A stretch of DNA of 64,000 nt from Luteithermobacter gelatinilyticus (GTDB taxonomy: Bacteria > Pseudomonadota > Alphaproteobacteria > Sphingomonadales > Emcibacteraceae), in NCBI RefSeq assembly GCF_005849285.1, contig NZ_CP040517.1, positions 1,680,501-1,744,500 of the forward strand, in the 5' to 3' direction. Position numbers and translations under genes: made by a program. A model generated the notes under the pieces. It ran no database searches. It saw only the letters and a program-made list of their open reading frames with translations, and was not told the origin of the DNA. This document shows, piece after piece, positions 1 to 64,000 of this stretch (the first letter of the stretch is position 1; each line of letters begins with the position of its first letter).

Positions 1-299
1 CTGCCATAAGACTCTGGCGGAACAAAAACGCCCCCACTGACGCCACAGCTTCCGCCCCGATATCCCATTCTCCTGTTTCCGGGACGCCAGTTTCCTGATC
101 TGAGCACTTAACGACACACTGCTTCCTTTTGTTTTATTTTATTTCTTTGTATTTTATTTTTACGCGGCAGGGCAATTATGCCGTCCCGACCGGTCAATTA
201 CAAATATCTTGTTGTTGTGCTTTATGGAAATCCTTTATAGAGTAGCCGGTAAATCACAATGAGCATTCCATAGCAAAAAGACGAGACTGACCCCGAAAC
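1..299. other. Intergenic region upstream of parE
   Basis: No convincing gene is seen. Bases 120-165 are a T-rich tract. A plausible sigma70-type promoter facing parE has TTGTTG at 212-217 and TATAGA at 236-241 with an 18-base spacer. The first 100 or so bases could be the 5' end of a minus-strand gene cut by the window edge, because one minus frame stays open, but it is too short to identify. Confidence 0.35.
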
Positions 300-2270
300 A
301 TGAGCGACCTGTTTGAGACTGCCACTGTCACCGCCGAATATTCAGCAAAGGATATTGAGGTACTGGAGGGGCTGGAGCCCGTCCGTATGCGTCCCGGCAT
401 GTATATTGGGGGAACGGATGAACGGGCGCTTCATCATCTGGTGGCCGAGGTTCTGGACAATTCCATGGACGAGGCCGTGGCCGGACATGCCAGTCGTATC
501 GAAGTAGAGCTGCATGAGAATGGCGCCGTTTCCATCACCGATAACGGCCGCGGCATCCCCATTGACCCCCATCCCAAATATAAGGATCGCTCGGCATTGG
601 AGGTTATTCTGACCACCCTGCATTCCGGCGGAAAATTCAACAGCAAGGCATATGAGACCTCCGGCGGTCTTCACGGGGTGGGGATTTCGGTGGTCAACGC
701 CTTGTCGGAAAAAATGTCGGTGGAGGTCGCGCGCGACAAACAAGTCTGGCGCCAGGATTATTCCCGCGGCCATGCCGTGAGCGGGCTGGAGAATATTGGC
801 GCGACCAGCAACCGGCGTGGCACCAAAGTGACTTTTCTGCCCGATCCGGAAATTTTCGGGGAAAATGCCCAGCTCAAGCCCGCGCGCCTGTACCAAATGG
901 CCAAATCCAAGGCTTATCTGTTCCGTGGCGTAGAAATCCGCTGGCAGTGTGCACCGGTTCTGCTGAAAGATGGCGACGAAACCCCGCAGAAAGATACACT
1001 CCATTTTCCCGGCGGGCTGAATGATTATCTAACCACCGCATTGGAAAAAAGAAGTAAGGTCACGGCGGAAAATTTTCATGGCAAGGCGCCCCTGCCCGAC
1101 GGGATGGGACAGGTGGAATGGGCCATTGCATGGCCGGAATATGGCGACGGCAATATCCGCTCCTACTGTAACACCGTGCCCACGCCCCAGGGCGGCACCC
1201 ATGAAGCCGGGATTCGTGCCGCACTGCTTAAAGGGATCAAAGCCTATGGGGAACTTGTCGGGAATAAAAAAGCTGCGGCCATTACGGGAGAAGACATTTT
1301 CACCAGCTCCTGCGCGCTGATTTCCGTGTTTATCAAAAATCCACAATTTCAGGGACAAACCAAGGACAAGCTCACCAACCCCGAAGCCTCGCGGCTGGTG
1401 GAGCTGGCGGTGCGGGACCATTTCGACCACTGGCTGAGTGGCGCTCCCGACATGGCCAATGATCTTCTGGCCTGGACCCTGGAACGGGTTGAAGAACGCC
1501 TGCGCCGCAAACAGGAAAAAGACGTCAAACGTCAGACCGCTACCAGCCGGCGCAAGCTGCGTCTGCCCGGCAAATTGGCCGATTGCAGCCAGGACGCGGC
1601 AAAGGGCACCGAAATCTATATTGTGGAGGGCGACTCCGCCGGCGGGTCCGCGAAACAAGCCCGGGACCGCCGGACTCAGGCCATCTTACCGATTCGCGGA
1701 AAAATTCTTAATGTGGCCAGCGCCACCCGGGACAAAATCAGGGCCAACCAGGAAATCGGCGATATCAACCAGGCCTTGGGATGCGGATCGGGGGATAAAT
1801 ACCGGGAAGAGGATCTGCGTTATGAAAAGGTTATCATCATGACAGACGCTGATGTGGATGGGGCCCATATCGCAACACTATTGATAACCTATTTCTATCA
1901 GGAAATGCCCGAACTGATCAAAAACGGTCATCTTTACCTGGCGCAGCCGCCGCTCTATCGTATCGCCCAAGGCGGCAAGGTGCTGTATGCTCGGGACGAT
2001 GCCCATAAAGATGAACTGATTACCCGGGACTTTTCAGGCCGCGGCAAGATTGAGGTCAGCCGCTTCAAGGGGCTAGGAGAAATGCCGCCGGCCCAGTTGC
2101 GCGAAACCACCATGACTCCCGGCAAACGAACCCTGTTGCGGGTCATCATCCCGGAAGGAGCGCGGCTCGCCACATCTGAAAAAGTTGATCAGCTCATGGG
2201 CAAAAAACCGGAACTGAGGTTTCAGTTCATTCAAGAAAACGCCCCGAGGGCCAAAGAGCTGGATATTTAG
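300..2270 (+). CDS. parE: DNA topoisomerase IV subunit B (ParE)
   Basis: ParE is the ATPase subunit of topoisomerase IV, which with ParC decatenates daughter chromosomes. The GHKL ATPase domain has the N-box Glu and Asn near residues 50-54, DNGRGIPID at 81-89 and GLHGVG near 123-128. The TOPRIM domain carries EGDSAGG from residue 443 and TDADVDG near 515-521. The ending is short, at 656 residues, without the insertions of long GyrB proteins, which fits ParE rather than GyrB. The ATG at 300 has only a weak ribosome binding site, but homologues begin close to this point. The gene stands alone, with an AT-rich 120-base gap before the helicase gene. GyrB is the only alternative and is less likely. 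Confidence 0.95.
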   Translation: MSDLFETATVTAEYSAKDIEVLEGLEPVRMRPGMYIGGTDERALHHLVAEVLDNSMDEAVAGHASRIEVELHENGAVSITDNGRGIPIDPHPKYKDRSALEVILTTLHSGGKFNSKAYETSGGLHGVGISVVNALSEKMSVEVARDKQVWRQDYSRGHAVSGLENIGATSNRRGTKVTFLPDPEIFGENAQLKPARLYQMAKSKAYLFRGVEIRWQCAPVLLKDGDETPQKDTLHFPGGLNDYLTTALEKRSKVTAENFHGKAPLPDGMGQVEWAIAWPEYGDGNIRSYCNTVPTPQGGTHEAGIRAALLKGIKAYGELVGNKKAAAITGEDIFTSSCALISVFIKNPQFQGQTKDKLTNPEASRLVELAVRDHFDHWLSGAPDMANDLLAWTLERVEERLRRKQEKDVKRQTATSRRKLRLPGKLADCSQDAAKGTEIYIVEGDSAGGSAKQARDRRTQAILPIRGKILNVASATRDKIRANQEIGDINQALGCGSGDKYREEDLRYEKVIIMTDADVDGAHIATLLITYFYQEMPELIKNGHLYLAQPPLYRIAQGGKVLYARDDAHKDELITRDFSGRGKIEVSRFKGLGEMPPAQLRETTMTPGKRTLLRVIIPEGARLATSEKVDQLMGKKPELRFQFIQENAPRAKELDI

Positions 2271-2390
2271 TTGTATTTTGGCACATTTTAAGCATTATTT
2301 TTCCGGAATATGGAGAGGAAAGATTGACATCCGGCAAGTTTTCCCTATTCTCCGCCTCGGAAAGCAATAGCAGGATATTAAGCGAACTAG

Positions 2391-3698
2391 ATGAGTTTTG
2401 AATATTTAGGTCTCAGTGACGAACTCCTTTCCGCTCTCAAAGATGCGGGATATTCCGAGCCGACCCCGATCCAGGCCAAGGCCATTCCCAGCGTCCTTCA
2501 GGGACGTGACATTCTGGGCATTGCCCAGACCGGCACCGGGAAGACGGCTTCTTTCACGTTACCGATGATCGACATTCTTTCTCAAGGGCGCGCCCGGGCG
2601 CGCATGCCCCGGTCGCTGATCCTGGAACCTACACGGGAACTGGCCGCCCAGGTGGCCGAAAGTTTTGAAAAATACGGCAAAAACTCTAAACTGACCATGG
2701 CGCTGCTGATCGGCGGGGTAGCCTTTGCCGATCAGGAAAGGCTGCTGGATCGCGGTGTGGATGTTCTGATCGCCACGCCCGGGCGGCTTCTCGACCATGT
2801 AGAACGCGGCCGCGTGATGCTGACGGGCACAGAAGTCCTCGTGGTGGACGAAGCGGACCGTATGCTGGATATGGGGTTTATTCCCGATGTGGAGCGGATC
2901 TGCAAGCTGATGCCACAGACTTTGCAGACCCTGTTCTTTTCGGCCACCATGCCCAAGGAAATCAAGCAGCTCACGGACCAGTTCCTGAAAAACCCGAAAA
3001 CGATCGAGGTTAGTCCGCCAAGCTCCACTGCCTCCACCATTACCCAAAAACTGGTTCCCGTTGCTGCCCATGACAAGGTCAAACGCCAGGCATTACGCCA
3101 TCTGCTGCGCGGAGAGGACGTTAAGAACGGCATCATTTTCTGTAACCGGAAAAAAGAAGTCAAAGTCGTCTGCAAGTCCCTGAAAATACATGGCTTCAGC
3201 GTCGGGGAACTGCATGGCGATCTGCCCCAGGAAACCCGTATGGAGATTCTGTCCCAGTTCAAGGGAGGCGAGATACAGTTTCTGGTGGCCAGCGACGTAG
3301 CCGCTCGGGGACTGGATATCCCCTCGGTCAGTCATGTCTTCAACTTTGATATTCCCACAAACCCTGAAGATTATGTGCATCGTATCGGTCGTACCGGTCG
3401 GGCCGGCAAAGAAGGACATGCCTTCACCCTTTCCACTCCCCGGGATAAAAAATATCTGGACGCGCTGATTAAATTCCTGGGCAAGGAAATCGAGGAAGAA
3501 ATCTACCCCGAATTCCAAAACAAGCCGGAAGAACGCAAAAAAACGTCCGCTCCCCGGAAAGAGCGAAAAACCCGGGATGACCATAGCCCCCGCCAGAGTA
3601 AAAAGAAAAAATCCTCCCGGCGAGATGCCGCGGAAAAGGATGAGCCCGTCATTGGCATGGGTGATCATATCCCCGCCTTTCTCCTGCGGGACGGTTAA
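2391..3698 (+). CDS. DEAD-box ATP-dependent RNA helicase (RhlE-like)
   Basis: This is a 435-residue superfamily 2 RNA helicase that probably acts on structured rRNA or mRNA. A Q motif lies near residues 3-30, with phenylalanine upstream and PTPIQ. Walker A is AQTGTGKT at 45-52, the DEAD box is at 153-156, SAT is near 184-186 and HRIGRTGRAG starts near 330. Beyond about residue 375 the protein has a lysine- and arginine-rich tail of the kind that binds RNA non-specifically. The tail and compact core resemble RhlE, but RhlE, RhlB and DbpA cannot be separated with certainty by eye, so no symbol is given. A perfect stem-loop overlaps the stop codon. Confidence 0.92.
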   Translation: MSFEYLGLSDELLSALKDAGYSEPTPIQAKAIPSVLQGRDILGIAQTGTGKTASFTLPMIDILSQGRARARMPRSLILEPTRELAAQVAESFEKYGKNSKLTMALLIGGVAFADQERLLDRGVDVLIATPGRLLDHVERGRVMLTGTEVLVVDEADRMLDMGFIPDVERICKLMPQTLQTLFFSATMPKEIKQLTDQFLKNPKTIEVSPPSSTASTITQKLVPVAAHDKVKRQALRHLLRGEDVKNGIIFCNRKKEVKVVCKSLKIHGFSVGELHGDLPQETRMEILSQFKGGEIQFLVASDVAARGLDIPSVSHVFNFDIPTNPEDYVHRIGRTGRAGKEGHAFTLSTPRDKKYLDALIKFLGKEIEEEIYPEFQNKPEERKKTSAPRKERKTRDDHSPRQSKKKKSSRRDAAEKDEPVIGMGDHIPAFLLRDG

Positions 3699-3707
3699 CC
3701 CCGTCCC
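3688..3707 (+). terminator. Stem-loop over the helicase stop codon
   Basis: GGGACGG (3688-3694) pairs perfectly with CCGTCCC (3701-3707) around a six-base loop that contains the TAA stop. No T-run follows directly, so it may protect the 3' end or be a weak terminator rather than a classical intrinsic one. Confidence 0.4.
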
Positions 3708-3758
3708 TCTGCATCGCTGCCTGTTTACCTCTTTCTATTTGTCTTCTGCCCGACTTGC

Positions 3759-3773
3759 TTAACCTGTTTTTAA
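3759..3773. promoter_or_regulatory. Perfect CtrA box
   Basis: TTAA at 3759-3762 and TTAA at 3770-3773 are separated by exactly seven bases, and each is followed by CC. This matches the alphaproteobacterial CtrA consensus TTAA-N7-TTAA. It lies about 103 bases upstream of the diguanylate cyclase start and 61 bases past the helicase stop. This suggests cell-cycle control of the cyclase; binding has not been shown. Confidence 0.6.
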
Positions 3774-3779
3774 CCCTGA

Positions 3780-3798
3780 TCATTAGGGGTTCATTAGG
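3780..3798. repeat. Tandem TCATTAGG octamers
   Basis: TCATTAGG occurs at 3780-3787 and again at 3791-3798, an 11-base period. The pair sits just downstream of the CtrA box in the leader of the diguanylate cyclase gene. It could be a direct-repeat operator for an unidentified response regulator, or chance. Confidence 0.4.
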
Positions 3799-3875
3799 AA
3801 AAAAACGCTATCGTTTTAGGCGCAAGGATGGAGCATCCCGCAGCAAGAGAAAAATAAAAACAGGCTGGAACCGTA

Positions 3876-4955
3876 ATGTCATTTATCCAAGACCGTGACG
3901 ATATTGAATTCATTCGTGAAACCTCAGACAAAGCCCTGGATATGATGGCGGCCCATAATATTGTGCCGCTGCCTATGAATTATCACATCTGGTACACTTA
4001 TTCTTCCGGGGAAGACCTGGCGCTGTCTCAGCTGATCGACGGCATGGTGGCAAAGAATAAGAATTTCAGCCGCGAAGTTTGTGAAAATCTCTATGAGCGT
4101 TTCTTTTCCGGCCAGGCCGCCCAGTCGGCCGTTACCGAAGCCGGCCAGTCCATTCAGAAAGAACTGGCAAAAATCGCCCAGACGCTCAAGGAAAGTGGCG
4201 ATTCAACCTCTGCATTCAGTATTTCCCTGAAAGACCACCTGGGCAGTCTCGCCAAAATCGACGGCGGCAGGGAATTGATGGAAATTCTTGCAGCAATCGT
4301 CCAGGACACCAAAACCATGCAGGAAAAAAACCTGAAAATGGAAGCGGAATTGAAAGCATCCAGTCAGGAAATACAAAAACTGCAAAATAACCTGAAAGCG
4401 GTCCAGCAGGAAAATCTGACGGATATGCTGACCAATATCGGCAATCGGAAATGTTTCGAGGAAAAATTTGACGAGGCGTTCAAGCGGTGTAGCGCCAGCG
4501 GCGAAAATATGTGTCTGGTGATCGGCGATATAGACTTTTTCAAAAGATTTAATGATACTTGGGGGCATAGTGTTGGCGACCAAATTCTGAAAGCTGTTGC
4601 CCATGTCATGAAACTGCGGGTTGGCGACAACGGTACTCCTGCGCGTTATGGCGGAGAGGAATTTGTCATCGTTTTGCCCGGACTATCCCTGGATGAAGCC
4701 ACTGCCTTGGCCAATGCCATTCGCGAGTCCGTCGCCATGCGATCCATGAAACGTAAAAGCACGGGCGAACGTCTTGGCAAAATCACAGTTTCTTTCGGCA
4801 TTGCCCAACTGCGCAAAGGGGACAGCAAAAGCCATATTCTGGAACGCGCCGACAATGCCCTGTATCTGGCCAAAAATTCCGGGCGAAACTGCGTAAAAAC
4901 CGAACGGGACCTGGAAACGGTGCACAAAGAATCCGCCACGCCCCGATCTGCCTGA
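3876..4955 (+). CDS. GGDEF-domain diguanylate cyclase
   Basis: This 359-residue cytoplasmic protein should make cyclic di-GMP from two GTP. The C-terminal GGDEF domain spans about residues 195-350, with the active-site motif GGEEF at 259-263 preceded by ARY. The N-terminal 150 residues are helical and soluble, with no membrane segment, and a coiled coil around residues 145-185 probably drives dimerisation. An RVGD tetrapeptide precedes the active site, but seven residues separate it from GGEEF instead of the usual five, so the product-inhibition I-site looks displaced or lost. The upstream CtrA box suggests cell-cycle control of c-di-GMP synthesis. The N-terminal input signal is not recognised. 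Confidence 0.92.
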   Translation: MSFIQDRDDIEFIRETSDKALDMMAAHNIVPLPMNYHIWYTYSSGEDLALSQLIDGMVAKNKNFSREVCENLYERFFSGQAAQSAVTEAGQSIQKELAKIAQTLKESGDSTSAFSISLKDHLGSLAKIDGGRELMEILAAIVQDTKTMQEKNLKMEAELKASSQEIQKLQNNLKAVQQENLTDMLTNIGNRKCFEEKFDEAFKRCSASGENMCLVIGDIDFFKRFNDTWGHSVGDQILKAVAHVMKLRVGDNGTPARYGGEEFVIVLPGLSLDEATALANAIRESVAMRSMKRKSTGERLGKITVSFGIAQLRKGDSKSHILERADNALYLAKNSGRNCVKTERDLETVHKESATPRSA

Positions 4956-4960
4956 CATAT

Positions 4961-5015
4961 GTTCCATAAATGTTCTTGACTTTCCTTTCGGAACAAAATA
5001 GAACATTAAAAGAAC
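4961..5015 (+). promoter_or_regulatory. LexA-type (SOS) operators overlapping a promoter
   Basis: GTTC-N7-GTTC lies at 4961-4975, and GAAC-N7-GAAC, the same motif on the other strand, at 5001-5015. A further GAAC at 4991-4994 precedes the second box by ten bases. Both match the alphaproteobacterial SOS box. A promoter fits within them, with TTGACT at 4976-4981 and a -10 near 4999-5004, so bound LexA would block polymerase. The arrangement closely resembles the lexA promoter at 62375-62418. Confidence 0.65.
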
Positions 5016-5028
5016 ATGGAGGGACGAA

Positions 5029-5220
5029 ATGGATATTCTTCTTTATATCGTGAGCCTGGCTTTTCTTCCGTTGATGGGGTTGTGCATTTTCAGCGGCCTT
5101 GGTGACATCATCCGCGAACTCCACGCCTTTTATGAGACGCGGCCCCCACGGCGGTCTGCTCCCTCCCTGTTCTTGAGCACACCGGCAAGATCGCCCTCAC
5201 CGTTGGGCGGAAATTTATGA
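5029..5220 (+). CDS. Small putative SOS-induced inner-membrane protein
   Basis: This 63-residue reading frame has a strong ribosome binding site (GGAGGG, 7 bases before the ATG) and sits directly behind two LexA-type operators. Residues 3-24 are a hydrophobic stretch long enough for one membrane helix. They are followed by an amphipathic GDIIRELHAFYE segment, an arginine-rich RPPRR patch and a Ser/Pro-rich tail. No family is recognised. Caulobacter SidA, an SOS-induced division inhibitor, is likewise a tiny single-span protein, so a similar role is possible, but that is inference from size, topology and regulation only. Its last six bases overlap the convergent chorismate mutase gene. Confidence 0.65.
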   Translation: MDILLYIVSLAFLPLMGLCIFSGLGDIIRELHAFYETRPPRRSAPSLFLSTPARSPSPLGGNL

Positions 5221-5574
5221 GGTTGCGTTCTTCCCTGGCTTCAGGCGGTCATATATTTTCAGTTCATAGGAAATGCACCACTCAATCATCTGCCGGTACA
5301 GCATTTCCACAAACTCCTCCTGCGCGCCGGTTTTGCGGGCATGAGCCACCACCTTTTGCACCACATCCTCAATACGTTCTTCGTCCCGCACCTTGTTTCT
5401 GTGATCCTTGATCTCCGCGGCGCGTTCCATATATCCCAGTCTCAGGCACAGGACTTCCACTAAATGACGATCAAGGGCATCTATTTCCTTGCGCAATTCT
5501 GCCATCGTCGCGCAAGCTTTAGGGGGCCTGACCTGACTGGTCAGTTCATTCAGAGACAATTTCAATTCACTCAT
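5215..5574 (-). CDS. Chorismate mutase, AroQ type
   Basis: The gene encodes a 119-residue all-helical chorismate mutase that converts chorismate to prephenate for Phe and Tyr synthesis. The region from about residue 24 is typical of the family: LRKEIDALDRHLVEVLCLR, then a lysine in AAEIK and a charged KVRDEERIEDV segment, and a C-terminal helix with QMIEWCISYE. The first 23 residues are not part of the fold, so translation could instead begin at an internal methionine (MAELRKEID). Isochorismate pyruvate lyase has the same fold and cannot be fully excluded. It lies 54 bases downstream of the SPOR lipoprotein gene on the same strand. Confidence 0.85.
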   Translation of the reverse strand: MSELKLSLNELTSQVRPPKACATMAELRKEIDALDRHLVEVLCLRLGYMERAAEIKDHRNKVRDEERIEDVVQKVVAHARKTGAQEEFVEMLYRQMIEWCISYELKIYDRLKPGKNATS

Positions 5575-5628
5575 CAGAACAGATATTCCAAAATTTGTGT
5601 TGCCCTAAGGCATTAAAGAAAAATTTCA

Positions 5629-7014
5629 TCAGCGTTCGGTAAAGATCACCAGACAGCCGATTTTTCTTTCTTCTAGCCGCTGACAGACCTCTCTGGCAAG
5701 AGGCCTGTCCTCGATTTCATGGACAAATAGCCGATAAAACTGTTTTTCGCCATCAGGCGAAAACGCCCGAATCAATGGGGTATACTCCTTCAGGGTTGCC
5801 GCAGCATTCTTTACAAGACGGCGCCATTCGGCCCGGGCCATTTCCTCGCTGATGAATGAGCCAATCTGCACCCGATACACTTTCCCCCTTTTTTTGGAGG
5901 CCACAGGATTCGACTCATCGGTTTCTTCATTCCCCGCTTCCGCAACCTTGTTGTGAGCGGGGATGTCCGGCTCCAAATTCCCCGAACTGGCGTTATCTTC
6001 GGCAGGAGAGCGGTTTGTCTGGGCTACCGGAGCAGCAGAAACAGACCCGGTGTTGTTTTCGGTGGCTTGGCCTTGCATCAGCGATTTTTCACGTCCTTCT
6101 TCCGCGAGAATTTCTCTAAGACGTTTTTTCTTGGGATCAACAGGCTCTTGAGTGGCTGGTGAGGACATCGCTGTCGTCACCCGTTCCGCCTCCTCATGCT
6201 CTGTCCCGGATTTCGGGAAATAGGTTTTTCCCAGGAAAATCGCCTGCGCCCGCTGGTTCGACTCAAGTTCCTTAAGCCAGGCATAGCGTTGCATTTTCAG
6301 GGCAAGCTGTTCTTCATCCATAAAACTGGCGGCCATGTTCCGTGCCTGGTTCTCTTCCCCCGACAACACATAGGCCATGACCAGATTTTCGCGAGCTTTC
6401 ATATTCCCTGGCTCCTGGGTTACCGCTTTACTGAGCAGCCGCAGCCCCGGCGCATATTGTCCCTGAATGGTGAAAGACAGGCCCAGATTATTCAGCAGGG
6501 AAATATTATCCGGCACGATAGCCAGCCCCTTACCATAGGTAAGCTGTGCCTTTTCATGTTGTCCGAGAAGATCATAAGCCAGGCCCAAAATATTATACAC
6601 CCGGTAATTGCCGGGGGATCTGGCACTGACCTGTTTCAGATATTCAAGAGCCTCTTCCGGCTCGTTTTTCATCACCAGCATCTGCCCAAGCCCCAGCATT
6701 GCCTCAGGATTCTGCGGATCCTGTTGCAATATACTGCGATACATGGCAATGGCTGCATCCACGGCTCCCAAGGACTGATAGGTTTTGGCAAGGCCCGACC
6801 GGGCCCCCAGATGTTCCGGATTTTCACTGACCGCACGTTGATAAAGACGCAACGCATTGCCATAATCCCCGGCCTGAGCAAAACTTTCTGCCATAGTCAC
6901 CAGAGATTCCGGCGAAAAGGCCAGCTCTCCGTCCACTCTTTTGGGACCGCTTGCTGCGCAGCCGGACAATATCAAAGAAAAACCCGCCAGAAAAACCAGG
7001 GCCGTGACTTTCAT
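5629..7014 (-). CDS. TPR and SPOR domain lipoprotein
   Basis: The ATG at 7014 was chosen because it gives a clean lipoprotein signal peptide (MKVTALVFLAGF, then lipobox LSGC near residue 19) and has an AAGGA site. A longer in-frame start at 7089 would bury this signal. The 461-residue product has five or six tetratricopeptide repeats over about residues 30-230, in the style of PilW/TadD. A charged low-complexity linker follows, then a C-terminal SPOR domain (GKVYRVQIGSF to the end) that binds denuded septal peptidoglycan. It is probably an outer-membrane or periplasmic scaffold acting at division or pilus assembly sites. The exact role is not known. Confidence 0.85.
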   Translation of the reverse strand: MKVTALVFLAGFSLILSGCAASGPKRVDGELAFSPESLVTMAESFAQAGDYGNALRLYQRAVSENPEHLGARSGLAKTYQSLGAVDAAIAMYRSILQQDPQNPEAMLGLGQMLVMKNEPEEALEYLKQVSARSPGNYRVYNILGLAYDLLGQHEKAQLTYGKGLAIVPDNISLLNNLGLSFTIQGQYAPGLRLLSKAVTQEPGNMKARENLVMAYVLSGEENQARNMAASFMDEEQLALKMQRYAWLKELESNQRAQAIFLGKTYFPKSGTEHEEAERVTTAMSSPATQEPVDPKKKRLREILAEEGREKSLMQGQATENNTGSVSAAPVAQTNRSPAEDNASSGNLEPDIPAHNKVAEAGNEETDESNPVASKKRGKVYRVQIGSFISEEMARAEWRRLVKNAAATLKEYTPLIRAFSPDGEKQFYRLFVHEIEDRPLAREVCQRLEERKIGCLVIFTER

Positions 7015-7100
7015 GTTCCTTATCCCCGATTGAGGTGCTGTTTCCAACAAAAGATTGTTTTTGTTATATTTACTGGTCAGGGCCAGCATACCGTCTTCTG

Positions 7101-7175
7101 TTAACCATAACCAGAAACTTTTCCCGGGAACGATATTTTTTTGGCCCCTATATTACGTGTTAATCTTTTGGTAAA
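7101..7175. promoter_or_regulatory. CtrA-like half sites in a divergent promoter region
   Basis: TTAACCAT at 7101-7108 matches the reported CtrA half-site type. TTAA-N7-GTAA at 7160-7174 is one base from the full CtrA consensus. A TATGAT -10-like element at 7179-7184 faces the 64-residue gene. The sites sit between that gene and the SPOR lipoprotein gene, so either could be controlled. Confidence 0.3.
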
Positions 7176-7219
7176 GTTTATGATATAGGGTCGGGACGAA
7201 TAGTTTTGAGGATAAAAAA

Positions 7220-7414
7220 ATGGTAGATATAGCCGAAGCCAGCAAAGCTTCTAGTACCGTTCAGGTAGACGCCGGACGCAGCAGCACCCAGGAAAGCCGT
7301 GCCGCCATTCAGGAAACTGTTCAGAAAGCGGCCGAGGATTCCGCCATTGAACGGAAAGAAGTGGAAGCGGATACCGGCCCCAATGTGGGACAAAAAATCG
7401 ATATCCGCGCCTGA
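7220..7414 (+). CDS. Hypothetical 64-residue soluble protein
   Basis: The frame starts at an ATG with a GAGGAT site seven bases upstream and ends 163 bases before the convergent aspS stop. The product is hydrophilic, rich in Ala, Glu, Ser and Gln, with no signal peptide or membrane segment. A central stretch of about residues 20-50 looks helical (RAAIQETVQKAAEDSAIERK). No family is recognised. Codon use and GC content match the neighbours, which supports a real gene, and the upstream region carries CtrA-like sites. A polypeptide partner or a small regulatory role is conceivable but unsupported. Confidence 0.6.
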   Translation: MVDIAEASKASSTVQVDAGRSSTQESRAAIQETVQKAAEDSAIERKEVEADTGPNVGQKIDIRA

Positions 7415-7528
7415 GCGCCCTCCTCCCCCTTTATACCATATCTCCACCACACAATCGCGAACCCGCGCCATATATTTTTAGGGAAGGGTGCGGCGATCCG
7501 GAAACGCCACAGAAGCACGGATAGTTTT

Positions 7529-7557
7529 GTCGCTGGCGCTTGCTCGCCATGACAATC
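7529..7557 (-). repeat. Short intergenic palindromic repeat remnant
   Basis: On the minus strand this reads GTCATGGCGAGCAAGCGCC, like the dispersed intergenic GTCATTGCGAGC-type palindromes seen in many Proteobacteria. It lies just after the aspS stop. A related piece occurs at 46599-46623. Confidence 0.3.
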
Positions 7558-7577
7558 TCAGCGCATCAAAATTTGCC

Positions 7578-9362
7578 CTATTCTTTCTCCGTCTCCGGCA
7601 AAACCGTACGGATATGCAATTCCCGAAGTTGGGCATTGCTGGCCTCGCTCGGGGCCTTCATCATCAAATCTTCCGCCTTCTGGTTCATCGGGAAGACGAT
7701 GACCTCACGAATGTTCGGCTCATCGGCCAGAAGCATCACAATCCGGTCGATCCCCGGGGCAATACCACCGTGGGGCGGCGCGCCGTATTTCAGGGCGTTA
7801 AGCATGCCGGAAAACCGTTCTTCCACCACTTCCGGCCCATATCCGGCGATTTCAAACGCCTTATACATGATTTCCGGTTTGTGATTCCGGATCGCACCGG
7901 AAGACAGCTCAATCCCGTTACAGACGATATCATACTGATAGCCCAGAATATCCAATGGATCCTGAGTCTCAAGCGCCTCCATTCCGCCCTGCGGCATGGA
8001 GAACGGGTTGTGGCTGAAGTCGATGCGTTTTTCGACTTCATCATATTCATACATGGGGAAGTCAACGATCCAGCAGAATTTATAGACATTCTTTTCAATC
8101 AGATCGAGATCCTCACCCACTTTGGTGCGCGCAAGCCCGGCCAATTTGGCGGCGTCGCCTTCTTTGGCGCAGGCAAAAAACACCCCGTCATCCGGTCCAA
8201 GACCAGCGGCTTCGCGCAATTGCGCCAATCGTTCTTCACCCAGATTTTTGGCAATGGGTCCCTTGCCTTCCCCATCCTTGAAGATCACGTAACCCAGACC
8301 AGCATAACCTTCGCTGCGGGCCCAGTCATTCATCTTGTCAAAAAAGCTGCGGGCCTGACTTTCGCCGGCACCCGGTGCAGGGATCGCCCGCACCACAGCG
8401 CCCTTGTCAATCATTCCGGCGAAAATGCCGAAGCCGGAATTGCGGAATACTTCCGTCACGTCACTGATTTCAATAGGGTTGCGAAGATCCGGCTTATCAC
8501 TGCCGTATTTCAGCATGGCTTCGCGATACGGAATCCGCGGGAATGGCGCGGGGGTGACTTTTTTGTCGGAAAATTCCTCGAACACCCCGACCATCACGGG
8601 TTCGATGGCCGCAAAAACGTCTTCCTGAGTGACAAAAGACATTTCCATATCCAGCTGATAAAATTCCCCAGGAGAACGGTCCGCCCGGGCGTCTTCATCA
8701 CGGAAACAAGGCGCAATCTGGAAATACCGGTCAAATCCAGCAATCATCAAAAGCTGCTTGAATTGCTGTGGTGCCTGGGGCAGCGCATAAAACTTGCCCG
8801 GATGCAAGCGGCTGGGCACTAGGAAGTCCCGGGCGCCTTCCGGCGAGCTGGCGGTCAGAATCGGGGTTTGATATTCCCGGAAGCCCTGTTCGGTCATCCG
8901 CCGCCGGATACTGGTAATCACATCGGAACGCAGTACAATATTTTTGTGCAGACGCTCCCGGCGCAGGTCCAGAAAACGATATTTCAGGCGGGTTTCCTCA
9001 GGATACTCCTGATCGCCGAAAACCGGCATGGGCAATTCTTCCGCCGCCGACAAAACCGTAAAGCCGGTCACTTGAATCTCGATTTCCCCGGTCGGCAGGT
9101 TGGGATTCACAGTCTCCGGGGTCCGGGCCACCACCTTCCCTTCAACACGAATCACGCTTTCAGGGCGAACCTGCTCTGCCTCTTTAAAAAAGAGGCTCTC
9201 TACATCAACTACACACTGGGTCAGGCCGTAATGATCTCTCAGATCAATAAACAGCAATCCCCCGTGGTCTCTTTTTCTGTGGACCCAACCGGAAAGACGG
9301 ACAATCTGGTCAACATTATCCAGGCGAAGTTCGGAACAAGTGTGCGTTCTGTATTCGTGCAT
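7578..9362 (-). CDS. aspS: Aspartyl-tRNA synthetase
   Basis: AspS charges tRNA-Asp with aspartate. The 594-residue length fits the bacterial type, with an N-terminal OB-fold anticodon domain, a class II catalytic core and the inserted GAD domain. Class II motifs are visible: [21 protein letters not shown] for motif 2, and [13 protein letters not shown] for motif 3 near the C-terminus. The start MHEYRTH at 9362 is preferred over an ATG nine codons upstream, by homology. The RKRDHGG histidine, present in Pseudomonas AspRS that also charges tRNA-Asn, is conserved, so the enzyme may be non-discriminating and work with GatCAB. The gene is monocistronic, back to back with rnd. Confidence 0.96.
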
Positions 9363-9485
9363 TACATTTCTTCTATATTTCGAGTTCAATTCATGGTGTT
9401 TTTGTGCTTTATTGCCATTTTGTCAAGTCATTCCGATGACGATTCCCCAGAAAAGCAGCAATGGAAAGCGCGTTAGAGTCCATAA

Positions 9486-10649
9486 ATGAGTGTTATTACA
9501 AAAAATGATCAGCTGATAGCGCTGTGTGAGCGCCTGTCCCAAGCCGAATATATTACTGTCGATACGGAATTCCTACGCGACAAGACTTACTGGTCCAAAC
9601 TGTGCCTGATTCAGGTCGCCAGTGAAGAGGAATATCATGCCATTGATCCATTGGCCGAAGATATTGACCTTGCCCCCTTTTATGATCTGCTGGCCAATGA
9701 AAAGGTGCTGAAGGTTTTTCACGCCGCACGACAGGATATCGAGATTTTTGTCAAGGAAGCCGGTGTCGTGCCCAAACCCCTGTTCGACAGTCAGGTCGCC
9801 GCCATGGTCTGCGGTTTCGGGGACAATATCGGTTATGACAAGCTGGTCAGCAACCTGACGGGGCAGACTTTAGACAAAAGTTCCCGCTTTACGGACTGGT
9901 CCCGCCGGCCCTTGACCCAAAGGCAGATTGAGTATGCGCTGGGGGATGTTACACATTTGCGCATCATTTACAAAAAGCTCCGCGACAAACTTGAACAAAG
10001 CGGCCGTACCAGCTGGCTGGATGAAGAGATGGCCGAACTTCTCAACCATGAAACCTATATCACCCGGCCCGAAGACGCCTGGAAACGGATCAAGATGCGC
10101 AATAACAATCGCCGTTTTCACGCCATTGTCCGCAAACTGGCCCAATGGCGGGAACAGGAGGCCCAACGGCGCAACATCCCCCGCAATCGTATTATGCGGG
10201 ATGAAGTGCTGCTTGAAGTGGCAGCCATCCGGCCCCAGCACGCCAATTCCCTGAACGGTATCCGCGGCCTGCCGCCACAGTTCGGCACCACCAAACCCGG
10301 TCAGGCGGTCCTCAAAGTGGTCAAGGAAGCCCTGGACATGCCGGAGGATCAATTGCCGACAATCCCACGCCCGCGCCCGCCGGCACAGAATATTGATCCG
10401 GTTATGGAGTTGCTCAAGGTTCTGCTGAAGCTGAAATGCCAGAAAGAAGGCGTCGCTGCAAAACTGGTAGCGACCATGGACGATCTGGAAAAGCTGGCCC
10501 AGGATGACAAAGCGGACATCCCTGCGCTGCATGGCTGGCGGTACGAACTGTTCGGCAAGGAAGCGCTGGACCTGAAAAACGGCCGGATCGGTTTCGCCAT
10601 GAAAGATGGGGAAATCACGGTTTTTGCCCTTGATGAGGAACGGAGCTAA
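9486..10649 (+). CDS. rnd: Ribonuclease D
   Basis: RNase D is a 3'-5' exoribonuclease that trims tRNA and other stable RNA ends. The DEDDy exonuclease domain covers about residues 1-170: the Asp and Glu in VDTEFLRDKTYW, the middle Asp in FHAARQDIEIF, and the Tyr and Asp in YALGDVTHL. One HRDC domain follows at about 205-285. The protein is 387 residues, the normal size. The ATG at 9486 lies 124 bases from the divergent aspS start. The downstream gene, ppx, is convergent. Confidence 0.94.
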   Translation: MSVITKNDQLIALCERLSQAEYITVDTEFLRDKTYWSKLCLIQVASEEEYHAIDPLAEDIDLAPFYDLLANEKVLKVFHAARQDIEIFVKEAGVVPKPLFDSQVAAMVCGFGDNIGYDKLVSNLTGQTLDKSSRFTDWSRRPLTQRQIEYALGDVTHLRIIYKKLRDKLEQSGRTSWLDEEMAELLNHETYITRPEDAWKRIKMRNNNRRFHAIVRKLAQWREQEAQRRNIPRNRIMRDEVLLEVAAIRPQHANSLNGIRGLPPQFGTTKPGQAVLKVVKEALDMPEDQLPTIPRPRPPAQNIDPVMELLKVLLKLKCQKEGVAAKLVATMDDLEKLAQDDKADIPALHGWRYELFGKEALDLKNGRIGFAMKDGEITVFALDEERS

Positions 10650-10673
10650 CCGCCGCTCCTCATTCTTGGGGCC

Positions 10674-12143
10674 TTATGCCTGGGGCTGAACGTCGTAAGG
10701 CAGGTCCAGAAAGTCCGCCAGTTTGGCCAGGCGGCGCAGAACCACTTCATTAATCAGGTCCCGCTTGCCCGGTTTGACAAACAGTATCAACTTACCATCT
10801 TCCTGCTGCAACTTCACGGCGGATAATCCCCGGGCGGTTCCGGCCGATAAACGCTGCGCAAGACGCAGCGCCAGCCCTACTCTTTTGGCATAGGAAATGT
10901 CATCGGAGCTGACCAGGGCTTCGGCGATACGGGTATTCTGATCCCCGATGCTGCCCCCGTAACATACATAAAGCGCCAGACCAATCAGCCCGGCCCCCCG
11001 ATGATCAATTCCGATTAGGCGCCCATACAGGATCTCCGAAAGAACCTTTTCAGCCCGGTATTCCGGATGTCCACGCCAACCCACATCGCTTAACATACAA
11101 ATCGCCAGACGCAGCCGCCGGTCTTCTGCGGTTTCCTCCCTAAACAGCGGATCAATCCAGTCTAGAAGACGCCGGCCATGTTCCGGAAAACGCCCCGTCA
11201 TTTCAGCCACTTCATGGCATCCCTGGATCAACGGGTCCTGGGCCTGAACCGCCTTGGACATACGGTCGTACAAAACCCCCTCACGGATACCAAAACCCGA
11301 GATCACCACGCTGGAAGGCATCAGCAGTTTGACGATCCGCCGCAGGATTAGGGCCGACAGGGGCAGAACCTTCAAGCGTCTGCTGGCGACCCTGCCGTTA
11401 TAACGGGACAACTCTTCCGGGCTCATGCGGGAAATGTTTTTGGTCAGGTTCAGGACCTCATCCCGCGAAATTTTGTAATTATGCAGATTGGTCAGGGGAT
11501 ATTCGGTTTCCATCATATGAATCTTGGCCAGCGCCCGCCAAGACCCGCCCACCGCATAAAAAGTTCTGTCAACAAATGCCGGCAGCCAGGGCACTTCGGA
11601 CAAGGCCCTGTCGATCGCAAATTTCGGATTGTTTACACTTTCCCCGTCCGAAGCCTGAAATTGCAATGGACCAATGGGTAAGCTGATTTTTTCATGCACG
11701 TTACCATTGGCGACATGAACCAGTTCCAGGCTGCCCCCGCCCAGATCCCCGGCCACCCCATCGGCATGGGGCATGGCACACAGGACCCCAAGCCCCGCCA
11801 ACCGGGCCTCTTCTTCACCGTCAATAACCTGAACCTCCAGGCCGCAGACCTGTTTGACCGCCCTGACAAAATCGGGGCCGTTCCTGGCCTCCCGGACCGC
11901 GGATGTGGCAATGACCCGCACGCCGGAAACCGACATTTTGTCAATCAGCATAGCGAATCTTTTGAGCGTTGAAAGTGCAGCATCCATCGCTTCCTGCTGC
12001 ATCAGGCCGGTTTCCGATACCCCCCGGCCAAGGCCGCAGAGCACCTTCTCGTTAAACAGCACATAAGGCGCCCGATACGGGCTTTCATAGACAACCAACC
12101 GGACCGAGTTGGAGCCTATGTCGATGACGGCGTACTTCTTCAA
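10674..12143 (-). CDS. ppx: Exopolyphosphatase, Ppx/GppA family
   Basis: This enzyme removes terminal phosphates from polyphosphate, or 5'-phosphate from pppGpp. The actin-like ATPase fold begins with AVIDIGSNSVRLVVYE, and a second phosphate loop is GDLGGGSLELV. The 489 residues include a C-terminal HD-like helical region beyond about residue 310. The start is a TTG at 12143, seven bases after the ppk stop, and no nearby in-frame ATG is available, so translation is probably coupled to ppk. Synthesis and breakdown of polyphosphate therefore share one operon. A second Ppx/GppA protein is encoded at 56617-57804. Confidence 0.92.
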   Translation of the reverse strand: MKKYAVIDIGSNSVRLVVYESPYRAPYVLFNEKVLCGLGRGVSETGLMQQEAMDAALSTLKRFAMLIDKMSVSGVRVIATSAVREARNGPDFVRAVKQVCGLEVQVIDGEEEARLAGLGVLCAMPHADGVAGDLGGGSLELVHVANGNVHEKISLPIGPLQFQASDGESVNNPKFAIDRALSEVPWLPAFVDRTFYAVGGSWRALAKIHMMETEYPLTNLHNYKISRDEVLNLTKNISRMSPEELSRYNGRVASRRLKVLPLSALILRRIVKLLMPSSVVISGFGIREGVLYDRMSKAVQAQDPLIQGCHEVAEMTGRFPEHGRRLLDWIDPLFREETAEDRRLRLAICMLSDVGWRGHPEYRAEKVLSEILYGRLIGIDHRGAGLIGLALYVCYGGSIGDQNTRIAEALVSSDDISYAKRVGLALRLAQRLSAGTARGLSAVKLQQEDGKLILFVKPGKRDLINEVVLRRLAKLADFLDLPYDVQPQA

Positions 12144-12150
12144 GTCACAT

Positions 12151-14310
12151 TCACTCTTTCAGCAGGCGCGGTATTTCGATTCCTTTTAACGCCCCACCCA
12201 TACCTGAAAGACTGGGATTTGTCATGAAATAATGATGTGCCGAGAACGGTTTTTCGCTTGGATCCAGGCGTATGTAGCTGTGATCGGGTTGAAGCTGCCA
12301 GCTTTGCGCCGTGTCCTTGAAATTGGCGACCATGATCTGATCAAGGATCTGGGAATGGACCGTCGGGTTATCCACCGGCACCATCACTTCGACCCGACGG
12401 TCAAAATTCCGCTGCATCCAGTCAGCCGAGGAAATGAACACCAGCGCCTGTTCCGAGGGCAACGCCGCACCATTGCCAAAACACACAATGCGGGAATGCT
12501 CCAGGAAACGCCCGACAATGCTCTTTACCCGGATATTTTCCGACATGCCCGGCACACCGGGCCGCAGACAGCAGATGCCCCGGATCACCAGATCAATCTG
12601 CACCCCTTTACACGATGCTTCATACAGTTTGTCGATAATTTTTGGATCCACCAGGGAATTGAGTTTCGCCCAGATAGCCGCCGGTTTCCCGGCATCGGCA
12701 AAGGAAATTTCCCTGTCAATCAGTTCGATCAGGCGATCCCGGATCCCAAAAGGCGAGATGGAAACTTTTTCCAGTTGCCGCGGTTTGGCATAACCTGTGA
12801 GAAAATTAAAAATGTGGGAAGCATCACGCCCCAATGCCTCATCATCCGTGAAGAACGACAAATCCGTATAAATTCTCGCCGTGATCGGATGATAGTTGCC
12901 GGTGCCGTAATGCACATAGGTGCGCAACTGATTATTTTCCCGACGCACCACCACGGAAATCTTGGCATGGGTTTTCAGTTCCAGAAAACCGTACACCACC
13001 TGCACCCCGGCCCGTTCCATATCGCGGGCCCATTTGATGTTGCGGGCTTCATCAAAACGTGCCTTGAGTTCCACCAGGGCCGTTACCGATTTTCCGCTTT
13101 CCGCCGCATCAATCAGCGCCCGCACAATCGGCGAATCCTCACTGGTTCGATACAGCGTCTGTTTGATGGCCACCACATTGGGGTCTGTCGCCGCCTGTCT
13201 GAGAAAACTGACCACCACATCAAAACTTTCAAAAGGATGATGAACCACAAAATCCTTTTGCCGGATGGCAGCGAAACAGTCCCCGCCATGTTCACGAATC
13301 CGCTGTGGAAAGCGGGGGTTGTATGGGGCAAATTTAAGATCCGAACGGTCGTCTACAATCAGCTGGCTGACTTCGGAAATGCCCAGGATGCCATCCACCA
13401 TCACCACTTCACTAGAAGACACATGGAGTTCATCCATCACCATTTTTTTTAGTTTGTCCGGAATGTCGGACGTCATTTTCAGGCGAATGACATGTCCCCG
13501 CCGGCGGCGCTTAAGCGCAGTTTCAAACACCCGCACCAAATCTTCCGCCTCTTCCTCCACTTCCATCTCACTGTCCCGTAGGATTCGGAATATACCTTCT
13601 CCCAGCACGGAATAGTTGGGGAAAATACGGTCCAGAAACAGTCTGATGGTATTTTCCAGCGTAATGAAACGTATCTCCTGACCCGGCAGACGAATAAAGC
13701 GACGGACCTGGGGCGGAACGGGCAGAAGCGCCATCAATGTCGCCCCGGTATCGTCCCGTTTCAATTCCAGAACCAGTGAAAACCCCTGATTGGGGATAAA
13801 GGGAAACGGATGCGCCGGATCTACGGCCAGGGGGGTCAGAATGGGGAAGATATTTTCCAGAAAATACTCTTCCAGCCAGGCTTTTTCCTGCCTTTTCAAT
13901 TCGCCCTGCTCAATCAGGCTGATGCCTTCCGCCCGCAGTTCCTCGACAATACTGGCCCACCGCTTTTGCTGTTCATTGATGAGCTCCTCAGCCATTCTGT
14001 TGATCTGGTCAAGCTGCTGAACCGGGGTCAACCCATCAGGACTGACGGTTTCCACGCCGGCCATGATCTGTCCTCGAATACCAGCCACGCGGACCATATA
14101 GAACTCGTCCAGATTGCTGCCGGAAATGGACAAGAACCGCAACCGCTCCAGAAGCGGATGACTGGTGTTGTAGGATTCTTCCATCACCCGCTGATTAAAC
14201 CGCAGCCAGGACAGCTCCCTGTTGATCAAACGTTCCCCCGCGGGCCAATCTTTATAGGCAAACGGTTCGGTGTCCCCGGGAACGGATGTTTGTGGATTTT
14301 CCTGTGCCAT
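12151..14310 (-). CDS. ppk: Polyphosphate kinase 1
   Basis: Ppk1 makes polyphosphate from ATP through a phosphohistidine intermediate. The 719-residue protein has the usual N, head and two phospholipase-D-like C domains. The first lines of the N domain are visible as [14 protein letters not shown], and the catalytic His region as [12 protein letters not shown]. Further conserved stretches are DPFR-like [21 protein letters not shown] and [13 protein letters not shown]. It sits between hdaA (upstream, 75-base gap) and ppx (downstream, 7 bases), all on the minus strand. Polyphosphate links to stress and c-di-GMP biology, but nothing here shows specific regulation. Confidence 0.97.
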
Positions 14311-14385
14311 AGTCCTACTTTTTGATATCTGGGAAAGTATAAACCAGCTTAGTTTAATCAGGGATTATTTCATATCTGTTAAAGT

Positions 14386-15066
14386 TTAACAATCCCGCAG
14401 CCCTTCCAACGCCTTGCGTACCAGGGGTATGGTGATCCGGCGTTTTTCCGACAGGGCCAAAAGATCCGTTTTTTCTACCAGCTGTCGCGCCGCGTCAAAG
14501 GAACGCGGCATACGCGGCAGAATATACTCCAGCACTTCCGCTGATACCGCAAGCTGGCGGTCGGAAAACTGTTTGATGATCAGAGCCGACAACAACCGGT
14601 CATCCGGCCCACTGATTTCTGCGGTTACACAGGATAATATTCTGGAAGAAAGGTCCGCAAGCGTCATAGGCCAGTGACGCGGGGGGTGGTACGCCGTGAG
14701 CAACAGGCTGTTATTCTGTTCCCTGAGCCAGTTATACAAATGCAGAAGCTGTTCCTGCCGTCCGGGCCCTGATTGCAAAAAAAGTTCAACATCTTCCAAA
14801 ATACAGGGGCGATCCCGGTCAAGAGCCGCAAAGGCTGCGACGTCTTCATGCGTTAAGCGCCGGGCACCGGATTTCTTCTGCCACACATGACTGAGATGGG
14901 TTTTTCCGCTGCCGGGCGGCCCATACAGAATCAGCACATGGGACGGCCAATCCGGCCAACGGTCAATCCAGGTTACGGCTTCCTGATTGCAGGACGCCAC
15001 AAGAAAGTCTTCATGACCGAAGGCTTCCCGCTGTGGCAGGATCAGCGGCAATTGTACCGGTGTCAT
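14386..15066 (-). CDS. hdaA: DnaA regulatory inactivator HdaA
   Basis: HdaA stimulates ATP hydrolysis by DnaA when bound to the sliding clamp and so limits re-initiation of replication. At 226 residues it is a DnaA-like AAA+ domain without the DNA-binding domain IV. The N-terminal QLPLIL (residues 5-10) fits the clamp-binding consensus, and Walker A is GPPGSGKT at 49-56. Its ATG overlaps the TGA of the upstream DUF2066 gene by four bases, so the two are co-translated. The DUF2066-hdaA-ppk-ppx order is typical of alphaproteobacteria. HolC, DnaB and ParE are also in this window. Confidence 0.92.
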   Translation of the reverse strand: MTPVQLPLILPQREAFGHEDFLVASCNQEAVTWIDRWPDWPSHVLILYGPPGSGKTHLSHVWQKKSGARRLTHEDVAAFAALDRDRPCILEDVELFLQSGPGRQEQLLHLYNWLREQNNSLLLTAYHPPRHWPMTLADLSSRILSCVTAEISGPDDRLLSALIIKQFSDRQLAVSAEVLEYILPRMPRSFDAARQLVEKTDLLALSEKRRITIPLVRKALEGLRDC

Positions 15067-16211
15067 GGGTGGTCGGCCTCCAGTTTGAGGACTTTAACGC
15101 CTTCTTCTTCTTCCACCAGCAACCCCTTCTGGCGCAGCGTCAGCATAAGCTGCTCATATTCACCGGCATGGTCCACTTCCAGCGTGGCATGATTCAGCGC
15201 CAGCCGCTGAAGTTTTACCTTGCGCACCAAAGGGATAGCCATAAGCCTTTCATGAATTTCCCGCCATTCCGCCATATCAAGAAAACGAGCATCAAAACGG
15301 ACCGAAGCCGCCACCCCGAAATGTACCAGAACCTTTTCCCGCCAGACCGTGTTCAGATACTCCATGGTGGCCGCAATGCCCTTTTCATATAAAAGCGCCA
15401 CTTCGGCCCCAGGAAGCGCCATGTCATCCACCCCAGCCTGTAGATGTTTACTGAACACAACCTCCCCTTTTAGGCCCCGGCGCAGCGTCAGTGTCATGTC
15501 ATAGCGGTCTCTGACAATATCTTTATTCAGCACGGCAATAGCTACCACAAGATCCTTTACCTCCTGCGCCCTGGCAAATTTTTCCAGACTGGCGGGAAAA
15601 CCGGCCTCTGCCTGCCAACTGGTAATCAAAAGCTGCTGCTTAAATGTGGAAGGAGGAATCACAACTGGGACCAGGCTGTTAAGGCCCTCATATGCCTCCC
15701 ACGCCTTTTTCCACTCATTGCGGTCTTCCCATAAAAAATACGCGCCGTCCTTGCGCAGGACCGGCAAAATCGTCACCGGCGCGGACAGGGTTTCCGCAAA
15801 TGGGATCTGCAACAGCGAAAGCAGGTCAAATACTTTGTTCCGGCTGAAGTGAACCCTAAGTCTGGCGATGTAGCGGACATCAGAATTGCGTTCGTCAAGA
15901 ATTTCAAAACCGCTAATCAGATCGCGAACTTGGCGGTCATCAAAATATGGCAGTTTGTCCAGATCCTCTGGCCGTAGGATTTTCCTGAGTAATTGAGTAA
16001 GCGCCTCCCGCTGCCCTTTGGTCAGAGCGATGATCCGAGCCTGAGCCACATTCCGGGCCGTTTCATCAACGGCAATATCATAAATGGTGTAAACTTCGGG
16101 CTTTCGCTCCCCGGTTTCTTCGGTGCGTCCCGTGACCGCAAGGAAAACATGGCTAAGGCAAAACATTAATAAAAGAATACAATGCATTGTATTATTGTGT
16201 AATATTTTCAA
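15063..16211 (-). CDS. DUF2066 domain exported protein
   Basis: This protein of up to 382 residues belongs to a family commonly found directly upstream of hdaA; its function is unknown. An N-terminal hydrophobic stretch (HCILLLMFCLSHVFLAVTG) looks like a signal peptide. The mature part starts with VYTIYDIAVDETARN, typical of the family, and is rich in beta and helical segments with no catalytic motif recognised. The start is uncertain: TTG at 16211 gives a lysine in the signal n-region, while ATG at 16187 gives a shorter signal. Neither has a good ribosome binding site. It is probably periplasmic. Confidence 0.85.
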   Translation of the reverse strand: MKILHNNTMHCILLLMFCLSHVFLAVTGRTEETGERKPEVYTIYDIAVDETARNVAQARIIALTKGQREALTQLLRKILRPEDLDKLPYFDDRQVRDLISGFEILDERNSDVRYIARLRVHFSRNKVFDLLSLLQIPFAETLSAPVTILPVLRKDGAYFLWEDRNEWKKAWEAYEGLNSLVPVVIPPSTFKQQLLITSWQAEAGFPASLEKFARAQEVKDLVVAIAVLNKDIVRDRYDMTLTLRRGLKGEVVFSKHLQAGVDDMALPGAEVALLYEKGIAATMEYLNTVWREKVLVHFGVAASVRFDARFLDMAEWREIHERLMAIPLVRKVKLQRLALNHATLEVDHAGEYEQLMLTLRQKGLLVEEEEGVKVLKLEADHP

Positions 16212-16512
16212 TTCACTTTACCCGAATAGGAGAATTGGCCGGTCTATGTCATAATAGTGCATCTTGAGATGGGCTTGGCAAGGACTTTTCCAATACTGGC
16301 TGCCGTCCTTTCAGCCCCTGTCCGGGCAAGATCATGCCCGGAGCAAGAGAACATCCAGATAAGGTCATATATGAGAAGCCCAAAGGCCATTAATGTCATT
16401 ATTCAAAAATCAATATGGCAATTTAATGAATTGCCCCTTATATGTGGGCCAATCAGTCGCAGACTAGAACCATAACAACTTTGAACAGCAGAGCAATCCA
16501 GGATAGCGTCTC
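16212..16512. promoter_or_regulatory. Divergent intergenic region and purM leader
   Basis: No gene is supported here; a 72-codon frame at 16257-16475 lacks a ribosome binding site and family signal. Two perfect stem-loops are seen. CCGGGCA (16322-16328) pairs with TGCCCGG (16335-16341), and GGCAATT (16417-16423) pairs with AATTGCC (16429-16435). Neither is followed by a T-run. The second lies 78 bases before the purM start and may be an operator or leader element; its function is unknown. Confidence 0.4.
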
Positions 16513-17631
16513 GTGAACACAAACGATCCGAAAACCTCTTATACCTATAAAGACGCCGGTGTGGATATTGACGCCGGAAACGATCTTGTGAAGGCCATCA
16601 AACCCGCTGCCGCCTCCACAAGGCGCAGGGGGTGCAATGCCGATCTTGGCGGATTCGGCGCCCTGTTTGACCTGAAGGCCGCCGGCTATAAGGATCCCAT
16701 TCTGGTTTCCGGCACGGATGGCGTGGGCACCAAGCTTAAAATCGCCATCGAGGCAGGCAAACACGACACTGTAGGCATTGACCTAGTGGCCATGTGCGTC
16801 AACGACCTGATTGTCCAGGGGGCAGAGCCGCTGTTTTTCCTGGATTACTTTGCCACCGGACGACTGAGCGTGACAGCCGGAAAAGCCATCATCGAAGGAA
16901 TCGCCGAAGGCTGCCGACAGGCCGGCGCGGCGCTCATCGGTGGAGAAACGGCGGAAATGCCGGGCATGTATGCGGACGGGGATTATGACCTGGCCGGGTT
17001 TGCCGTGGGAGCGGTGGAACGTGACCGTCTGCTCACCGGCGCGACCATTGCGCCGGGGGATGTGGTGCTCGGACTGGCCTCCAGCGGTCTTCATTCCAAT
17101 GGCTTTTCCCTGGTGCGCCGGCTGGTTCAGGACAGCGGCCTGACCTATCAAGACCCTTGCCCCTATGACAATTCAATAAATTTCGCCCAAGCGCTGCTCA
17201 CCCCCACCCGGATTTATGTCAAAAGCTGCCTGGCCAATTTGCAACAGGGCATCCTGAAAGGATTGTCACATATTACCGGAGGCGGGTTTGTGGAAAATAT
17301 TCCACGGGTCCTGCCGGATCATGTGGCAGTGAAAGTGGAAGCCGGCAGCTGGACCCTGCCCCCGATCTTTGACTGGCTACGTACCACCGGAAATATCGCC
17401 CCGCAGGAAATGGCAAAAACATTTAACTGCGGCATTGGCATGATTGCCGTGGTCGCCGAAAAAGATGTCGAAAAAGCCATGGCCCTGTTCCAGGAGCATG
17501 GAGAGATCGTCTCGCGCATCGGCAAGGTCATCGAAAGACAGGCCAATGACCCGGCTACGGTGGTGATCGGCCAGGCGGGCGACTGGGGATATGAACAGCC
17601 CTGGACCGCTGTTTCAGCAGGTAAAAAATAA
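16513..17631 (+). CDS. purM: Phosphoribosylformylglycinamidine cyclo-ligase
   Basis: PurM closes the imidazole ring of AIR in step five of purine synthesis, using ATP. The 372-residue protein shows [12 protein letters not shown] at the N-terminus, [12 protein letters not shown] near residue 70, and [16 protein letters not shown] and [16 protein letters not shown] further on. The start is GTG at 16513, with AGGA nine bases upstream. It overlaps the region where purN begins by only a short spacing, so purM-purN form an operon. The 300-base leader carries two hairpins. Confidence 0.96.
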
Positions 17632-17650
17632 ACAGGGGTTGGATTTCATC

Positions 17651-18319
17651 ATGGTCGATGTAGCGGTATTGATTTCGGGACGGGGCAGCAACCTTCAGGC
17701 TCTGCTTGACGCCTGTGCCGACGAAAAATTCCCAGCACGGATTGTCAAAGTCATTTCCAACAACCCGGATGCCCAGGGCCTGAACCGGGCCCGCCGGGCT
17801 GGCATCCCCACCGCCGTGGTCAATCACAAGGATTATGAGGACAAACAAGCTTTCGAGGATGCGCTGGACCGGGAACTGACCAGTTGCAAAGCCCAGCTGA
17901 TTTGTCTGGCAGGATTTATGCGAATTCTGGATGCACGGTTTGTCAATCGTTGGAAAAACCGGATTCTGAATATTCATCCGTCACTTCTGCCAGCCTTCAA
18001 GGGATTGCACACCCATGAACGCGCGCTGGAGGCGGGCGTGCGGTTTACCGGCTGCACTGTACATATTGTGCGTCCGGAAATGGATGACGGCCCCATTATT
18101 TTGCAGGCGGCCCTGGCCGTCAAACCCGATGAAAGTGCAGAACAGCTCGCCGCCCGCGTTCTGGAGCTTGAACATATCATCTACCCGGAGGCCCTGCGAC
18201 TGATGGCCAGCGGCGAAGCCCGCGTCGCCGGAGACAAGGTGATTATCGAAACTGCTGCCTATCCCGATGGCGGCTGGATCTGTCCGGTGCCTAAGGCAGA
18301 ACTGGCGCGAGAGAGCTGA
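17651..18319 (+). CDS. purN: Phosphoribosylglycinamide formyltransferase
   Basis: PurN transfers a formyl group from 10-formyl-THF to GAR, step three of purine synthesis. MVDVAVLISGRGSNLQALLD marks the N-terminus, so the ATG at 17651 is chosen over an upstream in-frame start at 17591 that lies within purM. The active-site region NIHPSLLPAFKG near residue 108 and the DDGPIILQA stretch are present. The 222-residue length is normal. It lies 19 bases after purM and ends before a strong terminator. Confidence 0.96.
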   Translation: MVDVAVLISGRGSNLQALLDACADEKFPARIVKVISNNPDAQGLNRARRAGIPTAVVNHKDYEDKQAFEDALDRELTSCKAQLICLAGFMRILDARFVNRWKNRILNIHPSLLPAFKGLHTHERALEAGVRFTGCTVHIVRPEMDDGPIILQAALAVKPDESAEQLAARVLELEHIIYPEALRLMASGEARVAGDKVIIETAAYPDGGWICPVPKAELARES

Positions 18320-18392
18320 TAGTATACCAATAGCTTTGGCGCCACCCGATAAATCGGATACCAACCAAAGACATCAAAACCAGACAACCAAA

Positions 18393-18426
18393 AGGCCCTC
18401 CCTAATGGTCGGGAGGGCCTGTTTTT
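18393..18426 (+). terminator. Intrinsic terminator after purMN
   Basis: AGGCCCTCCC (18393-18402) pairs perfectly with GGGAGGGCCT (18411-18420) around an eight-base loop, followed by GTTTTT. On the other strand TTTT also follows the stem, so it may serve the convergent ndk gene as well. Confidence 0.85.
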
Positions 18427-18479
18427 AATCAACCTGGTCTGCCGTTTCCACGACAGAGACGTCAGATAATACGATACTA

Positions 18480-18902
18480 TCAGCCGACGATTTCTTCGGG
18501 CTTAAAGAAAAAGTTGATCTCGATTTCAGCATTTTCGAGAGAGTCGGAACCATGCACGGAGTTTTCCCCGATATTGAGTGCGTATTCTTTGCGGATGGTC
18601 CCCGGGGCCGCTTCTTCCGGATTGGTGGCTCCCATGATTTCCCGGTTGCGGGCCACAGCGTCTTCTCCTTCCAGAACCTGAACTACAACAGGGCCAGAAG
18701 TCATGAACTCCACCAGTTCGCCGAAAAAGGGACGATCTTTATGCACAGCATAAAACCCCTCGGCCTGCTCCCGGGTCATGCGAATACGCTTGGAGGCGAC
18801 GACCCGCAAGCCGCCGTCTTCAAGCATCTTGGTGATGGCGCCTGTCAGGTTGCGCTTGGTGGCATCCGGTTTGATAATGGAAAAAGTACGCTGAATAGCC
18901 AT
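18480..18902 (-). CDS. ndk: Nucleoside diphosphate kinase
   Basis: Ndk transfers the gamma phosphate between nucleoside triphosphates and diphosphates through a phosphohistidine. The 140-residue protein has the family start [17 protein letters not shown] and [15 protein letters not shown], and the active-site histidine lies in the NSVHGSDS motif near residue 117. It is a single gene that converges on purN and shares its terminator region. The divergent ABC-F gene starts 136 bases beyond its ATG. Confidence 0.97.
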
Positions 18903-19038
18903 TCTTCAATCCTTATTCTTGATGAAAGTGATACGGTTTGCGGCGGGTTATAGTGCTTTCCGGTCAAATGTGCAACAGGAGAAATGGTTCCCGAAAATGA
19001 CACTTTGTTCTTTCCTCCTGGCATGGTAAACCCCTGCC

Positions 19039-20922
19039 ATGCTGACTATTACCGATCTGACATACCGCATTGCCGGCAAAACCCTTCTGGAAGGCGCCAG
19101 CCTGAGCCTGCCTGACGGCCATAAAGTGGGGCTGATTGGCCGCAACGGCGTCGGCAAATCCACGCTTTTTAAGCTGGTTCTGGGCGACGCGGAACCAGAT
19201 GAAGGCGAAATCCGACTGCGCCAGGGCATAAGTGTGGGTCAGGTGGCGCAGGAAGCCCCGGACGGGCCACAAAGCCTTCTGGAAACGGTTCTGGCGGCGC
19301 ATAAGGAACTGAATGCGCTGGAACAGGAACTCAAGGTTTGTTGCGATCCATTGCGGCTGGCGGAAATTCATGAACGATTAACCGTACTGGATGCCCACAG
19401 CGCCGAATCCCGGGCAGCGGAAATTCTGGCCGGGCTGGGCTTTGACAATGCGGCACAACAGCGCCCCTGTCATGATTTTTCCGGCGGTTGGCGCATGCGG
19501 GTAGCGCTCGCCTGTACCTTGTTCACACGCCCCGAACTGTTGCTGCTTGACGAACCAACCAACTATCTGGATCTGGAAGGAGTCATGTGGCTGGAAAATT
19601 TCATCCGCAGTTATCCCCATACTGTGATGATCATCAGCCATGACCGGGATCTTCTGAACCGGGCCGTGGCTGGCATAGTGCATCTGGAAGACCGGAAACT
19701 CACCTATTATGCCGGAACCTATGATGTTTTCGAAAAAACCCAGGCGGAACAACGGCAAATACGCGCCGCCCAAATCAAAAAACAGGAAGCCGCCCGCGCC
19801 CATATGCAGAAATTTGTGGATCGCTTTCGATATAAGGCGTCAAAGGCAAAGCAGGCCCAAAGCCGCTTGAAGATGCTGGAAAAAATGGAACCTTTGGCGA
19901 AGCTTGGCGCAGAACGAACCGTCACATTGCAGTTCCCCAATCCGGAACAGTTGCCGCCGCCGCTTATGATGCTCGAAAACGTGGCCGTGGGCTATGAACC
20001 GGACAAACCCGTCCTAAAGCGGCTTAATCTGCGTATTGACATGGATGACCGCATCGCCCTTCTGGGACAAAATGGCAACGGTAAATCCACCTTTGCCAAA
20101 CTGCTGTCACGGCGTCTTGACGCCACAAGCGGGCAAATCAAGGCACCGGCAAAACTGCGTATCGGCTATTTCGCTCAGCATCAGAAAGACGAACTGGACC
20201 CTTCCGGCACGCCCGTGGAACATATGGCGCGCCTTATGGCCGGTGAAACAGACACCAAAGTCCGCGCCCGTCTTGGCGCTTTCGGTTTCGGGGCCGATAA
20301 GGCCGATACGCTGGTTCGGGACCTGTCGGGCGGAGAAAAGGCCCGGCTGCTGTTTGCACTGATGAGCTTTGAGGCGCCGCATCTGATGATTCTGGATGAG
20401 CCCACCAACCATCTGGACATGCAAAGCCGTGAAGCCCTGATGCGGGCCATTAATGACTATGAAGGTGCAGTTATCTTGATCAGCCACGATCCCTACCTGG
20501 TGGAAGCCTGCGCCGATCGCTTGTGGCTGGTCAAAGATGGCACCATCACCCAGTTTGACGGGGACATGGCGGATTACCGAAAACTGATTCTACAGACCGA
20601 GACGCCCTCGGCACCGCCCAAAGGCGGTAACAATCGGAAGAATGAAAAACGAAATGCGGCGCAACAGCGCACCATCCTGGCGCCATTGCGCAAAGCGGTA
20701 GAAGAGGCAGAAAGACGGGTTGATGCCCTGACCCGGGAAATCGCCAAATATGACCGGGCACTCAGCAACCCCAAACTTTACGACCCCGATGACCCCAAGG
20801 CCAAAGAAGCCCTGACCAAATTCACCCGGGAGAAGGCCGAACTGGAAAAACAGCTTGACCAGGCCGAAATAGACTGGATGGAAAAACAGGACAAGCTGGA
20901 GCAGCAGGAAAGTGGATTTTAA
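19039..20922 (+). CDS. ABC-F family ATPase
   Basis: This 627-residue protein has two ATP-binding cassettes and no membrane domain, so it belongs to ABC-F, whose members act on the ribosome. The first cassette has GRNGVGKST near residue 34, signature FSGGWRMRVA and LLLDEPTNYLDLE. The second has GQNGNGKST near residue 347, LSGGEKARLL and LDEPTNHLDMQS. A linker rich in Lys and Arg (P-site tRNA interaction motif region) lies between them at about 235-285, and a C-terminal coiled coil covers about 540-625. It is closest in layout to Uup or YheS; which one is not certain. The gene ends three bases before the convergent holC. Confidence 0.93.
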   Translation: MLTITDLTYRIAGKTLLEGASLSLPDGHKVGLIGRNGVGKSTLFKLVLGDAEPDEGEIRLRQGISVGQVAQEAPDGPQSLLETVLAAHKELNALEQELKVCCDPLRLAEIHERLTVLDAHSAESRAAEILAGLGFDNAAQQRPCHDFSGGWRMRVALACTLFTRPELLLLDEPTNYLDLEGVMWLENFIRSYPHTVMIISHDRDLLNRAVAGIVHLEDRKLTYYAGTYDVFEKTQAEQRQIRAAQIKKQEAARAHMQKFVDRFRYKASKAKQAQSRLKMLEKMEPLAKLGAERTVTLQFPNPEQLPPPLMMLENVAVGYEPDKPVLKRLNLRIDMDDRIALLGQNGNGKSTFAKLLSRRLDATSGQIKAPAKLRIGYFAQHQKDELDPSGTPVEHMARLMAGETDTKVRARLGAFGFGADKADTLVRDLSGGEKARLLFALMSFEAPHLMILDEPTNHLDMQSREALMRAINDYEGAVILISHDPYLVEACADRLWLVKDGTITQFDGDMADYRKLILQTETPSAPPKGGNNRKNEKRNAAQQRTILAPLRKAVEEAERRVDALTREIAKYDRALSNPKLYDPDDPKAKEALTKFTREKAELEKQLDQAEIDWMEKQDKLEQQESGF

Positions 20923-20937
20923 AGCCTAGGCTTTTTT
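20921..20937. terminator. Short bidirectional stem-loop between ABC-F and holC
   Basis: AAAGC (20921-20925) pairs with GCTTT (20930-20934) around CTAG, then TTT. It contains both convergent stop codons. The five-base stem is weak, so its use as a terminator is uncertain. Confidence 0.3.
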
Positions 20938-21375
20938 GGTCCAGCCCCCGGTTTCGGTCTGTTGCCAATAAGTGAGCGTATGACCGGCTGCTTTATAAGC
21001 CTTCCACCTCTGGCGCGCAGCTACCACCATTTCCTCATCGGTTCCGTCGAACATTTCCAGCACCCGTTTATAGGCTGAAAAATCCGATACCGTCGTACCG
21101 TCCGTTAGCACCAATATATCCGCCCCGTTGGGGTTTTCTTCCTTGGTGGTCAGGTAAATCGGGTGTTCTTCGGCCCGTTTGCCCCCTTGCATACCATGTG
21201 GCAAAAAGCTGGCAGGATCATATGTCCAAAGCGCTGCGTTCAGGTCCTGCATGCGTTCGGTGGATCCTGTGAGGATCACCGCACGGTGTCCCGCCTGCAG
21301 AACCTTTTCCAGAAGTTTTGGCAAAGCCCGGGAAAGCGGCTGGCGCTGCAAATGATAAAAGCTGATTTCGGTCAT
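20926..21375 (-). CDS. holC: DNA polymerase III chi subunit
   Basis: HolC (chi) links the clamp loader to SSB during replication. The 149-residue size matches E. coli chi. The N-terminus EISFYHLQRQPLSRALPKLLEKV, the central RAVILTGSTERMQDLNAALWTYDPASFLPHG and the following HPIYLT are typical. The last part contains the RQRWKAYKAAGHTLTYWQQ segment. It lies 37 bases downstream of pepA on the same strand, an association common in Proteobacteria, and both are probably co-transcribed. Confidence 0.92.
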   Translation of the reverse strand: MTEISFYHLQRQPLSRALPKLLEKVLQAGHRAVILTGSTERMQDLNAALWTYDPASFLPHGMQGGKRAEEHPIYLTTKEENPNGADILVLTDGTTVSDFSAYKRVLEMFDGTDEEMVVAARQRWKAYKAAGHTLTYWQQTETGGWTKKA

Positions 21376-21412
21376 GTGATATACCTTAAACGCCAGCGCG
21401 CTTCCCTTTGCC

Positions 21413-22903
21413 TTAATCCTCGTAATTATCCCGAATCAGCCGGTCAAGGAGACGCACCCCATATCCGGTGGCGCCTTTTTCCGCCAGGTCCGAAGCCTTC
21501 TGTTTCCAGGCCGTTCCGGCAATGTCAATATGTACCCACGGCACATCATTGACAAAACGTTGCAGGAACTGGGCCGCAGTAATACTACCGGCATTACGCC
21601 CGCCAATATTTTTCATATCCGCCACATCGGAATTGATCAGCTCATCATACGCTTCTCCCAATGGCAACCGCCAGACTTTTTCCTCCACGGCTTCCCCGGC
21701 CGCGACAAGTTGCGCCGCCAGTTCGTCGTTGTTGGAAAAAATACCGGCATATTCCTGCCCCAGGGAAATCAGTATGGCCCCAGTCAGCGTGGCCAGATCA
21801 ATCATCAGTTTGGGCTTGTATTTGTCCTGGGTATACCAGAGCGCATCAGCCAGCACGAGACGGCCTTCTGCATCGGTGTTAATCACTTCAATAGTCTGCC
21901 CGGACATGCTGGTAACCACATCGCCGGGCCGCTGCGCCGTGCCAGAAGGCATGTTTTCCACTAGTCCCACAACGCCAACGGCATTGACTTTCGCCTTGCG
22001 TCCTGCCAGCGCCTTCATCAAACCGACCACGGCGGCGGACCCGCCCATATCGAATTTCATGTCCTCCATGCCGGCTCCCGGTTTCAGGCTGATGCCACCG
22101 GTATCGAACGTGACGCCCTTACCCACAAACGCCAGCGGCGCCTCATCATCGGAAGAACCGTTCCAGCGCATAATGACCAGATGCGATTCACTGGCGCTGC
22201 CCTGCCCCACACCCAGCAGCGCGCCCATGCCCAGTTCCTCCATCTCGTCTTCGCCCAGAACTTCCACGTCCACGCCCAGAGCGGACAGCTGCTTGATCTG
22301 TTCCGCATAACTTTCGGGATAGATGACATTACCGGGTTCGGAAACCAGATCACGGGCAAAAATCACCCCTTCCGCCACAGCATCCAGAGAGTCATAAAGT
22401 GTCGCCGCCGCATCGGTTTCATTCAGCATCACATCCAGGGCAATAACGGATGGCTTTTTCTCTTCCCTTTCCTTGGTGCGATATTTATCAAACCGGTACC
22501 GGCGCAGCTTCGCCCCATAAGCCAGATGCGCGGCAAACTCTTCTGGGGTGAATTTGGCTTTTTTCGACGTTTCCACCGCTACCGACAGACGTTCATCCCC
22601 GCTCATCATCAGGGAGGCCATGATCTTGCCGCCAATTTTTTCGGCTTTCAGCTCATCAAGCTCATCTTCCTTGCCAAGACCCACAAGGCACAAACGGTTG
22701 ACCTTCAGGCCGCTTGGCGCAGACAGGCACAGGGTCTGTCCAAATTTTCCTTCATACCGGTCATGTTCCATGGCCCGGCTGATCTGACCGTCTGTTTTTT
22801 TATCTACCTGTTTAGCAAACTCGGAAAGTTGCTTTTCCTCATATCCAAAAACGACTAGGCTCCCCTCTTTGGGAAACGTGCTCTCGATAAAGTTAATTTT
22901 CAT
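21413..22903 (-). CDS. pepA: Leucyl aminopeptidase (M17)
   Basis: PepA is a hexameric dizinc aminopeptidase; in some bacteria it also binds DNA as an architectural factor. The 496-residue product starts at ATG 22903 (MKINFIEST), which has a GGCAG site; a longer in-frame start at 22939 is less likely. Metal-binding regions are GKGVTFDTGGISLKPGAGM with the downstream KFDMGGSAAVVG, and the signature NTDAEGRLVLADAL. The N-terminal domain is typical M17. It is co-directional with holC and divergent from lptD. Confidence 0.96.
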   Translation of the reverse strand: MKINFIESTFPKEGSLVVFGYEEKQLSEFAKQVDKKTDGQISRAMEHDRYEGKFGQTLCLSAPSGLKVNRLCLVGLGKEDELDELKAEKIGGKIMASLMMSGDERLSVAVETSKKAKFTPEEFAAHLAYGAKLRRYRFDKYRTKEREEKKPSVIALDVMLNETDAAATLYDSLDAVAEGVIFARDLVSEPGNVIYPESYAEQIKQLSALGVDVEVLGEDEMEELGMGALLGVGQGSASESHLVIMRWNGSSDDEAPLAFVGKGVTFDTGGISLKPGAGMEDMKFDMGGSAAVVGLMKALAGRKAKVNAVGVVGLVENMPSGTAQRPGDVVTSMSGQTIEVINTDAEGRLVLADALWYTQDKYKPKLMIDLATLTGAILISLGQEYAGIFSNNDELAAQLVAAGEAVEEKVWRLPLGEAYDELINSDVADMKNIGGRNAGSITAAQFLQRFVNDVPWVHIDIAGTAWKQKASDLAEKGATGYGVRLLDRLIRDNYED

Positions 22904-23091
22904 AACTGCCTCAATTCTGTCTATATTGTGCCTGCTCATTAACAGGAATAATTCCCCGACCGGCGATGTTCAAGCAGAAAGTCGGGGCGACATGTCTTTC
23001 CTGACCGAAGCTCCGCAATCCGGTCAAGAATACAGATCAAAAGGGAAATAAAGGTAGGCAAGAAAAGCAAAAATCTGTAAAACATGCCCCC

Positions 23092-25290
23092 ATGAAAAAA
23101 TCGCTGTTCCTGATCACATTGTTATCTTCGGTTTCCGCGGTCGCGGCACAGGGTACCCGCGCGCAAGAAGCATATGGGCCGGCAGCAGACCAGGCGACAA
23201 CCGAAAGACAGAAAATTGACTTTGCCGCAGACCGGGTCGCCTATGACAGCAAGACCGGCGTCTATACGGCGAGCGGGGATGTTTCATTGTATCAGGGAGG
23301 GCGGGTTCTGCATGCCGATGAAATCCGCTATGATGAAAAAACCGGGATGGTGACGGCCCGGGGAGCCATCACCATACGCGATAAGGACGGCAATGTGCTC
23401 TACACGGACGAGGCCGTTCTGGAGGAAGGATTTCGCAACGGTTTTATCCGCAATGTGCGTATCCTTTTTTCCGATGATGCCCGCATGATCGCCAAAGAAG
23501 GGGAACGGCGTGGCCCCAAAACCACAGTACGCAATGCCACCTACTCCCCCTGCCGCATCTGTCTAGAACAGGGTCCACAGAAACCCGTCTGGCAGATCAG
23601 GGCCAAGGAAATCACCCATGACGAGGAAGACAATATCATCCGCTACCGGGATGTTGTTCTGGAAATTGCCGGTATTCCGGTTTTGTATACCCCCTATTTT
23701 TCCCATCCGGATCCTTCGGTAAAATATAAGTCCGGCTTTCTTTCACCCGATCTGGGCCGCACCAGCGAATTGGGCGTTTTTGCCCATATTCCCTATTATT
23801 TTGCCATAGATTCCTGGCGGGATTTTACGCTGGAACCGATCATCACCAGCAACGAAGGCGTCGTCTTTGGTGGCACATTCCGCCAGCACACGGGTAACGG
23901 GCAGTTCAAGGTGAACGGCTCCTTTGCCAATGTGAATGAACGGGATGAAAACCTTGTCAAAACGGGGGATCATGAGATTCGCGGCCATTTTCTGTCCGAC
24001 GGCGCTTTCAGCCTTGATCATTTCAACCCCTTCGGCTCAGGGGACTGGCAATGGGACTACAAACTGCACTATGTCAGTGATGACACTTATCTGCGGCGCT
24101 ATTATGCGGATAAATCAGACTTTTTAGAAAGCCATGCCCGCCTGGAACGGTTTTCCGGCAATAATTACGCTGCTCTCGCGTTGTATGGATTTCAAGGCCT
24201 GGATGCGGTGGATGAGTTCGAGAAAACCCCGTTGGCGCTGCCCGCCATTGATATCAACATGGTCAGTGATCCCCAGTTTCTGGGCAGCACCTTTTCCGCT
24301 AACGCCAATGCCGTTTCCATCTACCGGTTGGAAGGCATGAAGTCTCACCGCGCCAGCCTGGAAGGCAAATGGCAAATGCCGCTGCGCTCCGCCCTGGGGG
24401 ATTCTTACACCTTTACCGCCAGTGTCAGAGGCGATGTTTATTACAATCAGGATCAGGACCAGCCTGATCTGCCCCAATATGCCGGCGAAGACGGCACCTA
24501 TACCCGCCTTTTGCCCTATTTTGCTGTCGACTGGCGTCTGCCCTTCATCAAAAACGGGGAGACAACCCAGCAGATCATCGAACCACTGGTTTCAGTAGTG
24601 GTCGCGCCGGAAAACAAGAATATTCCGGAAATCCCCAATGAAGACAGCCGCAATTTCGAATTTGATGAAAACAACCTGTTCAGTCATAACAGGCATAACG
24701 GCTATGACCGCTGGGAAGGCGGCACGCGCGTCAATTTCGGGGTGCGCTACAGCCTGTATTCCAGCCAGTTCAACCTTCAGGCCACATTGGGACAGAGTTA
24801 CCGCATCAATGACGAGGAGGATTTCCCGGTCGGTTCCGGTTTTGACGGCAATCTGTCCGATTTTGTCGGACGCCTGGATGTGTCGTGGGGAGACTATATC
24901 GACTATGTACATCGCTTCCGGCTGGACAAAAACACCTTTGCCCTGAGGCGCAACGAGCTTATCCTGTCCGGCGGTCTGAAATGGTTCCGGGCCTCTGTCC
25001 GCTATCTTGACCTGGATAGGGACACCACTGATCTGAGCGGTACTGAACTGCTCAATCGCCGGGAATTGGGCTTTGGCGGCGAATTTTACCTGGATCGGCA
25101 ATGGACACTGCATGGCAGCCTGGTGCAGGATCTGTTGAATGACGATACGATCTCCTATGATGCCGGTCTGTTGTATAAAAATGAATGTCTTGAGTTCGGG
25201 TTACGGTATGAACGGCGGTTTACCTCTGACAGAGATATCACGCCGTCCAATACCATTCATTTCCGTCTCATCTTAAAGAATCTGGGATAG
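23092..25290 (+). CDS. lptD: LPS assembly protein LptD
   Basis: LptD is the outer-membrane beta-barrel that inserts lipopolysaccharide into the outer leaflet with LptE. A signal peptide is visible (KKSLFLITLLSSVSAVAAQ, cleavage near residue 20). The OstA/LptA-like jellyroll domain spans about residues 40-160 (DRVAYDSKTGVYTASGDVSLYQGGR). The barrel then runs to the C-terminus, ending HFRLILKNLG. Two cysteines lie in YSPCRICLEQ, and another in NECLEFGLRY near the end, as in family members that form disulfides. At 732 residues it is normal for alphaproteobacteria. lptD-surA-pdxA-ksgA is the classic operon. Confidence 0.95.
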   Translation: MKKSLFLITLLSSVSAVAAQGTRAQEAYGPAADQATTERQKIDFAADRVAYDSKTGVYTASGDVSLYQGGRVLHADEIRYDEKTGMVTARGAITIRDKDGNVLYTDEAVLEEGFRNGFIRNVRILFSDDARMIAKEGERRGPKTTVRNATYSPCRICLEQGPQKPVWQIRAKEITHDEEDNIIRYRDVVLEIAGIPVLYTPYFSHPDPSVKYKSGFLSPDLGRTSELGVFAHIPYYFAIDSWRDFTLEPIITSNEGVVFGGTFRQHTGNGQFKVNGSFANVNERDENLVKTGDHEIRGHFLSDGAFSLDHFNPFGSGDWQWDYKLHYVSDDTYLRRYYADKSDFLESHARLERFSGNNYAALALYGFQGLDAVDEFEKTPLALPAIDINMVSDPQFLGSTFSANANAVSIYRLEGMKSHRASLEGKWQMPLRSALGDSYTFTASVRGDVYYNQDQDQPDLPQYAGEDGTYTRLLPYFAVDWRLPFIKNGETTQQIIEPLVSVVVAPENKNIPEIPNEDSRNFEFDENNLFSHNRHNGYDRWEGGTRVNFGVRYSLYSSQFNLQATLGQSYRINDEEDFPVGSGFDGNLSDFVGRLDVSWGDYIDYVHRFRLDKNTFALRRNELILSGGLKWFRASVRYLDLDRDTTDLSGTELLNRRELGFGGEFYLDRQWTLHGSLVQDLLNDDTISYDAGLLYKNECLEFGLRYERRFTSDRDITPSNTIHFRLILKNLG

Positions 25291-25327
25291 AGCCGTTTTT
25301 TGATTTTATTCCGGCAAGATAACGTAT

Positions 25328-26671
25328 ATGAAAAAGAACACACAAAATATGGCAAGCGGGATAATCATGTTTGGACGAGTTAAGATTTTTGTGAAAATTG
25401 TATTATGTGCCGTGTTAGGATCCCACCTGTTTCTTGCCCAAGCAGCACAGGCGCAACAGGCACAGGCCCAGCAGCTCGATGACGTCCAGCAGATCGTGGC
25501 CATTGTAAATGATCAGGTGATCTCCCTTTATGACCTGAAACAACGGGTTCTGCTGTTTATTATTTCATCAGGCATGCGGGAATTGAGCGCGCAGGAACAG
25601 CAATATCTTCAACAGCAGGCACTGCAAAGCCTCATCGACGACAAGCTGAAAATTGCCGAAGCCGCCAAATATAAGGCCGTGATTTCCAAAGAGGAACAGG
25701 AAGAGGCCTTTGCCAGCTATGCCAAACAGTTCAACCTTTCGCCGGAAGAATTTGAAAAACAGCTCAATCAGGCCGGTATCGACAAAAAGTCCATGCTGCA
25801 ACAAATCGAAGCCAGCCTTGCCTGGGAACAGGTGGTTGGTGGTCTTCTGATGCCGCAGGTCAGCGTGACAGACGAAGAAATCTATAACGTCATTGAACGT
25901 TTTGAAAGCAACAAAGGACAGGATGAATATCTGGCTCGGGAAATATTTCTCCTAGTCACAGACAACGATCGTCGGGAAGAAACCCGCCAGGCCGCCCTGC
26001 AAATCATTGAGCAACTGGAAAAAGGCGCCGCCTTCCAGGTGATGGCGCGTCAGTTTTCCCAGTCCACCACCTCTGCCGTGGGCGGCGATATGGGCTGGGT
26101 TATGAAAACGGAACTGCCAAAAGAAATTGCTTCGGCCCTTTCGGGAATGAAAAAGGGCGAAATTTCGGATCCGATCGAAACCGAAGACGGTTTCTATATC
26201 CTGCAATTGGTGAACAAACGCCAAATTCTAACCCCGAGCCCCGAAGACACCACCGTAACCCTCAAACATATGTTCTTCCAGATTTCTGATCAGGCCGAGG
26301 CAGAAGAAGTAAAGGCACTGGAAAAAGCCGTGCAAGAAGCTTCCGGAAAAATTGACGGCTGTGAAAATGTCGAGGCCCTGGCCGAAGATCTTGACGCCAA
26401 AGACAGCGGCACGCTGGGCACCCTGAAAATCGGCGATATGCCCGAACGTCTGCACACTCCGCTGCTGGAAACAGCCGTGGGCAAGGCCACTGCGCCCCTT
26501 AAAGAGAGCGGCGGATACCGGATCTTTATTGTATGTGACAAAAAAGCTCCCGAAGTTCAGGTGCCAGATTATGAAACCGTACAAAACACCCTGACCAATC
26601 AGCGCGTGGGCCTGATTGCCCGCCGCCATTTGCGGGACCTGCGACGCGATGCCATTATCGACTACCGCTAA
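25328..26671 (+). CDS. surA: Periplasmic chaperone and peptidyl-prolyl isomerase SurA
   Basis: SurA carries outer-membrane proteins, including LptD, across the periplasm. An N-terminal signal region (KIFVKIVLCAVLGSHLFLAQAAQAQQ) precedes the chaperone domain. The first parvulin domain is at about 200-300 (GAAFQVMARQFSQST, GGDMGWV, GFYILQLVNKR), and a second, less conserved one follows from about residue 315. The protein is 447 residues. Start choice is uncertain: ATG 25328 gives a long n-region, while internal ATGs at 25355 and 25370 could also serve. The 3' end overlaps pdxA by 23 bases. Confidence 0.93.
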   Translation: MKKNTQNMASGIIMFGRVKIFVKIVLCAVLGSHLFLAQAAQAQQAQAQQLDDVQQIVAIVNDQVISLYDLKQRVLLFIISSGMRELSAQEQQYLQQQALQSLIDDKLKIAEAAKYKAVISKEEQEEAFASYAKQFNLSPEEFEKQLNQAGIDKKSMLQQIEASLAWEQVVGGLLMPQVSVTDEEIYNVIERFESNKGQDEYLAREIFLLVTDNDRREETRQAALQIIEQLEKGAAFQVMARQFSQSTTSAVGGDMGWVMKTELPKEIASALSGMKKGEISDPIETEDGFYILQLVNKRQILTPSPEDTTVTLKHMFFQISDQAEAEEVKALEKAVQEASGKIDGCENVEALAEDLDAKDSGTLGTLKIGDMPERLHTPLLETAVGKATAPLKESGGYRIFIVCDKKAPEVQVPDYETVQNTLTNQRVGLIARRHLRDLRRDAIIDYR

Positions 26672-27713
26672 CCCAAACTCTGTCAAACCAGACGGCGGCC
26701 CCTTACCGCTGGCCGTCACCATGGGCGAACCGGCGGGTATTGGGCCGGAAATCATTCTCAAGGCCTGGGACCGGCGCCAAGAGGAAAACCTCGCCCCCTT
26801 CGTAGTCCTTGGTGCCAAGGACGTGTTACACCAATATGCCCCTGACCTCCCGCTGGTCTCAGTCACCAGCCCCCGCGACTGTCCTGCCATTTTTGACAAG
26901 GCCTTGCCGGTTCTGGACCTGCCCTGCCCGTCAAGAATCACGCCAGGTCAGCCCGATAAAACCAGTGCCCCTCAGGTCATCGACGCCATTGACCGGGCCG
27001 TGGAACTGGTTTTTGCAGGAGAAGCCCGCGCCGTGGTCACCGCCCCCATACAAAAATCAGTTCTTTATGAAGCGGGATTTGACTGTCCCGGGCATACGGA
27101 ATATCTCGCCCGCCTGTGCAACGCGCATACCGGCAAGCCCCACCAAGCCGTCATGATGCTCGCCAGTACACTGACGGCGACTGATACCCTGCGTGTGGTG
27201 CCGCTGACTATCCATGTGCCCCTGAAAGATGTACCAGCCCTGATCACCGCAGAGCTGCTCAGTCAGACGCTTGAAATACTGCATATGGCCTTGCACCAGG
27301 ATTTTGCCCTTTCCTCTCCACGCATTGCGGTCGCCGGCCTCAACCCCCATGCAGGGGAGGATGGCGGCCTGGGACAAGAAGAACAAGATATCATCCTCCC
27401 CACATTGAACCGGTTGCGCCGCAAGGGGCGTATACTCCAGGGCCCCTTGTCTGCCGATATCCTGTTTCATGCGAACGCCCGGAAAAATTATGACGCCGTA
27501 TTATGCATGTATCATGACCAAGCTCTGATTCCCCTGAAAACCCTGGATTTTGAAGGCGGGGTGAATATCACCTTGGGACTGCCGATCATTCGCACCAGTC
27601 CTGACCACGGCACGGCACTGAATATTGCCGGACAGAATCAGGCCAATCCGCAAAGTTTCATCAACGCCCTGAAGATGGCGGAACTGATGGCCGCCAACAG
27701 GACCATGCGATGA
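26649..27713 (+). CDS. pdxA: 4-hydroxythreonine-4-phosphate dehydrogenase
   Basis: PdxA oxidises 4-phosphohydroxy-threonine in pyridoxal phosphate synthesis. The family start is [19 protein letters not shown]. The metal-binding histidines are in CPGHTEYLA, in the [11 protein letters not shown] region and in [11 protein letters not shown]. The ATG at 26649 ([10 protein letters not shown]), inside the end of surA, is preferred over an in-frame start further upstream at 26616. The product has 354 residues. It overlaps ksgA by four bases (ATGA), so the two are translationally coupled. Confidence 0.95.
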
Positions 27714-28570
27714 CGGCCCTGTATTCAGACGACGGCCTGCCCCCTATCCGTGACGTGATCCGGGACTTCGGGCTTGCAGCCAAAAAGTCCCTGGGCCAGA
27801 ATTTTCTTACTGACCTTAACCTGACCGGTAAAATTGCCCGGGCGGCAGGGGATCTGTCCAACAGTATTATTTATGAAGTGGGGCCCGGTCCCGGGGCGCT
27901 GACCCGCGCCCTACTCATGAACGGCGCCCACAAGGTGGTGGCCGTGGAAATGGACGAACGCTGCATTGCGGCCCAGCAACAGATCGCCGCCGCCTATCCC
28001 GGCCGTCTGGATATCATAGAAGGTGATGCCCTGAAGATGGATGAGCCCGCCCTGATCGGAGAGACGGGAGACAAAACCGTCCGCATTGTGGCCAACCTGC
28101 CCTATAATGTGGGCACTGCATTGCTGGTCAAATGGCTGACCCTTGAAAAATGGCCCCCCTGGTATGCGTCCCTGACCCTGATGTTCCAGAAGGAGGTGGG
28201 AGACCGCATTGTGGCCGCCCCTCGCAGCAAAGCGTATGGCCGCCTCAGCGTTCTGGCCCAGTACCGGGCCCATGCCCGGCGTTTGTTTGATGTGCCCGCC
28301 CGGGCCTTTGTGCCGCCGCCGAAAGTCACCAGTTGCATCGTCGGCATCACGCCCGTCGCAGAACGCGCCAGCACCCCGTCACAGAAGGTGCTTGAAAAAG
28401 TGGTTTCCGCCGCCTTCAGCCAACGCCGCAAAATGCTGCGTGCCAGCCTGAAAGGACTTGGCGTTGATCCTCTGCCCCGGCTTCAGGCCGCCGGGATTGC
28501 GGAAACGGCCCGTGCCGAAGAACTTACCATCGACGACTTCTGCCGTCTGGCCCGGGTATATGAGATGTAA
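27710..28570 (+). CDS. rsmA: 16S rRNA adenine dimethyltransferase
   Basis: RsmA (KsgA) dimethylates two adenines near the 3' end of 16S rRNA during 30S maturation. The 286-residue protein starts with [20 protein letters not shown]. The SAM-binding motif is [13 protein letters not shown], and the catalytic NLPYNV motif lies near residue 130. FVPPPKVTS and [14 protein letters not shown] mark the C-terminal domain. It is the last gene of lptD-surA-pdxA-rsmA and ends 10 bases before a palindromic repeat. Confidence 0.96.
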
Positions 28571-28580
28571 AATCCATCTC

Positions 28581-28618
28581 TAGAGTGAATTAAGTCAATC
28601 TATTCACAATTCACTCTA
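28581..28618. repeat. Palindromic repeat, copy 1
   Basis: TAGAGTGAATT (28581-28591) and AATTCACTCTA (28608-28618) form a perfect 11-base inverted repeat around 16 bases. A near-identical copy lies at 31018-31078, and a shortened one at 63169-63197. It sits between the convergent ksgA and gmk genes. It may act as a transcript-end hairpin or be a small mobile palindrome; no T-run follows. Confidence 0.7.
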
Positions 28619-28646
28619 GCCGGCGTGAGATGAGTTATATAGAGGC

Positions 28647-29279
28647 TTACGCTTCGCCCATCAGTTCCTTGACAAAGTCCACAAGGCCCGTCTGGCGTTC
28701 CCGTTTCAGACGCTCTGCCCTGAGAATAGCGAACAGTTCCTGTTCTGCCTCTTCCAGATCATTATTAATGATCACATAATCATATTCTGCCCAGTGGCTG
28801 ATTTCCTGGTTGGCTTTACTCATGCGTTTTGCCACCACTTCGTCGGAGTCCTGAGCACGGCTTTTCAGGCGCCGTTCCAGTTCCTTCTTGTTCGGCGGCA
28901 GAATAAAGATCCGCACCAGATCGCCTTTGGTTTTCTGCGCCAATTGCTGGGTCCCCTGCCAGTCAATGTCAAACAGAATGTCCTTGCCCTGTTTCAGGGC
29001 GGCCTCTACCGGTGCGGCAGGCGTGCCGTAATAATTGTCAAATACCTTGGCATGTTCCAGGAAACCGTCCTCGGCCACCAGTCTCTCAAACTCCGCAACG
29101 CTCACAAAATGGTAATCCCGGCCATCCACTTCACCTGGACGGGGCGAGCGGGTGGTGGTGGAGATCGACATGGTGATGTCAGGATCCTTTTCCAGTAGAC
29201 GCCGGCTCAGGGTGGATTTCCCCGCCCCGGACGGTGAAGACAGAACCAGTAACAATCCCCGGCGCCGAATATTGGTCAT
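28647..29279 (-). CDS. gmk: Guanylate kinase
   Basis: Gmk phosphorylates GMP to GDP, downstream of GuaA. The 210-residue protein has Walker A SSPSGAGKSTLS near residues 14-25. The GMP-binding region is visible as TTRSPRPGEVDGRDYHFV and FLEHAKVFDNYYGT, and DIDWQGTQQL and FILPPNKKELERRL follow. It starts seven bases downstream of the yicC stop on the same strand, as in most alphaproteobacteria. Confidence 0.96.
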   Translation of the reverse strand: MTNIRRRGLLLVLSSPSGAGKSTLSRRLLEKDPDITMSISTTTRSPRPGEVDGRDYHFVSVAEFERLVAEDGFLEHAKVFDNYYGTPAAPVEAALKQGKDILFDIDWQGTQQLAQKTKGDLVRIFILPPNKKELERRLKSRAQDSDEVVAKRMSKANQEISHWAEYDYVIINNDLEEAEQELFAILRAERLKRERQTGLVDFVKELMGEA

Positions 29280-29285
29280 CTACTC

Positions 29286-30173
29286 CTACTCCACATTCTG
29301 GACCTGTTCCCGCAACTGATCAATGGCCGCTTTGAGCGCCAGACCGATTTCCGTCAGGCGGATATCCGGCGATTTACTGCATAACGTATTGGCTTCACGA
29401 TTGAATTCCTGTGTCAGAAAATCCAGCTTACGCCCCACAGGCCCATCCTGTTGTACATGTTTACGGGCGGCCTTGAGGTGTGCCTCAAGGCGATCAAGTT
29501 CCTCCTTGACGTCCGCTTTGGTGGCCAGAATGGTCACCTCCTGGGCGATCCGGTCCGCATCGAACCCTTTATTGTCCTCCAGCAGGGCATTGACCTTTTC
29601 AAGGAATTTATCCCGGATTACAGCCGGCAGGTCAGCGGCCAGACGATTGGCCGCTTTCACCTGGGCTTCGATTTCATCAAGAATTTTCGTCAACATTTCG
29701 GCCGTGGCCCGCCCTTCGCCCCGGCGACTGTCTTTCAGGGCCTCAAGAGCCTCACCCAGGCTGGCTTCAAGGGCCTGGTCCCGTTCTTTAAGATGCGCTT
29801 CGTCTTCTGTACCATCCACGATCCGCACCACATCCCGCACGGTCAGTAGGGCAGCGATGTCGGGCTGCGGCAAATGATGTTTGGCACTGGTTTCCATGAC
29901 AATATCCACAAGCTGATCAAGCGCCTGTTGATTGATCTCAACCTGAACATCTGCACTGTCGCGCTGCATTTGTAGATTGACATTCAGACTGCCACGGGCG
30001 ATATGTTTTTTCACCAGGTTGCGAACAGTCTGATCCAGAACCTCAAACCCATTGGGCAGACGACACCGGATGTCAAGACCGCGGCTGTTCACACTACGGA
30101 TTTCCCAGGTCCAGTGATAAGTTTCCCACTGCCCCTGAACGCGGGCAAATCCCGTCATGCTGGATAAAGTCAT
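29286..30173 (-). CDS. YicC/YloC family endoribonuclease
   Basis: The 295-residue protein matches the YicC family, members of which have been shown to cleave RNA; its partner in most bacteria is gmk, directly downstream here. The family signature is the N-terminal LSSMTGFARVQGQWETYHWTWEIRSVNSRGLD and the C-terminal KLDFLTQEFNREANTLCSKS. No membrane segment is present. The ATG at 30173 is followed at once by the conserved start. It is usually next to mltG in this clade; here an SDR and a small exported-protein gene separate them. Confidence 0.92.
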   Translation of the reverse strand: MTLSSMTGFARVQGQWETYHWTWEIRSVNSRGLDIRCRLPNGFEVLDQTVRNLVKKHIARGSLNVNLQMQRDSADVQVEINQQALDQLVDIVMETSAKHHLPQPDIAALLTVRDVVRIVDGTEDEAHLKERDQALEASLGEALEALKDSRRGEGRATAEMLTKILDEIEAQVKAANRLAADLPAVIRDKFLEKVNALLEDNKGFDADRIAQEVTILATKADVKEELDRLEAHLKAARKHVQQDGPVGRKLDFLTQEFNREANTLCSKSPDIRLTEIGLALKAAIDQLREQVQNVE

Positions 30174-30254
30174 TTGCGCTAGCCTGTATGTTGAGTATAT
30201 TCCGTTTCCTTGGGCACAGCTATAGCAGGAACTGTTACAGAAGGAAATCCCCAG

Positions 30255-31019
30255 ATGAAAAATCCCCGGTCCCTCCTCATCACCGGCGCCAGCAGCGGCA
30301 TTGGCGCAGCGCTTGCCCTGGAATATGCCGCCCCCGGTGTAACATTATACCTTTCTGGACGGGATAAAGGGCGTCTGGAGGCCGTCTGCCGGGCCTGCCG
30401 TGATAAGGGCGCCAGGGCCGAAGGCCGGGTTCTAGATGTCACGGATCGCAAGACCATGGCGGCCTGGATACAGGAAGCCGACGCCCAAACTCCGCTGGAT
30501 CTGGTCATTGCCAATGCGGGCATCGCCAAGTCTTATCACCGGGATGTGGATCTGGCACAACATACCGCGGATATTTTTGCCGTTAATGTAAATGGTGTGT
30601 TTCATACTGTTCACCCAGCGCTGGAATTGATGCGTCGGCGCAAGCGCGGTCAAATCGCCATAATGGCATCACTTGCCGGGTATCGAGGCATGTCTTCCGC
30701 ACCGGCTTATTCCACCAGCAAAGCGTGTGTCAAAGCTTATGGGGAAGCCTTGCGCGGGGCCTACTGGCGGGACGGCATTGAAATCAATGTGATTTGCCCG
30801 GGGTTTGTGACAAGCCGTATCACCGAACGCAACAAGTTTCCTATGCCTTTTCTGATGAGCGCAGAAAAAGCCGCCCGACTCATCCGTCGAGGGCTCGCCC
30901 GCAACAGGGCCCGCATCAGTTTTCCCTGGCAACTGGCCTTGTTTCTTGAGGCGCTGTTGCGGCTGTTACCGGAAAGCATTCTGGATCGGACTTTCCGCCG
31001 CTTGCCCGATAAAAGTTAG
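30255..31019 (+). CDS. Short-chain dehydrogenase/reductase (SDR)
   Basis: This classical SDR of 254 residues has the NAD(P)-binding motif TGASSGIG near residue 8, NAG in LVIANAGIAKS, and the catalytic Tyr and Lys in YSTSK (PAYSTSKACVKAYGEALR). The ATG at 30255 has a GAAGG site and begins the conserved MKNPRSLLITG; a start 15 codons upstream is less likely. The substrate is not identifiable by eye. It lies against the direction of its neighbours, between yicC and the small exported-protein gene. A palindromic repeat overlaps its TAG stop. Confidence 0.88.
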   Translation: MKNPRSLLITGASSGIGAALALEYAAPGVTLYLSGRDKGRLEAVCRACRDKGARAEGRVLDVTDRKTMAAWIQEADAQTPLDLVIANAGIAKSYHRDVDLAQHTADIFAVNVNGVFHTVHPALELMRRRKRGQIAIMASLAGYRGMSSAPAYSTSKACVKAYGEALRGAYWRDGIEINVICPGFVTSRITERNKFPMPFLMSAEKAARLIRRGLARNRARISFPWQLALFLEALLRLLPESILDRTFRRLPDKS

Positions 31020-31078
31020 AGTGAATCTTGATGAGAGGACCTGGAGTGAATTGAGTCAACCTATTCACAATTCACTCT
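31018..31078. repeat. Palindromic repeat, copy 2 (with extra left half)
   Basis: GAGTGAATT (31044-31052) and AATTCACTC (31069-31077) form the inverted repeat around 16 bases, in the same orientation as the copy at 28581. An additional half, AGAGTGAATC, starts at 31018, overlapping the SDR stop codon at 31017-31019. Copies 1 and 2 bracket gmk, yicC and the SDR gene. Confidence 0.65.
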
Positions 31079-31086
31079 ATGCCACC

Positions 31087-31118
31087 AAAAACTTAAGGGG
31101 CCCGTAAAGGCCCCTTAA
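31087..31118 (-). terminator. Intrinsic terminator of the small exported protein gene
   Basis: TTAAGGGGCC (31093-31102) pairs perfectly with GGCCCCTTAA (31109-31118). Read on the minus strand it is followed by GTTTTT, so it should end the transcript of the gene at 31138-31440. It may also act on the convergent SDR transcript. Confidence 0.8.
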
Positions 31119-31137
31119 ACACAAAGTAATGTAACCG

Positions 31138-31440
31138 TCAGGATTTCGGTTTATCTTCCTGATGATGTTCCTCGTCCTCCATTGCCGGGTTTTCGTGTTT
31201 CCCGGCCTCTTCCGCCTCATCTTCCAGAACCTCCCCGGTTTCTTCGCCGGCGGCAGGCGTCAGTTTCTGGGCTTCTTCAGCGGCCTTATCCATTTTTTCT
31301 TTATGGTAGACTTCCACATCATCATGCCCTTTGTCCGGGCCAGCAGCAAAAAGGGCCGCTGGGCTCAATGCCAGCCCCGCAAACGCCGTGCTGGCAAGAA
31401 GAACATGTCCAATTTTTTTCATTACCCGATAGTCTCCCAT
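31138..31440 (-). CDS. Acidic, His-rich exported protein, unknown function
   Basis: The 100-residue product has an N-terminal signal peptide (MKKIGHVLLASTAFAGLALSPAALFA, probable cleavage near A-A-G). The mature part is strongly acidic, with EEAGKHENPAMEDEEHHQED and other Glu/Asp runs plus several histidines, which suggests divalent metal binding. No family is recognised. The ATG at 31440 has an AGGAG site eight bases upstream; an internal ATG at 31422 would give a shorter signal without one. It lies between mltG and the SDR, where most relatives have mltG directly next to yicC. Confidence 0.7.
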   Translation of the reverse strand: MGDYRVMKKIGHVLLASTAFAGLALSPAALFAAGPDKGHDDVEVYHKEKMDKAAEEAQKLTPAAGEETGEVLEDEAEEAGKHENPAMEDEEHHQEDKPKS

Positions 31441-31580
31441 AATATTTCTCCTGTCTAAAGTTATGATGGAAATTCACTTCCCTAAAACGCAGGATTTACT
31501 AACAACATCTGATCTTTTTACGAAAATATGGTGTCATTAAGGCAGGGGAGACAGGAGAGATCAAATAAGGCTCAGGGCAG

Positions 31581-32567
31581 TCATTTATCAGCCTTTTTTT
31601 GCCGTTCCAGTTGTCTGAGATGACGAACATTGCGCAGATGTTCTTCATTGGTGACCGCAAAGCTGTGCCCGCCGGTCCCGTTGGCAACAAAATACAGTTC
31701 ATCCGTGGGCAAAGGATGTAGAACCGCCCGGATGGAGGCTTTGCCGGGATGGGCAATAGGGGTGGGCGGCAGGCCACGAATTAGATAGGTATTGTAAGGG
31801 GTCTCGGTCCGAAGATCCTGTTTGGAGAGCGGCCGGTCAAGACTGCCCGAAGAATCGAGACCATAAATCACCGTAGGGTCCGTCTGCAACCGCATCCCCT
31901 TGCGCAGACGGTTGATGAACACCCCGGCGATCCGGGCCCGTTCCTCTTCAAGAGCGGTTTCCTTCTCCACAATACTGGCCAGGATCAGGGCCTCTTCCGG
32001 ACTGTTTAATGGCAGATCCGGATCGCGCCGGGACCATTCGTCCAACAGGAAGTCACGTTGGCGTTTCTGCATTCGTTGGATCAAACTGTTACGGTCGTCA
32101 TTGCGTACATAAAGATAGGTTTCTGGCATCAGGCTGCCTTCCGCAGGCGGTGCAACAATCTCCCCGCTGAGATTCTCAAGGGAATTAAGATATGACACCA
32201 CCTGATGGCTGGTCCAGCCTTCCACAATGGTCAGCTTGTGCTGTATGACAGCGCCAGAAGCAAAAAGACGCATGATACCGGACATGGTTGCCCCCGTGGG
32301 GATCAGATATTCTCCGGCTTTAAGCCGTTTATCATGCCCGGCAAGCCTCACCCCAAGCCGAAAGATGTCTGCATTGCTGATCATTCCCCTGCGTTCCAGG
32401 TCCTGCGCAGTCCTTGCCACCCCCTGCCCCGGTTCCAGAACATAAACACGATCTTCCTGCATCACTGATTTTGTAGTGAATTCCCGATACCCCAGATAGG
32501 CGAACAGCGCCGCAAAGGCGACGCTGCCAAAAAGCAAGAGAAAAATATATTTTTGAAACCCCCGCAT
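31581..32567 (-). CDS. mltG: Endolytic murein transglycosylase MltG
   Basis: MltG cuts nascent glycan strands and sets their length. One N-terminal membrane helix covers about residues 7-28 (IFLLLFGSVAFAALFAYLGY). The YceG domain then has the LEPG-like start, ETYLY near residue 150 and the catalytic Glu region EKETALEEERARIAGVFINRL, followed by LQTDPTVIYG and YNTYLIRGLPPTPI. The length of 328 residues is normal. It starts six bases downstream of fabF, so the two are co-transcribed. Confidence 0.95.
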   Translation of the reverse strand: MRGFQKYIFLLLFGSVAFAALFAYLGYREFTTKSVMQEDRVYVLEPGQGVARTAQDLERRGMISNADIFRLGVRLAGHDKRLKAGEYLIPTGATMSGIMRLFASGAVIQHKLTIVEGWTSHQVVSYLNSLENLSGEIVAPPAEGSLMPETYLYVRNDDRNSLIQRMQKRQRDFLLDEWSRRDPDLPLNSPEEALILASIVEKETALEEERARIAGVFINRLRKGMRLQTDPTVIYGLDSSGSLDRPLSKQDLRTETPYNTYLIRGLPPTPIAHPGKASIRAVLHPLPTDELYFVANGTGGHSFAVTNEEHLRNVRHLRQLERQKKADK

Positions 32568-32573
32568 GGGGTA

Positions 32574-33836
32574 TCAGACCGCTTTCATGATAATGGAGGC
32601 ATTGGTGCCGCCAAAACCAAAGCTGTTGCTGAGCACGGCCCTGATTTTCTTCTGCTGGGCTTCATGCGGGACCAGGTTAATGCCCTCCACCCCTTCAGAC
32701 GGATTGTCCAGGTTAAGCGTGGGCGGCACTTCGCCTCTGTTCATGGCCAGAATGGCAAAGATCGCTTCCGTACTACCCGCCGCGCCCAAAAGATGGCCAA
32801 TAGCCGATTTGGTGGACGACATGGCAATTTTGCCCGCCGCATCCCCGAACAGACGCTTGACCGCGGCAAACTCCAGTTCATCCCCAAGCGGCGTCGAGGT
32901 GCCATGCGCGTTCACATAATCAATATCATCCGGTGTCAGGCCCGAACGTTTCAATGCCATTTCCATGGCCCGATAGCCGCCATTGCCATCCGGAGCCGGC
33001 GCCGTGACATGATAGGCATCCCCCGACAAGCCATACCCCACAATTTCGGCATAGATTTTGGCCCCGCGCGCCTTGGCATGTTCATATTCTTCCAACACCA
33101 CCATACCGGCCCCTTCGCCAATGACGAACCCGTCGCGATCCCGGTCCCAAGGACGGGAGGCCTTTTCGGGGGTGTCATTGAAATGGGTGCTCAACGCCTT
33201 GGCCTGGGCAAAACCGGCCACCCCGATCCGGCAAATGGCGGCCTCCGCCCCCCCGGCCAGCATCACATCCGCGTCATCCAGGGCAATCAGGCGGGCAGCA
33301 TCGCCCAGGGCATGGGTGCCCGTGGCACAGGCCGTCACCACCGCATGATTTGGACCTTTAAGACCGTAACGGATGGACACATTCCCGGAAATCAGGTTAA
33401 TCAGACAGCGCGGAATAAAATGCGGGCTAACCCGACGCACACCACGTTCATGCATGTTGATGGCTTCATCCTGAATGCCCGGCAGGCCTCCAATCCCGGA
33501 CCCGGCCAGCACGCCGGTGCGGCACCGTTCTTCTTCGGTTTCCGGCATCCAACCGGAATCTTTCAATGCCATGTCAGAAGCAGCAATCCCATAGAGAATG
33601 AAATCATCAATGCGACGGCGGTCCTTGGCGCTCATCCAATCATCCGGATTAAAGGTTCCGTTCGTCCCGTCGCCATACTTCACCTCACAGGCGATTCTGG
33701 ACGACAGATCAGATGCATCAAACTTGGTAATGGGTCCGGCACCGGACTCACCGGCAATAAGACGTTTCCAGGTTTCTTCAACCCCTGTGGCCAGGGGTGT
33801 GACAAGACCAAGGCCGGTGACTACCACTCGTCTCAT
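32574..33836 (-). CDS. fabF: Beta-ketoacyl-ACP synthase II
   Basis: FabF condenses malonyl-ACP with acyl-ACP in fatty acid elongation. The 420-residue thiolase-fold protein has the catalytic Cys in VVTACATGTHALGDA, the first His in NAHGTSTPLGD and the second in KSAIGHLLGAAG. It lies in the fabD-fabG-acpP-fabF-mltG cluster on the minus strand and starts 134 bases downstream of the acpP stop. FabB is excluded by the operon and by the FabF-type sequence. Confidence 0.97.
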   Translation of the reverse strand: MRRVVVTGLGLVTPLATGVEETWKRLIAGESGAGPITKFDASDLSSRIACEVKYGDGTNGTFNPDDWMSAKDRRRIDDFILYGIAASDMALKDSGWMPETEEERCRTGVLAGSGIGGLPGIQDEAINMHERGVRRVSPHFIPRCLINLISGNVSIRYGLKGPNHAVVTACATGTHALGDAARLIALDDADVMLAGGAEAAICRIGVAGFAQAKALSTHFNDTPEKASRPWDRDRDGFVIGEGAGMVVLEEYEHAKARGAKIYAEIVGYGLSGDAYHVTAPAPDGNGGYRAMEMALKRSGLTPDDIDYVNAHGTSTPLGDELEFAAVKRLFGDAAGKIAMSSTKSAIGHLLGAAGSTEAIFAILAMNRGEVPPTLNLDNPSEGVEGINLVPHEAQQKKIRAVLSNSFGFGGTNASIIMKAV

Positions 33837-33970
33837 TCTCTTAACCTCTTATTGTTTCTCTTCTCAGGATGTCATATTCCGCAAATATGACAAAGCCGCG
33901 ACAATGCTGCACCTGGCTGAGAAGGATAACAGAATTGCGCGGCATTGATAAAGGGCTGGTTTACAGCGAG

Positions 33971-34204
33971 TTACGCGTTGGCGCTGATAAAATCAATGGC
34001 GTCCTTAACGGTCAGGATTTTTTCAGCGGCATCATCGGGAATTTCGCATCCGAATTCTTCTTCAAAAGCCATAACCAGCTCAACGGTATCCAGGCTGTCA
34101 GCTCCCAGATCGTCAATGAAGCTGGCTTCATTGGTCACTTTGTCTTCTTCAACGCCGAGATGCTCGACAACAATTTTTTTAACGCGCTCAGCTACGTCAC
34201 TCAT
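33971..34204 (-). CDS. acpP: Acyl carrier protein
   Basis: AcpP carries growing acyl chains on phosphopantetheine. The 77-residue acidic protein has the attachment serine in [12 protein letters not shown] (Ser37). The ATG at 34204 (MSDVAERVK) has an AGGGAAAG site; longer in-frame extensions upstream are not coding. It is flanked by fabG upstream and fabF downstream. A 266-base gap separates it from fabG and contains a perfect palindrome, so it may have its own promoter. Confidence 0.97.
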
Positions 34205-34470
34205 ATTTCTTTCCCTAAGTTCTGTGGATCCTCCAGATCCGGTTATAAACAAAACTATACCTGGCGAACCAGTATTTAATACCCCAAGATCGGTGATAGA
34301 AAAAGGCATTCTTGTGACTTTTTGCCACCAAACTGAAACATTTGCAGTTTTCGCAGGCTACCTAGCACAGATTTCCCGGCTTTGCCAATATAATATTGGC
34401 TCAATAATATCTCAGCCCAAGAATATCGTCAGCCCAGACACATTAATCCTGTTCCGCCCTTGGGGCAGTT
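34205..34470. promoter_or_regulatory. fabG-acpP intergenic region with perfect palindrome
   Basis: The 17-base sequence GCCAATATAATATTGGC at 34384-34400 is a perfect inverted repeat with a one-base centre, lying 180 bases upstream of the acpP start. On the minus strand a TATAGT lies at about 34250. No gene is seen. The palindrome has the symmetry of a dimeric repressor operator, but the regulator is unknown. Confidence 0.45.
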
Positions 34471-35211
34471 TCAGATCATTGCCATGCCGCCATTAATATG
34501 TAAGGTCTGCCCGGTAATATAGGCAGCTTCTTCACTGGCCAGATACACCACGCCCGCAGCAATATCCCCTCCCGTGCCCAGACGCCCCATCGGCACACTA
34601 TTCAGAATCCGTTCCTTCTGTCCCTCGTCCAGAGCGTCGGTCATGGGGCTTTCGATAAAGCCCGGGGCAATACAGTTCACGGTAATGCCGCGACTGGCCA
34701 CTTCCTGGGCCAGAGACTTGCTCATACCGATCAGGCCAGCCTTGGAGGCCGCATAATTGGCCTGCCCCGGATTGCCGGTCACCCCTACCACGGACGTAAT
34801 ATTGATAATGCGACCAAAGCGGCGTTTCATCATGCCCCGCATCAGCGCTTGGGATAACTTGAATGCGGCTTTAAGATTCACCTGCTGTACCAGATCCCAA
34901 TCCTCGTCCTTCAGGCGCATGGCTAGATTATCCCGGGTAATACCCGCATTATTCACCAGAATATCCACGCGCCCCAGGGCTTCTTCAGCAGCTTTGGGCA
35001 AGGCCTCCACCGAAACCGGATCGCTGAGGTTTGCCGGCACGACATAGGCCCCGTCCCCCAATTCCGCCGCCAGGGCCTCAAGCGGTTCCATACGGGTTCC
35101 TGAAAGCGCCACTTTGGCGCCCTGCTGAAACAAAGCCATGGCGATGGCTTTGCCAAGACCGCCGGAGGCGCCCGTCACCAGCGCGCATTTATCCTCCAGG
35201 TTAAACATCAT
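34471..35211 (-). CDS. fabG: 3-oxoacyl-ACP reductase
   Basis: FabG reduces beta-ketoacyl-ACP with NADPH. The 246-residue SDR has the TGASGGLG cofactor motif near residue 14, NNAG in ILVNNAGITRDN, and the catalytic Ser, Tyr and Lys (ITSVVGV, YAASK). The C-terminus GQTLHINGGMAM is typical of FabG. The start has two ATGs in a row. It sits 30 bases downstream of fabD and upstream of acpP. Confidence 0.96.
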   Translation of the reverse strand: MMFNLEDKCALVTGASGGLGKAIAMALFQQGAKVALSGTRMEPLEALAAELGDGAYVVPANLSDPVSVEALPKAAEEALGRVDILVNNAGITRDNLAMRLKDEDWDLVQQVNLKAAFKLSQALMRGMMKRRFGRIINITSVVGVTGNPGQANYAASKAGLIGMSKSLAQEVASRGITVNCIAPGFIESPMTDALDEGQKERILNSVPMGRLGTGGDIAAGVVYLASEEAAYITGQTLHINGGMAMI

Positions 35212-35241
35212 CTGTCTCCCAAAAATTTCGATATATCATTT

Positions 35242-36192
35242 TCAAGACTTCAAGGACGTGGCGAAAGCCTCAATATCCGTCGGAGTCTGCAAGGATAGGC
35301 CGGTCAATGAGCGATCAATGCGCCGCACCAGACCGGTCAGAACCTTGCCGGCGCCGGCTTCCACAAAACTGTCCACGCCTAGTTCGGCCATTTTCAACAC
35401 ACTTTCCCGCCAGCGCACCCGTCCAGTGACCTGTTCCACCAGAAGGCGGCGGATCACCTCCGGGTCATTTTCCGGCGCGGCTGTCACATTGGCAATAACC
35501 GGTACCACCGGCGCCTGAATGGCCGTCTCCTTGAGCGCAGCCTCCATTTCCTCGGCCGCAGGCTGCATCAGGGCGCAATGGAACGGGGCGCTCACAGGCA
35601 ACAGAACACCTTTCATTGCCCCCTTTTCCTTGGCCAGCGGAATGGCCCGCTCGACGGCCGCTTTCGTGCCGCTGATCACCACTTGGCCGTTCGCATTATC
35701 ATTCGCTGCCGTACACACCTCGCCGTCCTGTACGGCCTCCTTCACCACAGCCTCCACATCGGCCATCTCCAGCCCGAGAATCGCCGCCATGGCACCCTCG
35801 CCCACCGGAACCGCCCGCTGCATGGCTTCCCCCCTCAGCCGCAGCAATTTCGCGGCATCAGAAAGAGTCAGCGCGCCAGCCGCCGTTAAGGCGGAATATT
35901 CACCAAGGGAATGCCCGGCCACATAGGCGGCAGCGGTGGCCAGCGGCACGTCAAAATCCTTTTCCAGAACCCTGATCACGGCAATACTGACCGCCATCAG
36001 CGCCGGCTGAGCATTATGGGTCAGGGTGAGGTCTTCCTGCGGTCCCTCAAACATTACCCGGCTCAAATGTTCACTCAAAGCGTCGTCCACTTCCTCAAAA
36101 ACCTGAGCGGCCACAGGCATGTTTTCCGCCAGTTCCCGGCCCATGCCAACGGTCTGACTGCCCTGTCCCGGAAAGGTGAATGCACGTGTCAT
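35242..36192 (-). CDS. fabD: Malonyl-CoA:ACP transacylase
   Basis: FabD loads malonate onto ACP. The 316-residue product begins MTRAFTFPGQGSQTVGMG, so the ATG at 36192 is chosen over a start nine codons upstream. The nucleophilic serine is in GHSLGEYSAL, the His in the APFHCALM region, and VEAGAGKVLTGLV is near the end. It is the first gene of the fab cluster and is divergent from rpsF. Confidence 0.96.
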   Translation of the reverse strand: MTRAFTFPGQGSQTVGMGRELAENMPVAAQVFEEVDDALSEHLSRVMFEGPQEDLTLTHNAQPALMAVSIAVIRVLEKDFDVPLATAAAYVAGHSLGEYSALTAAGALTLSDAAKLLRLRGEAMQRAVPVGEGAMAAILGLEMADVEAVVKEAVQDGEVCTAANDNANGQVVISGTKAAVERAIPLAKEKGAMKGVLLPVSAPFHCALMQPAAEEMEAALKETAIQAPVVPVIANVTAAPENDPEVIRRLLVEQVTGRVRWRESVLKMAELGVDSFVEAGAGKVLTGLVRRIDRSLTGLSLQTPTDIEAFATSLKS

Positions 36193-36533
36193 GACTATTT
36201 TGTCCCTCATAGATGTCAAATAAAGGTTGCTTATCTCATAACGCCTACCCTGAAACTGTCAAGAAGACTTGCAAAAAAGCCTTACCTTCCGCCGCAAGAC
36301 CCTTTAATATAAGGGCCCTCAGGCCCATAAAGACACTTCAGGCGCGCCGTCTTATAAAGCCCGCGTTTTTTTTGGCGAAAGGGCTTGTTTTTGGCGGTGT
36401 TTGTTGTATAGTCCGCGCCTTCTGCAGCAATTTTTTGCGGCAGAAGCGGTCCGGTTAATTGTGTAATGTGGCCATCTGATATTCGTGTCCACCCCGGGCA
36501 AGGACTTTTAACTGGTAGTTTAAAGGAAACCCG
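36193..36533 (+). promoter_or_regulatory. fabD-rpsF divergent region, rpsF promoter and leader hairpin
   Basis: A sigma70-type promoter toward rpsF has TTGTTT at 36385-36390 and TATAGT at 36407-36412 with a 16-base spacer. The predicted transcript start falls at about 36419, where a stem-loop begins: CTTCTGC (36419-36425) with GCAGAAG (36440-36446), extended by GC/GC pairs around a T-rich loop. A 5'-end hairpin may stabilise the mRNA or bind S6-S18. No gene is seen in this stretch. Confidence 0.55.
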
Positions 36534-36881
36534 ATGCCTTATTATGAATTTACATATATCGCACGGCAGGATATCCAACCCCAACAGGTTGATGCGATTA
36601 CCGAAGATCTGACAAAAGTTATTGAAAATAACGGTGGTAAAGTTACCAAATCAGAATATTGGGGTCTTCGCAATCTTGCCTATCGTATCAAGAAATACAA
36701 AAAGGGTCATTATGTTCACCTGAACATTGACGGCCCGGCTCAGGCCATTTCAGAACTGGAACGCAATTCCCGCATCCATGAAGACCTGATCCGTTACATG
36801 ACGGTCCGGGTTGAAGAACTGGAAGAAGGGGATTCCGTCATGATGCGCTCCAAGGAGCGTGGCGGCCGCGGCGAAGACTAA
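36534..36881 (+). CDS. rpsF: Ribosomal protein S6
   Basis: S6 binds 16S rRNA with S18 in the 30S platform. The 115-residue product begins MPYYEFTYIARQDIQPQQV and contains NLAYRIKKYKKGHYVHLNI, both typical. The start has AAGGAAA upstream. It leads the rpsF-rpsR-rplI operon and ends 20 bases before rpsR. Regulation by S6-S18 binding to the leader is known in other bacteria; the hairpin upstream may be such a site. Confidence 0.97.
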   Translation: MPYYEFTYIARQDIQPQQVDAITEDLTKVIENNGGKVTKSEYWGLRNLAYRIKKYKKGHYVHLNIDGPAQAISELERNSRIHEDLIRYMTVRVEELEEGDSVMMRSKERGGRGED

Positions 36882-36901
36882 CCCAGTAGAAAGGATTACC
36901 C

Positions 36902-37165
36902 ATGTCAGAGAAAAAAGATACCCCCCGCGCAGGCGGTTTCTCACGTCGCCCCTTCTTCCGGCGCCGTAAGTCATGCCCCTTCTCCGGGGAAAATGCCCAG
37001 ACCATTGACTATAAGGACGTGCGTCTGCTGTCCAAATACATTTCCGAACGTGGCAAGATCGTCCCCAGCCGGATTACCGCCGTTTCTTCCAAGAAACAGC
37101 GCGAGCTGGCCCGGGCCATCAAACGGGCACGTAACCTGGCCCTGCTGCCTTATGTGGTTCAATAA
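36902..37165 (+). CDS. rpsR: Ribosomal protein S18
   Basis: S18 pairs with S6 in the small subunit platform. The 87-residue protein has an N-terminal extension with arginines, then [21 protein letters not shown] and [33 protein letters not shown], the conserved core. An AAGGAT site precedes the ATG at 36902. It lies between rpsF and rplI. Confidence 0.97.
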
Positions 37166-37176
37166 GGAGACAAAAC

Positions 37177-37821
37177 ATGCAAGTCATTCTTCTTGAACGT
37201 ATCGCCAAGCTGGGACAGATCGGGGATGTGGTGAGCGTTAAGGACGGTTATGCCCGTAACTTCCTGCTGCCGCAGAACAAGGCCCTGAGAGCCACGAAGG
37301 CCAACCTCGATTATTTCGAGGCTCAGCGCAAGGAAATTGAAGCCCGCAATCTGGAAGCCAAAAAAGAGGCCGAAGCAGTTGCTGCGAAAATGGACAATGT
37401 TTCCGCCATTATTATCCGCAGCGCCGGGGATTCCGGACAGCTTTACGGTTCTGTGTCTTCCCGGGACATTGCCGCAGCCCTCGTGGAACAAGGCTATCAG
37501 GTAAACCGCAACCAGATCGTTCTGGATCGGGCGATCAAATCCATCGGCATTTACGCCATCGAAATCCGTCTGCACCCGGAAGTCAGCGTCACCGTTTCCA
37601 TCAATGTGGCCCGTTCCAAGGATGAAGCGGAAATTCAGGCCAAAGGCGAAGAAGTCCGGGCCCGCGAAGCTGCCGAAGAGATTTCCGTCGAAGACTATTT
37701 CGAAAAACCGGAAGAAGTTATTGAAGAGCTTTCCGCGGAAGCCACAGAAGAAGCTTCTGAACCCGAAGCTGAAACTGAGGCCGAAGCTACGGAGACAGAA
37801 GAAGAAAACAAAAGCGAATAG
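37177..37821 (+). CDS. rplI: Ribosomal protein L9 with acidic C-terminal extension
   Basis: L9 helps keep the reading frame at the ribosome edge. The N-terminal domain ([31 protein letters not shown]) and the helix to the C-terminal domain are typical. The protein is 214 residues, against about 150 usually, because about 50 residues beyond 160 are almost pure Glu, Ala, Ser and Thr (for example [20 protein letters not shown]). The tail is in frame and ends normally. An AAGGAG site precedes it. It is last before a terminator. Confidence 0.95.
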
Positions 37822-37846
37822 TCTTTTTTCCCCTTATCGAATTTCA

Positions 37847-37873
37847 AAAGGCAGCCATTTGGTTGCCTTTTTT
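37847..37873 (+). terminator. Intrinsic terminator after rplI
   Basis: AAAGGCAGCC (37847-37856) pairs with GGTTGCCTTT (37861-37870) around a four-base loop with one G-T pair, followed by TTT. It separates the ribosomal operon from dnaB. Confidence 0.85.
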
Positions 37874-37924
37874 CATGCTTATGAACTATGATGTCCCCTA
37901 TAGAATCGGAGATCAGAAAACGTT

Positions 37925-39454
37925 ATGGCAGACAACCCGGAAATCCCCAGCACTCCTCTCGACAAAGACACCAATGTCATCGCCTATAATGCTGCGAAAT
38001 TCCGTGAAATCCCCCATAACCTCGAAGCGGAACAGGCGCTGCTTGGCGCAATTTTATCCAATAATGACGCCATTGCCCAGGTTCAGGATTTTCTGGAAGC
38101 CCAACATTTTGCCAATGCCGCCCATCAAAAAATCTATGAGGCCTGCCGCAAACTGATCGAAAAAGGCATGATTGCCTCGCCGGTCACCCTGAAACCTTAT
38201 TTCGAGCAGGAAGAAACCCTGGAAGAGGTGGGCGGGGCGGCGTATCTGGCCTCTCTCGTAGGCTCGTCCATCAGCATCATCAATGCCGCCGATTACGGCC
38301 AGATCATCTACCAGATGGCGCTCAAACGCGAATTGATCAAGATCGGCACCGATATTGTCAACGACGCCTATGATCATGATCTGGACAAAAACGCTCAGGA
38401 TCAAATTGAAAACGCTGAACGGGCGCTTTATTCCCTGGCCGAAACCGGGGCCAGCGAGGGCGGCTTCAAAAGTTTTGCCAAGGCCGCGGCAGAAGCCGTA
38501 CAAGTCATTGAAATTTCCCGAAAAAACGCCGGGAAACTGTCAGGCGTGACAACCGGTTTTACTTCCATCAACAATCATATTGGCGGGTTGCATAAATCCG
38601 ACCTGGTTATTCTGGCGGGCCGTCCCGCCATGGGAAAAACGGCGCTTGCCACCAATATCGCCTTCAACGCCGCCAAGGCCTATCTGGAACAGGCCCGCGC
38701 CGGCATTCCTCATGAAGAAAACCGCGGCGCGGTGGTGGCATTTTTCTCTCTGGAAATGTCTGCTGATCAGCTGGCCACCCGTATTCTTGCGGAACAGGCG
38801 CAACTGCCGTCCCAGGATCTGCGCAAAGGTCAACTCAATCAGGAGCAGTTCAACCGGCTTGCCCGCACCGCACAGGAGATTGAGGAACTGCCGCTGTTTA
38901 TCGACGACACCCCTCAGCTTACCATTGGCGGCCTGCGCACCCGGGCGCGCCGCCTGCAACGCCAGCATGGTGTCGGGTTGGTGATTGTGGACTATCTGCA
39001 ATTGTTGCGCGGAGGCAATGACAGAGGCAGAGGCCCGGAAAACAGGGTCCAGGAAATTTCCGAAATTACCCGTGGCCTCAAAGGCTTAGCCAAAGAACTT
39101 CAGATTCCGGTTCTGGCCCTTTCTCAGCTCAGCCGAACCATCGAATCCCGGGACAACAAACGCCCCCTTCTGTCTGACCTGCGTGAATCCGGGTCTATTG
39201 AGCAGGATGCGGATATGGTGACTTTTGTTTACCGCCCGGAATATTACCTGCACCAGCAACAGCCTGACCCCGGGACACCGGAACATGTGACCTGGTTGGA
39301 GGAATGCGACAAAATGTTGGGCAAGGCCGAATTCATCATCGGGAAACAGCGTCACGGCCCTACCGGCATTATTGAATTGCGTTTTAACAGCGAAACCACC
39401 AAATTTTCCGACCCGCCCATGGCGGACGATCATTTACCGGAGCGCAATTTCTGA
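37925..39454 (+). CDS. dnaB: Replicative DNA helicase DnaB
   Basis: DnaB is the hexameric 5'-3' helicase of the replication fork. The 509-residue product has the N-terminal DnaG-binding domain (NLEAEQALLGAILSNNDAI) and a RecA-like C-terminal domain with Walker A GRPAMGKTALA, VIVDYLQLLRG and LSQLSR. DnaB is the usual neighbour of rplI and alr. Its stop overlaps the alr ATG by one base. Confidence 0.97.
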   Translation: MADNPEIPSTPLDKDTNVIAYNAAKFREIPHNLEAEQALLGAILSNNDAIAQVQDFLEAQHFANAAHQKIYEACRKLIEKGMIASPVTLKPYFEQEETLEEVGGAAYLASLVGSSISIINAADYGQIIYQMALKRELIKIGTDIVNDAYDHDLDKNAQDQIENAERALYSLAETGASEGGFKSFAKAAAEAVQVIEISRKNAGKLSGVTTGFTSINNHIGGLHKSDLVILAGRPAMGKTALATNIAFNAAKAYLEQARAGIPHEENRGAVVAFFSLEMSADQLATRILAEQAQLPSQDLRKGQLNQEQFNRLARTAQEIEELPLFIDDTPQLTIGGLRTRARRLQRQHGVGLVIVDYLQLLRGGNDRGRGPENRVQEISEITRGLKGLAKELQIPVLALSQLSRTIESRDNKRPLLSDLRESGSIEQDADMVTFVYRPEYYLHQQQPDPGTPEHVTWLEECDKMLGKAEFIIGKQRHGPTGIIELRFNSETTKFSDPPMADDHLPERNF

Positions 39455-40590
39455 TGACTTCCGACATGATGATCCCGGAGGCAACCATATGGGAACTTCC
39501 TTCGGATTGCCAGGCCAGTTTGACCATTGACCTGCCGGCAATCGTTGAAAATTATCAAACCATTAGGCGACTGGCGAACGATATCGAGGCCGCCGCGATG
39601 GTCAAGGCCGACGCCTATGGCACGGGAATCGAAAGGGTCGCCCCCGCATTATATCACCATGCGGGCTGTCGCCAGTTTTTTGTCGCCAATCTGGCGGAAG
39701 CCGTGAAATTGCGCCGGCACGTGCCACAAGCGGTCATTTATGTGCTGAATGGAATTTTCCCGGGGCATGAAACAGTATTCCGGGATCATGACCTGCGCCC
39801 GGTTCTCAATACGCCGGAACAGCTGGCCTTCTGGAGAGAACTTGGCGGGGGGGCGCCCTGTGCCCTACATTTTGATACCGGAATCAACCGGCTTGGTTTT
39901 TCTCCCGAACAGACAGAAAGACTATTGAATACGCCGGAACCCCTGAACGCGTTGACGATCCGTCTGGTTATGAGCCATTTGGCCTGTGCCGATATGACCG
40001 ATCACCCGCTGAACGAAAAACAGCGCCATGCCTTCCACAAAATATGTGAGGCCTTCCCGGACTGCCCGGCGAGTCTTGCCAATTCTGCCGGTATTCTCCT
40101 GGGGCGAAGCTACCATTTTGACTTGTTGCGGCCGGGCCTGTTGATGTTCGGCGGCAATCCTGCCATCCCGGCCCCCTTGCCGGAGGGCATCCGCCCGACC
40201 TGCACCATCACCGGTAGAGTATTACAGATCCGCCAGTTGGAAAAAAACATGACAGTGGGATATGGAGCGACCTGGACCGCCCCGAACAGTCGGCGCATCG
40301 CCATTGTCAATGTGGGATATGCGGACGGATATCTTCAGAAATTTAACAATACGGGACGGGCCTTTATCGACGGCGTAGACGTGCCGGTAGTGGGCCGGGT
40401 ATCCATGGACATGCTGGCCCTTGACATCAGCGACGAAAAACTCAGTACCGTCAAGGTCGGACAGGAAGTAGAGCTTTTGGGGCCGCACATTACACTTGAA
40501 AAGGCGTCTGAACTGTCTAACCTAAGCCAATATGAAATTCTGACAGGGGTGAGAGAGCGTTATCAACGGATCTATATCCCCATAGATTAA
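39454..40590 (+). CDS. alr: Alanine racemase
   Basis: Alr makes D-alanine for peptidoglycan with pyridoxal phosphate. The 378-residue product has the PLP lysine in AAAMVKADAYGTG, the catalytic Tyr in MTVGYGATW and the RVSMDMLALD stretch near the C-terminus. The start overlaps the dnaB stop by one base, so coupling is likely; dnaB-alr-radA is a common alphaproteobacterial order. Confidence 0.95.
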   Translation: MTSDMMIPEATIWELPSDCQASLTIDLPAIVENYQTIRRLANDIEAAAMVKADAYGTGIERVAPALYHHAGCRQFFVANLAEAVKLRRHVPQAVIYVLNGIFPGHETVFRDHDLRPVLNTPEQLAFWRELGGGAPCALHFDTGINRLGFSPEQTERLLNTPEPLNALTIRLVMSHLACADMTDHPLNEKQRHAFHKICEAFPDCPASLANSAGILLGRSYHFDLLRPGLLMFGGNPAIPAPLPEGIRPTCTITGRVLQIRQLEKNMTVGYGATWTAPNSRRIAIVNVGYADGYLQKFNNTGRAFIDGVDVPVVGRVSMDMLALDISDEKLSTVKVGQEVELLGPHITLEKASELSNLSQYEILTGVRERYQRIYIPID

Positions 40591-40625
40591 CTGACAGATT
40601 TACTGTAAAGCGGATCATAAGCATA

Positions 40626-41402
40626 ATGAATTTTCTTGCCATTATCGGGCGTGTGGTTTTTCTGTTCCTACAAGCCGCCGGGCGCGTCGGCCTGTTTGCT
40701 ACTGCTTCGGTGAGCCACATGTTTGCCCCCCCCTATTATCTGCGGTCCTTGGTCCGGCAAATGATGACCGTAGGGTATTATTCCCTGCCGGTGGTGGGAT
40801 TGACGTCGTTGTTTACCGGTGCCGCGCTGGCGCTCAATATTTATGAAGGCGGCTCTCGTTTTAATGCGGAAAGCGTGCTGCCCAGCATCGTCGTGATCGG
40901 CATTGTGCGCGAACTGGGTCCGGTGCTGTGTGGTCTGATTGTTGCCGGACGTGTCAGCGCCGCCATGGCCGCCGAAATCGGCACCATGCGGGTCACGGAA
41001 CAGATTGACGCCTTGGCCACCCTGTCCACGGACCCCTTTAAATATCTGATTGCGCCGCGGGTTCTGGCCACCACCATCATGATGCCGTTCATGCTGGTGA
41101 TCGTGGCGGATACCATCGGCGTGTTCGGCGGTTTTTTAATTGCCACAGGCAAGCTGGGGTTTAATCCCAGCACCTATATCACCACCACCGTGGACTTTCT
41201 GGAACAGATTGACGTCATGGCCAGCCTGACCAAAGGCGCCGTTTTTGGATTCATGTTATCCCTGATGGGCTGTTATCACGGTTATTACAGCCGCGGCGGC
41301 GCCCAGGGCGTAGGGGTTGCCACCACCAATGCTGTGGTGTCCGCCTGTATCCTGATCTTGCTTTCCAACTATATTGTGACAGAGATGTTTTTCGGCACAT
41401 GA
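40626..41402 (+). CDS. mlaE: MlaE family phospholipid ABC transporter permease
   Basis: MlaE is the inner-membrane permease that moves phospholipids between membranes. The 258-residue protein has about six hydrophobic segments. The signature VIGIVRELGPVLCGLIVAGRVSAAMAAEIGTMRVTEQIDAL is visible in the middle. It overlaps mlaF by four bases (ATGA). A substrate-binding MlaD gene, usually adjacent, is absent here, so it is either elsewhere or the partner is different. Confidence 0.92.
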   Translation: MNFLAIIGRVVFLFLQAAGRVGLFATASVSHMFAPPYYLRSLVRQMMTVGYYSLPVVGLTSLFTGAALALNIYEGGSRFNAESVLPSIVVIGIVRELGPVLCGLIVAGRVSAAMAAEIGTMRVTEQIDALATLSTDPFKYLIAPRVLATTIMMPFMLVIVADTIGVFGGFLIATGKLGFNPSTYITTTVDFLEQIDVMASLTKGAVFGFMLSLMGCYHGYYSRGGAQGVGVATTNAVVSACILILLSNYIVTEMFFGT

Positions 41403-42190
41403 ACAAATCTTCCCCTATACATCAGCCCAAAATCAGCCTTCAGGGCGTTCGCAAACAGTTCGGGCGCAAAACCGTACTGGAAAACATCAACCTGGACATC
41501 ATGCCCGGGGAATCCATGGTGATCATCGGCGGCTCGGGCTCCGGAAAATCCGTTACGCTGAAATGTATCCTCGGGCTTTTACATCCGGACGGGGGCAGCA
41601 TCAAAATCGACGGCCAGGAAACCGTAGGGATGAAAAACCGGGACCGGCGCAAAATTCTGCGCAAATTCGGTATGCTGTTTCAGGGCGCGGCGTTGTTTGA
41701 CAGCCTACCGGTCTGGGAAAATGTCGCTTTTGGTCTTCTTGCGGAAAAAAGCGTCAGCCGCAAGGAAGCCCGGGACGTCGCCATTGAAAAACTGCGCCGG
41801 GTAGGGCTTGAACCGGACGTGGCGGATTTGAGTCCCGCAGAACTGTCCGGCGGCATGCAAAAACGCGTCGGCCTCGCCCGCGCCATTGCCCACGAACCGG
41901 AAATCATCTTTTTTGACGAACCGACCACAGGCCTTGACCCGATCATGGCGGATGTGATCAATGACCTGATTGTGGAATGCGTGAAGGATCTGGGGGCAAC
42001 CACACTGACCATTACCCATGACATGTCGAGCGTGCGCAAGATTGCCGACCGCTGCGCTATGATTTACAAGGGCAACATTATATGGAGCGGCCCCCGGGAT
42101 CAGATTGATCACAGCGGCAATGACTATGTGGATCAATTTATTCACGGCCGCGCCGAAGGGCCGATCCATATGGAAATCCTTAAGAGTTGA
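41399..42190 (+). CDS. mlaF: MlaF family ABC transporter ATPase
   Basis: MlaF powers the MlaE permease. The 263-residue ATPase has Walker A GGSGSGKS near residue 41, the signature LSGGMQKRVGLARAI and Walker B EIIFFDEPTTGLDPI, plus the switch His in TLTITHD. Its ATG overlaps mlaE and its own stop overlaps the start of radA, so mlaE-mlaF-radA are translationally coupled. Confidence 0.93.
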   Translation: MNKSSPIHQPKISLQGVRKQFGRKTVLENINLDIMPGESMVIIGGSGSGKSVTLKCILGLLHPDGGSIKIDGQETVGMKNRDRRKILRKFGMLFQGAALFDSLPVWENVAFGLLAEKSVSRKEARDVAIEKLRRVGLEPDVADLSPAELSGGMQKRVGLARAIAHEPEIIFFDEPTTGLDPIMADVINDLIVECVKDLGATTLTITHDMSSVRKIADRCAMIYKGNIIWSGPRDQIDHSGNDYVDQFIHGRAEGPIHMEILKS

Positions 42191-43566
42191 TGATGGCCAG
42201 GGCGCGAAAGAAATATGTCTGCCAAAGCTGCGGCACCGTCACCTCCAAATGGATGGGACAATGCGAGGGCTGCGGCGAATGGAACAGTCTGGTCGAAGAG
42301 ACGGACGAAAGCCTTCCTTCGGGTCTTGGCAGAGGAGCCGCCAATGCCAAGGGCCGTATCATTGAGCTTGGAGATCTGAAAGGCAGCGAAGCTGCACCGC
42401 CGCGTATGGTCAGTGGGATCAAGGAATTTGACCGGGCCTGTGGCGGCGGTCTGGTGCCGGGCTCGGCGCTGCTGATCGGGGGCGATCCAGGGATCGGAAA
42501 ATCCACTATATTGTTGCAGGCCATGAGCCGCCTGGCCCATAAAGGCATTTCTGCGGTCTATATCTCTGGCGAGGAATCCACCAACCAGGTGCGCATGCGG
42601 GCACGGCGTCTAGGGCTGGCTGACAGCCCAGTCAGACTGGGATCGGAAACCAGTCTGCGGGATATTGTCAGCACCCTCGAACATACAACGCCCCAGGTGG
42701 TGGTCATCGATTCCATCCAAACCATGTATGCAGACACCATCGAGTCCGCGCCCGGCACGGTGGCACAGGTGCGCACCTGTGCCCAGGAACTGATCCGGTT
42801 TGCCAAACGCCGCAATGTCTGCGTGCTGATTGTGGGACATGTCACCAAGGATGGACAGATCGCCGGTCCCCGGGTGCTGGAACATATGGTGGATACGGTA
42901 CTGTATTTTGAAGGGGAACGGGCACATCAGTTCCGCATCCTGCGCGCCGTCAAAAACCGGTTTGGCGGCACCGATGAAATCGGGGTTTTTGAAATGAGCG
43001 ACCAGGGGTTGCAGGAAGTGCACAACCCTTCCGCCCTGTTTCTTGGCAATCGCAGCGATCAGGTCACAGGCTCCGCGGTATTTGCCGGCATGGAAGGGTC
43101 ACGGCCGCTGCTGGTGGAAATGCAGGCCCTTGTTGCCCCCTCTTCCCTGGCCACGCCGCGTCGGGCCGTGGTCGGCTGGGACAGCGGGCGACTCGCCATG
43201 ATCATTGCTGTGCTTGATGCTCGATGTGGGCTGGGGCTTGGCGGTTATGACATTTACCTCAATGTGGCCGGAGGGCTTCGGATCAACGAACCCGCGGCGG
43301 ATCTTGCAGTTGCAGCCGCCTTGATTTCGTCACTTTCCGGGCGTCCAATACCTGCGGAGACCGTTCTGTTCGGGGAAATAAGTCTGTCCGGAGAGATTCG
43401 CCCCGTTGGACAGGCCGATGCCCGGCTGAAGGAATCCGCAAAACTGGGGTTTGAACAAGCCTATATTCCGGCTAATATTAAACATAAGGGGAAGGAGCTG
43501 CGCCTTATCGAGCTTGACGAAATTCGTAAACTCGTTGATCTTGTCGCAGCAGATTTCGAGGGATAA
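42187..43566 (+). CDS. radA: DNA repair protein RadA
   Basis: RadA helps process branched recombination intermediates. The 459-residue product has an N-terminal zinc finger (C12, C15, C26, C29), Walker A GGDPGIGKST at 98-107, the KNRFG motif in AVKNRFGGTDEIGVFEM, and a C-terminal Lon-like domain. It is coupled to mlaF by a four-base overlap and lies six bases before cvpA. No LexA box precedes it. Confidence 0.96.
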   Translation: MMMARARKKYVCQSCGTVTSKWMGQCEGCGEWNSLVEETDESLPSGLGRGAANAKGRIIELGDLKGSEAAPPRMVSGIKEFDRACGGGLVPGSALLIGGDPGIGKSTILLQAMSRLAHKGISAVYISGEESTNQVRMRARRLGLADSPVRLGSETSLRDIVSTLEHTTPQVVVIDSIQTMYADTIESAPGTVAQVRTCAQELIRFAKRRNVCVLIVGHVTKDGQIAGPRVLEHMVDTVLYFEGERAHQFRILRAVKNRFGGTDEIGVFEMSDQGLQEVHNPSALFLGNRSDQVTGSAVFAGMEGSRPLLVEMQALVAPSSLATPRRAVVGWDSGRLAMIIAVLDARCGLGLGGYDIYLNVAGGLRINEPAADLAVAAALISSLSGRPIPAETVLFGEISLSGEIRPVGQADARLKESAKLGFEQAYIPANIKHKGKELRLIELDEIRKLVDLVAADFEG

Positions 43567-43571
43567 ACATT

Positions 43572-44219
43572 ATGGATGGCCTGTCGATCAATCCTTTTGA
43601 CGCCGTGGTCCTGGTGATCCTTCTGGTGTCCGCCATTGTCTCCCTGTCCCGGGGATTCACGACCGAAGCCCTAAGCCTTGCGGCCCTTGGCGGAGCGATC
43701 TTCCTGACCCTGCAGGGACACCCCCTCGTGGCGCCTTATGCCTATCAACTGATCCGCCCCGAATTTATGGCGGACATCCTCACCTACGCCCTGCTTGGCG
43801 CTCTCAGCCTGGTCTTGCTGAAACTGATCGCGTCAACCATCGGTAAAAAAATCAAGGAAAGCCATGTGGGTGCCGTGGATCGCGGGCTTGGCGTTTTATT
43901 CGGCCTCGCCCGCGGCATATTGTTGATCTGCTTTTTTTATCTTCTGACCACTCCCTTTATTTCGGAAAAAAAATACCCGGACTGGTTTCTGGACTCCCGA
44001 TCCCGTCCACTGGTACAATATGGGGCCAGTATGCTGAACGCCATCAATCCTTATAAGGAAGATATGGATTTTGAAGAGCGCCGCAAGGATATCGAAGCCC
44101 TGCAACGCCTGAAAAAAATGGTTCCCTCCTTCCCGGCGGAACATCCGGATGAACCCGGATACCACGAAGATGATGCCCAGGCGCTTGACGAACTTTTCAA
44201 GAAACACTCGAAAGAATAA
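43572..44219 (+). CDS. cvpA: CvpA family inner-membrane protein
   Basis: CvpA proteins are needed for colicin V export and affect envelope stability; the exact mechanism is not known. The 215-residue product has four hydrophobic segments in its first about 130 residues (DAVVLVILLVSAIVSLSRGF, ILTYALLGALSLVLLKLIAS and others), then a hydrophilic tail. In many genomes cvpA precedes purF, as here with a 70-base gap. Confidence 0.92.
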   Translation: MDGLSINPFDAVVLVILLVSAIVSLSRGFTTEALSLAALGGAIFLTLQGHPLVAPYAYQLIRPEFMADILTYALLGALSLVLLKLIASTIGKKIKESHVGAVDRGLGVLFGLARGILLICFFYLLTTPFISEKKYPDWFLDSRSRPLVQYGASMLNAINPYKEDMDFEERRKDIEALQRLKKMVPSFPAEHPDEPGYHEDDAQALDELFKKHSKE

Positions 44220-44289
44220 AAAAAGGTTCACATACCATTGATTTGGCAATATAACGCCCGTGTAACCACAGAGACGAGCTGGCTTTAGC

Positions 44290-45840
44290 ATGATGGATAA
44301 AAAGACCCCCTCTTTTGAGTCCCCCGTCCTTGACGGGACGGCCCCCTCTCCGGCAACACAAATTCATCAGACGCCGGACCGAGATATTCTCGGTACAAAC
44401 CCGTTTGATGATGACAAGCTGCATGAGGAATGCGGCGTTTTCGGCATATACAACCACCCGGAAGCGGCGGCCCATACGGTTCTTGGTCTGCATGCTCTGC
44501 AACACCGGGGTCAGGAAGCGGCGGGGATTGTTTCCTTTGACGGCAAACAGTTTCATACCCATAAATCCATGGGCCATGTGGCTGATAACTTCAATTCCGA
44601 ACGGGTTATCCAGTCCCTTCCCGGCAATGCAGCCATTGGCCATGTACGCTATTCCACCACAGGCGGATCCGCCATGCGCAATATTCAGCCGCTGTTTGCC
44701 GATCTGTCCTCCGGCGGATTTGCCGTGGCCCATAATGGCAATCTGACCAATGCCTGGACCCTGCGCAAACTCCTTGTGGATAAAGGGGCGATTTTCCAGT
44801 CCACATCCGATTCCGAAGTGATCATCCATCTGGTCGCCACCAGCACCTATATGAATCTGGTGGACCGGGTCATTGATGCCCTGCGACGGATCGAAGGGGC
44901 CTATTCCGTAGTCGCCCTGTCGCAAAAGAAAATGATCGGCGCTCGTGACCCGTTGGGTGTACGCCCCCTAGTGCTGGGCAAACTTTCCGAAGGAACCTAT
45001 ATTTTCGCGTCCGAGACCTGCGCCCTTGATATTATCGGCGCCGACTATATTCGGGATGTGGAACCCGGCGAACTGGTGGTTATTGATGCGGACGGCATTA
45101 CCTCCCATAAACCGTTCCCCACCCAGCAGCCCCGGCCATGTATTTTCGAACATGTGTATTTTTCCCGCCCCGACAGCATCACCAATAACAGCAGCGTTTA
45201 TGAAGTCCGCAAACGCATCGGCCAGGAACTGGCCAAAGAAAGCGGCGTAGAGGCGGACATGGTTATCCCGGTCCCCGACTCAGGGGTGCCCGCGGCTATC
45301 GGTTATGCTCAACAGTCCGGAATCCCCTTTGAACTCGGCATTATCCGTAACCATTATGTGGGTCGAACCTTTATCGAACCCTCCGACCAGATCCGGCATC
45401 TGGGCGTAAAACTCAAACACAACGCCAACAAGGCCGAAATTCGCGGTAAACGCATCGTACTGATTGACGACAGTATCGTGCGCGGCACCACATCCGTCAA
45501 AATTGTCGATATGATGCGCCAGGCCGGCGCCAAAGAAGTGCATATGCGAATCGCCAGTCCGCCCACAACAGATTGCTGTTTTTACGGCGTGGATACCCCG
45601 AAAAAAGAAAAGCTTCTTGCCTCGCGCATGAATGTCGAGGAAATGGCCCAATATATCAAAGTGGACAGCCTGGCTTTTATCAGTATTGACGGGCTGTACC
45701 GGGCAGTGGGGGAAAGCGGGCGCAATAATGACAGCCCGCAATATTGCGATGCCTGCTTCACTGGGGATTACCCCACCCCGCTTACCGATGAATCCCTGGG
45801 TGAAGGGGAAAAACAAATATCATTTCTCACGGATTCATGA
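44290..45840 (+). CDS. purF: Amidophosphoribosyltransferase
   Basis: PurF commits PRPP to purine synthesis. The Ntn glutaminase nucleophile is the Cys in HEECGVFG at about residue 48, so the first about 47 residues would be a propeptide removed on maturation, longer than in many bacteria. The phosphoribosyltransferase domain has the RIVLIDDSIVRGTT PRPP motif. Later cysteines (DCCFYGVDTP, YCDAC) match the iron-sulfur type of enzyme. The 516 residues are normal for this type. It is followed within one base by an SDR gene. Confidence 0.95.
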   Translation: MMDKKTPSFESPVLDGTAPSPATQIHQTPDRDILGTNPFDDDKLHEECGVFGIYNHPEAAAHTVLGLHALQHRGQEAAGIVSFDGKQFHTHKSMGHVADNFNSERVIQSLPGNAAIGHVRYSTTGGSAMRNIQPLFADLSSGGFAVAHNGNLTNAWTLRKLLVDKGAIFQSTSDSEVIIHLVATSTYMNLVDRVIDALRRIEGAYSVVALSQKKMIGARDPLGVRPLVLGKLSEGTYIFASETCALDIIGADYIRDVEPGELVVIDADGITSHKPFPTQQPRPCIFEHVYFSRPDSITNNSSVYEVRKRIGQELAKESGVEADMVIPVPDSGVPAAIGYAQQSGIPFELGIIRNHYVGRTFIEPSDQIRHLGVKLKHNANKAEIRGKRIVLIDDSIVRGTTSVKIVDMMRQAGAKEVHMRIASPPTTDCCFYGVDTPKKEKLLASRMNVEEMAQYIKVDSLAFISIDGLYRAVGESGRNNDSPQYCDACFTGDYPTPLTDESLGEGEKQISFLTDS

Positions 45841-45841
45841 C

Positions 45842-46579
45842 ATGAGCATCACAGACGACAAAAAACTGGATGGTAAAGTCGCTCTGGTGACCGGTGCCTC
45901 GCGAGGCATTGGCGCGGCGGTGAGTCTGGAACTCGCCAGACAAGGCGCCCATATTATTGCTGTAGCCCGCACAGTGGGCGGTCTTGAGGAACTTGATGAT
46001 CGCATTCGCACCGTAGGCGGGGAAGCAACCCTTGTGCCCCTGGACCTGAAAGATTTTGACGGCATAGACCGGCTGGGCGGCCATGTGGCGGAAAAATACG
46101 GTCGCCTGGATATTCTGATCGGCAATGCCGCTATTCTCGGGCCGCTTTCCCCCCTGCCCCATATCCGCCCTAAGGAATGGGAAGATCTCATGACTGTCAA
46201 TGTCACCGCCAACTGGCGGTTGCTCAGATCCTTCGACCCGTTATTGAGAAACGCCGAAGCCGGGCGGGCGATTTTTGTCACCTCGACCGTCGCGCGAAAT
46301 CCCCGCGCTTACTGGGGCGGATACGCCACCACCAAGGCCGCCCTGGAATGCCTGGTGAAAACTTATGCTGCTGAAACCAATAAAACCAATCTGCGAACCA
46401 ATTTGATCAATCCTGGCCCCACTCGCACCGCCATGCGCGCGCGCGCCATGCCGGGGGAAGATCCGCAAACCCTGCCGCACCCCGCAGAACTTACCCCGCT
46501 TTTCCTGAAACTCTGCCTGCCCGATTGCACCGCCAATGGGGAAGTCTTCGACTTTCGGGACTGGAAAGACAGGCTTTGA
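45842..46579 (+). CDS. Short-chain dehydrogenase/reductase (SDR)
   Basis: This 245-residue SDR has TGASRGIG near residue 18, NAA in LIGNAAILGP, and the YATTK catalytic pair. The ATG at 45842 begins MSITDDKKLDGKVALVTG; in-frame sequence further upstream lies within purF and is not used. It directly follows the purF stop, so it is probably co-transcribed. The substrate is unknown; YciK-like enzymes are similar. Confidence 0.9.
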   Translation: MSITDDKKLDGKVALVTGASRGIGAAVSLELARQGAHIIAVARTVGGLEELDDRIRTVGGEATLVPLDLKDFDGIDRLGGHVAEKYGRLDILIGNAAILGPLSPLPHIRPKEWEDLMTVNVTANWRLLRSFDPLLRNAEAGRAIFVTSTVARNPRAYWGGYATTKAALECLVKTYAAETNKTNLRTNLINPGPTRTAMRARAMPGEDPQTLPHPAELTPLFLKLCLPDCTANGEVFDFRDWKDRL

Positions 46580-46598
46580 AGTGAATTCTCAACCACTT

Positions 46599-46623
46599 GT
46601 CATTATTGCGAGTGAGCCGCAAT
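46599..46623 (+). repeat. Short intergenic palindrome, GTCATT type
   Basis: ATTGCG (46605-46610) and CGCAAT (46618-46623) pair perfectly around seven bases, preceded by GTCATT. It resembles dispersed intergenic palindromes known in many Proteobacteria and a related piece at 7529-7557. It lies in the gap between the SDR and der, which converge. Confidence 0.35.
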
Positions 46624-46723
46624 CATACTACTGTCCCGTCTCTGGAATGAACCCCTCAAACATGGTAGATAACAGCCATCATAGCATTGGGATAGATCAC
46701 CCCGCACAGATCATGGCTTATAT

Positions 46724-48142
46724 TCAGGATTTTTTGGCAAAGGGGTTGTCACCGCCACGCAGCAGAAGACGGATCGGCACGCCAGGCAGATCGAAATCCC
46801 AACGCAACTCATTGATCAGATACCTCTGATAGCTGGTGGCTACATCCGCCGGCCGGTTACAGAAAATAGCAAAAGTCGGCGGCCGGGTCTTCACCTGGGT
46901 CATGTAACGCAACTTGATACGTTTGCCTTTCACTGAAGGCGCCGGATGATATTCCGTCGTTGCCGCCAGCCATTTATTCAGCTTGGCGGTACTGATGCGG
47001 CGGTTCCACTGCCGGTAGGCTTCAAATACCGCCGGCATAAGCTTGTCCACATGACGCCCCGTGAGCGCCGACAACGGCACCAGGGGAATACCCTTGACCT
47101 GCGGTAGGGTATGCTCCAGCTTATACTGGATATCTTTCATGACTTCCTGACGGTTTTCAATCAGGTCATATTTATTCAGGGCAATGACCAACGCCCGCCC
47201 TTCCTGCACAATCAGGCTCGCAATGTTCAGGTCCTGCCGTTCAAAGGGCTGGGTCACATCCACCATCAGCACCACCACCTCGGCAAAATTCAGGGCCCGA
47301 ATGGTGTCCGCCACAGATAGTTTTTCCAGCTTGTCCTGAATTCGGCTTTTGCGTCTCAGGCCAGCGGTATCAAACATGCGGATCTCACGCCCCTGATAGT
47401 CGAAAGTAATTCCGATCGTATCCCGGGTGAGCCCCGCTTCCGGCCCGGTAATCTGCCGATCTTCGCCCAGAAGCCTGTTGACCAGTGTGGATTTGCCCAC
47501 ATTGGGCCGGCCGACAATGGCCATCTGCAGGGGAAGCCCGCTGTCCACTTCGCTTTCGCTTTCCTGTTCTTCGGTAACTTCCCCGACAATATCAACGGAT
47601 TTGGAAGTGACCTCGTCATCCTCTCCCTCGCCGCTGTCCAGGTTAAGATCGAAAATCATTCTGTCAAACCCTTCGATCAGTTCCGCCAGCCCTTCGCCAT
47701 GTTCGGCGGAAACCGGGATAGGGTCTCCCAGCCCCAGTTCGTAGGCTTCATACAGCCCCTGCTCTCCCGCCCGGCCTTCGGCCTTGTTGGCCAGGAGCAG
47801 CAAAGGGTGATTGCCTTTACGCAGAATATCGGCAAAATGCCGGTCCAGCGGCGTCACGCCGGCACGGGCATCAATCATGAACAGGGAAAAATCGGCTTCC
47901 TCGATGGCTTTTTCCGTCTGCCGCCACATGCGCGCCGACAGGCTATCGCCCTTGCCTTCTTCAAGACCTGCCGTATCAATGATCCTGAATTTAAATGGCC
48001 CCAGCCGCGCCAAGGCTTCACGCCGGTCACGCGTCACCCCCGGGGTGTCATCCACAAGCGCCAGCCGCTTGCCGACCAACCGGTTGAACAATGTCGATTT
48101 TCCCACATTGGGACGACCAATAATAGCGACAGTAAAGGACAT
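46724..48142 (-). CDS. der: Ribosome biogenesis GTPase Der
   Basis: Der (EngA) has two tandem GTPase domains and is needed for 50S assembly. The 472-residue product shows GRPNVGKSTLFN at the start and GRPNVGKSTLVN near residue 213, DTAGL in each domain, NKAE and NKYD motifs, and a C-terminal KH-like domain. The acidic linker near 170-200 is typical. It lies downstream of bamB, as in E. coli. Confidence 0.97.
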   Translation of the reverse strand: MSFTVAIIGRPNVGKSTLFNRLVGKRLALVDDTPGVTRDRREALARLGPFKFRIIDTAGLEEGKGDSLSARMWRQTEKAIEEADFSLFMIDARAGVTPLDRHFADILRKGNHPLLLLANKAEGRAGEQGLYEAYELGLGDPIPVSAEHGEGLAELIEGFDRMIFDLNLDSGEGEDDEVTSKSVDIVGEVTEEQESESEVDSGLPLQMAIVGRPNVGKSTLVNRLLGEDRQITGPEAGLTRDTIGITFDYQGREIRMFDTAGLRRKSRIQDKLEKLSVADTIRALNFAEVVVLMVDVTQPFERQDLNIASLIVQEGRALVIALNKYDLIENRQEVMKDIQYKLEHTLPQVKGIPLVPLSALTGRHVDKLMPAVFEAYRQWNRRISTAKLNKWLAATTEYHPAPSVKGKRIKLRYMTQVKTRPPTFAIFCNRPADVATSYQRYLINELRWDFDLPGVPIRLLLRGGDNPFAKKS

Positions 48143-48167
48143 TTCCGGAACCCTGTCTCAATAAAAC

Positions 48168-48194
48168 TGGCCCGTTTTTTACCAAAACGGGCCA
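48168..48194 (-). terminator. Intrinsic terminator after bamB
   Basis: TGGCCCGTTTT (48168-48178) pairs perfectly with AAAACGGGCCA (48184-48194) around five bases. Read on the minus strand it is followed by GTTTTATT, consistent with ending the bamB transcript before der. Confidence 0.6.
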
Positions 48195-48248
48195 AAGAAT
48201 CAAATCCGTTTGTTAAAAATATTCTGGCGCGCAAGCCGCTCCCGGGCC

Positions 48249-49595
48249 CTAACGATACGCCACCAGTTCGCCATCCGTTGTCATGATATAAAGCGTGTTA
48301 TTGGCGACAATCGGCCCCATTTCCGCATCTCCCGGCAACTTCAGGCCACTGATGAACTCTCCCGTATAAGGCGAAACGGAAACCGCATAACCGTGGGATG
48401 AGGTCACGACGAGACGATCCCCCGCCAGCAACGGTCCATGCCAATGCACCGGTTCCTTGCGGGAATTGGGATCTTTGTAACGTTCCAGCTGAGTAATCCA
48501 GCGGATTTTTCCATCCCGGCGGGTCAGACAGATCAGCTCACTTTCCGGGGTGACCACGTAAATAAAGTCCCCGGCCACCCAGGGCATATGCTGCGAGCCC
48601 ACATTCTGTTCCCAGATACGAGTCCCGGTCCTCAAGTCAATGGCCACCATACGGCCGCTATGACTGATGGCGTAGACCTTGTTGTCATAGATGACCGGAT
48701 GACCATCCACATCCCTCAGACTTGCCATAGCTGTCAGCCGCCCTTGCCGAGACAGGGTATCGGACCACAACCCGCGGCCGTTTTCCACCCGCATGGCATA
48801 AATTTCGCCCGAAGAATAGGCGGAAATAACCGTTGTACCAATCACAGCCGGGCTTGCCGCCCCCAACAGGCCAGCCACTTCTGCAATACCAATCTCATTC
48901 CAGAGAATTTCGCCATTTTCCGCATCAATGGCATAGGTCTGATTGTCATTGGTCAAGGCAAAAACACGCCCGTCTGCATAGGTGGGCGCGCCGCGCATCG
49001 GGGTTCCGGTCCTAGTTTGCCACACTACCTCCCCCGTCGCCGGGTCCATTGCCGCCACATGCCCATAGCCGTTCGTGATGAAAAGCCTGCCGCCACCGGT
49101 GGTCACCCCCCCGCCATAAGCGTTCTTTTCAGTTTCCCCTTCTTCCTTAAATTTGTGTTCCCAGATCTTGCGGCCCGTTTCGGCATCAAAGGCCCGCACA
49201 ACAGCCCGGGAATCAATCATATAGACGCGTCCGTCACTGATCACCGGCATACTGCCCAGACCGTGGCGCCCATTGGATCCTTCCCCAATGTCCGTACTCC
49301 ATATCTTGCGGGGATTATCGGACAGCGCGGGATGCCCCAGATAATGACGGGCATTGCCACCGGCCTGCGGCCATTCCGGGTTCACTTGCGGCGCCGGTAA
49401 CACAATCTGAAGATTGTGCAGATCGGAATCCGGTTGAAGTGTCTGTTCAAAAGTCAACACCGGAATACGTTCTCCTTCCAGCCGGTCCTTGCTGGTCGGA
49501 CTTGATCTTCCGCCGCAAGCGGCAAGACTGCCGATCATTACAGCAAGAAGAGGATAGCGAAATCTGTTGAAGGCGGGGGAAAACTGAAACACCAT
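48249..49595 (-). CDS. bamB: Outer membrane assembly lipoprotein BamB
   Basis: BamB is the beta-propeller lipoprotein of the BAM complex that inserts outer-membrane proteins. The start at ATG 49595 gives a signal with lipobox LAAC near residue 26; a start ten codons upstream is less likely. The 448-residue product carries PQQ-like repeats (for example GRKIWEHKFKEEG, GEVVWQTRTGTPMRGAPTYADGRVF, NGEILWNEIG). It is 22 bases after the YfgM-like gene. The order yfgM-bamB-der matches E. coli. Confidence 0.94.
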   Translation of the reverse strand: MVFQFSPAFNRFRYPLLAVMIGSLAACGGRSSPTSKDRLEGERIPVLTFEQTLQPDSDLHNLQIVLPAPQVNPEWPQAGGNARHYLGHPALSDNPRKIWSTDIGEGSNGRHGLGSMPVISDGRVYMIDSRAVVRAFDAETGRKIWEHKFKEEGETEKNAYGGGVTTGGGRLFITNGYGHVAAMDPATGEVVWQTRTGTPMRGAPTYADGRVFALTNDNQTYAIDAENGEILWNEIGIAEVAGLLGAASPAVIGTTVISAYSSGEIYAMRVENGRGLWSDTLSRQGRLTAMASLRDVDGHPVIYDNKVYAISHSGRMVAIDLRTGTRIWEQNVGSQHMPWVAGDFIYVVTPESELICLTRRDGKIRWITQLERYKDPNSRKEPVHWHGPLLAGDRLVVTSSHGYAVSVSPYTGEFISGLKLPGDAEMGPIVANNTLYIMTTDGELVAYR

Positions 49596-49617
49596 GGATG
49601 GTCCCACTATTGTCTGC

Positions 49618-50262
49618 TTATTCAATGATATTTAACAGCTGTTCTGCGCGCAGCTTGATGGTTGCGGGAGTTTCCAGATTCTCCACCAGGCTCGTAAGAA
49701 CCTCCCGGGCTTCCGCCGAATCTCCGTTTCTCAAGGCAGACATCGCCAGCATTTCCAGCGCCAGAAACTGCCAGGTATTGCCTTCACGTGTCAAAGGATC
49801 GAGACGGGCCTTGATGTCCTCATATGTCGCCATATCAATCAGCATGGTGGCGGCCTGAAAGCGGGCCAGATCTCGGTAAACCTGATCCACATCTCCTGAT
49901 GCCGCCAACGCATCCAGCGCAGAGACCGCCGCCATTCTGTCTCCCTCCTTCAGAAGGATATCCGCCTTTTTAAAGGCAGCAAGCATCTGGTAACCTTCCA
50001 CGGCGGATGTCTCAAGCGCGTTGAGTTGCTCCAGAGCTTTTGCCGTCTCCCCCTGCTCCAGGGTTTTCAACATTTCGCCATAAGCCAGCGCCTGTTCCGC
50101 ATACCGGCTTTCCATATATTTCCCATAGCCCTGGAAAACGGCCACAAACAATATCACCCCTACGGCCGTTCCAATGATATACACGCCGTATTTTTTCCAG
50201 AGGGAAACGAGCTGCTGATGACGCAGATCTTCATCAACTTCACGAATAAATTCTTCAGACAA
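49618..50262 (-). CDS. YfgM-like tetratricopeptide membrane protein
   Basis: The 214-residue protein has one N-terminal membrane helix (residues 27-45, YIIGTAVGVILFVAVFQGY) after a cytoplasmic start, then a TPR-like periplasmic domain. It resembles YfgM, which associates with the Sec translocon and periplasmic chaperones in E. coli. Its place directly upstream of bamB and der supports this. No motif gives catalytic function. Confidence 0.88.
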   Translation of the reverse strand: MSEEFIREVDEDLRHQQLVSLWKKYGVYIIGTAVGVILFVAVFQGYGKYMESRYAEQALAYGEMLKTLEQGETAKALEQLNALETSAVEGYQMLAAFKKADILLKEGDRMAAVSALDALAASGDVDQVYRDLARFQAATMLIDMATYEDIKARLDPLTREGNTWQFLALEMLAMSALRNGDSAEAREVLTSLVENLETPATIKLRAEQLLNIIE

Positions 50263-50365
50263 TCAAGGTCTCCTGTTTTATTTTTCCCTTGATGGATAGT
50301 GCTGCACAAGATAGCCCGCCTCGCCTCAGAAGGCAATCGGCAAAGCCACAGATATGGAAAAAGCC

Positions 50366-51190
50366 TTAGGACTTGCTTTTCATGGCATAAGTATGTTCAG
50401 GGCCGGGAAATTTTCGATTTTTGACTTCTTCGGCATAAGTCCGCACCGCTTCATCAATGGTTTTTCCGATTTCCGCATAGCGTTTAACAAATTTGGCATT
50501 GCTGGGAAACAGGCCAAGCATGTCTTCGGTGACCAGAATCTGACCATCACAATGTACGGAAGCCCCGATTCCGATCGTGGGGATATCTAACTCCTCGGTA
50601 ATCTTGCGCGCTAGCGGTTCGGCAATCCCTTCCAGTACCACAGCGAAGGCGCCGGCTTCCTGAACGGCAAAGGCATCGTCCAGAATCGGCCCCCAGCTAT
50701 CTTCTGTGCGGCCCTGGGTGACAAAACCGCCCATCACATTCACGGCCTGGGGTTTCAGACCAATATGGGCCATCACGGCAATCTTGCGTTCTGTCAGAAA
50801 ATGAATGGTCTCGGCCATTTCCGCCCCGCCTTCCATTTTGATGGCGGAACAGCTGCTTTCCTGGACCGCACGGGCCGCATTGCGGAAAGCGATTTCCGGA
50901 GATTCCTCATAGGTCCCGAACGGCATGTCCAGGATCACCATGGCCTTGCGCGAGCCGCGCACCACGGCCTTGGTGTGCTCGATCATAATATCCAGGGGAA
51001 GTCCGGTGGTAGACTCAAAGCCATAAAGCACCATGTCCAGGGAATCCCCGACCAGCAGAAAATCTACATGGTCGTCCAACCAGTTGGCCATGGGAGCTGT
51101 ATAGGCCGTTAATGACACAATAGGACGTTTGCCTTTCAGTTTCGCAATATCACGCACCGTGTTGCGGCGGACTTTGGCTTCTGCATACAT
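50366..51190 (-). CDS. panB: 3-methyl-2-oxobutanoate hydroxymethyltransferase
   Basis: PanB adds a hydroxymethyl group to alpha-ketoisovalerate in pantothenate and CoA synthesis. The 274-residue product has VSLTAYTAPMANWLDDHVDFLLVGDSL near the start, with the metal-binding Asp in VGDS, and KMEGG and HIGLKPQAVNV in the middle. It is monocistronic or weakly linked to guaA, 112 bases upstream. panC is not in this window. Confidence 0.96.
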   Translation of the reverse strand: MYAEAKVRRNTVRDIAKLKGKRPIVSLTAYTAPMANWLDDHVDFLLVGDSLDMVLYGFESTTGLPLDIMIEHTKAVVRGSRKAMVILDMPFGTYEESPEIAFRNAARAVQESSCSAIKMEGGAEMAETIHFLTERKIAVMAHIGLKPQAVNVMGGFVTQGRTEDSWGPILDDAFAVQEAGAFAVVLEGIAEPLARKITEELDIPTIGIGASVHCDGQILVTEDMLGLFPSNAKFVKRYAEIGKTIDEAVRTYAEEVKNRKFPGPEHTYAMKSKS

Positions 51191-51302
51191 GTCACACTCC
51201 TTGTCAACGTCCCATGTTTATACCGCCGGAAGCGCCGTTTGCCAATGGCAGCACAGTTTCAGCTTATCTTTGCCGGAAACCGGATCATTCCCCTTCGCCG
51301 CA

Positions 51303-52850
51303 TTATTCCCACTCGATGGTGCCTGGCGGTTTGGAAGTGATGTCATAGACCACCCGGTTGATCCCGCGCACCTCGTTGATAATGCGGGTGGATACCCGGG
51401 AAAGGAAGTCATGATCAAAATGATAATAGTCCGCCGTCATGCCGTCTGTTGAAGTTACGGCCCGCAGCGCACAGACATAATCATAGGTCCGTTCATCGCC
51501 CATGACCCCCACGGTGCGCACTGGCAGAAGCACGGCAAAAGCCTGCCAAATGGCGTCATACAACCCGGCATTGTCAATTTCCTGAAGGTAGATGGCATCG
51601 GCTTTGCGCAAAATATCGCATTTTTCCCGGGTAATCTCTCCCGGAATACGAATGGCCAGCCCCGGCCCAGGGAATGGATGACGTTTGATAAACGCTTCCG
51701 GCAGGCCCAGTTCCCGCCCGAGGGCGCGAACTTCATCCTTGAACAGTTCCCGCAGAGGTTCCACCAGCGCCATATTCATACGTTCCGGCAAACCGCCCAC
51801 ATTGTGATGGGATTTAATGGTTACGCTCGGGCCACCAGTAAAAGACACGGATTCGATAACATCGGGATACAGCGTTCCCTGCGCCAGGAAATCCGCGCCA
51901 CCAACTTTTTTCGCTTCTTCCTCGAAAACGTCAATGAACAGTCCACCGATGATTTTCCGTTTCTGTTCGGGATCCGTCACCCCGGCAAGCCGCCCCAGAA
52001 ACAGATCACTGGCGTCTTTGTGCACCAACTGGATATTATAATGATCCCGGAACAGGCTGACCACCTGTTCTGCTTCATTGGCGCGCATCAGGCCATGATC
52101 CACAAACACACAGGTCAGCTGGTCTCCGATGGCCTCATGCAGCAATACCGCAACCACAGAAGAATCAACGCCGCCGGACAGGCCGCAAATCACGCGCCCC
52201 TTACCCACCTGATCGCGAATGGCCTGAATGGCGGTTTCTTTGAAGGACGCCATGGTCCAGTCCCCGCTGCAGCCACAGATCTGATGCACAAAATTGGCCA
52301 GCAGTTTCGCCCCGTCCGGAGTATGCACCACTTCCGGATGAAACTGCACGGCGTAGAATTTTCGCTGCTCATCAGCAATAGCGGCATAGGGGGCATTATC
52401 ACTGGTGCCAATCACGGTAAACCCGTCAGGCAGCGCCACCACCCGGTCCCCGTGGCTCATCCAAACCTGATGACGCTCGCCTTTGTTCCAGACCCCCTCA
52501 AAAAGCTTGCTGTTTTCTGTCACATTCAGAAAAGCCCGACCAAATTCCCGTTCTTCGGCTTTTTCCACCTTACCCCCCAACTGGGCACACATGGTCTGTT
52601 CGCCGTAACAGATGCCAAGCACGGGCACCCCCATCTCAAATACCCGCTGCGGGGCGCGGGGGGTATCGGTACCAGTCACGCTGCTGGGTCCGCCGGAAAG
52701 AATAATTCCGGCCGGGTTAAAGTCATCAAGAATTTCGGCCGCCCGGTTAAACGGGACAATTTCCGAATATACACCACTTTCCCGGACCCGGCGCGCAATC
52801 AGCTGGGTCACCTGGGAACCAAAATCAATGATTAGAATCCGCTCTGTCAT
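51303..52850 (-). CDS. guaA: GMP synthase (glutamine-hydrolysing)
   Basis: GuaA aminates XMP to GMP. The 515-residue product has a class I glutamine amidotransferase domain (nucleophile in [10 protein letters not shown], His/Glu in [10 protein letters not shown]) and an ATP pyrophosphatase domain with the P-loop [10 protein letters not shown] near residue 223, then the C-terminal dimerisation part ending in PGTIEWE. It lies downstream of the rsmB-like gene and guaB on the same strand, 72 bases after the former. Confidence 0.97.
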
Positions 52851-52922
52851 GGCCGGAAAATAGCCTGCACCCCGTCGCTTGTCCAGCCGAATTCGCAGGG
52901 AGAGGGCAATTTTACACAGCGG

Positions 52923-54206
52923 TTATGAAACTGTTTTTTTCTCCATGATGGCGACAAAAAAACCGTCCGTGCCATGACGGTGCGGCACCAGCAGAAGACA
53001 AGGCGCCATTAAGGAGAATGTCTCAGGGAACCGGCCCGGCGCCGTATCCCGATAATCCTTCAACACCGCCGTCTTGTGTCGCCGGAGAAACTGTTCAACC
53101 TGGTTTTCGTTTTCCTCTTCAAACAGGGAACAGGTCATATAGACAAGACGCCCGCCCTCTCGGACCAGGGGCCAGGCCTGATCCAGAATTTCCTGCTGAA
53201 GATGTACGTAAAACATCAGATCTTTTTCTTCCAGCCGCCATTTGGCTTCTGGATTGCGCCGCCAAGTGCCACTTCCGCTACAGGGCACGTCCACCAACAC
53301 CCGATCCATTTTCCCCCGCACCGGGGCAAGCTGCTTCTGTCGTTCAGCCTCGGTTTGCGCCAGCCCCCTGCTTTGAAGGATATGTACGCCAGCACGTTTT
53401 GCCCGGGGTTTCAGATCAGCAAGCCGTGCCTTGCTGATATCAAAGGCGCAAATTTGTCCCCGATTTTGCATGACCGCTGCTGCCGCCAGACTTTTCCCAC
53501 CGCCCCCGGCGCAAAAATCCACAACCTGCTGCCCGGGGACAAGGCCGCATAAGCTGACGGCGATCTGCGCGGCTTCGTCCTGAAATTCCACCAGGCCCTT
53601 TTTGTACAGATCAAGATCCCTGATCCGCGTATTGGTCGGCACAATCAGCGCCTGCGGTCCCCACTGGCCCGGCATGCCGTCAATATTGTGTTCTCTCAAT
53701 ATCGCACAGACGTTTTCCCGGTTGGTTTTCAGCGTGTTCACCCTAAGATTAAGCGGCGCCCGTTCATTAAGTGCTGACAGTGCCTCGTCCAGTTCCTCAC
53801 CAAAACGACCCCTCAAACGGTTTTCCATCCATTCGGGGCAGCGACGTTCGGGAATCTTCAGATGATCCAGATAACATTGTTCCTCTGGCGTCAGCGGGGC
53901 CGGGCCGTGGGTGGCTCCTCCAAAATATGTGTCGATTTCCTCCCGTGCCGTGCCATTCGAAATCAAAAAGGCCAGAACCATCTTACGGGCGGAAAATTCC
54001 TCCATACTGGCGCGGAAAGATCCCCACCCCCGGATGATGTTATACAGCATGTCGGTAATCAACCGTCGATCCCTGCTGCCGGCATACCGGCGGGAGCGGA
54101 AATATTGCCTGACCAGCATATCTGCCGCAGGCCCCTTTTGTTCAAGGCTGTGATGAACCTCCTCAACAAGGTCAATCACCGCCTGAACTCTGGCATGATC
54201 CTGCAT
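52923..54206 (-). CDS. RsmB/NOP family rRNA cytosine methyltransferase
   Basis: This 427-residue SAM enzyme should methylate cytosine-5 in rRNA. The SAM motif is VDFCAGGGGKSLAAAA. The two catalytic cysteines are in VDVPCSGSG (motif IV) and in MTCSLFEEENENQ (motif VI). The N-terminal about 140 residues form the RNA-binding domain. It lies between guaB (nine-base gap) and guaA, an unusual insertion between the two guanine genes. Which of the RsmB or RsmF types it is cannot be settled by eye. Confidence 0.92.
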   Translation of the reverse strand: MQDHARVQAVIDLVEEVHHSLEQKGPAADMLVRQYFRSRRYAGSRDRRLITDMLYNIIRGWGSFRASMEEFSARKMVLAFLISNGTAREEIDTYFGGATHGPAPLTPEEQCYLDHLKIPERRCPEWMENRLRGRFGEELDEALSALNERAPLNLRVNTLKTNRENVCAILREHNIDGMPGQWGPQALIVPTNTRIRDLDLYKKGLVEFQDEAAQIAVSLCGLVPGQQVVDFCAGGGGKSLAAAAVMQNRGQICAFDISKARLADLKPRAKRAGVHILQSRGLAQTEAERQKQLAPVRGKMDRVLVDVPCSGSGTWRRNPEAKWRLEEKDLMFYVHLQQEILDQAWPLVREGGRLVYMTCSLFEEENENQVEQFLRRHKTAVLKDYRDTAPGRFPETFSLMAPCLLLVPHRHGTDGFFVAIMEKKTVS

Positions 54207-54214
54207 TGCGGACC

Positions 54215-55789
<1,575 letters not shown>

Positions 55790-55888
55790 TCAAAAAAAGA
55801 ATCCTGTTCCGTTCCGGAAGCACTTTGTCGTCAGATCACGGTATTTTTTATCTTTACTGACGCTATAGACCAGGCTTTTTCAATATGG

Positions 55889-56620
55889 CTAAACTTCATG
55901 GAGTCCGCTTTTTCTGAACCCCTGTGCCACCACATAGGTTTCCGGCGATTCAGGCCGGCTGGCCGGCGGTTTGTAATGGCGGACACTGCGGAAATTTCCC
56001 TTCATCAGCTCCAGAAGTTCATGATCCGTCCCGCCCCGGAAAACTTTTGCCACAAACGCCCCGCCTTCGCTAAGCACATCCCGGGCAAAAAAATACGCTG
56101 CTTCTACCAATGCAATGGTGCGCAAATGATCGGTCTGCGGATGGCCAATAGTAGACGCCGCCATATCACTAAGCACCAGATCTGCATCCCCGTCAATCAG
56201 CTTTTTCAATGCCTTATCGGCACCGTCCGCCATAAAATCCATCTCCAGGATGGTCGCGCCGGCAATGGGATCCACCGGCAGCAGATCAATCCCAACAAGC
56301 CTGACATCTTTCGGGCAGCGTTGTGACGCCACCTGGGTCCAGCCGCCAGGCGCCGCCCCCAGATCCACCACCGTATGGGCGTCTTTCAGAAAATGGTATT
56401 TTTCATCCAGTTCAATCAGTTTATAAGCCGCGCGGGAACGGTACCCGTCCCGTTGAGCCGCCGCCACATAAGGGTCATTCAATTGCCGCTCCAACCATCG
56501 GGTGGAGGACAACCGACGGCCTTTCGCCGTCTTGACTCGGTGTTTTCTCCCCCGGGTAATGCCGGCTGCGTGAGTCATACGGGGTTTGCCGGTGCGGGTG
56601 AGTTTTGGTTTTTTGATCAT
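55889..56620 (-). CDS. rlmE: 23S rRNA 2'-O-methyltransferase RlmE
   Basis: RlmE (FtsJ) methylates the ribose of a conserved U in the A-loop of 23S rRNA. The 243-residue product has a basic N-terminal extension, [18 protein letters not shown], the SAM motif [26 protein letters not shown] and FVAKVFRGG with the catalytic Lys. It overlaps the stop of the upstream Ppx/GppA gene by four bases, a pairing seen widely in alphaproteobacteria. Confidence 0.95.
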
Positions 56621-57804
56621 CGCACGGCCTCTTTGCGGGTCTGATTCATGTCTGTCGCAACGGCCGGTTTCCGAGACGGTTCCGTGGTTCTGGAGCGTTT
56701 TCTCCGGGACCGCTTGCGAAAATATTTTTTGCGCTGCGGCGGCTGGTGAGCGGCCATGAGATCCAGCAGAACCCCTTCACGGATCCCCCGGTCGGCCACA
56801 CGGATCTGATCAATGGGCCACAAAGCCATAATGGCTTCGAGAATAGCGCACCCCGCCACCACCAATTCCGCCCGGTCATGGCCAATGCCCCCGCGCGAGG
56901 CCCGCTGTTCATAGGTCATGCGCGACAGTTCCATGCAGAGTTCCTGCATATGTGTACTCATCACCCGGGTGCCGTCCACCTGATTGCGATCATATTTTTC
57001 AAGATCAAGATGCATGCTGGTCAGGGTCGTAACCGTACCGGAAGTTCCCAGAAGCTGCACTTCGCCCCGATCCACATGCGCGCGCATATTATATTTGTCT
57101 TCAAAGGATTTCAGCGCGGTGATCACCAGATTTTTCATTTCCAGATAATCCTGCGCCGGAATGACGTCATGGGTGCCATAACGTTCCGACAGATTGACCA
57201 CGCCATAGGGAACTGAAGTCCAGCCGATAATCTCCGGCTGGCGGTTTTTCTTGATTTTCAGCCAGATCAGTTCGGTGCTGCCACCGCCAATATCAAACAC
57301 GATCGCATAAGAATAGCGGGTATCCAGCAGCGCCTTGCAGCCCAAAACCGCTAAACGCGCCTCTTCTTCCGGATCAATAATGTCCAGCTTGATACGCACT
57401 TCTTTTTCCACCCGCTCTACAAATTCGGCACAATTACGGGCTTCCCGGCAAGCCTGGGTCGCCACATTGCGCATATAGGCCACCTGCCGTCGCTGCATCT
57501 TGTTGACACAGATCTGCAGTGCCTCAATAGTGCGATCAATGGCGGCATCCGACAAAACGCCGTTGCGGCTTAACCCTTCGCCCAGCCGGACAATGCGGGA
57601 AAAAGCGTCCACCACCTTGAACCCATTTGCCGTCGGGTGCGCCACCAGCAAACGACAGTTATTGGTGCCAAGATCAATGGCGCCGTAAGCTGGTCCGTTC
57701 ACCTGTTGTCGCATATAGCGGTTTTTGGGCCTTTTTTTGCTCCACTTTTTTCCCGAACTGACATCAGAGTGCTGTGTTTTACCGTCCTTATTCTGATTAT
57801 TCAT
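56617..57804 (-). CDS. Ppx/GppA phosphatase family protein
   Basis: This 395-residue protein is a second Ppx/GppA-type phosphatase, with [16 protein letters not shown] and [15 protein letters not shown]. It lacks the C-terminal HD-like domain of the protein at 10674, is shorter, and has a basic start and end ([22 protein letters not shown]). It is coupled to rlmE by a four-base overlap, and no ppk is near. It may act on pppGpp or polyphosphate; the substrate is not resolved. Confidence 0.9.
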
Positions 57805-58003
57805 GTTCGCCTGGGGGGTTAATCCCCATAATAACCTTATTCAACATATCCACAGCCCTTTATATAATGTGCCTGATCCAACCTTCATAGAAAAAACAGC
57901 AAAAATTATTCCCCCGGAAACGAAAATTATTACTGGACCTTGGAAAAAAAATCATTATATAAGGGCTCATCAAATCCAATAGCCGTTCGCAACGGCCCCC
58001 TGA

Positions 58004-58077
58004 TCCGGGGTAGTTTAATGGTAGAACTATGGACTCTGACTCCATCAGTACTGGTTCGAATCCAGTCCCCGGATCCA
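58004..58077 (+). tRNA. tRNA-Gln (anticodon CTG)
   Basis: The acceptor stem TCCGGGG (58004-58010) pairs with CCCCGGA (58067-58073), followed by T at the discriminator position and encoded CCA. The D stem GTTT/GAAC, the anticodon stem ATGGA/TCCAT and the T stem ACTGG/CCAGT are complete, and the loop CTCTGAC gives anticodon CTG (58036-58038), reading CAG. The variable loop is four bases. It stands alone, upstream of trpG. Confidence 0.95.
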
Positions 58078-58198
58078 TCTTTTCTTCGCCCAGAGCTTCC
58101 CCAGAGTTTCCAAAGCATTTCCTGCGAATTAATATTAGCCCTTTGCGATCAACTTCTGTAAAAGGATAAAGAATAAACCGAACACGTTTGGGCCGGGC

Positions 58199-58813
58199 AT
58201 GTTTGTACTCATAGATAATTACGACAGTTTTACCTATAACCTTTATCACTATCTGGGCGAACTTGGGGTAGATGTCGAGGTATGGCGTAATGATGCCATC
58301 AGCGCCGAAGACGTTCTGGCCCTTCATCCGGAAGGGGTCATTCTTTCTCCCGGCCCCTGCACTCCCAATGAAGCGGGAATTTGCCTCGACCTTCTGAAAA
58401 AGGCGGCTGGTCGCCTGCCCCTTTTCGGGGTTTGTCTCGGACACCAGGCCATCGGCCAGGCTTACGGGGGCAAGGTTGTTCGCGCGCCTTATCTGATGCA
58501 TGGCAAGGTGAGCGACGTCAAGCATCACGGCACTTCCGTGTTCAAGAAACTGGACAGTCCGTTTCGCGCAACCCGGTACCATTCCCTGATTGTGGATCGG
58601 GACAGCCTTCCGGATTGCCTCCAAGTCACAGCGGAAACCGAGGATGGCCTGATTATGGGCCTGTGCCATAAAACTCATCCGGTTCACGGCGTCCAGTTCC
58701 ATCCGGAAAGCATCGAAAGTCAGTACGGGCATGAATTGCTGAAAAATTTTATTGACTTGGCTCGTGCCTTTACTGTCGCACAGGGATCCACTGATACGGA
58801 ACAGGCCTCATGA
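58199..58813 (+). CDS. trpG: Anthranilate synthase component II (glutamine amidotransferase)
   Basis: TrpG delivers ammonia from glutamine to TrpE for anthranilate. The 204-residue class I amidotransferase has the nucleophile C79 in [10 protein letters not shown] and the His/Glu pair in VQFHPESI. The N-terminus [19 protein letters not shown] is typical. It overlaps trpD by four bases. The same protein may serve as PabA in folate synthesis. TrpE is not in this window. Confidence 0.94.
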
Positions 58814-59826
58814 CATTCGATTTCAAAGCCATACTCGATAAGATTGCCCGGGGGCAAAGCCTCAGCCGGGAAGAATCGCGCCAGAGTTTTGAATTCATGA
58901 TGAGTGGTGACGCCAGCGGCCCGCAGATCGGCGCCTTTCTCATGGGCCTCAGAGTACGCGGGGAAACCGTGGAGGAAATCACCGGCGCGGCGGAGGTTAT
59001 GCGCGCCAAAGCCCGAACCATTCAGGCCCCCGAAGGAGCGGTGGACACCTGCGGTACCGGCGGTGACGGGGCCAGCACCTATAACATTTCCACCGCCGCC
59101 GCCATTATCCTGGCGGCCTGTGGCGTGCCCGTGGCCAAACACGGCAACCGGGCCATGTCCTCCAAATCCGGTTCCGCTGACGTGCTGGAAACCCTGGGGG
59201 TCAATATCGAGGCCGATCTTGAGGTTGTTGAAAACTGTCTGCGGCATCTTGGCATTGGTTTCCTGATGGCCACCCGACATCACAGCGCCATGCGACATGT
59301 GGGCCCGGCCCGGGCCATGCTTGGCACCCGGACCATTTTTAATCTGCTTGGCCCCCTGGCCAATCCCGCTGGCGCTAAAAGACAGGTCATCGGCGTGTTT
59401 GATAAAAAATGGCTGCGCCCCATGGCCGAGGTTCTGGGCCAACTCGGGTCCGAACATGTCTGGGTGGTTCATGGCGCTGATGGTCTTGATGAACTCAGCA
59501 TTTCCGGCCCCTCTTATGTGGTCGAATACCATAACGGCACCCTGAATGAATTTCAGATATTACCTGAAGATGCGGGCCTAACCAATTGCAAAATTGAAGA
59601 TATCCGCGGCGGTGATGCCACCTATAATGCCGCCGCTTTGCGTCGGCTTCTGGATGGAGAAAAAACGGCTTACCGGGACATTGTGCTGCTGAACTCAGCA
59701 GCGGCTTTGCTTGTGGCGGGCAAGGCAGACAGTCTGAAACAGGGCGTCGTGATGGCTGCGGACACCATTGATAATGGCGGCGCGCGTCATAAACTGGAAC
59801 AATGGATCAAAATGTCTAACCAATAA
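58810..59826 (+). CDS. trpD: Anthranilate phosphoribosyltransferase
   Basis: TrpD joins anthranilate to PRPP. The 338-residue product has [35 protein letters not shown] and the [16 protein letters not shown] stretch, all family signatures. It is coupled to trpG by a four-base overlap and lies 24 bases before trpC. Confidence 0.96.
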
Positions 59827-59850
59827 TACGGCCTTTACGAATAACACACC

Positions 59851-60648
59851 ATGACAACCATACTTGACAAAATTGCTGCCGACAAACGTGCCCATGTAGA
59901 AAACTGCAAACGACACCGTTCTCTGGCAGAACTGGAAATCCGAGCCCGAGAAGGCGCTCCGCCACGGGGGTTTTACCATCGCCTTCTTAAAGCACGGGAG
60001 GAAGGGCGTTTCGGCCTGATCTGCGAAATCAAGAAAGCCAGCCCCAGCAAAGGACTGATCCGTCCTGATTTTGTCCCAGCGGACCTGGCCTGTGCCTATG
60101 AAGCCGGAGGGGCAAGCTGTCTGTCCGTTCTGACGGACGTCCCCTATTTTCAGGGGGCCGACGACTATCTTATAGCCGCGCGGGAAGCGGTCTCCCTGCC
60201 CGTTTTGCGCAAGGACTTCATGATTGACCCCTATCAGGTGGTTGAAGCCCGGGCCATTGGCGCGGATTGCATTTTGCTGATCATGGCCATGCTGGAGGAT
60301 AGTCAGGCGGCGGAACTGGAACAGGTCGCCCGGGAGCTGGGTCTGGATGTTTTGATCGAAGTACATGATGAACAGGAGCTGGAACGGGCTCACAGGCTCA
60401 ACAGCCCCCTCTTGGGCATAAACAACCGTGATCTTAAAACTTTTGAGGTGACACTGGAAACCACCATTCGCCTGGCCAACCGTGTGGAAAAAAACCGGCT
60501 TCTGGTCAGCGAAAGTGGAATTTTCACCCCTCAGGACCTTGAAATGCTGCGGCAGGAAGCCGGGGTGAACACATTCCTGATCGGTGAATCCCTGATGCGT
60601 CAGAATGACGTCGCCCAAGCCACCCGGGATCTATTGGGAGAAAACTGA
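59851..60648 (+). CDS. trpC: Indole-3-glycerol phosphate synthase
   Basis: TrpC closes the indole ring. The 265-residue TIM barrel has [26 protein letters not shown] and [12 protein letters not shown], then LVSESGIF, which hold the catalytic and phosphate-binding residues. It is free-standing, not fused to TrpF. Its stop overlaps the moaC ATG by one base. Confidence 0.96.
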
Positions 60649-61124
60649 TGTCCAAACTCAGCCATATTGACAAGGATGGCGCCGCGCGCATGGTTGACAT
60701 CTCCCGTAAAAAGGAAACCCATCGCAAGGCGGTGGCGCAGGGGGTGATTTATATGGCGCCAGAAACCCTGGCGCTGCTTGAGGATGGTGGCCTGCCCAAA
60801 GGGGACGTTTTGCCTGTTGCCCGACTGGCGGGGATCATGGCGGCCAAAAAAACCGCCGACCTTATCCCCCTGTGTCATCCCCTGTCCTTGCAAAATGCCG
60901 AGGTGACGTTCCGCTTTCTTCCCGAAAAAAACGGGATCGAGATCACCGCGACGGCGACCTTGTTCGGGCGCACCGGCATCGAAATGGAGGCATTGACAGC
61001 AGTTTCCCTGTCCGCGCTGACCATTTATGATATGTGCAAGGCAGTGGACAAAACCATGCGCATTGGCGACATCCGTCTGATACACAAATCTGGCGGCAAA
61101 TCCGGCACTTTTGATGCGAAATAG
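60648..61124 (+). CDS. moaC: Cyclic pyranopterin monophosphate synthase
   Basis: MoaC acts with MoaA to form cPMP in molybdenum cofactor synthesis. The 158-residue product has [33 protein letters not shown] and the [26 protein letters not shown] signature. It overlaps trpC by one base and is 9 bases upstream of moeA. Confidence 0.96.
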
Positions 61125-61133
61125 GGGGCTCTC

Positions 61134-62342
61134 ATGACGCTTCTTCCCGTATCCGATGCCTTGGAAAGGCTGTTAAGGGCCTTTACGCCAGTTTGTCCGG
61201 AAACTGTCCCCTTGCGTCAGGCCCATGGCCGCATCGCCGCAGAAGACATCAAGTCCCGGCTCACCCAGCCGCCGTTTGACGCATCCGCCATGGACGGTTA
61301 TGCGGTTCGTCATGCCGATCTGGCCGACGGTCCGGCAACCCTCAAGCTGATTGGTGAAGCACCGGCGGGCAGCGTTTTTTCGGGTACGATCGGGCCAGGA
61401 GAAGCCGTGCGTATTTTTACCGGCGGCGTCATGCCCAAAGGGGCGGACACCGTGATTATTCAGGAAAATACTGAAAAGCCCGCAGAAGATATGGTGCGCA
61501 TCCTGGAAAGTGCCCCTCGGGGGAAAAATATCCGCCGCGCCGGCGGGGATTTCAGAAACGGAGACATCCTTGTAGAAAAAGGCACCCGCCTCACCTCCCG
61601 CCATATCGGCCTGCTGGCGGCTGCCAATGTGGCCACGCTACCGGTGAGCCGCATCCCCCGTGTGGCCTTGCTTTCCACAGGAGACGAACTGGTCGAGGTC
61701 GGCGGAACTGTAACAGCAGGCCAGATCGTCAACTCCAATGCCGTGATGCTGAGCACCTTGCTCGAACATCAGGGGGCCGAGGTTCTGGAACTGGGGATTG
61801 CCCGTGATAATGAAAGCTCTTTACGGATTATGGCTGAACAGGTCAGGGATGTGGACCTGTTTGTGACCATTGGCGGGGCCTCTGTCGGCGATCATGACCT
61901 GGTACAAAAGGTCCTGGGAACACAGGGGCTTGAAGTAGATTTCTGGAAAATTGCCATGCGTCCGGGCAAACCGCTGATTTTCGGTCATTACCGGGATATC
62001 CCCATGTTGGGGCTGCCCGGTAACCCGGCCTCGGCCTATGTCTGTGCATTGGTCTTTTTGCTCCCGGCCCTGCATCGCCTCCAGGGGCGTCGGTCAAGTG
62101 GCGCGCAAAAGGTGATGGTCAGCCTATCCTGTGCCTTGCCCGCCAATGGCCCCCGGCAACATTACTTGCGGGCCCGCATTGACTCCGATGCGCAAGGTCG
62201 GCTTGTGGCGGACCTTGCCGGCGCTCAGGACAGCGGCTGGCTTAGCCCTCTGGCCCGCTCCAATGGCCTTCTGATTCGCCCGCCCCAGGCCCCGGCTGCC
62301 GCCCAAGACGCCCTGATCCCGGCGCTGATGTTGCCTGAGTGA
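61134..62342 (+). CDS. moeA: Molybdopterin molybdenumtransferase
   Basis: MoeA inserts molybdate into adenylylated molybdopterin. The 402-residue product has the N-terminal PPFDASAMDGYAV, the STGDELVEVG and GGASVGDHDL regions and LPGNPASAYV, all typical. It follows moaC in the operon. A small hairpin lies just after its stop and before lexA. Confidence 0.96.
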   Translation: MTLLPVSDALERLLRAFTPVCPETVPLRQAHGRIAAEDIKSRLTQPPFDASAMDGYAVRHADLADGPATLKLIGEAPAGSVFSGTIGPGEAVRIFTGGVMPKGADTVIIQENTEKPAEDMVRILESAPRGKNIRRAGGDFRNGDILVEKGTRLTSRHIGLLAAANVATLPVSRIPRVALLSTGDELVEVGGTVTAGQIVNSNAVMLSTLLEHQGAEVLELGIARDNESSLRIMAEQVRDVDLFVTIGGASVGDHDLVQKVLGTQGLEVDFWKIAMRPGKPLIFGHYRDIPMLGLPGNPASAYVCALVFLLPALHRLQGRRSSGAQKVMVSLSCALPANGPRQHYLRARIDSDAQGRLVADLAGAQDSGWLSPLARSNGLLIRPPQAPAAAQDALIPALMLPE

Positions 62343-62345
62343 GGT

Positions 62346-62364
62346 CTGAAAAAGATTCAGTTTT
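62346..62364 (+). terminator. Weak stem-loop after moeA
   Basis: CTGAA (62346-62350) pairs with TTCAG (62356-62360) around five bases, followed by TTTT. The stem is short, so termination is probably partial. Confidence 0.35.
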
Positions 62365-62374
62365 GTGCTTTTGC

Positions 62375-62418
62375 TTGACATAAGACCAAAAACAGAACAT
62401 AAAAGAACAAAAGAGAAC
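62375..62418 (+). promoter_or_regulatory. lexA promoter with LexA-type GAAC repeats
   Basis: TTGACA lies at 62375-62380 with a -10-like CATAAA near 62398-62403. GAAC occurs at 62395-62398, 62405-62408 and 62415-62418, each ten bases apart, and overlaps the -10. This suggests autorepression. The spacing is N6, one base less than the usual N7. The promoter at 4976-5015 has the same core with one extra T. Confidence 0.6.
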
Positions 62419-62434
62419 CACACAGGAGGCAGAG

Positions 62435-63109
62435 ATGCTGACCAAAAAGCAGCGGGATCTTTTGTTATTTATTCATGAGCGCTTGCAGAACACCGGTGTC
62501 GCCCCGTCTTTTGATGAAATGAAAGATGCCCTTGAGCTGAAATCCAAATCCGGCATTCACCGCCTGATTAATGCCCTGGAGGAACGGGGCTTTATCCGTC
62601 GCCTGCCCCACAAGGCGCGCGCCCTTGAAATTCTGCGGCTGCCGGATCAGGAAATTCCCGTCCCGACCGCCTCCGGGCAGAATGTGTTCCGTCCCGATTT
62701 TTCCGCCAAAACACCACCGCAGGCCCCGTCAACTGTGGAAATCCCTCTGCATGGACGTATTGCCGCAGGCACACCGATTGAGGCGCTGGAACAGTATGAA
62801 AATATTGAAATTCCCGCCAGCATGATCGGCGGCGGAAGCCATTATGCCCTGGAAATTGATGGCGATTCCATGGTGGAGGCTGGCATATTGGACGGGGATA
62901 CCGTGATTATCAAACGTTGTGACACGGCCGATAACGGGGCCATTGTCGTAGCCCTTGTGGATGAGCAGGAAGCCACCCTCAAAACCCTTTACAAAAAAGG
63001 TCCTGATGTGGCACTGGAACCGGCAAACCGAGATTATGAAACCCAGGTATATCCTGCAAACCGGGTCCGGATTCAGGGGCGCCTGGTGGGACTATTGCGC
63101 AAATACTGA
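62435..63109 (+). CDS. lexA: SOS repressor LexA
   Basis: LexA represses DNA damage genes and self-cleaves when RecA is activated. The 224-residue product has a winged helix at 1-70 with the alphaproteobacterial recognition helix [18 protein letters not shown]. The cleavage site is A111-G112 in GRIAAGTP, and the catalytic pair is S145 in GDSMVEAG and K183 in EATLKTLYK. The start has AGGAGG eight bases upstream. Its own promoter carries GAAC repeats. It is convergent with comEC. Confidence 0.97.
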
Positions 63110-63168
63110 CGTCCGCTGTCCCCGGAAGAACGAAGCCCTTTCAAGACACGAGCCGGGAGGGTGGCGTT

Positions 63169-63197
63169 TAGAGTGAATCTTATCACAATTCATTTTA
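63169..63197. repeat. Palindromic repeat, degenerate copy 3
   Basis: TAGAGTGAAT (from 63169 on) and AATTCATTTTA form an imperfect inverted repeat with a short centre, related to the copies at 28581 and 31018. It overlaps the comEC stop codon (TGA at 63192-63190 on the minus strand). Confidence 0.5.
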
Positions 63198-64000
63198 GCG
63201 GAGATATCGTCCACGGACGCTGTCCCCGCTCGCCAACAACAGTTTTTACAACAACGGCGCCCTGCTTGTGTTCAGGCAGCCACAGGGCATGACCGCCTTT
63301 TTCATAAAAATCCCACCTATCAAGCACCAGACGAGCCCGCGGGCATACTGTTTTCACCGCCACCAGGCTGATAACAATGTCTGCCCGCAAGCAATCCTCC
63401 CTCAGAGCCAGTTCATCCCGTACCAAAGCGATCAGAAAACCATTCTCCCTGCCTTCTTGACCTTTATCCGGGCGGAATAGGCAACTCAGCGCATCACAGC
63501 TGATTTCCGGGGTTGCCGTCCCCCCGATCCCGGCATAATCCCACTTTTCTGCGCTCTCCTGCCCATAATACCGAGCCCAGCTTTCCCGGGTAATACGACT
63601 GCCCTGTAGGGTGGACAGTTTGATACCGCCTTCTGCCGTCACGACGCCAATCATGCGGCCTTTATTGTCAACTAGGATGTCAGGCGGGTGTTGCAGGAAT
63701 GCCATACTCACCCCCGCGGCAACCAATACTCCCCCGAGAAGCCGCAACCGACTTTGCCACAAGGCCAGCCACAATCCCCCCAGAACCATCAGCACCAGCG
63801 CGGCAAGACCGATATCAGGCAACAGGCTGACGGCAAAGGGATGCTGTGCCACCCAGCCTGCCACAAAAATAATCAACTCCAACCCCAACGACATGGGATA
63901 AAGCGCCAAAGCCTCCAGCCCCACGGGCATTAACATCAAACATATCACGATCCAGGGCATGACCCATATTGCCATCACCGGCATGGCGATCAGATTAGCC
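63190..64000 (-). CDS. comEC: ComEC/Rec2 family competence protein, C-terminal part (cut by window edge)
   Basis: The reading frame enters from beyond base 64000 with no start in view, so the gene is partial. It begins ANLIAMPVMAIWVMP, like the conserved membrane region of ComEC channels that pass DNA into the cell. Hydrophobic helices follow, then a soluble C-terminal domain from about residue 100 of the visible part, as in alphaproteobacterial ComEC. lexA next to comEC is usual in this class. The stop lies in a palindromic repeat. Confidence 0.85.
   Translation of the reverse strand, partial: ANLIAMPVMAIWVMPWIVICLMLMPVGLEALALYPMSLGLELIIFVAGWVAQHPFAVSLLPDIGLAALVLMVLGGLWLALWQSRLRLLGGVLVAAGVSMAFLQHPPDILVDNKGRMIGVVTAEGGIKLSTLQGSRITRESWARYYGQESAEKWDYAGIGGTATPEISCDALSCLFRPDKGQEGRENGFLIALVRDELALREDCLRADIVISLVAVKTVCPRARLVLDRWDFYEKGGHALWLPEHKQGAVVVKTVVGERGQRPWTISPLK

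Follow-up and report, generated by a model that had tools for sequence, protein, structure and literature searches.

A small membrane protein under apparent SOS control in the Emcibacter/Kordiimonas lineage, a candidate inhibitor of late cell division

Background

Few organisms are known to have small division inhibitors induced by the SOS response, and these generally appear to be restricted to particular species. In several phyla, small SOS-induced bitopic proteins block late division (PMC4211646, PMC13396833), and the best-studied LexA-controlled single-span proteins that have no antisense partner are division inhibitors (PMC13396833, PMC4211646, PMC6851548). SidA and DidA of Caulobacter act on FtsW/FtsN, blocking late division (PMC4211646), and a Caulobacter lexA mutant no longer filaments once sidA is deleted (PMC12700426). 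The transmembrane (TM) segment of YneA contacts TM7 of FtsW, and when present by itself it localises but does not inhibit (PMC13396833). DinQ of E. coli shows the features of a type I toxin-antitoxin system and depolarises the membrane (PMC3567139).

The gene described here, found in a window of 64 kb (the whole stretch of DNA analysed), encodes a predicted protein that resembles SidA of Caulobacter crescentus in being a small alphaproteobacterial inner-membrane protein associated with GTTC-N7-GTTC boxes of the LexA type (PMC4211646, PMC12700426). However, SidA has 29 residues, whereas the protein studied here has 63 and its relatives typically 55-75, so that by length it cannot be assigned to the SidA family; moreover, two boxes surround the promoter, unlike in sidA, and the action on FtsW demonstrated for SidA is presumed here. 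A further comparison is with DidA, which comprises 71 aa with one transmembrane helix and short flanks, and which acts on FtsN in a manner that needs the periplasmic part of FtsN, including its SPOR domain (PMC4211646). SPOR-domain genes are also neighbours of the new family (see below). Nonetheless, DidA is SOS-independent and induced by DriD rather than by LexA, whereas the small gene has LexA boxes. The division inhibitors YneA, ChiZ and SosA (from Bacillus, Mycobacterium and Staphylococcus, respectively) are likewise small and bitopic, and the SOS induction established for them is predicted here; in YneA and ChiZ a LysM domain lies outside the cell, while the new family has no Pfam domain and only an unstructured tail, predicted to be cytoplasmic.

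Results and discussion

The small gene and its promoter

The frame, which begins with ATG and ends with TGA, has the strong ribosome-binding site, the single hydrophobic helix and the two exact upstream LexA boxes that the sequence-only reading had attributed to it (Table 1). AlphaFold2 predicts one helix comprising residues 2-36 (residues 1-30 have a mean pLDDT above 90), of which approximately residues 3-24 would span the membrane, followed by a G-hydrophobic-x-D motif (G23, D26); the hydropathy peak equals 2.54. The remainder, residues 37-63, exhibits no conservation in our alignment A1.

Table 1. Positions of the small gene, its putative regulatory elements and other features of the window
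Feature	Position in window	Strand	Basis or remark
GGDEF diguanylate cyclase, directly upstream	3876..4955	+	adjoins the gene in 14/27 f1 loci
LexA box 1, GTTCCATAAATGTTC, GTTC-N7-GTTC, immediately 5' of the putative -35	4961..4975	+	exact match
Putative -35, TTGACT	4976..4981	+	read by eye; GTTCTTGAC conserved in orthologues
Additional GAAC half-site, spaced by N6 from the first half of box 2	4991..5004 (genome 1685491-1685504)	+	
Putative -10, TAGAAC, overlaps box 2	4999..5004	+	read by eye; TAGAACA/TAAGAACA conserved
LexA box 2, GAACATTAAAAGAAC, GAAC-N7-GAAC on +, GTTC-N7-GTTC on -	5001..5015	-	exact match
Shine-Dalgarno GGAGGG	5018..5023	+	5-nt spacer to ATG
CDS, 63-aa small membrane protein, putatively SOS-controlled	5029..5220	+	orthologues; Ka/Ks below 1 in close pairs
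Codons 2-36, single continuous predicted helix	5032..5136	+	AlphaFold2, hydropathy
Variable tail, residues 37-63, probably disordered, likely cytoplasmic	5137..5217	+	pLDDT ~50
Chorismate mutase type II (CM_2), convergent neighbour	5215..5574	-	24/27 f1 loci, 2/3 f4 loci
TPR + SPOR-domain envelope protein	5629..7089	-	24/27 f1 loci
lexA promoter half-sites GAAC-N6-GAAC-N6-GAAC	62395..62418 (genome 1742895, 1742905)	+	
lexA	62435..63109	+	

The putative -35 and -10 elements, read by eye, are separated by 17 nt and resemble a sigma-70 promoter, and the two LexA boxes bracket them; the position of this putative promoter leaves a leader of about 15-20 nt. A strict promoter scan omits it because its -10 element is weak. 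The arrangement agrees with that of the LexA regulon in Alphaproteobacteria, in which GTTC-N7-GTTC overlaps or adjoins the promoter, and in this genome uvrA/ssb and an imuB-like gene for a Y-family polymerase have the same type of box. The core said to be common to this promoter and that of lexA is indeed present at the latter (62394-62409), but the lexA copy is spaced by N6 rather than N7.

The window contains six GTTC-N7-GTTC boxes against 1.85 expected from shuffles, and the whole genome contains 96, compared with 52 occurrences of the reversed pattern that served as a control. Hence single boxes of this kind often arise by chance, and the case has to stand on the pair of boxes and on its conservation. 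Such a pair flanking one putative promoter is, as judged from the pattern matches in the order and the conservation described below, beyond chance.

Occurrence and conservation of the family

When 60 related genomes were searched by tblastn, small frames with the same start residue were returned from the family to which the window belongs and from a few genomes outside it. Upstream of most of these matches lies the arrangement GTTC-N6/7-GTTCTTGAC-N18-TAGAACA-N6-GAAC, followed by a short leader and ATG. An HMM search of the Emcibacter-like family (f1) detected the gene in 27 of its 32 genomes, the five others being drafts of 64-90% completeness. When 84,980 species were scanned with a pattern of the promoter only, 32 loci were found, which comprised Emcibacter-like orthologues, relatives from Kordiimonas and, for most of the remainder, established members of the SOS response (SAR116 lexA, imuA-like genes and a ssb promoter). 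Straight after the promoter in the Kordiimonas and related loci is a different-looking single-helix protein of 58-62 aa. Among 298 genomes of the order, the relaxed pattern TTGAC-N17..19-TAGAACA-N6-GAAC has 41 matches as compared to none for the reversed pattern. A mixed HMM then showed that almost every genome of the Kordiimonas family (f5) has the gene, again with its boxes, bringing the total to 64 orthologues or syntenic counterparts from five families of the window's order, i.e. Emcibacter-like bacteria, Kordiimonas and their relatives (27 in f1, 23 in the 25 genomes of f5, six in f7, five in f2 and three in f4).

With the f1 model the f4 proteins score above every shuffle, and the same is true for three individual loci (L020, 22.5 bits; L073, 16.1; L083, 14.0), while for L063, L076 and L086 its scores are no better than those of many shuffles. 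Considered one by one, most Kordiimonas members show little direct HMM homology to the other syntenic group; they are tied to the family by synteny, by the promoter, by the mixed model A3 and by an ungapped alignment of the core. A combined HMM (A2) found no convincing member in 386 genomes sampled from the whole class, but only weak matches, most of which sit within long unrelated frames (a protein as short as SidA, with 29 aa, could easily escape such a search), and the largest family of the order likewise yielded no convincing member. The proposed lineage-specificity of the gene therefore holds at the level of the order, whereas the earlier view that no sequence similarity could be claimed for it was too pessimistic, since a family exists.

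Searches of the Pfam, NCBIfam, PHROG and PADLOC libraries gave no convincing match to the small protein and, within these libraries, no detected homology to known division inhibitors. In particular, the protein lacks a match to the SulA domain (PF03846), and none was found in the whole genome of the window, although the E. coli control was positive. A full-text search of the literature found nothing that pairs Kordiimonas with LexA; the two papers in which Emcibacter and the SOS response both occur name each of them once or twice. Absent from the libraries searched, this predicted protein family is new, though small SOS-induced membrane proteins as a kind are known.

A check set beforehand was that orthologues should exist and should retain the operators. 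An exact LexA-type repeat lies within 130 nt of the start codon in 63 of the 64 members (spaced by N7 or, at box 1 of some f1 members, by N6). Both boxes are found in 48 members, box 1 with either spacing in 55, and box 2 in 56, where it ends 5-26 nt 5' of the start codon. The proteins themselves are 32-96 aa long, with medians of 59-68 in the individual families, and all 64 have one hydrophobic segment with a hydropathy peak above 1.7. Not a single member has Lys or Arg ahead of this segment, while the stretches of 20 residues that follow it contain 165 such residues in sum, on which grounds an N-out/C-in orientation is predicted. M1, F12, P14 and G23 are conserved in the f1/f4 group, and H6 and D26 are frequent there. 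In 11 close pairs the Ka/Ks ratio of the whole frame is 0.10-0.48, mostly lower in the helix, which indicates purifying selection. Through the conservation of the operators, and of the small single-span architecture, both the SOS control and the protein type predicted earlier are strongly supported.

These data also dispose of the trivial explanation, according to which the frame would be spurious and would happen to follow a chance pair of LexA-like boxes. The abundance of single boxes in the genome speaks for it; however, frame, start, promoter and boxes are conserved in five families and Ka/Ks is below 1, which leaves it a vanishingly small probability. The idea of a chance frame with chance boxes having been ruled out by conservation across the orthologues, we regard the 63-aa frame as a real gene, and its putative repression by LexA as well supported.

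Gene neighbourhood

Two syntenic arrangements were observed. In f1 and f4 the small gene adjoins a gene of the chorismate mutase type, in f1 usually with the TPR/SPOR protein next to it; in f5, f7 and most of f2 a paralogue of Ppx/GppA is its divergent neighbour, and a SPOR lipoprotein gene is convergent with it in f5 and f7. In five Kordiimonas-type loci (L020, L063, L076, L083, L084) the divergent gene is a second Ppx/GppA paralogue and is followed by an rlmE-like gene, and in several loci of this type pssA- and psd-like genes lie past the SPOR lipoprotein. In nearly every genome of two families the chromosomal locus is stable.

In both syntenic groups a gene with a SPOR domain is usually found within about 1.5 kb. 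SPOR domains bind septal peptidoglycan, and therefore their recurrent vicinity is suggestive, although it represents at most two independent arrangements, which counts against this argument. The same neighbours could point elsewhere: the protein might be an SOS-induced regulator of some target unrelated to division, such as an inner-membrane protease, a transporter, an envelope-stress sensor or a peptidoglycan protein with a SPOR domain, transporters, sensors and proteases being the targets of many small membrane proteins. Nevertheless, our data point to no specific partner of this sort, and the best-studied precedents without antisense partners, from several phyla, are the division inhibitors introduced above; we consider regulation of a non-division target rather improbable.

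Proposed mechanism and alternatives

By analogy with SidA, YneA and SosA, we infer that the protein functions in the inhibition of division. In the scenario that we favour, and hold to be moderately probable, it resembles SidA in being induced by the SOS response and in inhibiting the late divisome, and it acts within the membrane. LexA bound to both boxes, which bracket and overlap the -35 and -10 elements, would shut the promoter, and cleavage of LexA after DNA damage would free it. The very short leader and the strong ribosome-binding site would then permit immediate translation of the 63-residue inner-membrane protein, with which the length of the leader, the lack of an Rfam match and the lack of a terminator-like site nearby are consistent. 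The protein would insert by its N-terminal helix in the predicted N-out/C-in orientation, and the helix would most likely dock on FtsW, or on its partners FtsI/FtsN, in the membrane part of the late divisome, so that synthesis of septal peptidoglycan would be delayed until repair is complete. The combination of conserved positions within the membrane and a tail that is free to vary is compatible with a helix recognising a partner there. The lack of a SulA match in the genome and the usual proximity of a SPOR-domain gene also fit the inhibitor reading.

Two features of YneA argue against too close an analogy. With its LysM domain outside, its orientation is opposite to that predicted here, which counts against the inhibitor reading, and since its TM segment alone localises without inhibiting, the same could hold for a protein made up of a helix and an unstructured tail.

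A further possibility is that the protein is a toxin of the TisB/DinQ type, i.e. an SOS-induced membrane peptide that would depolarise the membrane and either slow growth or favour persistence. Like these LexA-controlled single-span peptides of E. coli, it is small, has one hydrophobic helix and is putatively controlled by LexA. However, DinQ and TisB are each associated with an antisense RNA and a regulated leader (for DinQ, see PMC3567139), neither of which was seen here in what are weak scans. A leader of about 15-20 nt cannot accommodate an antisense target or the kind of long, regulated leader that tisB and dinQ typically have, and between 4800 and 5400 there is no antisense promoter-like or terminator-like site, as far as can be told from a weak consensus scan that misses the gene's own promoter; nor is there an Rfam match above threshold around the gene, which is again a weak test. 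The short leader and the lack of antisense features thus weaken the toxin hypothesis to the extent that such tests allow. The clean helix, the conserved P/G/D positions and the purifying selection look like recognition of a partner, and the stable chromosomal locus also speaks against a toxin, which altogether seems to us an unlikely identity for the protein.

Returning to the inhibitor of the late divisome, we tentatively suggest a more specific form of this proposal, possible rather than probable, in which the genes constitute an SOS checkpoint family at the level of the order, with a conserved operator, a hypervariable protein and N-out/C-in topology, acting on the divisome within the membrane or from its cytoplasmic side. 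If so, the checkpoint protein of the Emcibacter/Kordiimonas lineage would work unlike YneA or ChiZ. The family can be traced over five bacterial families by operator and neighbourhood despite its quick sequence change; its natural variation might be used for mapping the presumed contact with the divisome, and the combination of operator, small frame and synteny may offer a general route to checkpoint proteins missed by annotation.

Other LexA-type sites

Half-sites of the LexA type spaced by N6 recur in the lexA promoter of the window, in L078, L081 and L092, and in the f1 orthologues, where GTTC-N6-GTTC constitutes box 1 in 18 of 27 cases; it is also found in imuA-like promoters of Hyphomicrobiales. 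Binding of LexA to this variant is putative. In several genomes TTGAC-N17..19-TAGAACA-N6-GAAC precedes a gene for a protein of about 112-141 aa, VOC/glyoxalase-like by reading of its sequence (L191, L192 and L193 in f6, L164 and L194 in f1, L187 in f2), which suggests a conserved and little-noticed SOS gene. Further AT-rich GTTC-N7-GTTC sites in the genome of the window lie upstream of a NUDIX-like gene, whose divergent neighbour is GST-like (L099, 2777500-2781500), and of a radical-SAM-like gene (L094, 1120000-1124000); the NUDIX-like and radical-SAM-like genes, likewise named by their sequences, look like additional SOS candidates.
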